This document shows, piece after piece, positions 1 to 64,000 of a DNA stretch of 64,000 bases. Location: NCBI GenBank assembly GCA_015061495.1, contig SUWL01000001.1, positions 1 through 64,000 of the forward strand, written 5' to 3'. The stretch comes from Lentisphaerota bacterium (lineage in GTDB: Bacteria; Verrucomicrobiota; Lentisphaeria; Victivallales; Victivallaceae). The position numbers and the translations under genes were made by a program. Each line of letters opens with the position of its first letter. Within the stretch, counting starts at the first letter, position 1. The notes below the pieces were generated by a model. It had not been told where the DNA came from, ran no database searches, and saw nothing but the letters and a program-made list of their open reading frames with translations.

Positions 1-2185
1 TGGTGGTGTTGATGGCTTTGCCGCCGCCGTTGACGGTAACTTTTCCTCCGGAAGAAACGAGAGTATTTTCCGCTTTGCCGTTCTGATAGACGGTGACACC
101 GCCTAAAACGGTGGCACTGCTGGCAGTTCCACCGCCGTAAACGTGGATCGAACCGCTCTTTTGAATCAGGGATTTGACCATTTTTCCTCCGGCATAGATG
201 AAACTCAAACCGTTGGAATTGACCGTTACATTATTGGCTGAAGCGGCATTGGAAACGTAGAATCTTCCGTAACCGTTGACCGTGGCATTATTGGCATGAC
301 CGCCATAGTAGAGGTGTATCCAACCGCCGCTGGAAACGGTGGCAGTTTCCATTTTACCACCGGATGAAACAAAGACCAGACCGCCGTGGGAAACGACCGT
401 GTTGCTCGCCACTCCGCCACTGGAAATGTAGGTTTTCCCGAAACGGATGATACCGTTGTTGAGCTTTGCCCCTTTATCGACATAGAGCTGCCCCATATAG
501 TAAACCGTCGCGCCATTTGCCACTCCGCCACTGTAAACATACATTGAGCAGTAGTTATCCACGATGGTGTTGTTAGCCACCCCGCCGGAGGAGATGAACA
601 TCTGGTTGTTGCCGCCGGAAACCAGGTGGACTCCATTTACATCGGTGCCGGATGAGGTACAAATACCGTTACTGCAGATGAAAACCCGCGGAATTATGCT
701 GATATCCAACTGCAGATTGCCATTGGATTTATTCAGGGAGTAAACATTGTTTCCAATGGTCGTTTCTCCGGAATTGACGGTAAGATATCCGGTCGTTCCA
801 ACTCCGGAACTGATGGAAAATGTTGTACCGTACAACTCTCCGGCATTTTCAGCAAGTTTATAAGTTCCAGGAGATTGTTTGGCTGTGACAGTAATTGTGA
901 AATTCCGGCAATCGGTCAGGTAAAGGTTGTTTACCAGATAATCTCCGCCGGGATTTCTGTTGACAAGATCAAATTCTATTGTGTTGATATTTGCCCTGCC
1001 GCCATTTTGGATGTCAAGTGTCCCCCGGTGGACATTTGCAGAGATATAACCGCCGGAATAAACGGTCGTATTGGCGGCTGTCCCATTGTAAACAATTACT
1101 GCGGCACCTGAATGCACGAATGTGTTGCTGAGTGTGCCATTGTCAAGTACTTGAAGATACCCGCCGCTGGAAATAGTAACGTTTTGTACTCTGCCGCCGG
1201 AAATTTCCATAATACTGGAACCGGTCATATTTATATTATTGGCTCTGCCGCCGGAAAATACCATCATTTCATTATTTTTCATCCTGATATTTTCAGCTCT
1301 GCCGCCGTTATATATGTCGATGAGACTTTTTTCCCCATCCAAGGTGAAATCAGCCAGATGACCATTGCTGATATTGACTGCAGTTCCGTTGCTGGTTGCC
1401 TGCAAAGTGGTTTTGCTGGCGAGGGAAATTTCAAAGATCGTTCCTTTTTCAGCGGTAATGCCGGTGGCAGATGCTCCGACGGTCAGGGCCAATGTGCTGC
1501 TGTCCCGGAAAGATGCCCCTTTGACCGTTGCTCCGTGATAGATCCACAGCTCGCCGCCGTTGACCGTGGTATCAAGTGCTGAACCGCCGCTGTAAACGAA
1601 CATCATGCACTCATCATCAAATGTTCCATTTTTTCCGATGGTCATATTGCGGGCGGTTCCTCCGCTCATAACCACGATGGAATCATCATAACTGGCGACG
1701 GTTTTGCCGGACATGGTCTGCGCATGGGAAGTCAAAACCCGGTTGGAACCGAAATAAACCCCGCTGTACGAAGAAAGAAATGTTACATGTGCACCGCTTT
1801 CAACGGAAACAAAGCCTTCGCCGGGAGTCCAGGCGACATTGTATGCTGTTCCGCCGCTCTCCAGCCAGAGCATTCCGCCCGGATTGACAGTGACTCCGCT
1901 TGCGGTGCAACCGGCTTCCACGCCTAATTCGCCGCCATAGCTGACGGTCGTGTTTTTGGCAATACCGCCGCTTTCAAGTTCAACACAACCACCATTTCTC
2001 ACAGTGGTATTATATATAGTTCCGCTGCCTTTGATCTTAAGCTCTCCATCTTCACCAACAATGGTATCGCTGGCGATGCCGCCTGAATAGATTGTCATTT
2101 CACAGTCATCTTTCAGTATCGTACCGGTGAAGTAATTGCCGCTGGATATGATTTCTCCATTGGAACTTAATATGATCGGTGTCAT
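1..2185 (-). CDS. AIDA-type repeat (autotransporter passenger-like strand-loop-strand) adhesin-like protein, partial; C-terminus lies beyond the left edge
   Basis: Manual minus-strand translation from ATG at 2185 (SD AAGGAG upstream): MTPIILSSNGEIISSGNYFTGTILKDDCEMTIYSGGIASDTIVGEDGELKIKGSGTIYNTTVRNGGCVELESGGIAKNTTVSYGG... No stop in this frame down to base 2 (about 728 codons). Approx. 19-aa SGG-A-NTTV-GG repeats throughout. Not in the supplied ORF track. Confidence 0.85.
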   Translation of the reverse strand, partial: MTPIILSSNGEIISSGNYFTGTILKDDCEMTIYSGGIASDTIVGEDGELKIKGSGTIYNTTVRNGGCVELESGGIAKNTTVSYGGELGVEAGCTASGVTVNPGGMLWLESGGTAYNVAWTPGEGFVSVESGAHVTFLSSYSGVYFGSNRVLTSHAQTMSGKTVASYDDSIVVMSGGTARNMTIGKNGTFDDECMMFVYSGGSALDTTVNGGELWIYHGATVKGASFRDSSTLALTVGASATGITAEKGTIFEISLASKTTLQATSNGTAVNISNGHLADFTLDGEKSLIDIYNGGRAENIRMKNNEMMVFSGGRANNINMTGSSIMEISGGRVQNVTISSGGYLQVLDNGTLSNTFVHSGAAVIVYNGTAANTTVYSGGYISANVHRGTLDIQNGGRANINTIEFDLVNRNPGGDYLVNNLYLTDCRNFTITVTAKQSPGTYKLAENAGELYGTTFSISSGVGTTGYLTVNSGETTIGNNVYSLNKSNGNLQLDISIIPRVFICSNGICTSSGTDVNGVHLVSGGNNQMFISSGGVANNTIVDNYCSMYVYSGGVANGATVYYMGQLYVDKGAKLNNGIIRFGKTYISSGGVASNTVVSHGGLVFVSSGGKMETATVSSGGWIHLYYGGHANNATVNGYGRFYVSNAASANNVTVNSNGLSFIYAGGKMVKSLIQKSGSIHVYGGGTASSATVLGGVTVYQNGKAENTLVSSGGKVTVNGGGKAINTT

Positions 2186-2221
2186 AAAAATACTCCTTGT
2201 TTATGTGAAGATGTTTGACCG

Positions 2222-4387
2222 TCAGGTGCCGGAATCAAAAGTGAAACGGTCGGATTGGGAAATTATGCCGCTGTTGGCGTAATTTTCCATACAGCGCGCC
2301 ATGGTGATCATGCCGTCTTTTGCGGAACTTTCGATCACCGAAGCCAGCTGATGGGTTTTGCTGTCGCGGATCAGCGCTTTGACCGGCATGGTGCCGACCA
2401 TGACTTCAAATGCCGCCACCCGTTTGCCGGGGAGATCCTGCCGCGGAATGAGCCGCTGGGCAGCCACCGCCAGAATACATCCGGCAAATTGGTTGCGGAT
2501 CTGTGCCTGCTGGTTCGCCGGGAATGAGTCGATGATCCGTTCCACGGTCTGGCAGGTGTTGTTGGCATGCAGTGTGCCGAGGACGAGGTGTCCGGTTTCA
2601 GCCGCCGAAATTGCCGCTGAAATCGTTTCAAGATCCCGTAATTCTCCGACCATGATAATGTCCGGTGCCTGGCGCAGTGCGCTGCGGATGCCTTCATGGA
2701 ATGAAAGCGCATCGATACCGATTTCCCGCTGCTCGATAATCGCCCGGTTATGGTTGTAGACATATTCTATGGGATCTTCGATGGTGACTATATGGCGGGA
2801 TTCCAACTGGTTGACCTGATCCAGCAAACTGGCAAGCGTGGTGGATTTGCCGCTTCCGGTCGGACCGGTCACCAGGATAAGCCCCTGTTTTTTGCGCATC
2901 AGCGCAGAGAGGACCGGTGGAATCCCCAACTCCTGTGGAGACGGGATCACTTCCTGAATCAATCTGCCAACCAGAGCGACGGTGCCGCGCTGAAAAAACG
3001 CATTGATACGGAAACGTTTGTTGATTGAAGCATCAATTTTTACCGAAATTGCAAAATCGATGTTCCGCTTCTCTTCCAAAGCGACACGCTGACGCCTGGT
3101 AAGCAGACTGTAGACCAGCCGTTGGGTGTCAGCTCCGGATAAAGGCGGCAGATCCAAAGATGAAAATTGACCGTTGATACGCAGCTGCGGCGGGACACCG
3201 GTGGTGATGAGCAGATCGCTTGCTTCAGTCCGGATCGCCGATTTGAACAGATCTTTCATATCAATTTCGGAAATTGTTTTGGTAAGCGTGCCGTCCGGTT
3301 TGACGCTGGAATTTGCCGATTGCGACAAGCCCCGTTTCATCATGTGCAGTTCATCCGGCGAATCGGTAGATTCCAGTGCGGTTTCCCAGGTGATGATGCC
3401 ATTCCGGAACAATTCGATCAGACTGGAGTTGAATGTTTTCATGCCGAAATTGCTTCCGGCACGCATAAGTTGTTCCAGTTCAGTGAAATTCTGTTCGGAT
3501 ATCTGCCTTTTTACTGAAGCTGTGCCGATCAGAATATCCAGCGCCGGGATCATACTGTCGCCATTGACCACCGGAACCAGCCGCTGGGCGATGACGGCTT
3601 CCAGTACGACCGCAATGCTTCCTGCGGTGACTTCCCGCTGCTGTTCCGGGAAAAGTTCCAGCATACGTTCAACTGCGCTTGAGGCATCGGACGTGTGCAT
3701 GGTACTGATCACCAGATGTCCGGTCAGAGCGGCGGAAATCGCCGCATTGACGGTTTCCGCATCCCGGATCTCTCCGATGACGATGACATCGGGGTTTTCC
3801 CGCATAGCGTAGCGCATCGCTTCGATAAAACCTCCGGCAGTATTGCTCAAATCCCGCTGGGAGATCAGAGACATTTTATCTTCATGGGTGAATTCGATGG
3901 GATCTTCCAGAGTCAGGATATGCTTGTCCATCGTTTGGTTGATGCAGTTGATTATCGCACTCATGGTCGATGATTTACCGCTGCCGGTGGTGCCGGTGAT
4001 GATGACCATGCCCCGCTGGAGAGCGGAAATTTTTTTCATGGTGTCTGCCGGCAGATGGAGTGACTCAAAGGTACATGAACTGCCTTCCCGGATCAGCCGG
4101 GCAACCAGTCCCGGACCGTTGACCGATTCGAGGAAATTGATGCGGAAGCGGCGGTTGTCAATGGCAAATGAGCAGTCGTAACTGCCGGATAACTCATATT
4201 TTTCCCGGGCGGCTGGTGTCAGACACTCATTGCGGAATGCTTCCAGATCGGCAGTTTCCACCGGCGGCACGTTATTTGCTCTGGAAATAATTCCATTGAC
4301 CCGGAAACTGGGCACTTTGCCGCTGTTTACGAACATATCGGAAGCGCCGAATTTGATCGCCGCATTGAAAAATTTTTTGATGTCCAT
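2222..4387 (-). CDS. Tandem-fused PilT-type twitching ATPase (two complete PilT/GspE-family domains)
   Basis: Two Walker A motifs (GTTGSGKSS, GPTGSGKST), two GEIRD/GELRD boxes, two N-terminal ASDM/ASDL segments. ORF opens at a TTG (4402); the ATG at 4387 has a GGAG upstream. Confidence 0.9.
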   Translation of the reverse strand: MDIKKFFNAAIKFGASDMFVNSGKVPSFRVNGIISRANNVPPVETADLEAFRNECLTPAAREKYELSGSYDCSFAIDNRRFRINFLESVNGPGLVARLIREGSSCTFESLHLPADTMKKISALQRGMVIITGTTGSGKSSTMSAIINCINQTMDKHILTLEDPIEFTHEDKMSLISQRDLSNTAGGFIEAMRYAMRENPDVIVIGEIRDAETVNAAISAALTGHLVISTMHTSDASSAVERMLELFPEQQREVTAGSIAVVLEAVIAQRLVPVVNGDSMIPALDILIGTASVKRQISEQNFTELEQLMRAGSNFGMKTFNSSLIELFRNGIITWETALESTDSPDELHMMKRGLSQSANSSVKPDGTLTKTISEIDMKDLFKSAIRTEASDLLITTGVPPQLRINGQFSSLDLPPLSGADTQRLVYSLLTRRQRVALEEKRNIDFAISVKIDASINKRFRINAFFQRGTVALVGRLIQEVIPSPQELGIPPVLSALMRKKQGLILVTGPTGSGKSTTLASLLDQVNQLESRHIVTIEDPIEYVYNHNRAIIEQREIGIDALSFHEGIRSALRQAPDIIMVGELRDLETISAAISAAETGHLVLGTLHANNTCQTVERIIDSFPANQQAQIRNQFAGCILAVAAQRLIPRQDLPGKRVAAFEVMVGTMPVKALIRDSKTHQLASVIESSAKDGMITMARCMENYANSGIISQSDRFTFDSGT

Positions 4388-4473
4388 GAGATTTTTCTCC
4401 AATGTAAAACTGTTTATAATTCAATTTAGCACGTTGGAGGTGAATTTTCAAATCCATGTTTATCTGAAAGTAT

Positions 4474-4510
4474 AAAAAACGCACTCTTCCAGTCAGAAAG
4501 AGTGCGTTGA
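4474..4510 (-). terminator. Rho-independent terminator downstream of pta
   Basis: On minus strand AACGCACTCTT...AAGAGTGCGTT stem followed by TTTT. Confidence 0.8.
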
Positions 4511-4533
4511 GTCGGCAAATGGATCAATGTGTG

Positions 4534-5541
4534 TCAGAGAGTCTGGCAGACGGTGATAACGATTTCGCCGTAAATGTCTTCAGCGGAGCATCCGCGGGAG
4601 AGGTCATTGAGCGGAATCGCCAGACCCTGCAGCACCGGGCCGTAAGCCTGTGCATGGGCAAGACGCTGAACCAGTTTGTAGGCGATATTTCCGGCATTGA
4701 GATCGGGGAAGATCAGAATGTTGGCAGCGCCGGCAAGCGGGCTGTCCGGAGCTTTGGCTTTGGCAACCGAGGGAACGATCGCGGCATCAGCCTGAATTTC
4801 TCCGTCACAGAGGATATCCAATCCTTCCGCAGCGACTTTGTCGGCGAATTTTTTGGCGGCGGCGGTGATTTTTTCCAGAATTTCGTTCTGGGCACTGCCT
4901 TTGGTGGAGAAGGAGAGGAACGCGACTTTCGGCTGTTTGCCGATCAGGGCGCGATAGGTATTGCTGGTAGCCATGGCGATGTCCACGAGCATATCAGCAT
5001 CGGGATTGGGGTTGACACCGCAATCTGCGAACATCAGCACATCATCACCGGCGGGGCTGGGGGAGGCGAGATCCATGACGAAACAGCTGCTGGCACTCTT
5101 GATGCCGGGGGCAGTACCGATGCAGTGAAATGCCGCACGGAGCATGTCCGCTGTGGATGCGATACTTCCGGCAACCAGACCGTCGGCGAGTTTGTTTTTG
5201 CACATCATGGCGGCGAAGTAGATGCGGCTGGAAACCATGGCGAGAGCCTTTTCCGGGGTGACGCCTTTGGCTTTGCGCATTTCATACATCTGGTCGGCGA
5301 ATTGCTGGAGCAATTCACTTGCCATGTAATCAAGAGTTTCAAATTTGCGTTCGGTGACACCGGCTTCTTTGCAGGCGGCGGCAATTTCCGCTTCAGTACC
5401 CAGCACGATGATTTTTTTGACGACTTTTTCATCGACGGCTTTGTTGGCGGCGATGACGACCCGGGGATCCTGACCCTCGGGGAGGACGATGGTGCGCTCA
5501 ACGCTGCGGGCGCGTTCTGCGAATCTGTCAATAGCGGACAT
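4534..5541 (-). CDS. pta: Phosphate acetyltransferase
   Basis: MSAIDRFAERARSVERTIVLPEGQDPRVVIAANKA; adjacent to ackA. Confidence 0.95.
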   Translation of the reverse strand: MSAIDRFAERARSVERTIVLPEGQDPRVVIAANKAVDEKVVKKIIVLGTEAEIAAACKEAGVTERKFETLDYMASELLQQFADQMYEMRKAKGVTPEKALAMVSSRIYFAAMMCKNKLADGLVAGSIASTADMLRAAFHCIGTAPGIKSASSCFVMDLASPSPAGDDVLMFADCGVNPNPDADMLVDIAMATSNTYRALIGKQPKVAFLSFSTKGSAQNEILEKITAAAKKFADKVAAEGLDILCDGEIQADAAIVPSVAKAKAPDSPLAGAANILIFPDLNAGNIAYKLVQRLAHAQAYGPVLQGLAIPLNDLSRGCSAEDIYGEIVITVCQTL

Positions 5542-5558
5542 GATTTTTTTCCTTTATA

Positions 5559-6761
5559 TTATTTGTCAAAGACGATTTTTTTGGTGGTCAGGGCGATCAT
5601 TTTTTCCTCATCGGTAGGCATGACGATCGCTTTGAGTTTGCTGTCGGCCGTGGAAATGATGCCTTTTTTGCCGAAACAGGCTTCGTTGGCAGCGGTATCC
5701 GGATAGATGCCGATCGGAGCGAGCTGTTTCAGGATCTGCTCACGGGTGTTGACTGAAAATTCACCGATACCGCCGGTGAAAACGATCGCATCGGTATTGC
5801 CGACCATCAGGAAGTAGCTGCCGATGTATTTGACGATGCGGCGGACGAACATTTTGATTGCCAGAGCAGCGCGTTCATTCCCGGCAGCAGCGGCAGCTTC
5901 CATATCCCGCATATCACCGGTACCGATACCGCCGACACCGAAAAGACCGGATTTCTTGTTGAGGATATTGTCAACGTCGCGGGGGGAGGCGCCCAGTTCG
6001 ATCATGCGGATGACGGCGGCGGGGTCCATATCACCGGAACGGGTCCCCATCATCAGACCTTCAAGCGGGGTGAGTCCCATGGTGGTATCTACGACTTTGC
6101 CGTTTTTGATCGCCGCCATGCTGCAGCCGTTGCCCAGATGGCAGGTGATGATATTGGTATCTTCGACCTTTTTGCCGAGGAATTCGGCAGTGGCGAGAGT
6201 CACATAATGATGGCTGGTGCCGTGGAAACCGTATTTGCGGATGCCGTGTTCTTTGTAATATTCATAAGGAATGGCATAGAGGTATGCTTCGGGGGGCATG
6301 GTCTGGTGGAACTGAGTATCGAATACCGCCACATTGGGGACACCGGGGATCGCTTTTTCGCATGCTTCGATACCGGAAAGGTTGGCGGGGTTGTGGAGGG
6401 GGCCCAGAGGGAAGCACTCGCGGATGATCGCTTTAACGTTGTCGTCAACGACCATGGGCAGGGTGATTTTTTCGCCGCCGTGAAGCACGCGGTGACCGAC
6501 TGCGCCGATTTCGGAAAGGGATTTGATCACTCCGCATTCGGGATCGACCAGTTTTTTGCAGATTTCAGTGAATGCTCCGACGTGATCAGCCACCGGGATC
6601 TCCTGGGACAGCTGGAAGCCGTCCGGGCGTTTGTAAACCAGATTGGGGTTGCTGCTGCCCAGACGTTCAAAAACGCCTTTGGCGAGAACTGTTTCATTGT
6701 CCATTTCGAACAGCGTGAATTTCATTGAGCTGCTGCCGGCATTGACGACCAAAATTTTCAT
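5559..6761 (-). CDS. ackA: Acetate kinase
   Basis: MKILVVNAGSSSMKFTLFEM; GHRVLHGGEK; FHGTSHHYV; GGIGE. Confidence 0.97.
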   Translation of the reverse strand: MKILVVNAGSSSMKFTLFEMDNETVLAKGVFERLGSSNPNLVYKRPDGFQLSQEIPVADHVGAFTEICKKLVDPECGVIKSLSEIGAVGHRVLHGGEKITLPMVVDDNVKAIIRECFPLGPLHNPANLSGIEACEKAIPGVPNVAVFDTQFHQTMPPEAYLYAIPYEYYKEHGIRKYGFHGTSHHYVTLATAEFLGKKVEDTNIITCHLGNGCSMAAIKNGKVVDTTMGLTPLEGLMMGTRSGDMDPAAVIRMIELGASPRDVDNILNKKSGLFGVGGIGTGDMRDMEAAAAAGNERAALAIKMFVRRIVKYIGSYFLMVGNTDAIVFTGGIGEFSVNTREQILKQLAPIGIYPDTAANEACFGKKGIISTADSKLKAIVMPTDEEKMIALTTKKIVFDK

Positions 6762-6912
6762 AACCTGAAATCCTTCTTTTAGTGGTTGAAAACTGTCTGA
6801 ATCTTAATCTGATTAATATACACCAACTTTATGAAAATTTCCAGAAAAAAACATTTTTTTTCAGAAAATCCGGAAAAATTCAAAAAAAAATGAAATTTTT
6901 TGTGAAAAACAG

Positions 6913-6941
6913 TTGCAAAATAGGTGATTGTGTGGTAAAAT
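6913..6941 (+). promoter_or_regulatory. Sigma70-like promoter of the mraZ/dcw cluster
   Basis: TTGCAA (6913-6918), 17-bp spacer, TAAAAT (6936-6941). Confidence 0.6.
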
Positions 6942-6975
6942 AGGTATCGATAGGATTGAAAAGGAGTAAAAAGGA
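6921..6975 (+). promoter_or_regulatory. 10-bp-phased AGG-type direct repeats upstream of mraZ; candidate MraZ operator
   Basis: taGGtgattg / tgtGGtaaaa / taGGtatcga / taGGattgaa / aaGGagtaaa / aaGGaatg; GG at 6923, 6934, 6943, 6953, 6963, 6973. Confidence 0.45.
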
Positions 6976-7485
6976 ATGCCATCGTCAATAACAGGAAATC
7001 TTTTTCCCGGACTTTTTGTCGGGAATTACGACCATGTGCTTGATGCACAGGGGCGGGTTTCTTTGCCCAGTGACTGGCGGAGCAAGGATCAGGAAACCGA
7101 ACTGGTGATGATCCCGACCCGTGACCAGGCGCTGCTGCTGCTGCCGATGGCGACATTTATGGAATTTGTGAGCAAAGCCGGAAAAATGGCGATTGCCAAT
7201 CCTAAAATGCAGATGGCACTTGCTTATCTCGGTTCGGCATCCCGCCGCTGCCGTTGCGACAAACAGGGACGAATGGCGCTGGATCGGGAAAAATTGGACT
7301 CTATCGGGGTCAAAAAGAATCTGAAACTGATCGGTGCGGTTACTCATATAAGGATATGCGCACCGGAAAATTGGAAAATGCCGGATAATCCGGATGATTA
7401 TCTCAACGAGATCCAGCAGGTCAGTGACGGTACCGACGGACTGGATGCTTTGGGCGGTTTGCTGCAGGGGATCTGGAACAAATGA
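6976..7485 (+). CDS. mraZ: Transcriptional regulator MraZ
   Basis: LFVGNYDHVLDAQGRVSLPSDWR; GSASRRCRCDKQGRMALD; immediately upstream of rsmH. Confidence 0.9.
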   Translation: MPSSITGNLFPGLFVGNYDHVLDAQGRVSLPSDWRSKDQETELVMIPTRDQALLLLPMATFMEFVSKAGKMAIANPKMQMALAYLGSASRRCRCDKQGRMALDREKLDSIGVKKNLKLIGAVTHIRICAPENWKMPDNPDDYLNEIQQVSDGTDGLDALGGLLQGIWNK

Positions 7486-8429
7486 AAGAAGCTGTGACAT
7501 TCAACCATATTCCGGTGCTGAAAGATGCAGTGCTTGAATATCTTTCATTTGATCCGGGACGTCCGCTGCGGATGCTTGACGGTACGGTCGGCGGCGGCGG
7601 GCACAGTGCGCTGCTGTTGGCAAGGTATCCGAAAATGGAATTGCTGGGCATCGACCGGGATGATATGGCTCTGGCGGCGGCAAAGAAAAATTTGAGTTTT
7701 GCCGGAAACCGGGTGACACTGGTTCGCGGCTGCTATGCGGAACTGGCGGCGATTGCTGTGGAACACGGTTGGGATCAGCTGGATGGCGTACTGCTGGATA
7801 TCGGAGTATCTTCTCCACAGCTGGATCTGCCGGAACGGGGTTTTTCGTGGCGCAGTGATGCGGTGCTGGATATGCGCATGGATCGCCGTTCGGAGTTGAC
7901 TGCCGGCAGATGGCTGAACCGGACGAGTGAAGCGGAAATGGCGCGGGTGTTCCGGGAATACGGCGAGATCCGCCGGGCGGGGGCTTTGGCAAAAAAAGCG
8001 GTTGAAATGCGTGAAAAAAAGCCATTCGCCATGACTTCGGATCTGGTGGAACTCTCTGATGCGGTGCTGGGCAGAGCCAAGCCGGGACAGCTGCCGCATC
8101 CGACACTGGTTTTCCAGGCAGTGAGGATCGCCGTCAATGATGAGTTGAAACAGTTGGAAACCGGTTTGAAATCGGCGGTATCCATGCTTGATGCCGGCGG
8201 CAGGATCGCGGTGATAAGTTTTCATTCGTTGGAAGACCGGATCGTGAAAAACTATTTCCGCCGGGAAAGCAGCAGTTGTATTTGTCCTCCGGGATTGCCG
8301 GTTTGCTGCTGCGGGCATGAACCGCTGCTTAAACTGCTGACCCGCCATGCAGTGGCGGCAGATGAGAATGAGCGAAAAGAGAACAGCCGCAGCGCATGTG
8401 CAAAATTGCGGGCAGCGGAAAAAATTTAG
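7482..8429 (+). CDS. rsmH: 16S rRNA (cytosine-1402-N4)-methyltransferase
   Basis: HIPVLKDAVLEYL; DGTVGGGGHS; LLDIGVSSPQLD; RGFSWRSDAVLDMRMD. Confidence 0.97.
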   Translation: MKEAVTFNHIPVLKDAVLEYLSFDPGRPLRMLDGTVGGGGHSALLLARYPKMELLGIDRDDMALAAAKKNLSFAGNRVTLVRGCYAELAAIAVEHGWDQLDGVLLDIGVSSPQLDLPERGFSWRSDAVLDMRMDRRSELTAGRWLNRTSEAEMARVFREYGEIRRAGALAKKAVEMREKKPFAMTSDLVELSDAVLGRAKPGQLPHPTLVFQAVRIAVNDELKQLETGLKSAVSMLDAGGRIAVISFHSLEDRIVKNYFRRESSSCICPPGLPVCCCGHEPLLKLLTRHAVAADENERKENSRSACAKLRAAEKI

Positions 8430-8432
8430 TGG

Positions 8433-8453
8433 AATAATATAATATAATATAAT
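8433..8453. repeat. Pentanucleotide AATAT tandem repeat in the rsmH-ftsL gap
   Basis: aataatataatataatataat; creates three overlapping TATAAT hexamers at 8438, 8443 and 8448. Confidence 0.8.
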
Positions 8454-8483
8454 TTATAACAATATACACGGGAACGTCAAATC

Positions 8484-8957
8484 ATGTTGAATATCCGTCC
8501 GGGGCAAACCAGAAGACAGACAGGAAAAGTGAAGTCCGCTGATATCGGCGGCGGATGGGATGCATTGTGCAGTTTGATCACCAGAATGATCAGTTTCGCA
8601 GTTGTGATCCTGATCATCGCTGCTCTTTTTCACACCTATATCAAACTGGATCAGGAAATCAACTCCACAAAAGAAGAGATCAGCCGGATTGATGCCAATA
8701 TTGTTTCCATGAAACGGGATATTGAAACCCAGGATATGCGCTTGGCGGGTTTTTCCACCCGGGAATACATTGAAAGGCAGATCGCTCATTTCAACTTGCC
8801 GCTGGTTGAATTGCGCCAGGATCAGCAGATCCGGGTCAAAGTTTTCAACGATGCCCAGTTGGCAAAAATCTATTCGCCGCGCAACCGGATGCGCCAGAGT
8901 GCATCCGTCAGCCGTCCGCTTGGTAAGAACCAGTCCCGCAGAGGCTTCAGACGATGA
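8484..8957 (+). CDS. FtsL-like small single-TM cell-division protein
   Basis: Single TM (FAVVILIIAALFHTYI) followed by coiled coil; position between rsmH and ftsI. Confidence 0.6.
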   Translation: MLNIRPGQTRRQTGKVKSADIGGGWDALCSLITRMISFAVVILIIAALFHTYIKLDQEINSTKEEISRIDANIVSMKRDIETQDMRLAGFSTREYIERQIAHFNLPLVELRQDQQIRVKVFNDAQLAKIYSPRNRMRQSASVSRPLGKNQSRRGFRR

Positions 8958-10831
8958 ATCCATCTCTGGCACCAGTTAGAAAAAAGATCGTTCTGCTGGC
9001 GGGGATTTGCCTGATTCTGACCGGAGCATTGGTGTACCGTTTCTACGTGGTGCAAATCGTCCGGCATGAGGAGCTGCTCAAAGAGGCGGAGAGCCGTTAC
9101 ACCATCCGCGAAGGCAAAATGCGTCAACGCGGCAGGATATTGGATGCTGACGGCAATCTGCTGGTCGGCAGTCTGCCCCGTATTTACGTGGTTTGTTCGC
9201 CTTATTCCATCGTTGTTGAACCGTTTGCACACATGGAGAAGTCCTTGAAAAAAGGTGTCCGTGAGAGAATCCCCGCCCGCCGGGAAAAACGCCGCAGGAT
9301 GGTCGCGGATCTGCTCGGAGAATTTTTTGACGGTTCAGCAGATGAGTTTTACAATGAACTCGATCCGTGGCGGGAAACCGTTGACCGCCACGGGAAAAGG
9401 ATCAAGGTCAAACGGCAGCATTTGGTGATCGCCAAAGCGGCAGATCCGCACCAGGTCAATTTGTTCAAAGCTGCGATGAAAGAGAAAAAACTTCATTTGG
9501 GCGGATTCCGTTTTGAGGATATTTACATCCGGGACTATCCCAAAGGGCGTATGCTTGCCAATTTGATCGGTTTTGCCAATATCGGCAAAGGAGTCAATTC
9601 TGAATTGGGCGGTCTGGAAAGAAGCATCGGCGAAACTTTGCGGGCAAAGGACAGTATTCAAAAAATCCAGCAGAGCGGACGCGGCAGATGGCTGGCATAC
9701 GGTGTGAATGAAGTTGAAGAAGCCGGATACGATGGTGACGATATCTATCTGACGGTCAAAGAACCGATACAGGCGATTCTGGAGGAGGAACTTGATGCGG
9801 CGCAGGAGCTTCGCAATGCTTCGTTTGTTTACGCCGTGATCGTCGATCCGCGCACCGGAAATATCCTGGCAATGAGCCAGCGTCCCAACTTCGATCCCCG
9901 GGATCCGGAAAGTATCAAAAACGGTTATTTCGCCAATGCACTGGCGGGAAATGCTTATGAACCCGGTTCCGTAATGAAGCCATTTACCGTGGCAAAAGCA
10001 CTGGACGAGGGAGTCATCACCAAAGATTCGATCATTGATTGCGGAAATTCTGCGGTCTGGTCATATTACGGCGCCCGGAAACGCGATCCGCGCGGTTACG
10101 GAAAAATGACTCCGGGAGGAGTCCTGAAAAAATCCAGCAACATCGGTACTGCCAAACTGGCGTTGTATATGGGCGAACCGATGGTTTATCAGATGTTCAA
10201 AGATTTCCGTTTCGGCGAATTGTCCGGATTGCCTCTGGGAGCGGAGTCGCGGGGCAGATTGCCCAGATATCCATTTCCGGATAAAGTTACGATCACCAGT
10301 GTGCCGATCGGTTATTCCGTGCAGGTGACGGCATTGCAGCTGGCAAGAGCATATTGTGCGCTCGCCAATGGCGGAAAAATGCCGGAACTGCGTTTGCTGG
10401 ACAGACGGCGTTCAGGAGAGAGCGGTGCTGTTGCCAAATATCCGCTTGCCGCGCCGAAGCAGGTATTTAAAAATCCGGATACGGCGGCAAAAGTCACTGA
10501 AATGCTCGTTTCTGTAACAGATTTGGACGGCACCGGTAAGCGGGCGAGGATCCCCGGATTCGTGGTCGCCGGCAAAACCGGAACCAGTCAGATGGTGATC
10601 GGCGGGTCTTATGACAATGCGCCTTACCGGGCGAGTTTTTGCGGTTATGTTCCGGCATACCGTCCGGAATTGGTGATGGTGATCACCTTTGAAGGACTTG
10701 ATCCTAAAAAGGATCATGGCGGCGGCAATGTGGCGGCACCGGTTTTTCAGAAGACCATGAGCCGGGTTTTGAAATTGCTCAATGTGACTCCGGATTTCCC
10801 GGATCAGTTGACGAAAAAAGGGCGCAGATGA
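8954..10831 (+). CDS. ftsI: Peptidoglycan D,D-transpeptidase FtsI/PBP2-like
   Basis: EPGSVMKPFTVAKAL (SxxK), SSN motif, VAGKTGTSQ (KTG). Confidence 0.93.
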   Translation: MNPSLAPVRKKIVLLAGICLILTGALVYRFYVVQIVRHEELLKEAESRYTIREGKMRQRGRILDADGNLLVGSLPRIYVVCSPYSIVVEPFAHMEKSLKKGVRERIPARREKRRRMVADLLGEFFDGSADEFYNELDPWRETVDRHGKRIKVKRQHLVIAKAADPHQVNLFKAAMKEKKLHLGGFRFEDIYIRDYPKGRMLANLIGFANIGKGVNSELGGLERSIGETLRAKDSIQKIQQSGRGRWLAYGVNEVEEAGYDGDDIYLTVKEPIQAILEEELDAAQELRNASFVYAVIVDPRTGNILAMSQRPNFDPRDPESIKNGYFANALAGNAYEPGSVMKPFTVAKALDEGVITKDSIIDCGNSAVWSYYGARKRDPRGYGKMTPGGVLKKSSNIGTAKLALYMGEPMVYQMFKDFRFGELSGLPLGAESRGRLPRYPFPDKVTITSVPIGYSVQVTALQLARAYCALANGGKMPELRLLDRRRSGESGAVAKYPLAAPKQVFKNPDTAAKVTEMLVSVTDLDGTGKRARIPGFVVAGKTGTSQMVIGGSYDNAPYRASFCGYVPAYRPELVMVITFEGLDPKKDHGGGNVAAPVFQKTMSRVLKLLNVTPDFPDQLTKKGRR

Positions 10832-10863
10832 TCTTGTATATCATCTGTCGCTTTACCTTGAAA

Positions 10864-10889
10864 GTCAAAAAAAGGCGGTTTTTTTTGAC
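10864..10889. terminator. Possible terminator or attenuator hairpin after ftsI
   Basis: GTCAAAAAAA-GGCGGT-TTTTTTTGAC inverted repeat. Confidence 0.4.
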
Positions 10890-10987
10890 GGTGTGAAATA
10901 TTCTGCAGAATTTTTCCGTTAATAAGATGTGTGTGGATCATGGACTTGTTACCCGGAAACAAATTTTATTCAGAAAGGCAGTGTATT

Positions 10988-11656
10988 ATGAATGGCAAAT
11001 TTTTTCTGTTCCTGTTAAGTGCTGTGTTGTGCTGTTTTGCGGCGAAGGGCGATGAAAGTGAAAATATTTCCCGTGAAGGCCGCGGCTTTAACCGCGGCGG
11101 TTTCAATCGCGGCATAGAGCGCGGCGGTTTCAATCGCGGTAATCGCGGCAATCGCGGCAGCGGTATGCGCAGTGCCGTCTTTGCAGAAGTGGAGATCGCT
11201 AAAAAATTCCCTGAAAAATATGCTGAAGTCGATGCCCTGCGGGAAAAATACGAAGCTGAACTTGCTGAATTGGCAAAAAAATCCGGTGTTGAACTCCCCC
11301 GGAGCATGGAGTCAAAAATGCGCCAGATCCGCAAAGCTGACCCCGCCGCATTTGATGCTGCCGTTGAAAAGATGAAAACTTCCCCCCGGGAAGGCATGCA
11401 GCTGCTCAATGCTGCCGCCGCCAAAGCCGGAGTCACTTTGTTCCCCTCATTCGGCGGACGTGACCGCGGCGGTATCCGGGCTGAACAGCAGCCTCCTGCT
11501 CCGCAGCGCATGTCGAAAACTCCGAGTTTGAGCAAACTGCGTAAAAAATATCCGGAGCAGATGAAAAAATATGATGCTCTGCGGTCCAAAGACCCTGCCG
11601 GAGCAAAAAAAATGTTGCTTGAGATCATCGAAATGGATAAGAGTGCGGCAAAGTGA
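10988..11656 (+). CDS. Secreted protein of unknown function with Gly/Arg/Asn-Phe repeats
   Basis: Signal peptide MNGKFFLFLLSAVLCCFAAKG; RGFNRGGFNRGIERGGFNRGNRGNRGSG repeat; stop overlaps the start of the next T2SS ORF. Confidence 0.75.
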   Translation: MNGKFFLFLLSAVLCCFAAKGDESENISREGRGFNRGGFNRGIERGGFNRGNRGNRGSGMRSAVFAEVEIAKKFPEKYAEVDALREKYEAELAELAKKSGVELPRSMESKMRQIRKADPAAFDAAVEKMKTSPREGMQLLNAAAAKAGVTLFPSFGGRDRGGIRAEQQPPAPQRMSKTPSLSKLRKKYPEQMKKYDALRSKDPAGAKKMLLEIIEMDKSAAK

Positions 11657-12906
11657 AAATTTTTTGGCAAAAGTTTCATTTCAGCCGGAGTTTTTCGGTA
11701 ATTTCCGGCGGTTCAGAATATGTGCGCGGCGGCAAATTCATCCGCAGAGGCAAAATGTGGAAACTTGCCGGAATATTCGAGGAAAAAATCGATCCGGCAC
11801 ATCCCGGCAACGCTTGGAAAAAGGTCGCTAAAAGTGTGGGTAAAGCTGAATTTTGTGCGGTGACCGGCAAAATCAGTGATGCTTCATTTTTTCGTTTCCA
11901 ATCTGCGGAAATGAGCAGTGCCTCCCAGCGTGGAGCGGTCGATTTTGAATTACCGCGCCATGTGTTGCAGGTTCCGGAAAAATACTGCACCCAATTCTGT
12001 CCATCCGGCAGAATTCCGGATGATCCATCCGGTATCATTGTCAATGCGGCAGTGTTTCCGGAAAAGAGCATCCGGGAATTTGCATCATTTCTGAATGATG
12101 CCGGAGTGCAGGCTGATGAGTATGTGTTTCCGCTGTTGGCACTGGATGAGGAGAATGATACGCTCTATCTGCCGGAAATCGATCCGGAGTTCGGTTATGT
12201 CAGAGATTCCTGGATGCCGATGCCAAATGCAGAGTGTGTCAAAGCTAATGTGACTGTCTGGGAAAACCGGTTGAGGAAACGTTTTATTCTGCCGCGCGGT
12301 GAAAATTTTGTTTTTGCCGACTTTTTGCAGCTGCTGCTTGCTGCATCGGTGGTCGTTTCCGGGAAGTTCCGCAATGAGCCGGAAGCATTCCGGGTTTTGC
12401 CGGACAACGTCCGTCCGGTACGGTTCCGGGGCCATTTGATCATGTCCGGTCTGCTGGTTCTGCTGCTGGTCGTATCGCTGATCTGGCGTTTTACGTTGAC
12501 CTACGGCGGAGATATCACCGCTTACCGCAAGATCACTTCAGAGATCAAACAGCTCAAACATAAAAGTTCGGAATTGAAAGCGGCAAACAAGCGGTCATCC
12601 AAAGAACTTAAAGAGATGAACCGTCTGGTTTCCATGACCGTCGGAGAGGCCGAAGCGATTGCAGAATTTGCCCTCATTTCGGAAAAACTCCCCAAGGATG
12701 TACTGGTATCCAGCATCCGTTGGAATGAAACTGATATCGACGTGGTGATGCAGAGCGAAGATGGCAATTTTGATTACGATGCCTTGTTCCGGCCGCTGAA
12801 AATGTGGAAAGTTACCCAGCAGCAGCGGCAGAACCCCGGCAGTGCAGTGGCGACTATCACGTTGAAACTGACTCCTTACAACCCAAAGGAGCAAAGTAAA
12901 AAATGA
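11653..12906 (+). CDS. GspL/PilN-like type II secretion inner-membrane protein
   Basis: One TM near the C-terminal third (MSGLLVLLLVVSLIWRF) followed by coiled coil; first of the L-M-C-D-E-F-G series. Confidence 0.55.
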   Translation: MKIFWQKFHFSRSFSVISGGSEYVRGGKFIRRGKMWKLAGIFEEKIDPAHPGNAWKKVAKSVGKAEFCAVTGKISDASFFRFQSAEMSSASQRGAVDFELPRHVLQVPEKYCTQFCPSGRIPDDPSGIIVNAAVFPEKSIREFASFLNDAGVQADEYVFPLLALDEENDTLYLPEIDPEFGYVRDSWMPMPNAECVKANVTVWENRLRKRFILPRGENFVFADFLQLLLAASVVVSGKFRNEPEAFRVLPDNVRPVRFRGHLIMSGLLVLLLVVSLIWRFTLTYGGDITAYRKITSEIKQLKHKSSELKAANKRSSKELKEMNRLVSMTVGEAEAIAEFALISEKLPKDVLVSSIRWNETDIDVVMQSEDGNFDYDALFRPLKMWKVTQQQRQNPGSAVATITLKLTPYNPKEQSKK

Positions 12907-13628
12907 GTTTGAAACAGTTTGCATCGACCAGAAAAGGTCAGTTGATAATTTGTTGTTCGATCCTTGCTGCGGTATGGGGATTTCTGCTTTTCCGCTTCGG
13001 CTCTTCATACCTCAAAGATCTGCCCAATAAAAAGAAGATCGAAAAAGCCAGTCAGGAGTTGGAAAAGGTTCGTGCTGATTACAACAAACATTACTCCGAG
13101 AGCCGGTATAACAAGGCGGTCGCTCAAAGCTACCGGGATCTGGCAGCATCCGCCTGGATAACTTCGCTGGATGGCAATGTGGAAACCTCATTGCGCCGCA
13201 AAATCAGTGCGGTTTCCGGAGAATTGAAGTTCCGGTTGAACAGTATCGGACCGGTACGCACCGGCAGGATCAATCATGAATTTGTTTACGCCGACATCAG
13301 TATTCAGGGGGCAGGAGAGTTGAATGATGTGATCCGTTTCCTTGCCGGTCTTGCCAAGATCCAGCCGCGGCTTTCATGGCGGCAGTTGGATTTGCGGCCG
13401 GATACCCGTTTCCGGCGTACCACCGGAGCGGGCAGTGCCAATCTGGCAGCGCAATTCAACAATGTTCCGGCGACCCGGTTGAATTTCCGGGGGACATTGC
13501 GGGTACTGGTCTACGAGGGTAAACTTACTCCGGAAGAGCTGAATATCGATCGCCAGGCAGTGGCGGATACCGGCAGTGATATGGATATCCCGGCAGATGA
13601 AAATATGCAGGAGGTTCAAGTATTATGA
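12903..13628 (+). CDS. GspM/PilO-like type II secretion protein
   Basis: N-terminal TM plus coiled coil; position between the L-like and C-like genes. Confidence 0.55.
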   Translation: MSLKQFASTRKGQLIICCSILAAVWGFLLFRFGSSYLKDLPNKKKIEKASQELEKVRADYNKHYSESRYNKAVAQSYRDLAASAWITSLDGNVETSLRRKISAVSGELKFRLNSIGPVRTGRINHEFVYADISIQGAGELNDVIRFLAGLAKIQPRLSWRQLDLRPDTRFRRTTGAGSANLAAQFNNVPATRLNFRGTLRVLVYEGKLTPEELNIDRQAVADTGSDMDIPADENMQEVQVL

Positions 13629-14389
13629 AAAAGATCCTGATCATGCTTAATCTGATCCTTGCCGGAATCGTCGGTATTTCGGTGTTGAGCAATCTGACGC
13701 TCAAAGTGAAAAAAGAGAATGAATCCGGCGCAAAAGTTAAAAAAGTTCAGAAAAATACCACTGCCAAACGCAAGAAAAACAGTGCGGAAAAAGTTGAAGC
13801 CGTTGACGGAAACACATCGGTATTGAAAACTCCGGATGAGGCATGGAGTGTCATCGTTGAACAGGACGTATTCAATCAGATCCGCAGTCCGCTTGCCAAT
13901 ATGCGGGTCGGACAGGGCGATATGACTCTGGTCGGAGTGGTCGCCGGTAAAGCTGCGATCGTGAAAAACAATGCCCGCAACCGGCAGTTTAATCCCTATC
14001 TCGCTCAAGCCCAGCGGATGGCTGGCAGTATGAGCGGCAGACCGGCGATGGGGCGCTTTACCCAGTGGAGCCAGATGAGCGGGCGCAACAGCGGACCTGC
14101 CCAGCAGTATATCCGTTTGGGTGAAAGCACTTCCAGCGGTTATACTTTGGCTGAAGTTACCCGTTCCCGGGCAGTGTTTGTCCGTGGAAATGACAAACTT
14201 GAGTTGGAATTGCAGGATCCCTCCAAAAACCGTGCTGCCGCCCGCCGGAGCGGTCAGCGGCTCAATGCGACCCAGCAGTTCCAGCAGGCGCAGATGTTTA
14301 TGCAGTCGCAGATGATCCGTACCATGCGTGAGATCCAGCGCAACAGCAACAGTAACCGTGCGCCGCAGGGAAATCGCAACCGGCGATGA
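13625..14389 (+). CDS. GspC/PilP-like type II secretion protein
   Basis: N-terminal TM; DVFNQIRSPLANMRVGQGDMTLVGVVAGKAAIVKN resembles a GspC homology region; directly upstream of the secretin. Confidence 0.55.
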   Translation: MKKILIMLNLILAGIVGISVLSNLTLKVKKENESGAKVKKVQKNTTAKRKKNSAEKVEAVDGNTSVLKTPDEAWSVIVEQDVFNQIRSPLANMRVGQGDMTLVGVVAGKAAIVKNNARNRQFNPYLAQAQRMAGSMSGRPAMGRFTQWSQMSGRNSGPAQQYIRLGESTSSGYTLAEVTRSRAVFVRGNDKLELELQDPSKNRAAARRSGQRLNATQQFQQAQMFMQSQMIRTMREIQRNSNSNRAPQGNRNRR

Positions 14390-14430
14390 ATTGATATTGA
14401 ACACAGTAATAAGTGATAAAATAACGGAGA

Positions 14431-16785
14431 ATGATGATGAAACAAGGGTGTGTGAAATTCATGCGGTACAGTGCCGCCGGAGTGTTGGCGATGCTGTTGT
14501 TGAGTTCCTGTACCACCGGAAATGATGACAAACCGGTGAAAAATGCAGATCGCTTCGCTTTCCTGCATAAAGATCAGCAGACAAATCCTGCCGGTAAAGG
14601 TGAAAGTATCGACGATGAAAAAATTTCTCCCAAAAAAGAGGTCGAACCGGTCATCTCTCCGGAAAGGATGAAAAGTCTCGGTCTTGCCGCCGCTCCGGAA
14701 GTGCCCGCAGAAAAACTGATCTCCGAAAAGCCGAAATTTTACGAGGATATCATCGCTCTCAACGGTGATGAATTACTGGATGTTTCACTGGTATTCAACA
14801 GTGCGCCGTTGCTGGATGTGCTTTCCGCATTCGGAGATCTGCTGGAATTCAACTTTTCGGCAGACAGTGCCCTCAATGGTACAGTCACGCTTAATTTGAA
14901 CAGCAAAATGACCCGCCGGGAGTTGTGGAACGCCTTTGACCGGATGCTTTTCCTTGCCGGAGCCGGAGTTAAAGTCGATGAATTTGACAAAGGCGTTCTC
15001 CTGCGGGTAATGAGCATGAATAAACTTGCCATGCAGCCGGATTCCAAAGCCGGTGTGGATACCGAAATCTACTACCGCCAGCTCCGCAATGCCACTGCCA
15101 ACGAGGTCATCCGGCAGATCCGGGCGTTTGTCGGCAGCGGCGCGATCTGCGTGGAACTTGCCCGTCCCAATGCCATTATGGTGTGCGACTCCCAGGAAAA
15201 TATGCCCAAACTCCGCCAGATCATCGAATATCTCGATCAGAGCGGCAAAGCCGGATGGCCGAGAATGCTCATTCCCTGCAACAATGTTCTGCCGCACAAA
15301 GTCGCCAATGAACTGCAGGAAATTTTGCCGGTTCTGGGCTTGAATATCTACAAAACCACCGATCGTACCGTCGCTCCCGGAGCGGTACAGATCGTCGGAC
15401 TTGACCGGATGCGGATGATCGTGGTTTCCGCCGCCACGCAGGAGGCGATCGAATTGGTCGCCGAATGGATCAAACTGCTGGATGTTGCCGGCAGCGATGA
15501 TCAGGAGAATGTCTTTGTTTACAAAGTGCGTTACAATAAAGCCGCCCACCTTGCCCGGGCTCTGGCGGTGATCTTTGAGACCCAGGGTACTTCGCTGACC
15601 ACCGATGCCGCCACCGGCAGGACGAAAACTGAAACGATCAACTCCCCGGTCACGCGCAATACCAACCGTTCCACCGGCAGAGCTTCCAGCCGTTCGGATG
15701 TGGTCAACGTCGGAACCAATATCCAGACCGATCAGGATTCCAAAATTTTCGGAGCCACCGTGAGGGTCTTTGCCGACGGTGTGCTCAACCGTCTGGTACT
15801 GCGCTGTACTCCCCGGACGTATGCTTCGGTAAAAGCGCTGCTGGAAAAACTCGATGTAGTTCCCGCCCAGGTGCTTTTGCAGGTGCTGATGGTGGAAGTC
15901 ACTTTGACTGAATCAACCCAGTTCGGATTGGAATTTTCCGGTACCGCCAGCCATGGCAACACCATGATGCAGTTCGGTACCAATTACAGTAACAACAGTT
16001 CCGGGGGCAATACGCTCAATCCCTTTATCACCGATGCCAACGGCAAAACGGTAGTCCGTTCCGGAAGCAACCGGCAGGATGGCATGACCATCGGTATTGC
16101 GGATAAAAATAATCCGCAGCAGCAGTTCGGCTACATCCGGGCGCAGGCGGGCAATGGACAGGTCAAAGTGATTTCCAGTCCGCAGCTGCTGGTTTCCAGC
16201 CATACTGAAGCCAGGATCAATGTCGGTCAGTCCGTACCCACGGTTTCCGGCAGTGTCAGCAGTACCGATGGCGGGGTCACCGATGCCATTGAATACAAAG
16301 ATACCGGTGTCGGCTTGACGGTCACTCCCTATGTGACCAGCACTGATCTGATTTCGCTGGACATCAAGCAGACCATGTCCCAGGCAACGGCGAATACGCT
16401 TTCACCGGACATCAAATCTCCGATCATCACCACCCGTGAGATCGACACCAGCATGACCATTGCCAACGGACAGACCATGATTTTGGGCGGCCTGATCCAG
16501 GAGCGTACCAATGATACGCTGGATTCACTGCCGATCATCAACAAGATACCTTTCCTCAAACGTCTGCTCGGTTCGACGAATGCTTCGGTGGAACGCACTG
16601 AAGTGCTGGTGCTGATCACCGGTTACATCGTCAATGAACACAGCAAGGTCGAAGAATTGGTCAAGCGTTATGACGATGCGATCAAGGCGCTCAACGAATA
16701 TGATGCAACCCTCGGAGACAAGACGGATGCTGATAAGAAAAAGGCGCGCAGTGTACTCTTTCAGGATAAGGAATTCTGGCTGTGA
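14431..16785 (+). CDS. gspD: Type II secretion secretin, predicted lipoprotein
   Basis: Lipobox LLLSSC; N-domains; VPAQVLLQVLMVEVTL; GQTMILGGLIQERTNDTLDSLPIINKIPFLKRLLGSTNASVERTEVLVLITGYIV. Confidence 0.92.
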   Translation: MMMKQGCVKFMRYSAAGVLAMLLLSSCTTGNDDKPVKNADRFAFLHKDQQTNPAGKGESIDDEKISPKKEVEPVISPERMKSLGLAAAPEVPAEKLISEKPKFYEDIIALNGDELLDVSLVFNSAPLLDVLSAFGDLLEFNFSADSALNGTVTLNLNSKMTRRELWNAFDRMLFLAGAGVKVDEFDKGVLLRVMSMNKLAMQPDSKAGVDTEIYYRQLRNATANEVIRQIRAFVGSGAICVELARPNAIMVCDSQENMPKLRQIIEYLDQSGKAGWPRMLIPCNNVLPHKVANELQEILPVLGLNIYKTTDRTVAPGAVQIVGLDRMRMIVVSAATQEAIELVAEWIKLLDVAGSDDQENVFVYKVRYNKAAHLARALAVIFETQGTSLTTDAATGRTKTETINSPVTRNTNRSTGRASSRSDVVNVGTNIQTDQDSKIFGATVRVFADGVLNRLVLRCTPRTYASVKALLEKLDVVPAQVLLQVLMVEVTLTESTQFGLEFSGTASHGNTMMQFGTNYSNNSSGGNTLNPFITDANGKTVVRSGSNRQDGMTIGIADKNNPQQQFGYIRAQAGNGQVKVISSPQLLVSSHTEARINVGQSVPTVSGSVSSTDGGVTDAIEYKDTGVGLTVTPYVTSTDLISLDIKQTMSQATANTLSPDIKSPIITTREIDTSMTIANGQTMILGGLIQERTNDTLDSLPIINKIPFLKRLLGSTNASVERTEVLVLITGYIVNEHSKVEELVKRYDDAIKALNEYDATLGDKTDADKKKARSVLFQDKEFWL

Positions 16786-18362
16786 GTACTCCGAAATTTG
16801 ATCTTAATGGCGCGCTGGCGAAGATCGGTGCCGAATTTGAGCGGCGTTTCCCTGAATATTCCGGTGAGAGTATCCGGGAGATCGAACGCAGGATCATTCT
16901 TGAGGGCAAGATCACTGAAGCCGCTCTGGTTGAACTTTACTCCAATGCCTTTGAAGTGCCGGTGCTGGAAGAAGATGAGATCGTCCTGCCGGAAATGCGG
17001 GAAGATGTTTCCCTGGCATTTTTCAATGCGCACGATTGCGTGGCATTGGAATTTGAGGATGAGTGTGTGACGCTGCTGGTGGCATCTCCGGCGGCGCTGG
17101 GTGAAATTTCATTCCAGATGAAACGGATGTGGAATTGTGATATCGCCGTCCGTTTTGTCCGCCGCCCCTTCCTTGAACGTCTGTTGAGCAAACTGCAGAA
17201 TGAAGAGGAGGAAAACAGTGAAAATGAGAATGAAGAAGATGAAAATACCCTGCGCACGCTTGCCGGAGAGGCACGGATCGTCCGGTTGGTGAATGATATT
17301 TTCACCCGGGCGCTGGAATTGGGCGCAAGTGATATCCATATCGAACCGGGAGAAACGGCGGTTTCTGTCCGCTGCCGGGTCGATGGGGTGCTTACAGAGA
17401 TCATTTCCGTACCGCTCAATCAGTTCCCTGCCATTGCTTCACGCATCAAACTGCTGGGTGGATTGAATATTGCCGAGAGCCGTTTGCCGCAGGACGGGCG
17501 AACCAATGTTTCGCTGGGCAGAATGCAGTTGGATATGCGTATCAGTACGATCCCGATCCTGACCGGCGAGAGCATCGTTCTGCGCCTGCTGAATAAGGAA
17601 AGTGTGCGTTTTGACCTCGCTCAACTGGGCATGTCCGATGCGCACTTGAAACAGTTTGAGAAACTCATACGCATTCCCCACGGCATCATTCTGGTTGTCG
17701 GCCCCACCGGCAGCGGTAAGACCACTACGCTCTACAGTGTGATCAGTCAGCTTAACGATGCGCGTAAAAAGATCATCACTATCGAAGATCCCGTGGAGTA
17801 CCGTACTGCCGGTTTGTGTCAGGTGCAGGTGAATCCCAAAATCGGAGTGACTTTTGCCGCCGGATTGCGTTCGATCGTCCGTCAGGACCCGGATATCATT
17901 CTGGTCGGAGAGATCCGGGATAAAGAAACGGCGGATATCGCGATCAATGCCGCTTTGACCGGACACCTGGTGTTAAGTACGCTTCACACCAACGATGCGG
18001 TTGGAGCCGTCACCCGTCTGCTGGATATGGGCGTGGAAAACTTCCTGGTATCCAGTGCGCTTTTCGGGGTGCTTTCCCAGCGTCTGGTGCGCAAGATCTG
18101 TCCGGTATGCCACGGTAAAAAACAGGCGGTCAAGTGCCGCAAATGCAACGGTACCGGATTCAAAGGCCGCAGCGGTATCTTTGAACTGCTGATCCTTGAT
18201 GATGACATCCGCAATGCGGTCAACCGCAATGCTTCAAGCGGTGAATTGGAAAAAATCGCCGTTTCCCACGGCATGATCACCCTCGCGGAAGACGGCGCTG
18301 CCAAAGTCGCCGCCGGGATCACCACGCAGGATGAGTTGAATCGTTCCACAGCGGAGTTGTAA
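16782..18362 (+). CDS. gspE: Type II secretion ATPase
   Basis: GPTGSGKTTTLY; ITIEDPVEY; GEIRDKETADIA; CPVC-CRKC zinc motif. Confidence 0.95.
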   Translation: MSTPKFDLNGALAKIGAEFERRFPEYSGESIREIERRIILEGKITEAALVELYSNAFEVPVLEEDEIVLPEMREDVSLAFFNAHDCVALEFEDECVTLLVASPAALGEISFQMKRMWNCDIAVRFVRRPFLERLLSKLQNEEEENSENENEEDENTLRTLAGEARIVRLVNDIFTRALELGASDIHIEPGETAVSVRCRVDGVLTEIISVPLNQFPAIASRIKLLGGLNIAESRLPQDGRTNVSLGRMQLDMRISTIPILTGESIVLRLLNKESVRFDLAQLGMSDAHLKQFEKLIRIPHGIILVVGPTGSGKTTTLYSVISQLNDARKKIITIEDPVEYRTAGLCQVQVNPKIGVTFAAGLRSIVRQDPDIILVGEIRDKETADIAINAALTGHLVLSTLHTNDAVGAVTRLLDMGVENFLVSSALFGVLSQRLVRKICPVCHGKKQAVKCRKCNGTGFKGRSGIFELLILDDDIRNAVNRNASSGELEKIAVSHGMITLAEDGAAKVAAGITTQDELNRSTAEL

Positions 18363-18368
18363 CAGACG

Positions 18369-19580
18369 ATGGCACTTTACAAGTACATAGCCGCCAAACC
18401 GGGCAAGCCTCCGGAAGAGATCGTCGTTGACGGAGATAATGAAAAAGAGGCGTTGGCGAAACTCCGCCGCCGGGGGATGATCCCGGTGCGTTTTCTGGGG
18501 ATCGACACCAATGGCGGCAAAAAGATGTGGAAAGGCGGCAAAAAGCCGGACATCTTTGAATTTACCCGTCAGCTTACACCGCTGCTTTCGGCAAATATCC
18601 AGCTTGAACAGGCATTGGCGATCATCAGTGAAGGTGCGGCGGAAGCGGTGCAGAAAGATTTTGTCAATTCACTCCGTCAGGGGTTGCATGAGGGTAAGAA
18701 ACTTTCGGAAATGGTACGTTCCTACGGTTCGCTTTTTCCGGATTACTACGCCAATCTGATCGAGAGCGGCGAAGAGAGCGGATGTCTGCCGGAGGTCACC
18801 GTTGAACTGCATAAATTCATGAGTGAAAGCCGGGATCTGAAAAACTTCATCGTATCCAGTTCGGTTTATCCCATTGTGATCTTTGCGGTGGTGATGGTGG
18901 TTTCAGTGGTGCTGTTTACGGTTTTTGTGCCGCACTTTTCGCAGATATTTGCGGATATGGGCAGGGAATTGCCCGGTTCCATGCGGATATTGAATTCGAT
19001 CGGGGCGGTTTTTAAGTGGCTCTGGTGGCTGCTGCCGCTGGCACTGGTCGGCGGCTGGTTTTTGCTCAAGCACCACTATGGTGCGGCGGAGTGGAAGCGC
19101 AAAGTCGGTGCGGTATTGATCAAAATCCCAGTGGCAGGCGGCATTATGGCTGATCTGGAAGTTTGCCGTTATTTGCGTACTCTGGCGATTCTGATCGGCA
19201 ATCACGTTGAGATCATCCGGACGGTGCGGATCGCCGGCAGGGTGATTTCCAATCCGGTCATTGCCGCCGGATTTGACGGGATCGACCGGAGGCTGAAGGG
19301 CGGTGAAAAACTTTCTGCCACGCTCAAGGATAATCCGTTTATTCCGCGCAGTACGGCAAGTATGCTGCGGGTCGGTGAAGAGTCCGGTCAGGTCGGAGAG
19401 ATGCTCGCCAATATCGCCGGCAATCTGGAAGCCGACACCCGGCAGAAGATCAAAAGAGCATTGAGTTTGTTTGAACCGCTGGTCATCATTCTGCTGGCGG
19501 TGATCGTTTTGGGAGTGGTCGTAGCGATATTTGTTGCTATGATGGAAATAAATTCTGTAACAGGAGGTCAGAAAATATGA
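18369..19580 (+). CDS. gspF: Type II secretion inner-membrane platform protein
   Basis: FEFTRQLTPLLSANIQLEQAL; ESGEESG; RVGEESGQVGEML. Confidence 0.95.
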   Translation: MALYKYIAAKPGKPPEEIVVDGDNEKEALAKLRRRGMIPVRFLGIDTNGGKKMWKGGKKPDIFEFTRQLTPLLSANIQLEQALAIISEGAAEAVQKDFVNSLRQGLHEGKKLSEMVRSYGSLFPDYYANLIESGEESGCLPEVTVELHKFMSESRDLKNFIVSSSVYPIVIFAVVMVVSVVLFTVFVPHFSQIFADMGRELPGSMRILNSIGAVFKWLWWLLPLALVGGWFLLKHHYGAAEWKRKVGAVLIKIPVAGGIMADLEVCRYLRTLAILIGNHVEIIRTVRIAGRVISNPVIAAGFDGIDRRLKGGEKLSATLKDNPFIPRSTASMLRVGEESGQVGEMLANIAGNLEADTRQKIKRALSLFEPLVIILLAVIVLGVVVAIFVAMMEINSVTGGQKI

Positions 19581-19999
19581 AAAAGATGCAGAGAAAAAAC
19601 CGTTTTACCCTTATTGAGGTGGTGATCGTGATCGTGATCCTGGTCACATTGGCATCCATTGCTACGCCGATGTATATGAATTACGTCAGCAATGCCAATA
19701 TCGGTGCCGCCAAGTCCCAGGTCAAACTGCTCGCCGATGCCATCAACGGCTACAAAACTGATAACAAAAATTATCCCGATCAGGAAAACGAATTGCGTGA
19801 CCTTATCGAAAATGTCGATGAATTGGAAACCTGGAAAGGTCCCTATCTGCAGGGCAGTATCCCCAAAGACCCCTGGGGTAATGCTTATGTCTACCTCTGC
19901 CCCGGCAACGATGACCGTCCCTTTGAAGTTATCAGTTACGGTGCTGATGGTGAAGAGGGCGGCGAAGGTGAAAATGCCGACATTTCCAGTTGGGATTGA
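19577..19999 (+). CDS. gspG: Major pseudopilin GspG
   Basis: NRFTLIEVVIVIVILVTLASIATPMY; GPYLQGSIPKDPWGNAYVYLCPG. Confidence 0.93.
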   Translation: MKKMQRKNRFTLIEVVIVIVILVTLASIATPMYMNYVSNANIGAAKSQVKLLADAINGYKTDNKNYPDQENELRDLIENVDELETWKGPYLQGSIPKDPWGNAYVYLCPGNDDRPFEVISYGADGEEGGEGENADISSWD

Positions 20000-20018
20000 T
20001 AATTCCGGGAAGTGAATA

Positions 20019-20546
20019 GTGCGGAAACGGCACTTTACCCTTATCGAAGTGATCGTAGTACTGGTCATAATCATGACATTGACCGGTATTGCGGTCGCAT
20101 CGCTCCGGGGGGAATCCCCGGCTGCGGCATTGGATCGCAACTCGCTGGAGATCGAAGCATATCTGGCGGGGGTGCGCTTTTTGTGTGCCGAGAGCGGGAG
20201 GGATTATGTAGTGCGTTTCTACCCGGATAAAAAGATCTTCTGCGCTCACATCGACTATACGGACGACGAATTGCTGGAAATGGAAAAGGATATTACCGAA
20301 AGTTCAGCGGTCCGGAAATTCACTTTTGCCGAAAATATCGAAGTTTTTACTGTGGAAGCGGTTGAAAACGGCGCTATGGATGAGGAGTATGTGGAACTTT
20401 TCCGCTTCTATCCTTCCGGGGGGGCCGCATGCATCAACCGTCCGGGGATCCGGATCGAAAATCTCGCAAAATTTTTTGACATATCATTTTTCAGCGGTCA
20501 GCTCATTATCAGTGACGGAGACGGGGAAGGAGTGGATAAAAAATGA
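20019..20546 (+). CDS. GspH-like minor pseudopilin (GTG start)
   Basis: RKRHFTLIEVIVVLVIIMTLTGIAVA; position after gspG. Confidence 0.8.
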   Translation: MRKRHFTLIEVIVVLVIIMTLTGIAVASLRGESPAAALDRNSLEIEAYLAGVRFLCAESGRDYVVRFYPDKKIFCAHIDYTDDELLEMEKDITESSAVRKFTFAENIEVFTVEAVENGAMDEEYVELFRFYPSGGAACINRPGIRIENLAKFFDISFFSGQLIISDGDGEGVDKK

Positions 20547-20962
20547 GGAACTTCTGCCGTTTTACTTTGCTGGAAGTGGTTATTGCGCTGGTGATTTTAT
20601 CGCTTTCTCTGGCAGGAATGCTGCGGTTGCTCACGCACTCCCAGAACCGGATCAGCCGGGCAGAGGAGCAGTGGCGGGAAATGCACATGCTCACCCAGGG
20701 GGCAGAGTACATTCTGCTTGCCGGCAGTGAAGAGGATTTGAGCGTGCCGGATGATATTTTCCCCTATCATGATCACCGGATCGACTGCACCGTTGAAGAT
20801 GCCGAGGGCATTCCGGAGGAGTTGAGCAGCCAGGAAAATCAACTGCCGTTGAAAAAGTGGACGATCACGCTCTACCGTTCTGCCGACCATGCTGAAAGGC
20901 TCAAAGTTATCATTGACCGTCTGGACTATTCGGCAAAGGAGGCGGACAGTGAAGCGCAGTAA
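20543..20962 (+). CDS. GspI-like minor pseudopilin
   Basis: FCRFTLLEVVIALVILSLSLAGML; position. Confidence 0.8.
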   Translation: MRNFCRFTLLEVVIALVILSLSLAGMLRLLTHSQNRISRAEEQWREMHMLTQGAEYILLAGSEEDLSVPDDIFPYHDHRIDCTVEDAEGIPEELSSQENQLPLKKWTITLYRSADHAERLKVIIDRLDYSAKEADSEAQ

Positions 20963-21755
20963 GTTTACTTTGATCGAATTGGTGGTCGCCATTGCGATCC
21001 TGATCGTGGTTGCCGGGATCATCGGTGTTGCCGGAGCGGCGTTTTATCAGGGCTATGAGCGGTCGCTGCGGGTGACGGAAAAGCTCAAAGAATTCATGGC
21101 GATCGACAACTTGATGGATACCCATATCCGCAATATGATACCTTTTGACTGGAAAGATGAGGACGGCAATGTGCGTCTGCTCTTTGACGGTGAAGAAAAC
21201 CGCATCTTTTTCTCCACCTTGCGCCGCAGTTACGGTGACCGTCCCGGAGCATTGCTCTTTGTCCGGGTATTTGTGGACAATGAGGAATTGGTCGCTGAAT
21301 ATTCGCCGTATCCCCGCTTCCCGTGGGTGGAAGAGGGCGATGAATCCATGCCTTTTACCCGGGAGGTGCTGGCAAAAAATGTGAGCAGTATCACTTTCAA
21401 ATATGCGGAAAATTCCACGGAAGACAGCGGCGGCATTGAGTTGCTTGATGAGTTCCGGGAAGAGGAAAACAGCGTTATTCCGCTGGCGGTCCTGTTGAAA
21501 ATTGAGTTTACCGACGGCAGCAGTGAACAGTGGTTCCGCCGGGTGGCGGGAGTTTCCCGCAACAGTACTTTCGGAGTGCGGGAAAATACCGGAAACAGTG
21601 ATGAAACTTCCGGCGGTACGGCGGCTTCAACTCCGTCGGTTTCCGGCGGAAGCGGCAGACCGTCGGTTTCCGGCGGAAGCAGCCGACCATCCGGTTCCGG
21701 CAGAGGCGGCAGACCATCCGGTTCCGGCAGACCCGGGGGGAGGGGCGGCAGATGA
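20949..21755 (+). CDS. GspJ-like minor pseudopilin with Ser/Gly/Arg/Pro-rich C-terminal tail (GTG start)
   Basis: VKRSKFTLIELVVAIAILIVVAGIIG; tail SVSGGSGRPSVSGGSSRPSGSGRGGRPSGSGRPGGRGGR. Confidence 0.78.
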   Translation: MKRSKFTLIELVVAIAILIVVAGIIGVAGAAFYQGYERSLRVTEKLKEFMAIDNLMDTHIRNMIPFDWKDEDGNVRLLFDGEENRIFFSTLRRSYGDRPGALLFVRVFVDNEELVAEYSPYPRFPWVEEGDESMPFTREVLAKNVSSITFKYAENSTEDSGGIELLDEFREEENSVIPLAVLLKIEFTDGSSEQWFRRVAGVSRNSTFGVRENTGNSDETSGGTAASTPSVSGGSGRPSVSGGSSRPSGSGRGGRPSGSGRPGGRGGR

Positions 21756-22750
21756 AAAAGCGGCAAATTTACCGTTACCATGCGGCATTGATATCGGTGT
21801 TGTGTCTGATATTCACTGCAGGGATCCTTACTGCGGCGACATTGGCACTCTCCCAGCGGGGAACATTCAGCGTGGCTGCCCATGTGGAACTGCAGCGCTC
21901 CATGCTGATCTCCGAGGGGGCTGCTACCCGGATACAGTATCTGCTGGCGGCTGACCGCAATCTCAATCCCGATGACAAGCCGGGGGCAGTGGATTACACG
22001 ACCTATGAATATGACCGCATCATGGCGGACGGAGTGGAACATACCATGGACTATTATGGTGAAGAGGTCAGTTTTACGGTCACAGATGCCGTCAGCGGCT
22101 GGGATATGAGTCCGGAAAATTATCAGAAGGTTCTGGAGTTGATTTCCGGCAGAGATGATGCCGGGGATGATGTTATCGATCTGGTCAATGAAGTTTCCCA
22201 CCGGTTGGGGGATTATCTGGACAGTGATGATGATATCCGTGATTACGGCAGGGAAGCCAATGATTATGAAGATATGGATGCCAAGCCGCTGCCCCGTAAT
22301 GAAAATATGCAGTTCCGGGAGGAACTGCTTTATATCGAGGGTTTCAGCAAACTTTTTCCGCCGGATGCAAACGGCAGATTGAGTTCCATAAGATTGATAC
22401 CTCCGGATAACACCTCTTCATTGAGCGGCACGGAAAGTTTGTTTTCTGCGGATCGTCAGACATTGGAATTGAAGTGTGATTTGTCGGAGGATGAATTGGA
22501 TACCGTAACGGATGCATTGGAGAGGTGGCGCACGGAAAAAGAGCTGTTGAGTGACACGCTGGATGAGGAATTGCTCAACAAACTCAACCGGGCATTCAGC
22601 ACCGTGGAAAGCGGCGCATATACAGTGATAATATCAGCTCCGGCATCCAAACCGCGGCCTTTCCGCAAACTGGTGTTTTCGTACTCCGGATTTGAGGTGG
22701 ACGGTCCGGCAGATCAGATGCTGCGTTATATGGAGTGGAATTTCCTGTGA
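21752..22750 (+). CDS. GspK-like minor pseudopilin / T2SS protein
   Basis: N-terminal TM, RSMLISEGAATRIQYLLAADR, position after gspJ. Confidence 0.65.
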   Translation: MKKRQIYRYHAALISVLCLIFTAGILTAATLALSQRGTFSVAAHVELQRSMLISEGAATRIQYLLAADRNLNPDDKPGAVDYTTYEYDRIMADGVEHTMDYYGEEVSFTVTDAVSGWDMSPENYQKVLELISGRDDAGDDVIDLVNEVSHRLGDYLDSDDDIRDYGREANDYEDMDAKPLPRNENMQFREELLYIEGFSKLFPPDANGRLSSIRLIPPDNTSSLSGTESLFSADRQTLELKCDLSEDELDTVTDALERWRTEKELLSDTLDEELLNKLNRAFSTVESGAYTVIISAPASKPRPFRKLVFSYSGFEVDGPADQMLRYMEWNFL

Positions 22751-23112
22751 AAAAGTTCTGTTTGATTCTGCTTTTATTGACTGGCGGGTTGATTTACGCA
22801 CCCCGGGCGCAGGCTGAACCGGTCACGATGGTGATTCTGGCTCCGCTGGCACTTGAAGGGGCAAAGATCGCCTCTCCGCACGTTATTGCCGCCATGCAGC
22901 GCGGCGGACGGCAGATGTTGGAGATCGGAAAAGATCTGGGGAATCTGCTGCGCTTGCCGTGGGGCTTGTGTCAGGCGACACTGGGAGCGCCGTTGGGACT
23001 TTTCGGGCAGGGGGTGGAAAATATGGTCATCGGAGTGTGTGCGCCGTTTCAATTGGTTGGCGATGTGTTGATCCTGCCGTTGAGTTTTTTTGGAATTGGC
23101 GGCGGAGGATGA
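22747..23112 (+). CDS. Small exported hydrophobic protein of unknown function, last gene of the T2SS operon
   Basis: GTG start overlaps the gspK stop; signal peptide; hydrophobic and glycine-rich. Confidence 0.6.
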   Translation: MKKFCLILLLLTGGLIYAPRAQAEPVTMVILAPLALEGAKIASPHVIAAMQRGGRQMLEIGKDLGNLLRLPWGLCQATLGAPLGLFGQGVENMVIGVCAPFQLVGDVLILPLSFFGIGGGG

Positions 23113-23136
23113 AATTTTTGATTTCTGCTGTTGTAT

Positions 23137-23180
23137 AAACGCTCATTATGTATTATATTATATAATGAGCGTTTTTTTAT
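23137..23180 (+). terminator. Rho-independent terminator of the T2SS operon
   Basis: AAACGCTCATTATgtattatattATATAATGAGCGTTT followed by a T-rich tract. Confidence 0.85.
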
Positions 23181-23204
23181 TTTTAAATAAATCAGGTGGA
23201 TATT

Positions 23205-24941
23205 ATGAAAATGAGTAAAATGGCGGGGCGCAGACTCCGTGAAGTTCCTAAAGATGCCAAGACCGTAAGTCATCAGTTTTTAATGCGCGGCGGTTATATC
23301 CGTCCGGTTTCGGCGGGTATCTATTCTCTGCTGCCTGCAGGCAAGAGGATCGTTGCCAAAATCGAAAAAATCATCCGTGAAGAGATGGATCGTATCGATG
23401 GACAGGAGATCCTGATGCCGGTTGCACTGCCAGCCGCGTTGTGGCAGGAATCCGGCAGATATGAGTCTGTCGGAGCGGAATTGCTCCGCTTCTCCGACCG
23501 TAATGACAAACCCATGCTGCTTGCCATGACCCATGAGGAGTGCGTTACGGCACTGATCCGCACCGAGGTCAACAGTTACAAACAGCTGCCGGTGATGGTT
23601 TACCAGATCCAGACCAAATACCGTGACGAAGCCCGTCCCCGTGCCGGATTGATCCGGACAAGGGAATTTACGATGAAAGATGCCTACAGTTTTCACACCG
23701 ATCAGGCTGATCTGGAAGCGTACTATGTGCGCGCCCACGAAGCATACGAACGGATCTTCCGCCGCATCGGTCTGGACAATGTGTTGAGCATTGAGTCCAA
23801 CAGCGGAATGATGGGCGGCAAAATTTCCCACGAATTCATGGCGATTTCGGAATGCGGTGAAGATACGATTTTCGTTTCCCCCGACCGCAAATACCGTGCC
23901 AACCGGGAGATCGCCGTGGCAGATTGGAAATTTGTCAAAGAAGAACCCCGGGAATTGGAAAAGGTCGCCACTCCCGACTGCAAAACTATCGAAGAGGTGG
24001 CGAACTTCCTCAATGTCAAAGCGGAAAACACCGGTAAAGCCGTGTTCTATCAGGATGCCCGTACCGGGGAATTGATCTTTGCTCTGATCCGCGGCGATTT
24101 TGAGGTCAATGAGAGCAAACTTGCCAATGCGGCACTGGTTCCGGAGTTGAAGTTCGCTGATGATGAAGCCATTCTTGCCGCCGGAGCGGTTCCCGGTTTC
24201 GCCAGTCCGCTCAATCTCAAAGGCAAAAAGGCAAAGATCATTATCGACCGTTCCGCTTTTGAATCATCCAATCTGGTGGTCGGTGCCAATGAACCCGGAT
24301 ATCACTATCTCAACTTCAATGCTGAAAGAGACCTGGCGGGCGTTGACTGTATCGTTACCGATATTGCCACTGTCCGCGAAGGCGACCCCGCACCCGGTTC
24401 CGGTGAACCGCTGCAGATGCTCCGGGGTATTGAGGTCGGAAATATCTTCCAGCTTGGTACGAAGTATTCCGAATCAATGAACTGCAATTATCTGGATAAA
24501 GACGGCAAGAGCCGTCCCATGATCATGGGCTGTTACGGTATCGGTGTCGGACGGGCAATGGCTTCGGTGATCGAATTTTCCCACGATGATTACGGACCGG
24601 TCTGGCCGATGTCCATTGCTCCGTGGCAGGTTCAGGTGTGCGCCATTGATCCCCACAAAGCCGGGGTCGGCGAAGCCGCGGAAAAACTGGTTGCTGAATT
24701 GGAAGCCCTCGGCATTGAAGTGCTGTATGATGATCGCGGTGAAAAAGCCGGCAGTATGTTCAGCGATGCTGATTTGCTGGGTATTCCATTGCGACTGGTG
24801 GTCTCCCCCAAGACTATTACGGAGAATGAAGCGGAATTCCGCACCCGTGCCTGCCGGGACAGCGTGAGATTCAAACTTGATGAGGCCGCCGGGATCATTG
24901 CCGGCAAGGTGGCTGAAGAACTTGCCAGGTTTGAATTTTGA
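23205..24941 (+). CDS. proS: Prolyl-tRNA synthetase (bacterial type with editing insertion)
   Basis: MAGRRLREVPKDAKTVSHQFLMRGGYIRPVSAGIYSLLPAGKRI; TKYRDEARPRAGLIRTREFTMKDAYSFH. Confidence 0.97.
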   Translation: MKMSKMAGRRLREVPKDAKTVSHQFLMRGGYIRPVSAGIYSLLPAGKRIVAKIEKIIREEMDRIDGQEILMPVALPAALWQESGRYESVGAELLRFSDRNDKPMLLAMTHEECVTALIRTEVNSYKQLPVMVYQIQTKYRDEARPRAGLIRTREFTMKDAYSFHTDQADLEAYYVRAHEAYERIFRRIGLDNVLSIESNSGMMGGKISHEFMAISECGEDTIFVSPDRKYRANREIAVADWKFVKEEPRELEKVATPDCKTIEEVANFLNVKAENTGKAVFYQDARTGELIFALIRGDFEVNESKLANAALVPELKFADDEAILAAGAVPGFASPLNLKGKKAKIIIDRSAFESSNLVVGANEPGYHYLNFNAERDLAGVDCIVTDIATVREGDPAPGSGEPLQMLRGIEVGNIFQLGTKYSESMNCNYLDKDGKSRPMIMGCYGIGVGRAMASVIEFSHDDYGPVWPMSIAPWQVQVCAIDPHKAGVGEAAEKLVAELEALGIEVLYDDRGEKAGSMFSDADLLGIPLRLVVSPKTITENEAEFRTRACRDSVRFKLDEAAGIIAGKVAEELARFEF

Positions 24942-24974
24942 AGTTGACAATTTTAGAATAGGAAATGGTTAAAT

Positions 24975-25568
24975 ATGTGGAATTATACTGACAAGGTCAT
25001 CGACCACTTTATGAACCCCCGCAATGTTGGCGAGGTGGAAAATCCCGACGGTACCGGTCAGGTCGGCAATGCCGCATGCGGAGATGCGCTCAAACTGACA
25101 TTCAAATTGGATGACAGCGGTAAAATCAGCGAGGTCAAATTCAAAACTTTCGGCTGTGCCAGTGCGATTGCATCCAGTTCCGCTTTGACCGAATTGATCA
25201 AGGGGATGACTCTGGAAGAGGCGGCAAAGGTTACCAATCAGGATATTGTCGCTCTGCTCGGAGAACTTCCGGAAGCCAAAATGCACTGTTCGGTCATGGG
25301 TATGGAAGCACTTCAGGCGGCAATCGCTGATTACAAAGGTGAACCAAATCCTTTTGAAAAGCTCGACGATCACGACGGCAAACTCATCTGCAAATGTTTC
25401 GGGGTCACCGATCTGAAAATTTTGCGGGTGGCAAAGGAAAATGACCTGCACCGTGCTGAAGAGATCACCAACTACTGTAAAGCCGGTGGTGCCTGCGGCT
25501 CCTGTCTGGGCGCGATCCAGCGGCTGTTGGATGATATGTGGAAACTGGAGAGTATCAAAAAATGCTGA
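24975..25568 (+). CDS. NifU-like Fe-S scaffold (IscU-like domain plus BFD-like [2Fe-2S] domain)
   Basis: WNYTDKVIDHFMNPRNVGEVENPDGTGQVGNAACGD; FKTFGCASAIASSS; CKCFGVTD...CKAGGACGSC. Confidence 0.93.
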   Translation: MWNYTDKVIDHFMNPRNVGEVENPDGTGQVGNAACGDALKLTFKLDDSGKISEVKFKTFGCASAIASSSALTELIKGMTLEEAAKVTNQDIVALLGELPEAKMHCSVMGMEALQAAIADYKGEPNPFEKLDDHDGKLICKCFGVTDLKILRVAKENDLHRAEEITNYCKAGGACGSCLGAIQRLLDDMWKLESIKKC

Positions 25569-26653
25569 CGATCGAAGAATTACGCCAGAAAGAGAACGAT
25601 TATAAAGCCCGTTTGGAACAAGTCGAAGGATTCCTCAAAATCAGTGAAAAAGAGGAGGAATTAGCCGCTCTTGAAGCTAAAATGAATGCGCCGGATTTCT
25701 GGAATGACAAAGAGGGCGCACAGAGTATCATTGCAGCGGTATCATCCTGCCGCAATATCATCACGCCTTTCCGCAAGATGGAGAGCACCCTTGCGGATTT
25801 CGGTACGGCATTGGAATTCGCCGCCGAGGATGAGGCATTTATCGAAGAAGCCGAGGCGCAGCTGCCGGCATTGGAATCCGAACTGGATAAACTGGAGATC
25901 GTCAGTTTCCTTTCCGGGCGTTTCGACCGCAATAACTTCTATCTGACCATCCACGCAGGCGCGGGTGGTACGGAGTCCTGTGACTGGGGCAGTATGCTTT
26001 TCCGCATGTACCGCCGCTATGCTGAACGCCGGGGGTGGAAAGAGGAACTGATCGACTATCAGCCCGGTGATGAAGCCGGTATCCGCAGTGCGACACTGCA
26101 CATCATGGGTGAATTTGCCTATGGCTACTGCAAAGGAGAGAATGGAGTCCACCGTCTGGTACGTATTTCGCCTTTCGACAGCAATGCCCGGCGTCACACC
26201 AGTTTCTGTTCAGTCGATGTGTTCCCGGAAATCGATGATGACATCGACATCGAGATCAATGAAGCCGACTTGCGGGTGGATACCTACCGTTCCAGCGGTG
26301 CCGGCGGTCAGCACGTCAATACGACGGACTCTGCCGTCCGGATCACCCACTTGCCCAGCGGCATCGTGGTCAGCTGCCAGAATGAGCGTTCCCAGCACAA
26401 AAACCGTGCCACGGCGATGAAAATGCTCAAGGCCCGTTTGTTTGAGATCGAGGAGCGCAAGCGGCGTGAAGCGGCAGCGGCACTTCGCGGAGAACAGATG
26501 GAAAACGGCTGGGGCAGTCAGATCCGCAGTTATGTTCTGCAGCCCTATCAGATGGTCAAAGATTTGCGTACAGATGTTGAGACCAGTGACACCTCCGGAG
26601 TGCTGGATGGCGACATCGACCGCTTTATTGAGGCGTATTTGAAACAGCAATGA
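25562..26653 (+). CDS. prfB: Peptide chain release factor 2, no programmed frameshift
   Basis: GGQHVNTTDSAVRITHLPSGIVVSCQNERSQHKNRATAMKML; single uninterrupted frame; ATGCTGA overlap with upstream stop. Confidence 0.95.
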   Translation: MLTIEELRQKENDYKARLEQVEGFLKISEKEEELAALEAKMNAPDFWNDKEGAQSIIAAVSSCRNIITPFRKMESTLADFGTALEFAAEDEAFIEEAEAQLPALESELDKLEIVSFLSGRFDRNNFYLTIHAGAGGTESCDWGSMLFRMYRRYAERRGWKEELIDYQPGDEAGIRSATLHIMGEFAYGYCKGENGVHRLVRISPFDSNARRHTSFCSVDVFPEIDDDIDIEINEADLRVDTYRSSGAGGQHVNTTDSAVRITHLPSGIVVSCQNERSQHKNRATAMKMLKARLFEIEERKRREAAAALRGEQMENGWGSQIRSYVLQPYQMVKDLRTDVETSDTSGVLDGDIDRFIEAYLKQQ

Positions 26654-27543
26654 CCGGCGTGTTGAAAAACAATTTGCGTACCCGTTCCGCTTTGCTCCGT
26701 GCCTTGCGGAACGCGTTTTACCGGGCAGAATTTCTGGAAGTTTCCACCGGGGTGAAAATTCCGGCACCCGCACCGGAAGAGTATATCGAATCCGTCCCCT
26801 GTCAGGGCGGATTTTTGCGTACCAGTCCGGAACTGGCGATGAAACGGATGCTCTGTGCGGGAATGGAACGGATATTTCAGATCGGTTCGGCGTTCCGAGC
26901 CGAGGAAGAGGGCAGAAAACACCGGGAAGAATTCACCATCATGGAGTATTATGCCGTAGAGTGGAATTACCGGGAACTTGCGGAATTTACTGCTGATATG
27001 ATCAAATCTGCGGCACTGGAACTTTTCGGAAAAAGTACCATTTTCTATCAGGGGGTGCCGGTCGATCTGGGCAGACACGCCTTTATTACCGTGGATGAAG
27101 CATTCCGCAAATATGCGGGTGTTTCCGCCTTTGATGCGGATGCGGACGGCTCGTTTGATGAATTGATGGTGCTTAAAGTTGAACCGGAACTGGGTAAAGA
27201 TCGTCCGGAATTTCTCATTGACTATCCGGCAAACCGGGCCTCATTGTCCCGCTTGAGTGCTGCGGATGACCGGGTCGCAGAAAGGTGGGAACTTTACATC
27301 CGTGGAATGGAATTGGGCAATGCATTCGGAGAATTGACCGATGCAGTTGAACAGCGGCGCCGTTTTGAAGCGGCACTGAAGTTCCGGGCGGAGCAGGGAA
27401 TGCTTGCCTATCCGGAAGCGACCGATTTTCTGGAAGCGTTGGAAAAAGGCATGCCCGCAAGTTCCGGATGCGCCATTGGATTTGACCGTTTGTGTATGAT
27501 CTTCTGCGATGCGTATGAGATAAGTGACGTGATTTTTGACTGA
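26650..27543 (+). CDS. epmA: EF-P lysine ligase (EpmA/PoxA/GenX-like class II LysRS paralog)
   Basis: Truncated LysRS-like catalytic domain without anticodon-binding domain: FLRTSPELAMKRMLCAGMERIFQIGSAFRAEE; GCAIGFDRLCMI. Confidence 0.88.
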   Translation: MTGVLKNNLRTRSALLRALRNAFYRAEFLEVSTGVKIPAPAPEEYIESVPCQGGFLRTSPELAMKRMLCAGMERIFQIGSAFRAEEEGRKHREEFTIMEYYAVEWNYRELAEFTADMIKSAALELFGKSTIFYQGVPVDLGRHAFITVDEAFRKYAGVSAFDADADGSFDELMVLKVEPELGKDRPEFLIDYPANRASLSRLSAADDRVAERWELYIRGMELGNAFGELTDAVEQRRRFEAALKFRAEQGMLAYPEATDFLEALEKGMPASSGCAIGFDRLCMIFCDAYEISDVIFD

Positions 27544-27810
27544 ATTCACGTAAACTGCCCCGGGGAGCAAACGCCTTTTTGTCCTTGATTGCTGCCGGGA
27601 GCAGTTTGAGGGAAATTGCTGACGCTGCGTCTGCGTTTCCGGAAGCGTCCCTGACCCCTGAAAGAAGCAGTTGTTCTAAAAGATTGCGGTTACACGGCTC
27701 TTGTAATTCCGAAGATAATTCATTTCCATTTAAACCGCGCAAAAAGATAAGTTTTTTAATCAGATGTTGTATGATTGTTAAGCCTGCGGATTTTATAAAA
27801 AGCGTCAAAC

Positions 27811-27845
27811 AAAAAAACGGAGTTGGTTTCCCAACTCCGTTTTTG
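27811..27845. terminator. Bidirectional terminator between epmA and ppdK
   Basis: AAAAAAACGGAGTTGG-TTTC-CCAACTCCGTTTTT. Confidence 0.85.
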
Positions 27846-27860
27846 TTCGCCTGAAGTTTC

Positions 27861-30581
27861 TTACTTGCCGGCTTCCTGGATCGCTGCCTGGGCAGCGGCA
27901 AGGCGTGCCAGCGGCACCCGGAACGGGCTGCAGGAAACGTAGTTCAAACCGGCGGCATGGCAGAATGCCACAGATGCCGGATCACCACCCTGTTCGCCGC
28001 AGATACCGATCTTGAGTTCCGGACGGGTCTGACGGCCGCCTTTGACGGCAAATTCGATCAGACGTCCGACACCGCGGGTGTCAATGGTCTGGAACGGGTC
28101 GGCATCCAGCAGTTTTTTGCAGAGATAATCCGGCAGGAATGCGCCGACGTCGTCACGGCTGAAGCCAAAGGTCATCTGGGTCAGGTCGTTGGTTCCGAAA
28201 CTGAAAAATTCCGCAACTTCCGCCATCTGATCCGCCAGCAGTGCCGCACGGGGGATCTCGATCATGGAACCGATTTTGTAATCGATCTTTTTAAGATTAT
28301 AGCGGGATGCCACATCGGCAGCAACTTCGTCCAGCATCGCCTTTTTGAAGCGCAATTCGGAAACATCGCAAGTGACCGGGATCATGATCTCCGGCACGCA
28401 GTTGCCAACTTCCACCGCTGCTTCCAGAATGGCGCGCATCTGGGCGCGGGCGACTTCCGGATAGGTGATGCCCAGACGGACACCGCGGTGACCCATCATC
28501 GGGTTGCTCTCATGGAGGGCTTCGGCACGTTTGGTGATCTCTGCCGGATCGATGCCCAGTGCGGAAGCCAGTTCTTTGCGTTTGGAAGTTTCGTTGGGGA
28601 CGAATTCGTGCAGCGGGGGATCAAGCAGACGGAAGGTGACCGGCTTGCCATCCATCGCCAGCAGCGTATCTTTGACGCTGGATTTCATGTAGGGGAAAAG
28701 TTCCGTGATCGCCACTTCGCGTTCAGCGGCGTTATTGGACAGAATCATTTTGCGCAGGTAGAAGAGCGGTTTTTCGCTGTTCTTGCCGTAGAACATGTGT
28801 TCCGTGCGGAAAAGACCGATACCTTCCGCTCCGAAAGAACGGGCGATTTTGGCATCTTCCGGAGTATCTGCATTGGCGCGGACACCGAGTTTGCGGTATT
28901 TGTCCGCCAGTGCCATGAAGCGCTGGAACATTTTGTTTTCGCTGGAATCCATGGTGGCAAGCGCACCCTGATAGACGTAGCCGCGGCTGCCGTTCAAGCT
29001 GAGGAAATCTCCGCGTTTGAAGGTTTTGCCGGAGGCTTTGAGGATGCCTTTGCTCTCATTGATGATCAGTGAACCGGCACCGACGATACAGCATTTACCC
29101 CAGCCGCGGCAAACCAGAGCCGCATGGCTGGTCATACCGCCGCGGGCGGTGAGGATGCCGACTGCGCCGCGCATACCTTCGACATCTTCGGGGTTGGTTT
29201 CTTCACGCACGAGGATGACGTTTTCGCCTTTGGCGGCGGCTTCGATCACCTCTTCGCTGGAGAATACGATCTTACCGACCGCACCGCCGGGCCCGGCAGG
29301 AAGACCTTTGGCGATGATATCGCCGCGTTCGTGGGCCTCTTTTTCTCCATTGATATCCAGAATCGGGTGGAGCAATTCATCCAGCTGGCTGGGGCTGACC
29401 CGGCAGACGGCAGTTTTTTCGTCGATGAGTTTTTCGCCGAGCATATCCATTGCCATGGTGACCGCCGCAGTACCGGTACGTTTGCCGACGCGGCACTGGA
29501 GCATGAAAAGTTTACCCTCCTGGATGGTGAATTCGATATCGAGCATATCGTGGTAATGAGCTTCAAGTTTGTTGCGGATGGCGAACAATTCCTTGTAGAT
29601 CTCCGGATAGAGCTCTTCCATGGATTTCAAGTGTTTGTTCTGCTCATTGCAGGTATCGCTGTTCAGCGGGTTGGGGGTACGGGTACCGGCAACGACATCT
29701 TCGCCCTGGGCGTTGATGAGCCATTCACCGTAGAATTTATTATCGCCGGTTGCCGGGTCACGGGTGAATGCGACACCGGTGGCACTGGTGTCGCCCATAT
29801 TTCCGAAAACCATACTCTGGACGTTGACCGCAGTACCCCAATCATCGGGAATACCCTCAATGCGGCGGTAGGAGACCGCTTTTTTGCCGTTCCAGCTTTT
29901 GAGAACCGCACCGATACCTCCGGCGAGCTGTGCCATGGGGTCATCGGGGAATTCTTTGCCCAGAGTGACTTTGATCTGTTTTTTGAATACTTCGCAGAGG
30001 TATTTGAGATCATCGACGGTCAAATCGGTGTCATCTTTATAGCCGCAATGTTCTTTATGGGCATCCATGATGGCATCGAGCTGACGGCGGATGGCTTTAC
30101 CTTCAGCCGGTTCGATACCTTCAGCTTTTTCCATAACGACGTCGCTGTACATCATGATCAGCCGGCGGTAGGCATCGTAGACGAACCGGGGATTGCCGGT
30201 TTTGGCGATCAAGCCGGGAAGAGTGCTGCTGGCAAGACCGACATTAAGGACGGTTTCCATCATACCGGGCATACTGCTGCGGGCGCCGGAACGGCAGGAA
30301 ACGAGCAGCGGATTGTCCGGATCACCGAATTTCATTCCCATGACACCTTCGATATGGGCGAGGGCGGCTTTGACCTGATCATCGACACCGGCGGGGAGGT
30401 TGTTGCCGTTTTTGAAGTAGTCGACGCAGCATTCCGTGGTGACCGTGAATCCTGGAGGTACGGGCAGTCCGAGGTTGGCCATTTCTGCGAGGTTTGCACC
30501 TTTGCCTCCGAGGAGGTTTTTCATGGAGCCGTCACCCTCGGTGCAGTTGCCGCCAAAGGTGTACACATACTTTTTCGTCAT
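27861..30581 (-). CDS. ppdK: Pyruvate, phosphate dikinase
   Basis: KYVYTFGGNCTEGDGSMKNLLGGKGANLAEM; GGMTSHAALVCRGWGK; GICGEQGGDPASVAFC. Confidence 0.97.
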   Translation of the reverse strand: MTKKYVYTFGGNCTEGDGSMKNLLGGKGANLAEMANLGLPVPPGFTVTTECCVDYFKNGNNLPAGVDDQVKAALAHIEGVMGMKFGDPDNPLLVSCRSGARSSMPGMMETVLNVGLASSTLPGLIAKTGNPRFVYDAYRRLIMMYSDVVMEKAEGIEPAEGKAIRRQLDAIMDAHKEHCGYKDDTDLTVDDLKYLCEVFKKQIKVTLGKEFPDDPMAQLAGGIGAVLKSWNGKKAVSYRRIEGIPDDWGTAVNVQSMVFGNMGDTSATGVAFTRDPATGDNKFYGEWLINAQGEDVVAGTRTPNPLNSDTCNEQNKHLKSMEELYPEIYKELFAIRNKLEAHYHDMLDIEFTIQEGKLFMLQCRVGKRTGTAAVTMAMDMLGEKLIDEKTAVCRVSPSQLDELLHPILDINGEKEAHERGDIIAKGLPAGPGGAVGKIVFSSEEVIEAAAKGENVILVREETNPEDVEGMRGAVGILTARGGMTSHAALVCRGWGKCCIVGAGSLIINESKGILKASGKTFKRGDFLSLNGSRGYVYQGALATMDSSENKMFQRFMALADKYRKLGVRANADTPEDAKIARSFGAEGIGLFRTEHMFYGKNSEKPLFYLRKMILSNNAAEREVAITELFPYMKSSVKDTLLAMDGKPVTFRLLDPPLHEFVPNETSKRKELASALGIDPAEITKRAEALHESNPMMGHRGVRLGITYPEVARAQMRAILEAAVEVGNCVPEIMIPVTCDVSELRFKKAMLDEVAADVASRYNLKKIDYKIGSMIEIPRAALLADQMAEVAEFFSFGTNDLTQMTFGFSRDDVGAFLPDYLCKKLLDADPFQTIDTRGVGRLIEFAVKGGRQTRPELKIGICGEQGGDPASVAFCHAAGLNYVSCSPFRVPLARLAAAQAAIQEAGK

Positions 30582-30699
30582 TTTTTCTTTCCTTTCTTTC
30601 TGACCTGCCGCGGACTCCTGGGCAGAGAATTGAAAAATCCGGCAAGGTTGTAAATCGATCCAACTACCTTGACCGGAATTTATCTTTGTATGCCCCAGT

Positions 30700-31110
30700 C
30701 TATTTGAAATTCCTTAAAGACTTGAGAATCCGCTTTTTTTGCTTATGTTTGTCCAGTCCGACGACGATAAACGAACCGGAGACCTCGTAAACCGGATATG
30801 GAAATCCGACAAAGTATACAGTATTGTTCTTTTTGATATTTTTCAGGCGTTCCCGCTGTTTTTTGACAGTGATATCGTACTTGTAGACTCCGATATTGGC
30901 ACCGTCGATGGTAAATTCGAGAGCTTCTTTCGCTGAAAGCGGAGAGGGGTCGAGGGGGCGGACGACTTCGATTTTGAATCCGTCACTCTGGAGTTTGCGG
31001 GCAAAGTCTGCCACAGTCAAGTGGTTGTTTTCAGATGTCGATGCACAGCCGCCAACCAGAAACAAAACTGCACAAAACGCAGAAACCGCAAAGAAACTTA
31101 CTTTTTTCAT
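30700..31110 (-). CDS. Predicted small lipoprotein of unknown function
   Basis: MKKVSFFAVSAFCAVLFLVGGCAST lipobox. Confidence 0.7.
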   Translation of the reverse strand: MKKVSFFAVSAFCAVLFLVGGCASTSENNHLTVADFARKLQSDGFKIEVVRPLDPSPLSAKEALEFTIDGANIGVYKYDITVKKQRERLKNIKKNNTVYFVGFPYPVYEVSGSFIVVGLDKHKQKKRILKSLRNFK

Positions 31111-31141
31111 CTTTTATTCCGAACAATTTACACAACACTAT

Positions 31142-31170
31142 AATATAACACCATTATGCGGTTGTGTCAA
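31142..31170 (-). promoter_or_regulatory. Sigma70-like promoter of the lipoprotein gene
   Basis: Minus strand TTGACA-17 bp-TATATT. Confidence 0.65.
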
Positions 31171-31287
31171 GTAAATAAAAAATAAAAAAGTCCATACTTT
31201 TGCTAAATTTGTGCATATCGCTTTTTATGGAAATGGTGCTATATTATAGAAGCGACAAAATCCAAACGTAAAATAAGGAGATTTATC

Positions 31288-32202
31288 ATGCGTATTCTGG
31301 TTACCGGCGGAGCCGGTTTTATCGGCAGCCATCTGGTTGAACACTTCCAGGGCAAAGCGGAAGTTCGGGTCCTTGACAGCCTGCGCAGCGGCTATCGTGC
31401 CAATCTGACGGGATTTGATGTGGAGTTTATCGAAGGCGACATCCGTGACCGCAAAGCGGTGGATGCGGCGATGAAGGATGTTGACTATGTCTTTCATCTG
31501 GCAGCGATGATCAGTGTGCCGGAATCCATGACCAAGATCACCGAGTGCATCGAGATCAACAATACCGGGATGATCAATGTTCTGGAATCCGCTGCTGAAA
31601 ACGGTGTGAAAAAACTCTGCTTCAGCACCTCCGCTGCGATCTACGGTGACAATCCGGTGGTTCCCAAAGTCGAAACCATGTTCCCCGAACCCAAGAGCCC
31701 CTATGCTATAACCAAACTTGACGGCGAATATTATTGCGGCATGTTCACCAAAGAGGGCCGTTTGCAGACCGCATGTCTGCGTTACTTCAACGTGTTCGGT
31801 CCCCGTCAGGATCCGAAAAGTGCTTATGCGGCTGCCGTACCGATTTTCATTGCCAAAGCGTTGAATAACGAAGATATCACCGTTTTCGGTGACGGTGAAC
31901 AGACCCGGGACTTTGTATTTGTCAAAGACGTGGTTGCCGCCAACGCCTTTTTTGCCATGAATGATGTTACCGGAGTGCATAATATCGCTTACGGCGGCAG
32001 GATCACCATCAACGATCTGGCTTCTGAAATCATCCGGCTTACCGGTTCAAAATCCAAGATCGTCCACCTGCCGGAACGTCCCGGAGATGTGAAACACTCC
32101 ATGGCGGCGGTCGATAAACTCAAAGCCACCGGTTTTGTTCCCGGACACACGTTTGCTGAAGCACTTGCCCAGACGATCGAAGCCTACAAAAAAGGCCGCT
32201 GA
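31288..32202 (+). CDS. NAD-dependent sugar epimerase (UDP-glucose 4-epimerase-like, extended SDR)
   Basis: MRILVTGGAGFIGSHLVEHF; SSTSAAIYGD-type segment (FSTSAAIYGDNPVVPK); YAITKLDGEYY. Confidence 0.9.
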   Translation: MRILVTGGAGFIGSHLVEHFQGKAEVRVLDSLRSGYRANLTGFDVEFIEGDIRDRKAVDAAMKDVDYVFHLAAMISVPESMTKITECIEINNTGMINVLESAAENGVKKLCFSTSAAIYGDNPVVPKVETMFPEPKSPYAITKLDGEYYCGMFTKEGRLQTACLRYFNVFGPRQDPKSAYAAAVPIFIAKALNNEDITVFGDGEQTRDFVFVKDVVAANAFFAMNDVTGVHNIAYGGRITINDLASEIIRLTGSKSKIVHLPERPGDVKHSMAAVDKLKATGFVPGHTFAEALAQTIEAYKKGR

Positions 32203-32211
32203 TCGCAGAGC

Positions 32212-32254
32212 GAAAAAAAGTGGGGGCGCGGAAAAATCCGAGCCCCATTTTTTT
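32212..32254 (+). terminator. Terminator after the epimerase gene
   Basis: AAAAAAAGTGGGGGCGCGGAAAAATCCGAGCCCCATTTTTTT. Confidence 0.65.
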
Positions 32255-32279
32255 GCATCTGTTCCGGATGCGGCGGAAT

Positions 32280-33194
32280 TTACTTGCCCTGTTCCAGAAC
32301 TTTTGCCGCACTTTTGATAAATCCGGAAACATTTGCCAGATCTGCCGGGACGATCATGGTGTTATTTTCTTTGGCAAGTTTGCCGAATTCGGTGATATAC
32401 TGTTCTGCCAGGCGCAGATTGACGGCATCATTTCCACCCTCGCATTTGATGGCGGCAGCAATGGTGGCGATACCGTTGGCAGTTGCCTCGGCGACCAGAC
32501 GGATCTCTTCGGCGCGGCCGATCGCTTCATTGATACGTTTCTGCTTTTCGCCTTCGGAATGGGCGATAGCTTCGCATTTTTCACCGTCGGCGCGGTTGAT
32601 TTTTGCCTGACGTTCACCCTCTGATTCAGCGATTTGGGCGCGTTTTTCCCGTTCGGCGCGCATCTGTTTTTCCATAGCATCCAGCACGGAAACCGGCGGT
32701 TTGATCGTTTTGATTTCGTAACGGGTGACTTTCACGCCCCATGGATCGGAGGCTTTGTCAACTTCATCGCAGATGGCGGAGTTGATGGAAGTGCGTTCTT
32801 CAAAGGTGCGGTCGAGATCCAGTTTGCCTACTTCGGAACGGAGCGTGGTCTGCGCCAGCTGGGAACAGGCAAAGAGGTAATCGGAAATACCGTAAGATGC
32901 TTTGACCGGATCGACTACCTGCAAATAGAGCAGACCGTCGACTTCCACCATGATATTGTCTTTGGTCACGCACTGTTGGGGCGGGACGTCGATGGCGCAC
33001 TCTTTGAGTTCCTGCTTGTAGGCGACCAGATCGATGAACGGCATCAGAATATGCAGACCGGCTCCAAGAGTTTTATTGTATTTTCCCAATCTTTCCACGA
33101 TCCATGCTTCTTTCTGCGGCACGATGCGGATGGATTTGGCAATGACAGTAAATGCGAGGACGACGACCACGGCTGAAATGATTATGCTTTCCAT
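32280..33194 (-). CDS. SPFH/band 7/stomatin-like membrane protein (QmcA-like)
   Basis: ESIIISAVVVVLAFTVIAKSIRIVPQKEAWIVERLGKYNKTLGAGLHILMPFID; ATG at 33194 with an AAGGA SD. Confidence 0.9.
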   Translation of the reverse strand: MESIIISAVVVVLAFTVIAKSIRIVPQKEAWIVERLGKYNKTLGAGLHILMPFIDLVAYKQELKECAIDVPPQQCVTKDNIMVEVDGLLYLQVVDPVKASYGISDYLFACSQLAQTTLRSEVGKLDLDRTFEERTSINSAICDEVDKASDPWGVKVTRYEIKTIKPPVSVLDAMEKQMRAEREKRAQIAESEGERQAKINRADGEKCEAIAHSEGEKQKRINEAIGRAEEIRLVAEATANGIATIAAAIKCEGGNDAVNLRLAEQYITEFGKLAKENNTMIVPADLANVSGFIKSAAKVLEQGK

Positions 33195-33248
33195 ACTTTT
33201 TCCTTTATTACTTTTGGGATGCAAATTTTATAAAATTCCGTGCATTAC

Positions 33249-33698
33249 TTATTTTTGACAACTGCCGGTATTGCGGCTGACTTTTAAGAGCAGATTATCC
33301 CGGCTGATAATGATGCAGTCTTCACCTTTATTGATTTCCGTATCGGAAACGGCGGTCCAGAATGAACCGCGGAATTCCACTTTGCCCTGATGACCGGGGG
33401 TGATTTTTTCGACGCAGACGGCAACTGCTCCGGAGACCTCGTCATTATCGATGTTTTCTGACTTGAGGTCGGTGCGTTTTTTTACCCCCTGGGGGACCAG
33501 CAGGCGGCAGGCGGCAGCCATGAGAGCGCCGCCGAATGCGAAAATCAGCAATTGCCATGCCAGTGACAATGAGGGGAATAGGTATTTTATTCCGCTGACG
33601 ATGAGCGCGGATATTCCGAAAAAGCAGATCACCAGACCGGGGACGGCAAATTCGGCAAGTATCAGCAGCAGACCGCAAGCCAGCCAGTACCAGCACAT
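33249..33698 (-). CDS. NfeD-like membrane protein
   Basis: WYWLACGLLLILAEFAVPGLVICFFGISALIVSGI; C-terminal OB-like VEFRGSFWTAV; paired with the SPFH gene. Confidence 0.85.
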   Translation of the reverse strand: MCWYWLACGLLLILAEFAVPGLVICFFGISALIVSGIKYLFPSLSLAWQLLIFAFGGALMAAACRLLVPQGVKKRTDLKSENIDNDEVSGAVAVCVEKITPGHQGKVEFRGSFWTAVSDTEINKGEDCIIISRDNLLLKVSRNTGSCQK

Positions 33699-33715
33699 AG
33701 TATTTTTCTCCTGAA

Positions 33716-34033
33716 TTACAGCCCAAGTTTATTTTTCAATTCGGCAGCGGTCATGAATCCGACCAGCTCTTTTTCCAGTTTCCCGTTGCGGTAAAAGAAC
33801 ATTGCCGGGATGGTATTGACGCCCATGGAAGCGGCAAGCTGGATATTTTCCGGTTCTTCGACATTGACTTTGCCCACGATCAGATCCGGACATGCGTCGG
33901 CGAGTTTTTCCAGTTCCGGAGTCAAGCTCCGGCACGGACCGCACCAGGTCGCCCAGAAGTCGATCAGTACGGGGTTGGCAGTTTGTCCGGTGACTTTTTC
34001 AAAAGACTCTTTATTGAGGTGTAAAACAGCCAT
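33716..34033 (-). CDS. trxA: Thioredoxin
   Basis: VLIDFWATWCGPCRSLTPELEKLA (WCGPC). Confidence 0.95.
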   Translation of the reverse strand: MAVLHLNKESFEKVTGQTANPVLIDFWATWCGPCRSLTPELEKLADACPDLIVGKVNVEEPENIQLAASMGVNTIPAMFFYRNGKLEKELVGFMTAAELKNKLGL

Positions 34034-34052
34034 TTTTCAATTCTCCTTTCAG

Positions 34053-34274
34053 TCAATTTTTTTTATAATAAAGTTTGCAGTGGCAATAGCCGCTGAATTC
34101 CGGATCGGCGATCTGTCTGCGGAATTCAGCGCAAATGCACAAATTTTCTTCGGTTCGCTGGATCCGGCAAGGGCAGTAACCGCCGTTTTTTTCCATGACG
34201 GCGTACAATTTTTCAACGATTTCGGTATTTTCGTTCAACCGGACATTGTCGGGCAACTGGTGATGTTTCATCAT
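34053..34274 (-). CDS. Ferredoxin:thioredoxin/disulfide reductase catalytic (beta) subunit-like protein
   Basis: GGYCPCRIQRTEENLCICAEFRRQIADPEFSGYCHCKLYYKKN: CPC-X9-CIC-X15-CHC. Confidence 0.85.
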   Translation of the reverse strand: MMKHHQLPDNVRLNENTEIVEKLYAVMEKNGGYCPCRIQRTEENLCICAEFRRQIADPEFSGYCHCKLYYKKN

Positions 34275-34294
34275 ATAAAGACCTCCATTACCAT

Positions 34295-34323
34295 AAGATA
34301 TACCATTATCAGGGGGTTGTCAA
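34295..34323 (-). promoter_or_regulatory. Sigma70-like promoter of the FTR-like/trxA/nfeD/SPFH gene set
   Basis: Minus strand TTGACA-17 bp-TATCTT. Confidence 0.65.
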
Positions 34324-34443
34324 GTCGATTTTTTCAATATGAGTCAAATTCCCCGCAATCTGTTCCGGAAACAGCAGTAAAGATGATAAGCAAATGGCGT
34401 TTTTTTGCAGTAGTTTCGGTTAAATAAAAAAAATGTCCTTTTC

Positions 34444-34472
34444 TTGAAGTGCAGTTATTGCCGGAGTATATT
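34444..34472 (+). promoter_or_regulatory. Sigma70-like promoter of the GH3 gene
   Basis: TTGAAG-17 bp-TATATT. Confidence 0.5.
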
Positions 34473-34519
34473 AGGGAAACAGTAACATAATTCGTCAATA
34501 TTAAACTGAAAGGTTGACC

Positions 34520-37057
34520 ATGGATAATATTGAACAAAAAGTGGAATCACTGCTGCGGCAGATGACATTGGAGGAAAAAATCACCATGCTCTCCGGGGGC
34601 AGCGGCATGAAAACAGCTGCCATTGACAGGTTGGGTATTCAGGCGTTGGAAATGGCGGACGGTCCCAATGGATTCCGTTCGGTCGGCCAGCAAGACAGGA
34701 AAAATACCGTAGCGTTTCCGGTCGGAGTTGCGCTTGCCGCTTCGTTTGATACGGCATTGGCGGAAAAATACGGCAGAGCCATCGGCTTGGAAGGCAATGC
34801 TATCGGGGTTCATGTCAGCCTCGGGCCGGGATTGAATCTGATGCGGACGCCATTGTGCGGAAGAAATTTTGAATACTACGGGGAAGATCCGGTACTTGCC
34901 GGCAAGATCGCCGCCGGTTACGTCCGCGGTTGTCAGCGGGAAAAGGTCGCTGCCACGCCTAAACATCTGGCTCTCAACAATCAGGAAGTGTGCCGGACGA
35001 CCGGCAGTTCCGATGTTGACGAACGCACTTTACGGGAATTGTACCTCAAAGCCTTTGAGATAATTGTTAAAGAGAGTTCACCGTGGATGATGATGTCCAG
35101 TTATAACCGTATCAACGGCACTTATGCTTCGGAAAACGGTTTCACGCAGGAGCAGATCGTCAAACGGGAGTGGGGATTTGACGGGGTGATGGTATCCGAC
35201 TGGGGCGGCGCTCACGACACCATGGGGTGTATGCTTGGCGGGCTCGATCTGGAAATGGGCGGTCCCGGTATCCACCTCACAGTTGAAAAAGTTCTGCCGC
35301 TGGTCAAATCCGGAGCGATCCCCGAATCCGTGGTCGATGACAAAGTACGCCGCATCCTCCGTCTGCTCTGCCGCACGGAAACGATCAATGGGACGGTCCT
35401 TTCCGGTACATGCGGTGGTGCGGAGCAGCAGCAGACCGCCCGGGAATGTGCTGAAGGCAGTGCTGTGCTGTTGAAAAACCGTTCATCATTGCTGCCGCTT
35501 GATCCGGCGAAACACCGGCGGATACTTTTGACCGGTCCGGAAGCGGAATTCCGTCATCATCACGGCAATTTGCGTTATCAGGGCGGCTCCGGAGCGGTTT
35601 TCAGCGACCGGGAAGTTACTCCGCTTGCCGGGTTGCAGAAATTTGCCGCAGAAAATGGTCTTGAACTTGAATACATTCCGACGATCCGTTTTCTCCATGA
35701 CCGCAAAAATCCGGCTGGCTTTTTCGGACCATCCGGGGTGAAGTGCCGGGTCTATCCGGATGCTGCCGCCATGCGCGAAGAGCGGGATCTGATCCACGAA
35801 GAGATCGATCATCAGGGGTTTCTGGAATTTTGCACGATCGCATCTCCTCCGACCGGCGGAGTGGGACTGCCGGCACAATTTACCGCCCGCATCACGGCGG
35901 AACTTACTCCGGCGGATTGTGAAGATCCCGGCGTGATCATCTCGGTATCCTCCGGCAGCTGTTCCATTACGCTTGACGGCAAGATTTATCCGGTGATCGA
36001 CACGGAACTGGATTTCATCCGTCTGCCGCTGGTTCCGGGCAGAATATCACATCTGGAAGTGGTTTATTCTCCGAAGATCACCCAGATCGGTGCTTTGCAC
36101 ATCATCAGCGATGATCCGGAGGCACTTCCGGCAGCCAAAGCGAAATTCCTCGCCGCCGCCAAAGATGCCGATGCGGTGATTTTTGCCGCCGGCAGAAATC
36201 ACTTGTATGACAAAGAAGCAATCGGCTGGGCGGATCTGCAGCAGGCGGATATGCCGGATATGAAAATGCCGGACGGTCAGGATGACTTTATCCGGGAAAT
36301 CGCGGCGGTCAATGCCAATACGGTGGTGACGCTTACCGGCGGATCGGCGATGGATGTGGAAGCGTGGCAGGAAGATGCCGGGGCGATTTTGATGCTCTGG
36401 TACGCCGGAGAAGCATGCGGGACGGTATTGGCGGATATCCTTTTCGGCAAGGTGAATCCTTCGGGGAAACTTCCGGTTTCATGGGCAAAAGATCTGCTGG
36501 ATTATCCCTGTCATGCCAATGGTTCCTATCCGGGCAACCGGGCGGATGCCGATCCGCATGTCCGCTATGATGAAGGTATCTTTATCGGTTACCGCCACTT
36601 TGACCGGGTGGAAAACAAACCGCGTTATCCCTTCGGATTCGGTTTGAGTTATTCGGCATTTGAGCAGCAGATAGTGGAAGTGAAACAGACCGGATTCAAC
36701 AGTTTCGATGCTGCCTGTCAGGTGTCAGTCAAAGTGAAAAACCTTTCCGACCGTCCCGGTAAAGAGGTCATTCAGCTTTATACCGGTGCGCTGGAACCGG
36801 AATTCCCGAGGCCGGTGAAAGAGTTGAAAGCATTTGCCAAAGTTTTCCTCGAAGCCGGTGAAGAAAAGGTGGTTACGTTTGAATTGAAGTGGAGCGATTT
36901 TGCCTGTTTCCATCCGGATAAACACCACTGGTGTGTGCCGGAGGGAAAATACGGGATATTCCTTGCTTCGGATGCCGCCACGGTGTTGGAACAGCGGGAG
37001 ATCACCTTCAAAAGTCTTGACGATTCATCTGCCAATGTTGCACTTGCCGGAGAATAA
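34520..37057 (+). CDS. Glycoside hydrolase family 3 (beta-glucosidase-like) with PA14-like insertion
   Basis: LTLEEKI-like start (MTLEEKITMLSGGSGMKT), KHLALNNQE, VMVSDWGGAHD; C-terminal fibronectin-III-like domain. Confidence 0.92.
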   Translation: MDNIEQKVESLLRQMTLEEKITMLSGGSGMKTAAIDRLGIQALEMADGPNGFRSVGQQDRKNTVAFPVGVALAASFDTALAEKYGRAIGLEGNAIGVHVSLGPGLNLMRTPLCGRNFEYYGEDPVLAGKIAAGYVRGCQREKVAATPKHLALNNQEVCRTTGSSDVDERTLRELYLKAFEIIVKESSPWMMMSSYNRINGTYASENGFTQEQIVKREWGFDGVMVSDWGGAHDTMGCMLGGLDLEMGGPGIHLTVEKVLPLVKSGAIPESVVDDKVRRILRLLCRTETINGTVLSGTCGGAEQQQTARECAEGSAVLLKNRSSLLPLDPAKHRRILLTGPEAEFRHHHGNLRYQGGSGAVFSDREVTPLAGLQKFAAENGLELEYIPTIRFLHDRKNPAGFFGPSGVKCRVYPDAAAMREERDLIHEEIDHQGFLEFCTIASPPTGGVGLPAQFTARITAELTPADCEDPGVIISVSSGSCSITLDGKIYPVIDTELDFIRLPLVPGRISHLEVVYSPKITQIGALHIISDDPEALPAAKAKFLAAAKDADAVIFAAGRNHLYDKEAIGWADLQQADMPDMKMPDGQDDFIREIAAVNANTVVTLTGGSAMDVEAWQEDAGAILMLWYAGEACGTVLADILFGKVNPSGKLPVSWAKDLLDYPCHANGSYPGNRADADPHVRYDEGIFIGYRHFDRVENKPRYPFGFGLSYSAFEQQIVEVKQTGFNSFDAACQVSVKVKNLSDRPGKEVIQLYTGALEPEFPRPVKELKAFAKVFLEAGEEKVVTFELKWSDFACFHPDKHHWCVPEGKYGIFLASDAATVLEQREITFKSLDDSSANVALAGE

Positions 37058-37077
37058 AACGGCAGGGTAAAAAAGTC

Positions 37078-37120
37078 GGGCTGCGGCAGAAGTTCTGCTG
37101 CAGCCCTGAATTTTTTTTAC
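37078..37120 (+). terminator. Terminator of the GH3 gene
   Basis: GGGCTGCGGCAGAAGTTCTGCTGCAGCCC followed by TTTTTTTT. Confidence 0.8.
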
Positions 37121-37294
37121 CGTTTTACGCGATAAGTTCAAATTTGGTGTGGATGTTTTGGGTGCTTTCAGTAAGTGTGCTTCCGCCGCCGGCAGCGTCC
37201 GGCAGGAGAAGCGTTGGTCATGCCGCCGGAAAGTTGACAAAAGCGTGTTGTTTCATTACCATTTTTTTTAACGTCCGGCAGCATGTTCCGGGGG

Positions 37295-38647
37295 TCACCG
37301 GCGGTTTTTGACACAGACCACCAGCGAAATTGCCACCCAGACCAGCAGCATCGCAGTGGAAAAGATCCAGACCGGCATCCAGCCGATGGAAAAGACCAGA
37401 GTCAAGGCAAATGCTGTCCACAAGCCTCCGCCCATGACCGGTTCATGGATCAACTGCTTGTAACCGAATGAGGCGGCGGCAACCGTTTTGCTCTCCGGAT
37501 CGACCGTGCGCAGCAGCATCAATCCGGTGGCAGTCACTCCCAAACCCTGGCCGAATTCTGCAATGGCGCATTCAAACCATGCCTGCTTGAAAAGTTTGGG
37601 CGCCACGTAAAGCGTGAGCAGTACGCTCCACAATACCCCGGCTGCCATCATAATGACCAGCGGCAGCCAGTTTTGCGCCACAACCGACAGCTTGATAGTG
37701 GCAACGGCGGCAACCACCAGAAAGTCCAGTGATGCTCCGGAGAGCCGCTGCATCTGTCCGTGGTCGATCAGGTGTCCGGCATTGAATTTCTGGAAAAGCA
37801 GCTGGATGATCACCCCGCCGATCATGCAGAGCGGGAAAAGCGGGAAGCCGTTGAACAATCTGGTTTTGCAATCCGGAAGCACTGTGACTTCCAGATACTG
37901 CAGTCCTTTGAGCATGGCATAACCCAGCAATATCGAAATACCGATCATGGCAATGTGCCATGCCAGCGAGTCGATGGAATCAGAGAAGACCGTCTGTTTA
38001 CCGGCAGAAGGACGTTTTTCAGCATCATACACTCCGATTTTTTCGGCGGGGGCACGGTCGTTGAAAGTTCTGACACTGCTGATGATCCCCCTGTTGAGTG
38101 CCCAGTTGATCAGTGCCATACCCAGCAGAATGCCGAAAATCATCCCGCCGGTAGCCACCGTCAACCCCAGATCTTTGCCGTCCGGCCAGTTGTTGGCGAA
38201 ACTTTCCGCCAGACCGCCAACGGTACCGTGGCCGCCTTCAAAGCCGATTTCCAGCAGATTGCCGAATGCCGGATGGACTCCGAAAAGCGGTGCCAGTATA
38301 AATCCGGCAAGCCCCAGACCAATGGCATATTGTCCCCATGCCAGCAGTTGTCCCATGCACAACTGCGGCAGTGCCATTTTGAATATCTGTCCCAGTTTCG
38401 GTGTGACCGTACCGAGAAAGAGGGCGGCGAAGATCACATTGATCAGAAATCCGGGCAGTTTGCCCATGCCGGAAATCACTCCGGCGGGCAGATATTCGCC
38501 AAAGAGGGTAAGTATCAGCAGTCCGACCGCTCCGCCGATAACTGAACTTGGCAGATAGAGCCGCTGCAAAATCGGCAGCGCCATCCGGATGAGTTTGCCG
38601 AAAAACAAAAGCAAAGATAAGAAACAGAATACTTCAACCGCAACCAT
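37295..38647 (-). CDS. GltS-family sodium/glutamate symporter-like protein
   Basis: Polytopic; LYLPSSVIGGAVGLL; GFEGGHGTVGGL; ATG at 38647 preceded by AGGGGG. Confidence 0.85.
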   Translation of the reverse strand: MVAVEVFCFLSLLLFFGKLIRMALPILQRLYLPSSVIGGAVGLLILTLFGEYLPAGVISGMGKLPGFLINVIFAALFLGTVTPKLGQIFKMALPQLCMGQLLAWGQYAIGLGLAGFILAPLFGVHPAFGNLLEIGFEGGHGTVGGLAESFANNWPDGKDLGLTVATGGMIFGILLGMALINWALNRGIISSVRTFNDRAPAEKIGVYDAEKRPSAGKQTVFSDSIDSLAWHIAMIGISILLGYAMLKGLQYLEVTVLPDCKTRLFNGFPLFPLCMIGGVIIQLLFQKFNAGHLIDHGQMQRLSGASLDFLVVAAVATIKLSVVAQNWLPLVIMMAAGVLWSVLLTLYVAPKLFKQAWFECAIAEFGQGLGVTATGLMLLRTVDPESKTVAAASFGYKQLIHEPVMGGGLWTAFALTLVFSIGWMPVWIFSTAMLLVWVAISLVVCVKNRR

Positions 38648-38813
38648 AATTGTGATTTCCCCCTGAAATTTCAATAAAAAGACCTTGCTCCACTTGTCTG
38701 GATGCATTCGTGCCGCCTCCGTTATGAACGCATCGCAACAAATCGCTTGATAACAAAAGGCAACTGCTTCGCAAAATACGAAAACAGTTGCCAAATATAC
38801 ACTGCAAAAAAAG

Positions 38814-39407
38814 TTATGTCAAATTATCCAGTCGGGAAATAACGATTTTTTCCAGAAAATAACGGTGGATCAGATCCGAACCGGTTATTTCCGGGTGAAA
38901 TGTCATTGCCAGTTGGTTGCGGTACCGAACCGCAGTCGAAACTCCGTTACACCTGGCGAGGATCTCCACTTGCGCTCCGGTCGCGGTGATTTCCGGAGCC
39001 CGGATGAAAGGCATGGGGACATCCGGATGACCGGCAAAATTTTCATTGATATAAAAACTGCTCAACTGTCTGCCGTAGGCGTTGCGCCGTACTGTAACCG
39101 GCAATGTCCCGAAATGCACGGTGGAACTGCCGCAAAGTTTCTCTGCCAGCAAGATGGTTCCAGCACAAGTCGCCAGTACCGGCAGCCCGTTGGCAATACG
39201 TTTTTTCAGCAGGCCAAACATCTCCAGTTCCCGGAGCAGTTTGCCCTGGACTGTGCTTTCTCCTCCGGGCAGTATCAGGGCGTGGATTTTGGCAGCAAGA
39301 TCCCGTTTCTGCCGCAATTCCAGAACTTCTGCACCGAGAGATTCCATCATTTTGCGGTGTTCGGCAAATGCACCCTGCAGAGCGAGAATACCGATTTTCA
39401 GTTTCAT
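38814..39407 (-). CDS. pdxT: Pyridoxal 5'-phosphate synthase glutaminase subunit
   Basis: [38 protein letters not shown]; overlaps pdxS by 4 bp. Confidence 0.96.
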
Positions 39408-40282
39408 ATACCTCTTTCCTCCATGATGGTGCGGATCTCATCGGCATTGATCCCGACCATTGCTTCGCCCAGACCGCAGGAGAGTTCGGCGATCATCCCC
39501 GCATCGTTGAAGTTGGCAACCGCTTTGACAATGGCGGCAGCCCGTTTTGCCGGATCACCGGATTTGAAAATACCGGAACCCACGAAAACTCCTTCCGCTC
39601 CAAGCTGCATCATCAAGGCAGCATCTGCCGGAGTGGCGATACCCCCGGCGGCGAAATTCACCACCGGCAGTTTGCCGGTTTCTTGGACCTGTTTCAGCAG
39701 ATCATAAGGTACGGACAACTCTTTGGCGGCTTCGTAAAGTTCATCTCCGGCAAGCGAGGTTATCCGGCGGATCTCCGCATTCATTTTGCGCATGTGGCGT
39801 ACTGCCTGGATGATATCTCCGGTGCCGGGTTCTCCTTTGGTGCGGATCATTGAGGCTCCTTCGGCAATGCGGCGCAGGGCTTCGCCGAGATCTCTTGCAC
39901 CGCAGACGAAAGGTACGGCAAAACGGGTTTTGTCGATATGGTAAGTGTCATCTGCCGGAGAGAGAACTTCGCTTTCATCAATGTAATCGATTTCGATTGC
40001 TTCGAGTATTTGGGCTTCCGCGAAGTGCCCGATCCGGCATTTCGCCATCACCGGAATGGTCACAGCCTGCTGGATGCCTTTGATCATTGCCGGATCGCTC
40101 ATGCGTGAAACGCCTCCGGCGGCGCGGATGTCTGCCGGGATGCGTTCCAGAGCCATGACGGCACACGCTCCGGCGTGTTCAGCGATCACCGCCTGTTCCG
40201 GGGTGGTGACATCCATGATCACGCCGCCTTTGAGCATGGCGGCAAGGTTGCGGTTAAGTTCCTGTTGTCTGGTTGTTTCCAT
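39404..40282 (-). CDS. pdxS: Pyridoxal 5'-phosphate synthase lyase subunit
   Basis: [48 protein letters not shown]. Confidence 0.97.
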
Positions 40283-40325
40283 GATATTTTTCTCCATTTT
40301 TTTGATTGTTTGCGCCGGAAGCGGT

Positions 40326-40354
40326 TTGACAGATAATATAATGCGGGGTATATT
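40326..40354 (+). promoter_or_regulatory. Sigma70-like promoter of the MocR gene
   Basis: TTGACA-17 bp-TATATT. Confidence 0.7.
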
Positions 40355-40356
40355 AA

Positions 40357-40377
40357 ATACAATATTTCAAATTGTAT
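40357..40377. promoter_or_regulatory. Palindrome ATACAAT-N7-ATTGTAT, candidate PdxR operator in the divergent intergenic region
   Basis: Exact 7-bp inverted repeat between the divergent pdxS and MocR starts. Confidence 0.5.
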
Positions 40378-40388
40378 GGATTACAAAA

Positions 40389-41771
40389 ATGCCGGTAAAT
40401 TCTTTCAACAACTATCATTTAAGCTGGTGCCCGGAAGTGGAAAAACTTTCCCGCCCCTGCTATCTGGCGATAGCCAATCTGCTGGAACAGGATATCCGCA
40501 GCGGAAAACTTGCTCCGGGAACCAAACTGCCGCCCCAGCGGGAACTGGCAGATTTTCTGGATATCAACTTCACCACCGTCACCCGGGCGTATAATCTCTG
40601 CCGGGAACGGCAGCTGATCTACGGATCCATGGGCAGAGGGACATTTGTTTCTCCGCTTCCCGGAGACAGCAGTGGGGAGACCGGGAACTCTGATGTTCTG
40701 GAACTGGGGGTGGTCAACGGCTTTGATCAGGTCAACAAGCAAATTATCGAAGCCACCGGTGCCGTGTTGAAAAAGGGGTATCTGGAAAAACTCTACAGTT
40801 ATACCACTTCTTTAGGGCATTTGCACCAGCGGGCGGCAGCGGTGAACTGGATGAAAAAATTTGATGTTCTCTGCGACGAAAACCATACGGCACTGTTTTC
40901 CGGTTCGCAAAATGCCATCAGTGCGGCGTTGTTATCGCTCTTTCACCTCGGCGATACCGTGGCAGTGGATTACTTCACTTATGCCAACTTGATCGGGACG
41001 GCGCATCTTGCTCACATCCGGCTGCATCCGGTGGCAGGTGACAGCGGCGGCATGCTGCCGGAAGCATTGGATGAGTGCTGCCGTAAAAATCGTATTTCCG
41101 GTATTTTTCTGATGCCGAATTGTGCCAATCCTACCGGAATAACTTTGAGCGATGAACGCAAAAGGGCACTGGCAGAAGTGATCAAACGGCATGATCTGAT
41201 CCTTATTGAAGATGACACGGCGACCCTGCCGCCATCTGCCGGATATTGTTCACTTTATTCGCTTTTGCCGGAACAGACCCTCTATATTTGCGGTTCACTG
41301 CGCTACTTGTGCGGCGGATTGCGGGTTACGGCAGCGGCATTTCCGGAGCGTTACCGGACACATTTGCTCAATGGTCTGTTTCACTTGAATATCCGTACCA
41401 GTGCGCTGGACGGTGAGATCATGACCGAATTGATTTTAAGCGGCAAAGCCGAAGATGTTTTGCTTGAGAAACATCTTTTGGCATTGCGGGCGAACCGGAT
41501 TTTTGACCGGATCTTTCCCGATGCGCCACCGGCAGGGGAGGGAAGTTTTTTCCGGACCCTGCCGCTTCCGGCGTCGATGTCCCGGCAGCAGGAGTGTGAA
41601 ATGCTCTTTGAGAATTCCGGCATCCGGGTGCAGCATTCGGCGAGATTCACCGTTCTGCCCCGCCCGGGAAGAAACTTTTTGCGCCTGTCGGTTTCGTCGG
41701 CGGGCACGGAGAAAAAACTGCGGACCGCTTTGAGCATGGTGAAAATTATTCTGGAAAGCCGGGGAAATTGA
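40389..41771 (+). CDS. pdxR: MocR-type (GntR HTH plus aminotransferase-like) regulator, probably PdxR
   Basis: LLEQDIRSGKLAPGTKLPPQRELADFLDINFTTVTRAYNLCRERQLIYGSMGRGTFV; aminotransferase class I-like C-domain; divergent from pdxST. Confidence 0.85.
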   Translation: MPVNSFNNYHLSWCPEVEKLSRPCYLAIANLLEQDIRSGKLAPGTKLPPQRELADFLDINFTTVTRAYNLCRERQLIYGSMGRGTFVSPLPGDSSGETGNSDVLELGVVNGFDQVNKQIIEATGAVLKKGYLEKLYSYTTSLGHLHQRAAAVNWMKKFDVLCDENHTALFSGSQNAISAALLSLFHLGDTVAVDYFTYANLIGTAHLAHIRLHPVAGDSGGMLPEALDECCRKNRISGIFLMPNCANPTGITLSDERKRALAEVIKRHDLILIEDDTATLPPSAGYCSLYSLLPEQTLYICGSLRYLCGGLRVTAAAFPERYRTHLLNGLFHLNIRTSALDGEIMTELILSGKAEDVLLEKHLLALRANRIFDRIFPDAPPAGEGSFFRTLPLPASMSRQQECEMLFENSGIRVQHSARFTVLPRPGRNFLRLSVSSAGTEKKLRTALSMVKIILESRGN

Positions 41772-41803
41772 TAAAAAAATCTTAATTTTTTTTCTGCGGA
41801 GGC

Positions 41804-41831
41804 TTGAATGTTGCCGTTTGCGGTGTATAAT
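41804..41831 (+). promoter_or_regulatory. Sigma70-like promoter of lptB
   Basis: TTGAAT-16 bp-TATAAT. Confidence 0.55.
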
Positions 41832-41891
41832 ATGTATTGGAAAACCCGGAAACGGGGGTTGATTCAGATAAAAATTGAGTAGATAAAAATA

Positions 41892-42740
41892 ATGAGTGAC
41901 GTTAACGAAAAAACTGTGGACTGGACAGTTGTTAAGGAAGATGCTCCTAATGCCGCGGCGAATGATGCCGGTGATGTTCAGGAACAGGGCGGAAATGGGA
42001 AAATTTCTGCCAATGAACCGCTGCTGGTCAGTGCCGAAAATCTGGTGAAAACCTACAAGGGCAGGACGGTGGTCAATCAGGTTTCGCTCAATGTCCGTCC
42101 CGGAGAAGTTGTCGGTTTGCTCGGTCCCAACGGGGCGGGCAAGACCACCAGTTTCTATATGGTCATGGGGCTGGTGCGTCCGGATGGCGGCAAAGTTTCT
42201 TTCCGCGGAGTGGATGTCACCCGGATGCCGATGTACAAAAGAGCGCGTATGGGCATGGGATATCTGGCGCAGGAGCCGTCTATTTTCCGTAAACTCACCG
42301 TCGAAGAAAACATCATGGCGATCCTGGAAACTCTGGCGATCAGCCGTGCCGAAAGAAAAAAAAGATGCGCCGATCTGTTGCGTGAATTGGATCTGGAGAG
42401 GTTGAAAAATCAGAAAGCCATGACCCTTTCAGGCGGTGAACGCCGCCGTTTGGAGATCACCCGGGCAATGGTTACCAATCCATCATTCATCATGCTTGAC
42501 GAACCATTCAGCGGCGTCGATCCGATCGCAGTACATGATGTTCAGCAGATAATTCTGAAACTTAAAGAACGCAATCTGGGCATTTTGATCACCGATCACA
42601 ATGTCCGTGAAACGCTGTCCGTTGTTGACCGGGCGTATATCATGTGTATGGGCAAAGTTCTGCTTGAAGGCCCCAGTGATTTCCTGGTCAATGATCCCAA
42701 AGCCAAAGAGATCTATCTCGGACCGCAATTCACCATGTGA
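41892..42740 (+). CDS. lptB: LPS export ABC transporter ATPase
   Basis: GPNGAGKTTSFYMVMGLVRPDGG; GYLAQEPSIFRKLTVEENI; LSGGERRRLEITRA; LDEPFSGVDPIAV. Confidence 0.94.
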   Translation: MSDVNEKTVDWTVVKEDAPNAAANDAGDVQEQGGNGKISANEPLLVSAENLVKTYKGRTVVNQVSLNVRPGEVVGLLGPNGAGKTTSFYMVMGLVRPDGGKVSFRGVDVTRMPMYKRARMGMGYLAQEPSIFRKLTVEENIMAILETLAISRAERKKRCADLLRELDLERLKNQKAMTLSGGERRRLEITRAMVTNPSFIMLDEPFSGVDPIAVHDVQQIILKLKERNLGILITDHNVRETLSVVDRAYIMCMGKVLLEGPSDFLVNDPKAKEIYLGPQFTM

Positions 42741-42799
42741 ATGACTATACGTCATCCGGAATGGGCCGGTTGACGGAAACAAAGAAAGGTGCGCTGTCT

Positions 42800-43132
42800 A
42801 TGCTCATCAATGTTACCGGACGTCAGTTTGAAATCACTCCCGCAATCCAACATCAGACGGAAATGGTTCTTGCTCCGTTGGACATCCCGGCACTCAAAGT
42901 AACCAGTGTCAATGTGGTCATGTCCAGAGAGAAAAATCACTTCCAGGTGTCGCTGGTACTTAACTGCAAGTATCATACGCTTAAAGCAGAAGTGGAAGAT
43001 TTTGACCTGTACCGGGCTTTGGATGCAGCAGCGGCAAAGGTCGAGGCGCAGTGTCAGGATCTTAAAGAAAAGATCCAGGATCACCGTTGTACTGCAGTTG
43101 GTGCGGAACAAGGGGAAAATCAGGAAAATTGA
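42800..43132 (+). CDS. hpf: Short ribosome hibernation-promoting factor
   Basis: INVTGRQFEITPAIQHQTEMVLAPL; DFDLYRALDAAAAKVEAQCQDLKEKIQDHR; downstream of lptB. Confidence 0.88.
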   Translation: MLINVTGRQFEITPAIQHQTEMVLAPLDIPALKVTSVNVVMSREKNHFQVSLVLNCKYHTLKAEVEDFDLYRALDAAAAKVEAQCQDLKEKIQDHRCTAVGAEQGENQEN

Positions 43133-43148
43133 TCGTTAAAGCTCTTGT

Positions 43149-43188
43149 GCGCCCGGGGACTTTGCGGTTTCCGGGCGTGTCTTTTTGT
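43149..43188 (+). terminator. Terminator after hpf
   Basis: CGCCCGG...CCGGGCG followed by TCTTTTT. Confidence 0.7.
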
Positions 43189-43207
43189 GTGCGGGGTAAG
43201 TTGAAGT

Positions 43208-43498
43208 ATGGTTATTGCAGTAGCAAGTGAATTTGGAGATGATATCCGGAAATTCGTTTATTACCGGATCGAAGGCGGAAGGATTTTGGAGCGAGAGACC
43301 GTCAATGCGGTCGATGGTGCGCTGGATCAGTTGTGTGCGCAATTCAATTCGTTGAAAGTCGATTTGTTGATCGCCGGTAAATTGAGCCGGGAAGTTGAAC
43401 TCGGACTTTTTGACGGCGGTGTGAACCTGATTTCCGGTATCACCGGTGAATCGGATAAGATATTGTCAGCATATCTGGCAGGAGATTTGCAGTTTTAG
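43208..43498 (+). CDS. NifB/NifX-like (dinitrogenase iron-molybdenum cofactor-type) domain protein
   Basis: MVIAVASEFGDDIRKFVYYRIEGGRI...VDLLIAGKLSREVELGLFDGGVNLISGITGESDKILSAYLAGDLQF. Confidence 0.65.
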   Translation: MVIAVASEFGDDIRKFVYYRIEGGRILERETVNAVDGALDQLCAQFNSLKVDLLIAGKLSREVELGLFDGGVNLISGITGESDKILSAYLAGDLQF

Positions 43499-43506
43499 GT
43501 GAAAAA

Positions 43507-43920
43507 ATGGCAGACTACGGAAAAATTAAAGAATTTTTGAACCGGAATGACCGCTTTTGTGTATTCAACGGTATCCGGCTTACCGAAGTCGGTGACGGTT
43601 ATGCGGAAGCAGTTCTTGAAATTACGGATAATTCCCTTAACGGCCGCAATGTGGTTCAGGGCGGGGCGATCATGACTCTGGCGGATTTTGCCTTTGCCGG
43701 GGCGGTGAATGGTTCGGGGGTTACCGGGGTGTCGCTGAATTGCACGACCAACTTCATCCGTCCCGGTTCCGGAAAGAGTCTGCGGGCGGTCGCCCGTAAA
43801 GTTTCGCAGGGCAAAAAGACTGCGGTGTACAATGTGGAAGTATTCAATGACGATGATAAACTGGTTGCCACGATGGGAATCACCGGATTTATCATTGATG
43901 ACCAACCGGTAGTGTGCTGA
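43507..43920 (+). CDS. PaaI-like hotdog-fold thioesterase
   Basis: GRNVVQGGAIMTLADFAFAGAVNG; TTNFIRPG; GKKTAVYNVEVFNDDDKLVATMGITGF. Confidence 0.85.
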   Translation: MADYGKIKEFLNRNDRFCVFNGIRLTEVGDGYAEAVLEITDNSLNGRNVVQGGAIMTLADFAFAGAVNGSGVTGVSLNCTTNFIRPGSGKSLRAVARKVSQGKKTAVYNVEVFNDDDKLVATMGITGFIIDDQPVVC

Positions 43921-43925
43921 TATTT

Positions 43926-46073
43926 ATGGAAAAAGTACGGACATTTATGGTCAGCGGCATGCATTGTGCCGGGTGTGCGGCGGCGGTGGAAAGGGCAGTC
44001 AAAAAACTTCCGGTCAGAGATATTTACGTCAATTTTGCTTCCGGAAGATTGAATTTTACATCCGGAGAGCAGGTCCCCACGGATGAAGAGGTCATTGAAG
44101 CTGTCCGTAAAGCCGGATTCAAAGCGGCATTGCCGCCGCCGGAATTAAGTATTCCTGCCGGAGAGAGCATGGCGGGGGATGTGGCGGCTTTTTTTACTGC
44201 GCTCTTTTTTACCGTATCGCTGATGGTCGTGTGCATGGGGCATATTCCTGCCGGATTCCGGCTCAATGGTATGCTGCAGCTGATATTGCTCGTGCCGGTA
44301 TTGATTGCTGGCAGAGGTTTTTTTCAGCGGGGTATCCCGGCGTTGTTCCGGGGGGTGCCCAATATGGATTCGCTGATCTCCTGCGGTGCAACGGCGGGGA
44401 TCATTTACAGTTTGACGCTGTTGATATCTGCCGGTTCCGGGCATCTTTATTTTGATGCTTCGGCGATGATATTGACCTTGATAATGTTGGGGAAAATGTT
44501 GGAGAAACGCGCCCGCAAATCGGCATCTTCGGCGATTCGGGAGCTTTTGGAACTGGTACCCCCGGAAGCTCATTTACTGCGCAACGGCGAAGTGACTGAC
44601 ATCCCGTGCCGGGAGTTGGCGCCCGGAGATACGGTGCGTATTTTGCCGGGGGAAAAAGTTCCGGCAGATGGTGTGATCATTTCCGGCAGCAGTTTTGTCA
44701 ACGAGTCCATGCTTACCGGCGAAGAGTTGCCGGTTTCCCGGAGTGCCGGTGACAAAGTTTGCGGCGGCACACTCAATGTGGATGGCGTGCTGGAAGTGAA
44801 AATCGTTTCCACCGGGCAGGCAAGTATGCTCGGTCAGATCGTGAAATTGATCTCTGAAGCGCAGAATTCCCGTTCACCTTCAGCGGCATTGGCAGATAAA
44901 GTTTCCGGAGTTTTCGTCTGGGGTATATTTGCCGCTGCCGCAGTGACCGCGGTGGTTTGGGCATTTTGCGGGACTCCGGCTCAAGTACTGCACTATTCGT
45001 TGTCGGTGCTGGTGGCGGCGTGTCCGTGTGCTTTGGGGTTGGCGACTCCGGTGGCGTTGATTTCCGGCATCGGCAGAGGGGCGAAATCCGGCATATTGAT
45101 CAAAAACGGGACTGCTCTGGAAACTGCCGCCGCTGTTGAACAGGTGGTTTTTGATAAGACCGGTACGTTGACTTCCGGTCTGCCGGAAGTGCGGGAAATC
45201 GCGGTATTTACCGATATTTCCCAGGATGATTTTCTCGCCGTTGCCGCGGCGGTGGAGAAGTATTCCGTTCATCCGCTTGCCGCCGCTGTTGCCGGTGCTG
45301 CTTCGGTGAAAAATTTGACACTGCCCGGAAATGTCAGCGGGTTTGCCGCAGTAGCCGGCAGGGGAGTTGAAGCGGTAGCAGACGGTAAAAAGTGGATCTT
45401 CGGTAATGATAAATATATGCTGCAAAACGGGATCGGACTGCCGGATCTTCCCGGCAGCTTTGCCGGATCGACACTGATTTACGGTGCATGTGACGGTGTT
45501 TGCTACGGAGTTATTGCCGTCGGTGACAAATTGCGGCAAAATGCGGTTGAGACCGTGGAAGAACTGCGCCGGATGGGGATCACTTCTCTGATGCTTACCG
45601 GAGACAATGAAGCGGCGGCGGCAAAAGCGGCTGCCATGCTCCATCTGGATGGTTTTTATTCCGGATTGCTGCCGCAGGATAAGGTGAGGATACTTACACA
45701 ATTAAATGAGCATCGGATCACCGCAATGGTCGGCGACGGCATCAATGATGCTCCGGCACTTGCCGCCGGGAAACCGGGGATCGCGATCGGTTCCGGCAGT
45801 GATGCCGCATTGGAAAGTGCCGATGCGGTACTGCTTGGTTCCGATCTGCGGGAGGTGGTCAAACTGATAAAGTTGAGCAAAAAAACCTTGCAGATCATCC
45901 GTCAGAATCTCTTTTGGGCATTTTTCTACAATATCTGCACCTTGCCGCTGGCGGCTGGTGCGGCGGTGAAACTTGGTATTTCGCTCGGCCCGGCGATTTG
46001 TGCGGCGGCGATGGCGGCAAGTTCTCTGACCGTGGTGCTTAATGCCTTGCGGTTGAAGTCTCTGAAAATATGA
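43926..46073 (+). CDS. copA: Copper-translocating P-type ATPase
   Basis: HMA domain GMHCAGCAAAVE; ACPCALGLATPVAL; DKTGTLTSG; MVGDGINDAPAL. Confidence 0.93.
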   Translation: MEKVRTFMVSGMHCAGCAAAVERAVKKLPVRDIYVNFASGRLNFTSGEQVPTDEEVIEAVRKAGFKAALPPPELSIPAGESMAGDVAAFFTALFFTVSLMVVCMGHIPAGFRLNGMLQLILLVPVLIAGRGFFQRGIPALFRGVPNMDSLISCGATAGIIYSLTLLISAGSGHLYFDASAMILTLIMLGKMLEKRARKSASSAIRELLELVPPEAHLLRNGEVTDIPCRELAPGDTVRILPGEKVPADGVIISGSSFVNESMLTGEELPVSRSAGDKVCGGTLNVDGVLEVKIVSTGQASMLGQIVKLISEAQNSRSPSAALADKVSGVFVWGIFAAAAVTAVVWAFCGTPAQVLHYSLSVLVAACPCALGLATPVALISGIGRGAKSGILIKNGTALETAAAVEQVVFDKTGTLTSGLPEVREIAVFTDISQDDFLAVAAAVEKYSVHPLAAAVAGAASVKNLTLPGNVSGFAAVAGRGVEAVADGKKWIFGNDKYMLQNGIGLPDLPGSFAGSTLIYGACDGVCYGVIAVGDKLRQNAVETVEELRRMGITSLMLTGDNEAAAAKAAAMLHLDGFYSGLLPQDKVRILTQLNEHRITAMVGDGINDAPALAAGKPGIAIGSGSDAALESADAVLLGSDLREVVKLIKLSKKTLQIIRQNLFWAFFYNICTLPLAAGAAVKLGISLGPAICAAAMAASSLTVVLNALRLKSLKI

Positions 46074-46099
46074 GCTGAAAAATCCGTCGTCGCCGGTAT

Positions 46100-47572
46100 T
46101 CAGTTGTTCCGGAAGTATTTTTTCTCAACTTCCGCCAAAAGCGGTATTTCCGCCATGATCAACACCCCGTCACCGGCTTTGATGATCGTATCCCCCCGGG
46201 GCGGGAAAAGTTTTTTATTGCGGCGCACCATGGTGACCAGTACACCGGTCGGCAGGGCGATTTCGGCGAGAGTTTTACCGTTCATTGGGTTGTTTTCTTT
46301 GATGAAAAATTCCCGCATTTCCTGATGGGATGAACTTTCGGTGACCTCCAGTTCCAGCGGCGGCGGTTCCGGTTGGACGGCGGCAGTTCTGGCGACCTTG
46401 AGCCACTTGGCCATCGGCATGAGCAGCCAGCCCTGAAGCGTTACGGACAGGATGACCATGAAAAAGATCAGCCGGAACATCAGCGCAGCATCTTCCACCC
46501 CGGCAGCCAGCGGGAATGTCGCCAGCACGATCGGTGCCGCTCCGCGGATACCGACCCAGGAGATCAGCAGTTTTTCTCTGGTAGAGTAGCCGCTCCATGC
46601 CAGACAGATGAATACTGCCAGCGGTCGGGCGACGAAAATCAGCAGAAAACCGAGCGCGATCCCCGGCAGCCAGACCGAAATATTGAAAAGTTCTTTCGGG
46701 CTGGCAAGAAAACCCAGTACCGTAAAAAGACCGACTTGCATCAGCCAGGCGATGCCGTTGTGGAATTTGGTCAATGCTTTCTGATAATTGTAACGGCCGG
46801 AATTCAGGACGATGCCGCAGACATAACATGACATAAATCCATTGGCTCCAAGCAATTGAGTTACACTGTAACAGAGCAGGACCATGGCGAAACTTACGAC
46901 GAAATAAAGTCCGTTATGTTCCAATTCGACTTTGAATATCCACTTGCCGATTTTACCGAATACGAATCCGGCAAGGACTCCGCCGCCGAGCTGATAGATG
47001 ATTTGCGGTACGGCAAATGCGGCACTGGCACCGGTTCCGGTGAGATAACCGATCAGGGTGATGGTCATAAATGCGGCTGTCGGATCGTTGCTTCCTGACT
47101 CCAGTTCCAACAGCGGTTTGAGTGTGCCTGACAAACCGACTCCTTTGCCCCGGAGAATGGCAAACACCGCCGCTGCATCGGTTGAAGAAATGAGAGAACC
47201 TAAAAGCAGACACCAGAGGTATGAGTGCTTCATACCCAACAGTAAGTATGCTCCTGTACCGGTGATCAATGCGGTGATTATCACCCCGGCAACTGCCAGC
47301 AGTATCCCCCGGAATGCCACCGGACGGATCTCTTCCGGCGGGGTGTCGCTTCCCCCGGAAAAGAGGATGAAACACATGGCGATGATACCGAAAAAGTTGA
47401 TTTCCGGCGCATAATTTTTGCCGGAAAATGGCAATATCGATTCCGCGAATATACCTGCCGCCAGAAACAACAGCAGGATCGGCAGATTGAAACGGCTGGA
47501 TACTTTATTGGAAAATGCCCCCGCCAGCAGCAGCGCTCCGGAAGTGGCAATGATAAAATCTGTGGAATTCAT
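46100..47572 (-). CDS. K+/H+ or Na+/H+ antiporter, NhaP2/CvrA-like, with C-terminal TrkA_C domain
   Basis: SLISSTDAAAVFAILRGKGVGLSGTLKPLLELESGSNDP; SWVGIRGAAPIVLATFPL; C-terminal NPMNGKTLAEIALPTGVLVTMVRR. Confidence 0.9.
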   Translation of the reverse strand: MNSTDFIIATSGALLLAGAFSNKVSSRFNLPILLLFLAAGIFAESILPFSGKNYAPEINFFGIIAMCFILFSGGSDTPPEEIRPVAFRGILLAVAGVIITALITGTGAYLLLGMKHSYLWCLLLGSLISSTDAAAVFAILRGKGVGLSGTLKPLLELESGSNDPTAAFMTITLIGYLTGTGASAAFAVPQIIYQLGGGVLAGFVFGKIGKWIFKVELEHNGLYFVVSFAMVLLCYSVTQLLGANGFMSCYVCGIVLNSGRYNYQKALTKFHNGIAWLMQVGLFTVLGFLASPKELFNISVWLPGIALGFLLIFVARPLAVFICLAWSGYSTREKLLISWVGIRGAAPIVLATFPLAAGVEDAALMFRLIFFMVILSVTLQGWLLMPMAKWLKVARTAAVQPEPPPLELEVTESSSHQEMREFFIKENNPMNGKTLAEIALPTGVLVTMVRRNKKLFPPRGDTIIKAGDGVLIMAEIPLLAEVEKKYFRNN

Positions 47573-47745
47573 CTTTTAGGTTTCCCTGAAATTTTTTGAA
47601 TGCTATACCTCAATATAATATAGCGCAAATTACCCTGAAATCAAGAGCCGTCCTGCGTAAAATATACGATTAATAAAAATAAGTAAGGATATCCTATCTG
47701 TCCTGCAATGAAAAGAGATTGCCGGAAAAAAGCTGTGCCGTTCTC

Positions 47746-47774
47746 TTGTCATGGTTAATAAGTTATGATATATT
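47746..47774 (+). promoter_or_regulatory. Sigma70-like promoter of the MarR/secretin-like gene set
   Basis: TTGTCA-17 bp-TATATT. Confidence 0.6.
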
Positions 47775-47788
47775 ATGTAAAAGTTAAA

Positions 47789-47809
47789 ACCATTTTGTTT
47801 TTAAATGGT
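47789..47809. promoter_or_regulatory. Palindrome ACCATTT-N7-AAATGGT just downstream of the predicted TSS; candidate MarR operator
   Basis: Exact 7-bp inverted repeat between promoter and marR ATG. Confidence 0.5.
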
Positions 47810-47859
47810 CTACTTATTTAGTAAAAAAACAGGAACATTAAAGAGAGAGAAGTCTGACC

Positions 47860-48324
47860 ATGGATGTCGATTGTTTCAAAAGGATGTACCGGATGATAGA
47901 CTATCAGCGCCGTCTGTGCATGTGTGATGTGTGCAGCCGTTATGACTGGAAGGAATTGACCGGTAAAATTTCCTTTAAGCAGTTGGATTATCTGATGCTG
48001 ATCCGCCTGGCGATGCCGTGCAATCTGCAGCAGGTAATGACGCTTACGGGGCTTTCGAGTTCGGCAGCATCACTCTTTGTGGATAAGATGACCAGGCAGG
48101 GAGTTGTTCTGCGTGAACAAGACCCGCGTGACCGCCGCAATATCCTGATCCGTCCCGGGGAGAAGCTTATGGGGTTGCTCAATGAGATCGACGCCGAGCT
48201 TGAACGGATTATCGTCAACGAGTTGAGGAGCTGCAGTCCTGAACAGATCGACGAGCTTGAGCGCAGTTGTGCCCTGGTCTGTGAAAAGTTGGAAAAGATC
48301 AACGGTGAATCCTCTTCGCGTTGA
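47860..48324 (+). CDS. MarR-family transcriptional regulator
   Basis: LMLIRLAMPCNLQQVMTLTGLSSSAASLFVDKMTRQGVVLREQDPRDRRNILIRPGEKL (wHTH and wing). Confidence 0.88.
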   Translation: MDVDCFKRMYRMIDYQRRLCMCDVCSRYDWKELTGKISFKQLDYLMLIRLAMPCNLQQVMTLTGLSSSAASLFVDKMTRQGVVLREQDPRDRRNILIRPGEKLMGLLNEIDAELERIIVNELRSCSPEQIDELERSCALVCEKLEKINGESSSR

Positions 48325-48376
48325 ATTTTTCCGTCGATGTAGAGCCTTTTATTTCAACCCAAAACAAGGAGAAGTC

Positions 48377-49912
48377 GTGAAAAGGCGTATATTGTTGTTT
48401 GCACTGCCGATGGTAGTGTGGGGAGGTGTTTCCGCCGCTGCGGAAACAAAGAGTGCGGCAGCGTCCGGTTCCAGAGAGATCCGGCTGATCCAGGACAATG
48501 GCAATGTCCGTTTCGTCAGCAGACTTTTTGAAACCAAAAATCAGCCTGCCCAGGATCTGCGTCCGTATGTGATGTCCGCGATCCTGCGTTATAATGTCAA
48601 TTCCAGAGTGCAGAGCGTCAACTTTGACGGTAAACGCGGTCATGGTCTGCTGGTCACCACCGGTGAAGAATTCATGCCCTACGTCGCCGAATTGATCAAA
48701 CAGCTGGATATCGCCGGCAAAGATGCCGCCAAGCCGGCCCGGATCGAAGGAACCGGTGTGGCGCGTTATGCGTATACTCCGAAGTATCGTGCCGCTGCGG
48801 AATTCAAGACGATCATCGACGTGATCATCGCTTCTTCTGAAGGTACTTCCGGAATCGACCTGGCGACCAACACCATTTTCTGGCAGGATACCGTTGCGGC
48901 TGCCAAAGGCACTTTGGATTGGGTCAAGCTGGTTGACCGTCCGCTGCCGCAGGCACGCATCCGTTTCAACTATTACGAAGTGCGTGAAAGCACCCTGCGT
49001 GATGTCGGTATGGATTATCTGGCGTGGAAAAACGGTCCCGGTGTGAACCTTTTCAACGTTGGTTACAATGCCGGACGTCTGGTTCTCAATGAAGCCATGA
49101 CTGCTGCGCTTACCAGTGCGACCAACTGGGGGTACGGCGGTATTTTCTTTGCCCCGGCCTTTGATATGAGCTTTATCCGCTGTCTGCAGCAGTCCGGTGA
49201 AGCATCTGTTACTGCGGACGGTTCTCTGACTTTTGTCAGCACTCCGATCGCGAGCATCGATGAATTCCGTGCGCTGATCAAACATCAGAAAGAAAATCCG
49301 GAAACTGCCAATTACATCTACAAGCTGTCCATGACTCCGGAATATCAGAACATCGCCAAAAACAGTCAGGGCCGTTCTTTTATCGGTGCCAGCTATGAAA
49401 CCGATGAGACCGGTGAACTTTACAAAAATCCGCCGGAACTGGAAATCGCGGTTTACAATCCGATCATCTGCGTCCCCGGAGACCGTTCCAAAGCCGATGC
49501 CGACGGATTTATGCCGTTCCCCGAAGCCAATACCAAAGATGTGGCAGACGGTGGTGTGATCTTCCGTTACAAATTCAATCTGAAAAATGTTGTCGAACGC
49601 GGCAATACCGGACAGGAATTGAGCAATGCCACCAGCGTTACCGGCGGCATGACCCTCGGTTACAATGTGGAAAAAGTCGTTGGCATCTACGAGAAAGAAT
49701 CTGATGTCCATCAGACCATCGGTTTGCCGGTTCTTTCCAAAATTCCGGTGCTGAAATATTTTTTCAGTACTACCACCGTGGTTCGTGAAAAGACCTATAT
49801 CATCGTTACCGCCGAGGCGACTCCGGTGACTCCGGATCAGAGCGGTGTTGCTTCCGTCAGCCGTTCCGCCGAGATCCACGAACGTCAACAGAAAGATTTC
49901 TTTGAGGATTAA
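48377..49912 (+). CDS. Diverged secretin-like exported protein 1
   Basis: GTG start after AAGGAG; signal peptide; REIRLIQDNGNVRFVSRLFETKN; PQARIRFNYYEVRESTLRDVGMDYLAW; GLPVLSKIPVLKYFFSTTTVVREKTYIIVTAEATPV. Confidence 0.75.
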   Translation: MKRRILLFALPMVVWGGVSAAAETKSAAASGSREIRLIQDNGNVRFVSRLFETKNQPAQDLRPYVMSAILRYNVNSRVQSVNFDGKRGHGLLVTTGEEFMPYVAELIKQLDIAGKDAAKPARIEGTGVARYAYTPKYRAAAEFKTIIDVIIASSEGTSGIDLATNTIFWQDTVAAAKGTLDWVKLVDRPLPQARIRFNYYEVRESTLRDVGMDYLAWKNGPGVNLFNVGYNAGRLVLNEAMTAALTSATNWGYGGIFFAPAFDMSFIRCLQQSGEASVTADGSLTFVSTPIASIDEFRALIKHQKENPETANYIYKLSMTPEYQNIAKNSQGRSFIGASYETDETGELYKNPPELEIAVYNPIICVPGDRSKADADGFMPFPEANTKDVADGGVIFRYKFNLKNVVERGNTGQELSNATSVTGGMTLGYNVEKVVGIYEKESDVHQTIGLPVLSKIPVLKYFFSTTTVVREKTYIIVTAEATPVTPDQSGVASVSRSAEIHERQQKDFFED

Positions 49913-49918
49913 TGTACC

Positions 49919-51916
49919 ATGAAAAGATCATTATTATTCCTTGCTGTTGCCGGTATCGTCAGTGTCTATGCTGCTGAAGTTGTTCCCGGCACCCCCCGCG
50001 ACAGAAGCAACGGTGTTTCTTCCGGTTATAAATCCCCCGGTGTCAATGCTGAATTGAAAGTCAATATCAGCGAAGGTACCAATGAAGTACGTTTCATTCA
50101 GGACAATGCCGACCCCTACGTGGTCACCAAAGCATACCGTCTGAAAAATGCCGATGCCTATGTTGCCCGCGGTTATCTGCGCAACATGATCGAAGCCAAA
50201 CAGGTCAATGCCAGTCCGGTTCAGGTTGCCGCGATCAAATATTCTGACGGCACTGCGTTTCTGGTTGTTTCCGCTGAAGAGTACCGTTTCAGCGACTCCA
50301 AAAACGGCGAAGGCATCGATTCTCTGGTCGCCAAACTGGATAAACGTGATCTGGCAACGGTCAGCAATGACACTGCATTCATGTACTATCCCAAATATCT
50401 GCCGGCTGCCACGCTGAAACAGATGCTGGAAGTTGTCGGTTCCAATACCAACGACCCCCAGTTTGCGGTTTCTCCGGACACCATGCTGGTCGATGCTGAA
50501 CTCAACGTGCTGATGGTCAGTGCTCCGGTCTGGTCATGCACCAGCATCAAAGAGATGCTTGCCAAATATGACAAGCCCATGCCGCAGGTGCGCATCGGTT
50601 ATAAAGTTATTGAGATCTATGCCGAAAACGACGATCGTATCGGTGTGGACTTCCAGAGTTGGAAAAACAACGATGGCGTGGATCTTTTCTCCGCCGGAGC
50701 CCGTATTCGCCGCAATTGGTCAAGCTTCTTCCACGGCGGTGTTGACAACAACGGACACAACCGTACCAGCTATTGGAACTTCAATCCCAAATGGAACACC
50801 CGTTATCTGGACTTCCTGACCAGCATCGGCAAAGCCAAAGTGCTTACCAGCGGTTCTCTGTTGGCGAAAAACCGGGAAACTGCCAGCATCACGCTTAATT
50901 ACGGTTACTTCTACGAACGTAATGATTACTCTGTGGATAACGGCTACGGAATGGGTGAATTTGCCTATACCGATCCCAATCCCAACGCGATCTACCGTCA
51001 GCAGCTGGCAAAGATCCTGCCGGAAACTCTGCTCAAAGAGAACTTCTATTCAGACCTCTCAATCGCGGCATTTACTCCGCGCATGATCAATTATCTTGAC
51101 GGAGTGCCCATCTGGAAGCCCAACGATCTCAAAGATAAAGACGGCAACTATTCCGCCGCCGCCCAGGCGATGATCAGCAAAGTTCAGGCGCAGGTTACTG
51201 CCGAAGCCAAGGAAAAAGGTCTTGCCGAAGCTATGTCTCTGGTCATGCAGGGCAAATTGCAGCCCACCGGTGTGGAAGCATACGTTACCGAATTTGTCAC
51301 CAAATATGTTACCGAATATATGGCGAAATTCGCTGAAGATGTGCCCAATGTACTTGGAACCCTTTTCTCCTGGTACAGCAAAGGCGACACCTCTGTTGAA
51401 GGTTTCCCCGGTATCATTCACGGTAAACTCCAGTATCCCATGGCGCAGGATGGGTTCCTCTTTGATCTTACCGTCCGTCCGGTGGTCACCGGTGCGGCTG
51501 CTACGGTCGAATTCAATGGTCAAACCATCTCTCTGCTGGGCTGGAACTCCGATGGTTCTCCCCGCGTCAGCGACTCCAAGATAAAAACCAAATTCCAGGC
51601 TGCTTACGGCAATCAGGAGTTTGTGATCGGCGGTCTGCGCCGTACTGAAACTGTCCGCAACGTTGCCGGTCTGCCCTTCTTGAAAGATATTCCGGTACTC
51701 GGGCTGCTGTTCAGCACTGAAAACGAATCCATCAAACAGTCCCAGCTGGTGATCGTTGCCACTCTGGAATATGTCACTCCGAGTGAATCCGGAATCAACG
51801 AAGCTACCAAAGGACAGATCGAAAAGACGATCAAAAATGTCAATAAAGGTGTTGACAGTAAAGTTGGAAACATGTTTTTCCAGCAGTATGGTATTGACAC
51901 CGACGAGATCAAGTGA
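49919..51916 (+). CDS. Diverged secretin-like exported protein 2 (paralog of the preceding gene)
   Basis: Signal peptide; NEVRFIQDNADPYVVTKAYRLKN; YLDFLTSIGKAKVLTSGSLLAKNRETASITL; FVIGGLRRTETVRNVAGLPFLKDIPVLGLLFSTENESIKQSQLVIVATLEYV. Confidence 0.78.
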   Translation: MKRSLLFLAVAGIVSVYAAEVVPGTPRDRSNGVSSGYKSPGVNAELKVNISEGTNEVRFIQDNADPYVVTKAYRLKNADAYVARGYLRNMIEAKQVNASPVQVAAIKYSDGTAFLVVSAEEYRFSDSKNGEGIDSLVAKLDKRDLATVSNDTAFMYYPKYLPAATLKQMLEVVGSNTNDPQFAVSPDTMLVDAELNVLMVSAPVWSCTSIKEMLAKYDKPMPQVRIGYKVIEIYAENDDRIGVDFQSWKNNDGVDLFSAGARIRRNWSSFFHGGVDNNGHNRTSYWNFNPKWNTRYLDFLTSIGKAKVLTSGSLLAKNRETASITLNYGYFYERNDYSVDNGYGMGEFAYTDPNPNAIYRQQLAKILPETLLKENFYSDLSIAAFTPRMINYLDGVPIWKPNDLKDKDGNYSAAAQAMISKVQAQVTAEAKEKGLAEAMSLVMQGKLQPTGVEAYVTEFVTKYVTEYMAKFAEDVPNVLGTLFSWYSKGDTSVEGFPGIIHGKLQYPMAQDGFLFDLTVRPVVTGAAATVEFNGQTISLLGWNSDGSPRVSDSKIKTKFQAAYGNQEFVIGGLRRTETVRNVAGLPFLKDIPVLGLLFSTENESIKQSQLVIVATLEYVTPSESGINEATKGQIEKTIKNVNKGVDSKVGNMFFQQYGIDTDEIK

Positions 51917-51938
51917 TATATTTTCACTGTGCATCTTC

Positions 51939-51977
51939 AAAACGGCAGAAGGTTCACCCTTCTGCCGTTTTTTCTTT
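51939..51977 (+). terminator. Terminator of the secretin-like gene pair
   Basis: AACGGCAGAAGGGTTCACCCTTCTGCCGTT-type stem followed by TTTTCTTTT. Confidence 0.85.
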
Positions 51978-52005
51978 TCAAGGGGTGAAAATCGGGAGTT
52001 TTATC

Positions 52006-52719
52006 ATGGAGCTGAAGCAGAGAATTTACCGGGAGTTTGCCGGTTGGCAGTTGTGGGAAGTTGTGTATGTGACGGTTTGTACGGCAGCGATCGCCGTTAT
52101 TTCGGTAATTGCCGAAGGTACGGCGCTGGGGATAGCTTCGGCGGTGACCGGTACACTTTATACCATGCTGGCAGGCAAAGGGAAGATCAGCTGTTATTTT
52201 TTCGGGATCTTCAACAGCGCATCCTACGGATATATTGCCTATACCCAGAAACTTTACGGCGATGCCATGCTCAATATCTGCTGGTATCTGCCGATGATGC
52301 TGGCGGGGATCGTCTGCTGGCGCAGGCGGATGGACGGCAAAGAGTGTGTGATCAAGTCGTCACTTGGGTTCCGGGGCAGGGCGGTGCTGTTGTTGTCGTG
52401 CATTGCCGGGATCGTCGGATACGCAGTATTTTTGCATTATATGCAAGATGCCCAGCCGGTGGTTGATTCGGCGACGACAGTATTATCGGTTGCCGCTATG
52501 ATCCTGACTGTGAAACGGTGTGTTGAGCAGTGGCTGCTATGGATCGCAGTCAATGCCCTGTCGGTGTGGATGTGGCTTCGGGTTTATCTTGCAGACGGCA
52601 ACTCCATAGCGATCCTGCTCTGGTGGCTGATCATGCTGATCACCGGAATAATTTTCTTTATCCGCTGGACGATGGATTTGAAATCGTCTCAAATTATTTC
52701 CAAAAAGTCCGGTGCTTGA
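52006..52719 (+). CDS. pnuC: PnuC-family nicotinamide mononucleotide/riboside transporter
   Basis: Polytopic; WEVVYVTVCTAAIAVISVI; CYFFGIFNSASYGYIAYTQKLYGDAMLNICWYLPM. Confidence 0.85.
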   Translation: MELKQRIYREFAGWQLWEVVYVTVCTAAIAVISVIAEGTALGIASAVTGTLYTMLAGKGKISCYFFGIFNSASYGYIAYTQKLYGDAMLNICWYLPMMLAGIVCWRRRMDGKECVIKSSLGFRGRAVLLLSCIAGIVGYAVFLHYMQDAQPVVDSATTVLSVAAMILTVKRCVEQWLLWIAVNALSVWMWLRVYLADGNSIAILLWWLIMLITGIIFFIRWTMDLKSSQIISKKSGA

Positions 52720-53795
52720 GTCAGGCAGTGTGCTTGTCCATCCGGATCCAGATACATGAGATCTTCCAGTCGGATACCGCCCCATTCCGGATAGTACAAC
52801 CCCGGTTCGACGGTGACGACTTCGCCGCCCTGCAAAGCGGTTCCGGCACGGGGAGAGAGCCGTGGGGATTCATGGATCTCCAGTCCGACCCCGTGGCCGA
52901 GCCCGTGGAAAAAGCCGAATTGACCGGCATCATTGACTCCGGTGAAAAAGTGGTGTTTTTCCAGGATACCTTCAACCGCGCAGTGGATGGAAGCGCCGTA
53001 TGCGCCTTTTTTGATCAGTGTTTTGGCATATTCCCGTGCCTCCAGTACGGCATCATAGGCACGGCGTACGATGTCCGCGGCATGTCCCCGGACGACAGTA
53101 CGGGTCAAATCGCCCCAGTATCCGGTGACCGGAGAACGGGGAAAAATATCCATGACTATCGGCGAATTTGCCCGTATTCTGCCGCTCCCGGCATTGTGCG
53201 GCTGGGAGCCCTGGGATCCGGAAGCACAGATCGTGCCGGTGGGAAGCATATTGCGGAAAAGAATGGCGGAATCGATTTCCGCCCGGAGAAATTCACTGGT
53301 GAGGAATTCTCCGTTATAAACGAGAAATTCTCCGTTGATCTCACTGTTTTTCAATACTTCCACCGCCCGGGCCAGACCGGCTTCAGCGGCGCGCTGGGCA
53401 TCGGTTATCGCGGCAACTTCGGCAGGTAATTTGAATTCACGTTCCGGAAAAAAACTCTTTTCATCCGGGGTGACGGTCAGATTTTTGCTGCGCATGCGGT
53501 CGGCAAGTCCCAGCGGGAAATCCGACGGCACCAGAAAATCGCAGCAGCCGCATTGACCGGAAATCGCTGTGATTATATCGATCAGACTTTTTCCGAAAGA
53601 ACTTTCGGCGGCGATTTCAACGCCGTTTTTTGCGGTTGATCTGGCGCGGTCGATCTCCAGCGGCGACAGGATGGCGCATTTGCGGTCGCGATATTCGAAA
53701 AAGATAAAGTCATCCGGAGTGGAAATTCCGGTGGCGTAACGGATATCCGGGCAATTTTCACCGGAACCGACAAGTAAACGGATAAAATTTTTCAT
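52689..53795 (-). CDS. M24-family metallopeptidase (Xaa-Pro aminopeptidase/PepQ-like)
   Basis: MDIFPRSPVTGYWGDLTRTVVRG; FFHGLGHGVGLEIHESPRLS; GEVVTVEPGLYYPEWGGIRLED. Confidence 0.9.
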   Translation of the reverse strand: MKNFIRLLVGSGENCPDIRYATGISTPDDFIFFEYRDRKCAILSPLEIDRARSTAKNGVEIAAESSFGKSLIDIITAISGQCGCCDFLVPSDFPLGLADRMRSKNLTVTPDEKSFFPEREFKLPAEVAAITDAQRAAEAGLARAVEVLKNSEINGEFLVYNGEFLTSEFLRAEIDSAILFRNMLPTGTICASGSQGSQPHNAGSGRIRANSPIVMDIFPRSPVTGYWGDLTRTVVRGHAADIVRRAYDAVLEAREYAKTLIKKGAYGASIHCAVEGILEKHHFFTGVNDAGQFGFFHGLGHGVGLEIHESPRLSPRAGTALQGGEVVTVEPGLYYPEWGGIRLEDLMYLDPDGQAHCLTQAPDFLEII

Positions 53796-53893
53796 TTTAA
53801 TATTGACTTTTCAGCAAACATGGTTCATATTATATCAATGTAATGTGGTAATATACCCTTTGAACGGGTTTTTTTCAAGTGAGGTAAATAAAA

Positions 53894-54532
53894 ATGAATG
53901 ATGTATTGAAAATTGCATTGACGGTGTTGGGATCATATTTGTTGGGCAGTATTCCATGGGGGTTTCTGATCGGCAAGGTCAATGGCGTAGACGTCCGCAA
54001 GGAGGGATCAAAGAATATCGGGGCAACCAATGTCACCCGCTGTGTGGGAAAAATGGCTGGTAAACTCTGTTTCTTTCTGGATTTTTTCAAGGGCGTGATC
54101 CCGGTGCTGGCGGCGCAGTATATTTTCCGTGCAGACAAAAATATTTTTGAATATGTGGTCATTGCGGCGTTGTTTGCTTCGGTGATCGGTCACATGTTCC
54201 CGGTGTTTTTGAAGTTCCACGGCGGCAAAGGCGTCAGTACGGCAGCCGGAGCTGTTATGGCACTGGCACCCTATCCGTTGATCATTGCGCTGCTGGTCTG
54301 GGTGGTGGTATTTCTGGTATCCCGTTATGTGTCGCTTGCCAGTATTGCGGCGGCGGCGGTGCTGCCGATCGTGGCGTGGGTGCTGTATTTGTTGAAATTC
54401 GGCACAGAGCTGTCGAGAACGCCGAGCGTGCTGATCTTTTTGACGATCGTGGCACTGCTGGCGATACTGCGCCACCACTCCAATATCCAGCGTCTGCTCA
54501 ACGGAACGGAAAACCGTTTCGGCAAAAAGTAA
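53894..54532 (+). CDS. plsY: Glycerol-3-phosphate acyltransferase PlsY
   Basis: YLLGSIPWGFLIGKVNGVDVRKEGSKNIGATNVTR; FHGGKGVSTAAG. Confidence 0.95.
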   Translation: MNDVLKIALTVLGSYLLGSIPWGFLIGKVNGVDVRKEGSKNIGATNVTRCVGKMAGKLCFFLDFFKGVIPVLAAQYIFRADKNIFEYVVIAALFASVIGHMFPVFLKFHGGKGVSTAAGAVMALAPYPLIIALLVWVVVFLVSRYVSLASIAAAAVLPIVAWVLYLLKFGTELSRTPSVLIFLTIVALLAILRHHSNIQRLLNGTENRFGKK

Positions 54533-54669
54533 CTCTTTTCGATAAAAAAAGTGTTTTTTTCGTGTCCGATACTTGAATTTTCAATGATTTGACATTATAT
54601 TCATAGACGGTTGATAATACAGTAACATAAGTGTTGTAAAACAATATAAACAATAAATGGAGTATCAGT

Positions 54670-55101
54670 ATGAAATTCGGTAAAAGTTTTTGGGTAATGC
54701 TTTTTGTGGCGTTCATCATGGTCGGCGGCAGTTTCACTGCAAAGGCTGATGATGCCTGGATCATGCGTCCCATGGAGAAACTTGGTCGCGGCATCACCAA
54801 TACAGCTTTTTGTTTCCTTGAGATTCCTATGGCATGGACGACTGTTTCCGAGGAAAAGGGGAATCTTGCCGGACTTACCTATGGTACTTTGAGAGGTGTT
54901 TGCTATACGATCGCCCGGGTTGGTGTCGGAGTTGTGGATATCATTACTTTCCCGTTCCCGCTGCCCAACTGCCCGGATGACCGCGATGATGCCGGTTGGG
55001 GTTATGGTGCGATCATGCGTCCGGATTGGGTCGTTCCGGTCGGCAAGGATTGGAACAACTTTTTGTATGATGATGAGTCGATTGTCAATCCGGCGATGTG
55101 A
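54670..55101 (+). CDS. Small exported protein resembling the TIGR04073 'exosortase-associated' family
   Basis: Signal peptide; MEKLGRGITNTAFCFLEIPMAWTTVSEEKGNLAGLTYGTLRGVCYTIARVGVGVVDIITFPFPLP. Confidence 0.6.
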   Translation: MKFGKSFWVMLFVAFIMVGGSFTAKADDAWIMRPMEKLGRGITNTAFCFLEIPMAWTTVSEEKGNLAGLTYGTLRGVCYTIARVGVGVVDIITFPFPLPNCPDDRDDAGWGYGAIMRPDWVVPVGKDWNNFLYDDESIVNPAM

Positions 55102-55118
55102 TTTACCGGAAGATATTT

Positions 55119-55150
55119 GCCGGAGCGTGTGAAACGTTCCGGCTTTTTTG
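55119..55150 (+). terminator. Terminator after the TIGR04073-like gene
   Basis: GCCGGAGCGTgtgaAACGTTCCGGC followed by TTTTTTG. Confidence 0.8.
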
Positions 55151-55174
55151 TAATATGTCAGGGAGTGAGAATAA

Positions 55175-56275
55175 ATGAGTTTTTCCTGTGGATTTGTCGG
55201 TTTGCCCAATGTGGGCAAATCCACCCTTTTCAATGCTTTAAGTCATGGCGGTGCGGAAGCGGCGAACTTCCCGTTCTGCACCATTGAACCGAATACCGGT
55301 ATCGTTCAGGTGCCGGATAAACGTCTGGCGGTGCTGGCGGATTTGGAAAAATCCGGCAGGATCGTTCCTTCCACATTGAAATTTATCGACATTGCCGGGT
55401 TGGTTCGCGGAGCCAGTCAGGGGCAGGGTTTGGGTAATCAGTTTCTCGGTCACGTGCGCAATGTGGATGCGATCGCCCATGTGGTGCGTCTGTTTGAAGA
55501 TTCCGATGTGGTGCATGTTTCCGGCAAGGTCGATCCGGTCGGCGATTTGGAAACCATCACCACTGAATTGATGCTTTCCGATCTTGAAATGTTGGAAAAA
55601 AGACGGGACAAAGCCTATAAAAATGCCCGTTCCAATGATCCGGATGCCAAAGCCGAATATGAATTGATCGTTTCTATGATCGCTGAACTTGCCGATGGAC
55701 GTTTCCCGACTTATGACAAAAATGATCCCAAGCAGAAGGCTCTGGCGGAAAATTTCGGTCTGCTTACCGTAAAACCGGCATTTATCTGTGCCAATGTCGG
55801 CGAAGATCAGGCCGCGGATTTCACCAACTGCGATGCCGGTAAACGGCTTGCCGAATATGCGGCAGCACATAATATGGAAGTTGTACCGGTCTGTGCGAAG
55901 TTTGAAGATGAGTTAAGTGCGCTCTCCCCGGAGGAAGCGGAAGTATTCATGGCGGATCTCGGTATCAGCGGTTCCGGACTTGACCGGGTGGTTGAGACCG
56001 GGTATAGGCTGCTGGATTATATCACCTTTTTCACTGCCGGACCGATGGAATCCCGGGCGTGGACGGTCACGCGCGGAGCGTTGGCTCCGGAAGCTGCCGG
56101 CAAGATCCATACCGATTTGCAGCGTGGGTTCATCCGGATGGAAACGGTTTCCTACGACGATCTGGTTGCCTGCGGATCATGGGCAAAAGCGCAGCTCGCC
56201 GGGAAGCTCCGGATCGAGGGTAAAGAGTATGAAGTGCAGGATGGCGATGTCATCCATGTCCGCTTCTCGGTTTGA
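55175..56275 (+). CDS. ychF: YchF/OLA1-type GTPase/ATPase
   Basis: GFVGLPNVGKSTLFNAL; FCTIEPNTGIVQVPDKRL; C-terminal TGS domain. Confidence 0.97.
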   Translation: MSFSCGFVGLPNVGKSTLFNALSHGGAEAANFPFCTIEPNTGIVQVPDKRLAVLADLEKSGRIVPSTLKFIDIAGLVRGASQGQGLGNQFLGHVRNVDAIAHVVRLFEDSDVVHVSGKVDPVGDLETITTELMLSDLEMLEKRRDKAYKNARSNDPDAKAEYELIVSMIAELADGRFPTYDKNDPKQKALAENFGLLTVKPAFICANVGEDQAADFTNCDAGKRLAEYAAAHNMEVVPVCAKFEDELSALSPEEAEVFMADLGISGSGLDRVVETGYRLLDYITFFTAGPMESRAWTVTRGALAPEAAGKIHTDLQRGFIRMETVSYDDLVACGSWAKAQLAGKLRIEGKEYEVQDGDVIHVRFSV

Positions 56276-56578
56276 TGAGTTGCTGAAAAATTTATTAAAA
56301 CGAGGCAATGTCCCGGATTTTGTGGAACTTGCAGTAAATAGTCGTTGATCGCTATAATCGCAATCACAAGAATGTATCAAAAACGCTATGCTTGGGGTCA
56401 GCCACGCAATAACGGTCAGATCCGCACCGCTTGCCACGGCATAGTGAAACGAAGACGGGGGATACAGTGTGATCCTTCTTCGCCAAAGGCTTCGGCGGGA
56501 CACGGTGTACTGTTTATGAAATTAAATGCATCACAACAAATGGGACAATAACAATAAATAAAATAGGGACATCCTGTC

Positions 56579-56968
56579 ATGGCAAAAAAGAGTGTTGAAC
56601 CCGGTTTTACCGGGAAAGATCTGGAATATTACGAAGCGTTGATGAAAGTGCGCAATCAGCTTACCGAGCAGATCCGTGTTTGCACCAGTGAATCGCTTGA
56701 TTGCACCAATGTCGAAAAGCGCGGTGTGACCACCCACATGGCTGACGGGGATTCCTCCCGCCATGAGATGCGTTTGCAGATGATGACGGAAAACGGCAAT
56801 ATTGTAACCATGATCGATGATGCTATCGAGCGTCTTGCCAATGGCGAATATGGTATTTGCATGGATTGCGGAGAAGCTATCTCTGAAGCCAGATTGAAAG
56901 CCAGACCGTATGCGATTTTTTGCATCAAGTGTAAAAGCCGCCATGAAGAGATGATGAAAAACCGATGA
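56579..56968 (+). CDS. DksA/TraR-type C4 zinc-finger regulator
   Basis: DDAIERLANGEYGICMDCGEAISEARLKARPYAIFCIKCK. Confidence 0.9.
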   Translation: MAKKSVEPGFTGKDLEYYEALMKVRNQLTEQIRVCTSESLDCTNVEKRGVTTHMADGDSSRHEMRLQMMTENGNIVTMIDDAIERLANGEYGICMDCGEAISEARLKARPYAIFCIKCKSRHEEMMKNR

Positions 56969-57486
56969 AAAGTTTGGCGTTGGTTGAGAAAAATTCCCCC
57001 CGGGAAAAAAAGATTCTGCTCTGGTCGATCGTGGTCGCTCTGGTGCTGCTGATTGCTGACCAGTGGACAAAGTGGTATTTTGTCCGCAATTTTGCGCTCT
57101 ATGAATCAGTGGAACTTATTCCCGGCTGGTTGAATTTCACCTCGGTACGCAATTTCGGAGCGGCGTGGAGCATATTCAGCGGGCAGGTGCTGATGCTGCT
57201 TTTATTCGGCATTGCCGCGGGGATCGGGATCGTGATATTTTTCCGTAAACTTGCGGAAAATTGTCCGGAGAGGTACTTCGCATTGCTGATGGTGCTTTCC
57301 GGGATCATCGGCAATTGTTTTGACCGGGCGTTTCACGGAGCGGTAGTGGATTTCATCCACGTGCATTATTATGACATCTGGCACTATCCGGTATTCAACG
57401 TGGCGGATATGGCGATTTGTACCGGAGTTGGTATTTACGTTATCAGCAGTTTATTCCGGAAAAATCCGGAAAAGGATCAGAAATAA
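56965..57486 (+). CDS. lspA: Lipoprotein signal peptidase II
   Basis: ADQWTKWYFVRNF; NFTSVRNFGAAWSIF; GNCFDRAFHGAVVDFIHVHY; FNVADMAIC. Confidence 0.95.
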   Translation: MKSLALVEKNSPREKKILLWSIVVALVLLIADQWTKWYFVRNFALYESVELIPGWLNFTSVRNFGAAWSIFSGQVLMLLLFGIAAGIGIVIFFRKLAENCPERYFALLMVLSGIIGNCFDRAFHGAVVDFIHVHYYDIWHYPVFNVADMAICTGVGIYVISSLFRKNPEKDQK

Positions 57487-58946
57487 TGTTTACTGCCACG
57501 GTCAGCGAAATCCGTGAAATGGAACGTCAGGCGGTCGTATCCGGCATTCCGGAATATGAACTTATGTGCCGTGCCGGATATCAGGCGGCAGTATGGATTG
57601 AAGCGTTTTTTCCCAAAGCCGCCCGTTTTGTATTTCTGGTCGGCGGCGGCAACAATGGCGGTGATGCGTTGGTTGCGGCACGTTTTCTTTCGCATCGGCG
57701 CTGCATTATCTACAGTACCCGCAAAAAAGAAGATTTCCGGGGATGTGCCTTTCAAGCTGCGGCAGATTTACCGGCAGAGATTCCGTTTGTGCTGCGCAAT
57801 TCGCTGGACAAAATGGATTTCCTTTGCGGAGATGTGATCATTGACGGAGTGTTGGGGATCGGTTTTACCGGCGGGAAACTGCGCAGTGATGCGGCAAGTT
57901 TCATTGCGGCGGCAAATGGTTCAAATTTGCCGGTGGTTTCTCTGGATCTGCCCAGCGGGATTGATGCCGACAGCGGCAAAAGTTCTGAAAATGGGGCGGT
58001 CAATGCCGCGGTTACGCTGACATTCGGTGCGCCGAAACGGGGGTTGTTCCTCGGTGACGGCGGCAGAGTATGCGGCAAACTGCGGATGCTGGATATCGGA
58101 TTGGCCCCGGTATCAGGCGGAGATGAGGTGTTTACCGATCCGGATGCCGCCGGATTGATGCCGCGTTTTTCTCCGGATGCGCACAAAAATTCCCGGGGCA
58201 GGGTGCTGGTTTGGGGCGGTTCTGCCGAATATCCCGGAGCGGCGGCATTGTGTACCAATGCCGCGTTGAAGTCCGGCGCAGGTATCGTCCGGAGTGCATC
58301 TGAAGCTGATTTGAGTCCCCGGGTGTACAATGCGGCGATATTCCGCCAACTTGCGGCAGGAGAAACTCCGGAAAATTGGTTTGAGCTTGCCGATGTGCTG
58401 GTTTGCGGTTGCGGCTGGGGAAATTGTGCAACCGTTGATAATCTGCTTGCTGCGCAGAATTTCAGCGGCAGAATAATTTTTGATGCCGATGCGCTCAATG
58501 GCTTTGCCCGCAATATTTCCACGTGGCAGAAACGGGGAAATACGATTATCACTCCACATCCCGGAGAAGCGAAACGTCTGCTGGCGGCGTTGGGAGAAAA
58601 TTGGCAGGAATCCCGCCGGGATAACGCTTTGCTCCTTGCCCGTAAACTTGAAACGGTCGTTTTGCTCAAAGGACGCCATACTGTGATCGCTGAACCATCG
58701 GGCAGAGTCGTGACCGTGGCAGCAGGTTCACCGATGTTGGCGACTGCCGGCAGCGGCGACGTGCTTGCCGGGATCATCGGAGCATTGGCGGCACAGGATC
58801 TGTCATTATTTGAAGCGGCGGCACTGGGGGCGTATATCCACGGTCTTGCCGGAGAAAGTGCCGGATTTGTGCCGGTTGCCGATGAATTGCCGCAGCTGGC
58901 ATCGCAGATAATCGTCAAACTGCAGAATAAAGAACCGGTAGTTTGA
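57486..58946 (+). CDS. nnr: Bifunctional NAD(P)H-hydrate epimerase / ADP-dependent dehydratase
   Basis: VGGGNNGGDALVAARFL; DLPSGIDADSGK; ITPHPGEAKRLL; LLKGRHTVIAEPSG; ATAGSGDVLAGIIGAL. Confidence 0.93.
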   Translation: MFTATVSEIREMERQAVVSGIPEYELMCRAGYQAAVWIEAFFPKAARFVFLVGGGNNGGDALVAARFLSHRRCIIYSTRKKEDFRGCAFQAAADLPAEIPFVLRNSLDKMDFLCGDVIIDGVLGIGFTGGKLRSDAASFIAAANGSNLPVVSLDLPSGIDADSGKSSENGAVNAAVTLTFGAPKRGLFLGDGGRVCGKLRMLDIGLAPVSGGDEVFTDPDAAGLMPRFSPDAHKNSRGRVLVWGGSAEYPGAAALCTNAALKSGAGIVRSASEADLSPRVYNAAIFRQLAAGETPENWFELADVLVCGCGWGNCATVDNLLAAQNFSGRIIFDADALNGFARNISTWQKRGNTIITPHPGEAKRLLAALGENWQESRRDNALLLARKLETVVLLKGRHTVIAEPSGRVVTVAAGSPMLATAGSGDVLAGIIGALAAQDLSLFEAAALGAYIHGLAGESAGFVPVADELPQLASQIIVKLQNKEPVV

Positions 58947-58974
58947 GTTGGTGAGCGGCGGATGGATGCCGGAT

Positions 58975-60948
58975 TTAACGGAATGTTTCCGCCAGAGCAT
59001 CCAGTTTTGCCAGATAGCAGGCGGTATTTTCATTGCGTTCAGCGGGGGCATTTTCCAGGAGGCAGCTGTTATCGACCACCGCCACTTTGGCTTTGGTACC
59101 GGTGATGTAGAAGCGTACTTTATCTCCGGCACGGAATTTTTTGCCGGAAGCCAGAGCCAGCTCGTACGCGGCGGCACGGCGGGTTTTTCCGGCGGCAAGT
59201 TTGCGTTTGTAATTTTCCGGTGAATCGCTTAAAACTTCGCTTTTAGCGAGATCTTCAAGTGGGACGGTGCGATTTTCCAATGCGTTTTTCCAGTAGAGAT
59301 AAGCATTTTCCACAGCGTGCGGATCACCGTGGAGTTTGCCTTTGACCGCTGCCAGAATGAATTTCCGCTGAAATGGTTCAAGCGCGCGGGATTTCAGTGC
59401 GGCACCGGTCAGTGAAATCGTGCCGTCGGCGGCAAGCAGAGCATAATTTTTAGCTTTATAAGAGTACATCGCCGGATATTCCGCGTCAAACTCCAATTCG
59501 ATACCGGGCGGCAGTATTTGCTGTAATGCTTCATCCAGTGCTTTACTGCTGTTTTCCGGCTGCTGAAAATAGATCCCGTCGGTATCCATTTCTATGACCA
59601 CAGCACCGTGAGATTGCATGGTTTTGACCAGTTTCCCCAACAGTTCTCTGCCGGCGGCAGTGACCTTTTCCGCCAAATCATAATCATTGAAACAGCCTTG
59701 GGCGAAACCGAGGTAGCCGTAGAAGGAGTTGATCAGGATCTTGAACGAACTTTGCAAGGCGTTGACCTGCTGCTTTTCTTTTCCTTCCGGCAGGGTTTTT
59801 GCCCGGTCTTTTGCCGCCAGCCGGAATGAACGCAGCCGGGTCAGCAGTTCCAGAAATACTCCGGCATGATCCCGGGCGGGAGACTGGGCAAAAGAGAGCA
59901 GCAGCGACGGATAAAGTGAACGGACGTCGCAATGGCGCACCCGGTGGAAAATTCCGGAATTTTCCATATTTGCCAATGCTCCGGCGTACGGACGGGGTGC
60001 TTCGGGCAGGGGGATGGCACATTTGCGTTTCAGGTATTCCGCGATAAGCAGGGCATCCAGCGCACTGCCGGAACCCCGGAGCAGACACTCCTGAAATCCC
60101 AGCGGCAGTTCTCTGGTGCGGTAGAAGTATGCCGGGAGCAGTATTTCGGCAAGTTTGCCGATCACTTCTGCGCTGTTGCCTGCCCGGATGTTGAAATACT
60201 CCTGCAAGGTCGGCAGTTCAAAATCCTCCAGATCCCGGTGGACAGCATCAAAAAACTGCACCGCATGAAGCATGTCGGCAATATGTCTGCCCGGCAGAGA
60301 AAAACGCTGATAACTGTACTGTTTCTCTCCGGCGGAGTAACGGGACGGCCGGGAGGATAAAACTCCGCCGTTTCTGCCGAAGTCAAGCGGGATCTTATAC
60401 TTTTTCGCCTGCCTGACCAGCAGCGGCAGATCATCGCGGCAGCAGTTGAAACCGGTCAACAGATCGGGATCGAACTCTTTTATCCGGGCAATGAAGCACT
60501 CAATAATATTTTTTTCATCTCCGGTAAAGATGGTAGCTGCTCCGCTGCTGTCGGAGGTTTCTATGGCGGAAACGGTTTTGCCGTCATCGCTTTTTACGGA
60601 GAAATGCAACTGCCGAAGCCCGGTAAATCCGATATCTTCAAAGAGCCGCAGATCCAGTATGCTCAATGCCTGCTGCAAAGTATCCCGGAAAAACATCACT
60701 CCGGGGGCTTTTTTCAACTCTGCCGAAGCATTTTCGTACTCTTCAAAAGAGTTGAAAAAAGCCTGACGGCGGAAGAATCCTGCGCCGTCAAGCGTTTCTA
60801 TGGTGCAATTATCCACATCTACCGCCGCACCGTCGGCGAGCAGGACAAACGGGGAAAATGGCAACTCTTCCATGCGGAAAGAGTCTCCGGCATGGAAGTA
60901 AAGCTGCAATCCCCGGCTGCTGACCTCGGCGGCGACGATCTTTTTCAT
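58975..60948 (-). CDS. Family-B DNA polymerase with degenerate exonuclease motifs
   Basis: Motif A HCDVRSLYPSLLLS; motif B KILINSFYGYLGFAQG; motif C EMDTDGIYF; Exo II-like DPDLLTGFNCCRDDLPLL; no recognisable Exo I DxE or Exo III YxxxD. Confidence 0.88.
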   Translation of the reverse strand: MKKIVAAEVSSRGLQLYFHAGDSFRMEELPFSPFVLLADGAAVDVDNCTIETLDGAGFFRRQAFFNSFEEYENASAELKKAPGVMFFRDTLQQALSILDLRLFEDIGFTGLRQLHFSVKSDDGKTVSAIETSDSSGAATIFTGDEKNIIECFIARIKEFDPDLLTGFNCCRDDLPLLVRQAKKYKIPLDFGRNGGVLSSRPSRYSAGEKQYSYQRFSLPGRHIADMLHAVQFFDAVHRDLEDFELPTLQEYFNIRAGNSAEVIGKLAEILLPAYFYRTRELPLGFQECLLRGSGSALDALLIAEYLKRKCAIPLPEAPRPYAGALANMENSGIFHRVRHCDVRSLYPSLLLSFAQSPARDHAGVFLELLTRLRSFRLAAKDRAKTLPEGKEKQQVNALQSSFKILINSFYGYLGFAQGCFNDYDLAEKVTAAGRELLGKLVKTMQSHGAVVIEMDTDGIYFQQPENSSKALDEALQQILPPGIELEFDAEYPAMYSYKAKNYALLAADGTISLTGAALKSRALEPFQRKFILAAVKGKLHGDPHAVENAYLYWKNALENRTVPLEDLAKSEVLSDSPENYKRKLAAGKTRRAAAYELALASGKKFRAGDKVRFYITGTKAKVAVVDNSCLLENAPAERNENTACYLAKLDALAETFR

Positions 60949-61583
60949 CAGCAGATGACCGTGGCAAGCGCGAATCCTTCACCATTATCCATGGCGGCGG
61001 CGCTGGTTACAGGCTGTTCAAAGTCGGCGAAAACTCCGCCGTTGACCACGTAATGAGCGGCACAATCCTGACAGGCGGCATCGAAATCGCGGTCAACATT
61101 GCTGTCGCAGGGGGCATTTTTCTCATAGGTGGAAATATAACGTGCGACACCGGGTTCGAGGTCGAATTCCCGGACGAACAGTCCATCTTTGCGGATGATG
61201 CCCAGATAACCTTTTTGGGAGATCCGTCCGGCGACAGCGACGACCCGGGGGGTGTCCAGAGAATCTTTTTCATAATCCATTGCCAGCAAGCCAAGTGCGA
61301 TGGCATCACGTACCGGCATGCCCATGGCGATCTTTTCGGTGATGGGGTCGGTCTGGGAACCGTTGGTGGCAATTGCCCACTCTCCGGCGATCCGCAGGCA
61401 GTTGTAACTGATATACGGATTTTTGGCGAGGTCGCTTTCGGCGCCCGGGCGGGGGACGATAGCGATTTTTCCGTTATTTTCCACGGCCTGACGGTTGGGG
61501 AAAGAGCGGGATGACACGCGATACATGGCGCAAACCCGGTTGTCTTTGGTCATGCCGAATGCGACGATTCTTCCGATGTACAT
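60948..61583 (-). CDS. purO: IMP cyclohydrolase, archaeal PurO type
   Basis: MYIGRIVAFGMTKDNRVCAMYRVSSRSFPNR; NPYISYNCLRIAGEWAIATNGSQTDPITEKIAMGMPVRDAIALGLLAMDYEKDSLDTPRV. Confidence 0.9.
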   Translation of the reverse strand: MYIGRIVAFGMTKDNRVCAMYRVSSRSFPNRQAVENNGKIAIVPRPGAESDLAKNPYISYNCLRIAGEWAIATNGSQTDPITEKIAMGMPVRDAIALGLLAMDYEKDSLDTPRVVAVAGRISQKGYLGIIRKDGLFVREFDLEPGVARYISTYEKNAPCDSNVDRDFDAACQDCAAHYVVNGGVFADFEQPVTSAAAMDNGEGFALATVIC

Positions 61584-61611
61584 GTTGAATACTCCTTTTT
61601 TATCGTTAAGG

Positions 61612-62676
61612 TTAAAGTTTGGAACATCTGTTCAAAAGTGCGAAATCCGCCAGTACGATTGCTGCCATTGCTTCCACCACGGGGATGATCCGGGGGACGA
61701 TGCAGGGGTCGTGTCTGCCGGTGATGGTGATTTTTTGTGCTTCGCCGCGGATATTTACCGTGTTTTGCTCCATGGAAATCGATGGTGTCGGTTTGACGGC
61801 GATGGTGAAATCAATTTCCGCCCCGGTGGAAATCCCGCCGAGGATGCCTCCGGCGTGGTTGGAAGCAAAGGTTTTGCCCGGGAGCATGGGGTCGTTGTTT
61901 TCACTGCCGCGAAGTCCGGCGGCGGCGAATCCGTCTCCGAATTCAATACCTTTGACCCCGCCGAGCGAAAGCATGGCATAAGCAAGTCTGGCATCAAGTT
62001 TATCAAATACCGGTTCGCCCCAGCCGGCGGGAATGCCGGAAATACGGCACTTGACGATACCTCCGACGCTGTCGCCCCGGCTTCTGGCATCGGCGGCAGC
62101 CTGCTGCATGGCAAGAGCGGCGGTTTTATCCGGACAGCGGGCCGGGTTGCGTTCAATTTCTTCCGGGTCAAAGGCTCGGGCCTTTACCCCGGCGATCTCA
62201 CTGCTCCAGGCGCAGATATTGACATTCAGTGTTTTAAGGAACATTTTTGCCAAAGCACCGGCGGCAACTCTGGCACAGGTTTCCCTGCCGGATGAGCGTC
62301 CGCCGCCCCGGACATCCCGGATGCCGTATTTGGCAAAATATCCGAAATCCGCATGACCGGGACGGAAAATTTCCGCGATATTGCTGTAATCTTTGCTGTG
62401 TTGATCGGCATTGCGGATCAGCAGGGCAATGGGCGTACCGGTGGAAACATCGTCCAGCACTCCGGAAAGGATCTCCACCTGATCGCTTTCGTTGCGTGCG
62501 GTGGTCATCGCCGACTGTCCCGGACGGCGGCGGAGCATTTCATTATTGAGGAACTCCCGGTCGATTTTTACTCCGGCGGGCATTCCATCGACTATTGCGC
62601 CGAGGGCGGCACCGTGGGATTCTCCGAAGGTCGAAACTTGAAAAATTTTTCCAAAAACACTGCCGGACATGGTCAT
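61612..62676 (-). CDS. aroC: Chorismate synthase
   Basis: GKIFQVSTFGESHGAALGAIVDGMPAG; RPGQSAMTTARNE; RGGGRSSGRETCARVAAGA. Confidence 0.97.
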   Translation of the reverse strand: MTMSGSVFGKIFQVSTFGESHGAALGAIVDGMPAGVKIDREFLNNEMLRRRPGQSAMTTARNESDQVEILSGVLDDVSTGTPIALLIRNADQHSKDYSNIAEIFRPGHADFGYFAKYGIRDVRGGGRSSGRETCARVAAGALAKMFLKTLNVNICAWSSEIAGVKARAFDPEEIERNPARCPDKTAALAMQQAAADARSRGDSVGGIVKCRISGIPAGWGEPVFDKLDARLAYAMLSLGGVKGIEFGDGFAAAGLRGSENNDPMLPGKTFASNHAGGILGGISTGAEIDFTIAVKPTPSISMEQNTVNIRGEAQKITITGRHDPCIVPRIIPVVEAMAAIVLADFALLNRCSKL

Positions 62677-63572
62677 TACATCCTTGAATCAGGGCGCACG
62701 ATCTGGGTGCCTACGCCGTCTTCGGTAAAGATTTCCAGAAGCAGTGCATGGGGAATTCTGCCGTTGATCATGTGAACTTTATTGATGCCGGATTCCAGAG
62801 CTTTGACACACCCCTGAACTTTGGGGAGCATACCTCCGGAAAGGATCCCTTTTTGTACCAGATCGGGAATGTCGGTGGTACGGATGGTGGGGATGACCGA
62901 ATTTTCATCATCCCGGTCTGCCAGCACACCCGGGACATCACTTACGAAAACGAGTTTGCGGGCGTGGAGAGCTTCGGCGATTTTGCTGGCTGCGGTATCT
63001 GCATTGATATTGTAGATATTGCCGTCCAGTCCGGTACCCAGCGGAGTAACCACGGGGATCTTGCCGTCGGCGATTGCTTCCAGAATGGGGGAGGTATTTA
63101 CGCCGACGACTTTACCGACGAATCCGACATCTTCCTCCTTGCCGGTAACCGGATCGGAACTCATGGTTTTTTCGGCGCGGAGAACCTCTTTGCCGGAAAT
63201 GCCTATGGTATTGCCTCCGGCGGCAGTGGCGAGATCGACCAACTCTTTATTGACCTGATTATGCAGGACATCATCGACGACTTTGATCGTTTCTCCGCAG
63301 GTAAAACGCAAACCGTTGACGAATTTGACGGGGATGCCTTTTTCTTTCAAGGCGGCGGAAATCGCTTTGCCGCCGCCGTGGACGACGATGGGAGTAATGC
63401 CGATAGCTTCGAGCATGACGATATCGCGCATGGCGCCGGCGACCAGATCGGGATCTTCCATGACACTGCCGCCGAATTTAACGACTACCAGTGAATGGCG
63501 GAAGCGCTGGATATAGGGGAGTGCTTCGACCAGCACGTTGGCTTTACCGATCAATTTGTCCATAAAATTCAT
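62676..63572 (-). CDS. argB: Acetylglutamate kinase
   Basis: VVVKFGGSVMEDPDL; PIVVHGGGKAISAAL; GGMLPKVQGCVKALESGINKVHMINGR. Confidence 0.96.
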   Translation of the reverse strand: MNFMDKLIGKANVLVEALPYIQRFRHSLVVVKFGGSVMEDPDLVAGAMRDIVMLEAIGITPIVVHGGGKAISAALKEKGIPVKFVNGLRFTCGETIKVVDDVLHNQVNKELVDLATAAGGNTIGISGKEVLRAEKTMSSDPVTGKEEDVGFVGKVVGVNTSPILEAIADGKIPVVTPLGTGLDGNIYNINADTAASKIAEALHARKLVFVSDVPGVLADRDDENSVIPTIRTTDIPDLVQKGILSGGMLPKVQGCVKALESGINKVHMINGRIPHALLLEIFTEDGVGTQIVRPDSRM

Positions 63573-64000
63573 GATTTGAGTTCCTTATTTTTTATCTCCG
63601 CCTGTCTGCGGGAAAATTCACATCCGCAATAATTCTGCCGGTAAAAATTGTGTTCCCGGGCAAAATTTCTGCCGATCAAATAACCATTTTGTTTTTTGAA
63701 GTCGATTTTCTCAAAGTTCTCATAGCGGCTGCCGATCTCAAAGATCACGGAACTGGATTTGCGCGGGCTCACGGTCAAAGTAGTGGCAAATGCCATATCT
63801 CCAGATGTTTGTCCGGTACGGCCGAGGTTGAATTCAAAACACTTGCGGCATCTTTTGCCGCCTTCCGGTTCATCTTCCAGACCGCGGACTGCATCCAGCC
63901 ATTTTTCGTGATCGTAAGGATCGATGATCAACTGCAAACGGTAATATTCTGCCAGAAAACGGACCGGTGCGAGGCGTTTTTCAAACTCCTCTGCCGAGTC
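63569..64000 (-). CDS. queH: Epoxyqueuosine reductase QueH, partial (N-terminus beyond the right edge)
   Basis: Frame open to base 64000 (DSAEEFEKRLAPVRFLAEYYRLQLIIDPYDHEKWLDAV...); EGGKRCRKCFEFNL; FATTLTVSPRKSS; NYCGCEFSRRQ. Confidence 0.88.
   Translation of the reverse strand, partial: DSAEEFEKRLAPVRFLAEYYRLQLIIDPYDHEKWLDAVRGLEDEPEGGKRCRKCFEFNLGRTGQTSGDMAFATTLTVSPRKSSSVIFEIGSRYENFEKIDFKKQNGYLIGRNFAREHNFYRQNYCGCEFSRRQAEIKNKELKS

Follow-up and report, generated by a model that had tools for sequence, protein, structure and literature searches.

The stretch of DNA under study, 64,000 nucleotides long and called here the window, comes from a gut bacterium related to Victivallis and encodes a family-B DNA polymerase (PolB) whose proofreading site is gone and whose copying site is kept. 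The open reading frame begins with ATG and contains no internal stop, and a Pfam search recognizes in its product a DNA_pol_B domain (E 5.9e-21) and a DNA_pol_B_exo1 match (E 4e-7) limited to residues 135-230. It is the sole PF00136 protein found in the genome (2.67 Mb, 123 contigs). The identified neighbours of polB in the window consist of purO, argB and aroC, the latter two located upstream of the purO-polB pair, and an NAD(P)H-hydrate dehydratase gene; none of them is lexA, iRadA, PPB2 or any other gene recognisable as part of a mutasome. The window purO matches the archaeal purO models NF003167 and TIGR01922, in a bacterial genome. The only PADLOC match in the window, a homing-endonuclease model lying over the polymerase region (E 5e-14), was taken as general PolB similarity and its reading as a defence system was rejected, and an Rfam search of the window for RNA features gave 0 matches. 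The coordinates are collected in Table 1.

Table 1. Position of polB, its motifs and the overlapping purO gene in the window.
Feature	Position	Strand	Basis
PolB, family-B DNA polymerase (G3 type) of 657 aa, predicted exonuclease-deficient	58975..60948	-	ORF, Pfam, alignment, kinship
purO, IMP cyclohydrolase; stop overlaps the polB start (TGATG)	60948..61583	-	PF07826, E 1e-57
Exo I position, LHFSVKSD, residues 114-121; D-x-E replaced by S-x-K	60586..60609	-	alignment
Exo II-like GFNCCRDDLPL, residues 166-176; N168 and D173 kept	60421..60453	-	alignment
Junction, about residues 264-270; Exo III segment of relatives (..RTYVDG..YALDDVRET..) absent	60139..60159	-	alignment, models
Motif A, DVRSLYPS, residues 341-348	59905..59928	-	ORF translation, alignment
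Motif B, KILINSFYG, residues 403-411	59716..59742	-	ORF translation, alignment
Motif C with preceding Glu, EMDTDG, residues 453-458; G3/Pol epsilon-N feature	59575..59592	-	alignment

With respect to the copying site, the protein displays the three motifs characteristic of family-B polymerases, A (DxxSLYPS), B (KxxxNSxYG) and C (DTD), which an earlier note on this DNA had already described as intact; both the translation and an alignment of 34 sequences, in which D341, N407, Y410, D455 and D457 are invariant, bear this out. The glutamate located just ahead of DTD, E453, is similarly invariant (34/34 sequences aligned).

The homologues of the window PolB come nearly all from the Lentisphaeria/Victivallales, and a handful of entries carry the label Kiritimatiellota or Verrucomicrobia. 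The exonuclease motifs were compared in an alignment of 93 rows, comprising 91 Lentisphaeria homologues subdivided into 63 proteins with a complete set of motifs (exo+), counted among the homologues that cover the exonuclease region, and 28 proteins devoid of it (exo-), the window PolB included. All 63 exo+ homologues possess the six residues D and E (Exo I), N and D (Exo II), Y and D (Exo III), as in E. coli Pol II. Both Exo I acids occur in 0/28 and a YxxxD Exo III in 0/28 of the exo- proteins, in all of which the segment bearing Exo III is deleted, and their motifs A, B and C remain unchanged save for scattered substitutions next to the catalytic residues. In the genus of the window bacterium, all intact homologues that were found are exo-. 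In the window PolB, HFSVKS stands at the Exo I position where relatives read QFDIET, so that the LHFSVKSDD string, which the earlier note had taken as the Exo I site, was correctly placed. The same note had found no Exo III segment, and an overlooked Exo III can be rejected, the segment being deleted relative to the 63 relatives. It had also pointed to an Exo II-like GFNCCRDD as the only remnant, and both the N and the D indeed survive in the alignment (GFNCCRDDLP, vs GHNIFRFDLP in relatives). These two residues, N168 and D173, are what would speak for an exonuclease that is still active by means of displaced carboxylates; however, the Exo II residues vary among the exo- relatives (GYDFFRNDWE, GAELTSRLLP and others) and the Exo I pair and Exo III are gone, which makes such residual activity highly improbable. 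A pseudogene, an assembly or sequencing error, or chance is ruled out by 27 further genomes that show the same state in an uninterrupted reading frame, and the constrained polymerase domain also contradicts a pseudogene.

AlphaFold2 models, built on an alignment of homologous loci, were obtained for the window PolB (mean pLDDT 90.8, pTM 0.84) and for the exo+ protein of V. vadensis (pLDDT 88.1, pTM 0.78). The strands and fold of the exonuclease domain are present in both models, and the long Exo III helix of the V. vadensis model (residues 291-312) has no counterpart in that of the window PolB. A Foldseek search of the PDB with the window model matched archaeal family-B polymerases best (TMq values of about 0.66-0.82; sequence identity 17-20%). 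A recovered set of exonuclease carboxylates would have overturned the exonuclease deficiency proposed in the earlier note, and neither the alignment nor the model contains one. The structural case for the loss of the site is made by the alignment together with the secondary structure of the models, which confirm, more strongly than first stated, that the window PolB has lost its 3'-5' proofreading site and retained its polymerase site.

Group G3 of the family-B polymerases has been defined by its kinship to Pol epsilon-N and by a glutamate in motif C, Salinibacter phages being named among its carriers (PMC7544198, Kazlauskas 2020). It forms the second largest group of bacterial PolB, described as uncharacterised and proofreading-competent, with a conserved exonuclease site (PMC12926913, Timinskas 2026). 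The motif C glutamate is common to the window PolB and to the Salinibacter phage and Deinococcus proteins, but not to E. coli Pol II. Moreover, the V. vadensis homologue shows 37% identity over 96% with a Salinibacter phage G3 polymerase (E 3e-127), a tree joins the Lentisphaeria proteins with the Salinibacter phages (support 88/86), and the window PolB, about 40-49% identical to exo+ G3 proteins of the Lentisphaeria, groups with them. Judged from its sequence, the window PolB belongs to the bacterial G3 (Pol epsilon-N-like) polymerases, as a predicted exonuclease-dead variant resulting from a derived loss within the group. It resembles bacterial G3 in the motif C glutamate and in the N-terminal, exonuclease and polymerase domains, whereas the group has been described with an exonuclease site and a beta-clamp motif and the window clade lacks the conserved 3'-5' exonuclease site. 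Apparently exonuclease-dead members of a group described as proofreading-competent are what is new here. QxxLF-like tails are typical of beta-clamp binding; a simple pattern finds them at the C-terminus of 20/63 exo+ proteins (e.g., L045, L049, L063) and of 1/28 exo- proteins, as a weak match.

Two other groups come into consideration. E. coli DNA polymerase II (G1), a proofreading and SOS-induced enzyme, has the same domain order as the window PolB and shares the six exonuclease residues with the exo+ relatives, but its Exo II reads GWN instead of their GHN and its motif C reads DTDS, which indicates a different group. Archaeal PolB2 and its bacterial counterpart G2, in which Exo I is not conserved and Exo III is missing (PMC7544198), look closer, and the window PolB, with the same two losses and a similarly kept polymerase fold, might be regarded as a G2 member acquired from archaea. 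However, PolB2/G2 proteins mostly lack the first aspartate of motif C, which in the window PolB keeps both aspartates of DTD as well as the G3 glutamate; they belong to a different clade, while the window PolB falls among exo+ Lentisphaeria G3 proteins (in a tree devoid of any verified B2 sequence); and they are encoded in iRadA-PPB2-PolB2 operons, neither partner of which was seen among the window neighbours. Membership in PolB2 is rejected by motif C, G3 kinship and gene context, and we consider it barely conceivable. The exonuclease loss of the G3 variant is, as far as the motifs tell, a parallel to that of PolB2.

A tree calculated from the columns of the polymerase domain alone, whose topology the exonuclease trait cannot shape, needs at least 2 changes to the exo- state. 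One concerns the genus of the window bacterium together with G075, the other a Victivallis relative (L099/L020) sister to the exo+ V. vadensis (support 95/82). That the exo- state arose only once is rejected, since 0% of the bootstrap trees show a single origin of it, the placement of L109 on a long branch being unsure. The exonuclease motifs are undamaged in every one of the outside relatives (Salinibacter phage, Deinococcus, Chroococcidiopsis and Nostoc phage), and loss is therefore the simpler reading of the direction of change. We infer that these bacteria lost proofreading on at least two occasions. The rates of substitution, compared on non-overlapping close pairs, agree with a site freed from constraint: the ratio of exonuclease dN to polymerase dN has a median of 1.57 in exo- pairs (n=10) vs 0.84 in exo+ pairs (n=20; p=6e-5), and the N-terminal and exonuclease domains evolve fast. 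The polymerase domain is still under purifying selection, with a dN/dS of about 0.07-0.16 for those exo- pairs with estimable dS, many dS values lying near saturation.

The surroundings of polB vary with the lineage. In six congeneric species the genes purO, polB and uvrD follow each other on the same strand, polB and uvrD being spaced by -1 to 9 bases, and in six PolB-less congeners (L120-L125) purO is directly followed by a UvrD-type helicase gene with no polB remnant in between. Loss of polB from the latter and insertion of polB in the others fit this arrangement equally. In the window genome uvrD is located elsewhere, and the neighbours of other exo- relatives (L103-L109) are unrelated. 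Around the exo+ homologues no neighbour family recurs in more than 8 loci, and a conserved repair operon was rejected on this basis. The congeners devoid of polB, along with the fast evolution of the N-terminal and exonuclease domains, could mean that PolB is a dispensable accessory polymerase under relaxed selection, on whose accuracy nothing depended, caught at a stage before gene loss. Such decay is unlikely, taking into account that the 28 exo- proteins retain their catalytic residues in motifs A, B and C, that purifying selection on the polymerase domain is clear, that the exonuclease fold is still predicted at high confidence, and that the purO-uvrD junctions can equally be read as the state before insertion.

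DNA polymerase I is widely conserved. A search of the genus detected it in 0/34 genomes, an absence which, the metagenome assemblies being incomplete, is strongest where it is repeated across the genus. Full-length Pol I occurs in 14/137 genomes of the order and only 1 of these 14 also has PolB, an anticorrelation (Fisher p 2.7e-6) that is uncorrected for relatedness and rests on about five lineages. Most genomes of the order, some of them >95% complete, show no full-length Pol I. Both enzymes seem to be absent from many Victivallales, and PolB can therefore not be an obligatory stand-in for Pol I. A standalone 5'-3' nuclease is common in the genomes of the order and present in that of the window, the absence of Pol I accompanied by a solo nuclease having already been reported for part of the Verrucomicrobia (PMC12926913). 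Family searches of the window genome, covering polymerase families other than X in an assembly about 89% complete, found one DnaE and one DinB-like Y-family polymerase gene.

The most likely explanation, to which we give about an even chance, is that a G3 PolB has lost proofreading and serves as an accessory repair or gap-filling polymerase, possibly mutagenic, in cells without Pol I. With the Exo I acids substituted and the Exo III segment deleted, the exonuclease fold persists as a scaffold; PolB would extend 3' ends across the gaps that arise in nucleotide-excision repair, mismatch repair and primer removal, and the partner functions would be supplied by the standalone 5'-3' nuclease and UvrD. 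Devoid of proofreading, the enzyme should more readily extend mismatches and lesion-terminated primers, and some mutagenic or bypass synthesis would be an expected by-product. In E. coli, UvrD works with Pol I in excision repair, and repair synthesis is preferred because polB adjoins uvrD in some congeners. Distribution and gene order form the basis of the proposed role, against which stand the many genomes with neither enzyme, the unrelated neighbours of other exo- relatives and the location of uvrD elsewhere in the window genome. The Pol I of such bacteria as H. pylori and B. subtilis, a repair and gap-filling enzyme that lost its 3'-5' exonuclease and with it proofreading, is probably a functional analogue, but it is a family-A enzyme with its own 5'-3' nuclease, whereas here a family-B enzyme is accompanied by a nuclease encoded by a separate gene.

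The earlier note had gone further, in that it considered the protein suited to error-prone or lesion-bypass synthesis. A dedicated translesion or mutagenic polymerase, in which, as in archaeal PolB2 and Pol zeta, loss of proofreading was selected because primers can then be extended beyond lesions, would agree with the repeated independent loss, with the translesion synthesis performed by PolB2/G2 proteins of the same loss pattern (PMC7544198; PMC11791011), and with the part taken in lesion bypass by the Pol I enzymes of H. pylori and B. subtilis, which do not proofread (PMC12926913). However, the identified window neighbours comprise no gene of the lexA, iRadA or PPB2 type, no family recurs widely beside the exo+ homologues, the coupling to purO with argB and aroC upstream represents a housekeeping setting, and the genome already possesses a separate Y-family gene of the DinB-like type. 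The absence of Pol I fits ordinary repair or gap filling without proofreading at least as well as lesion bypass. Of the earlier interpretation, the bacterial PolB with its proofreading site lost and its polymerase site kept stands, and the dedication to lesion bypass becomes rather unlikely.

A more far-reaching version of the repair role, offered tentatively and with odds clearly below even, is that the Pol epsilon-N-like PolB of the Victivallales took over chromosomal repair and Okazaki gap filling from Pol I and then repeatedly shed proofreading. If true, this would represent a bacterial lineage that fills its gaps mainly with a family-B polymerase devoid of proofreading and coupled to UvrD. 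The apparently exonuclease-dead G3 members found beside close exo+ relatives, among which V. vadensis is an isolated strain, offer a natural comparison pair, which bears on the purpose of proofreading in an accessory polymerase and on PolB standing in for Pol I.

Two minor observations concern other sequences. A small open reading frame located upstream of argB in the window (63569-63937) resembles, by eye, the end of a QueH-type epoxyqueuosine reductase. A family-B polymerase from a Haloprofundus plasmid (L118:599-2710), with Exo I and Exo III unaligned and motif C reading IVD, looks PolB2-like.
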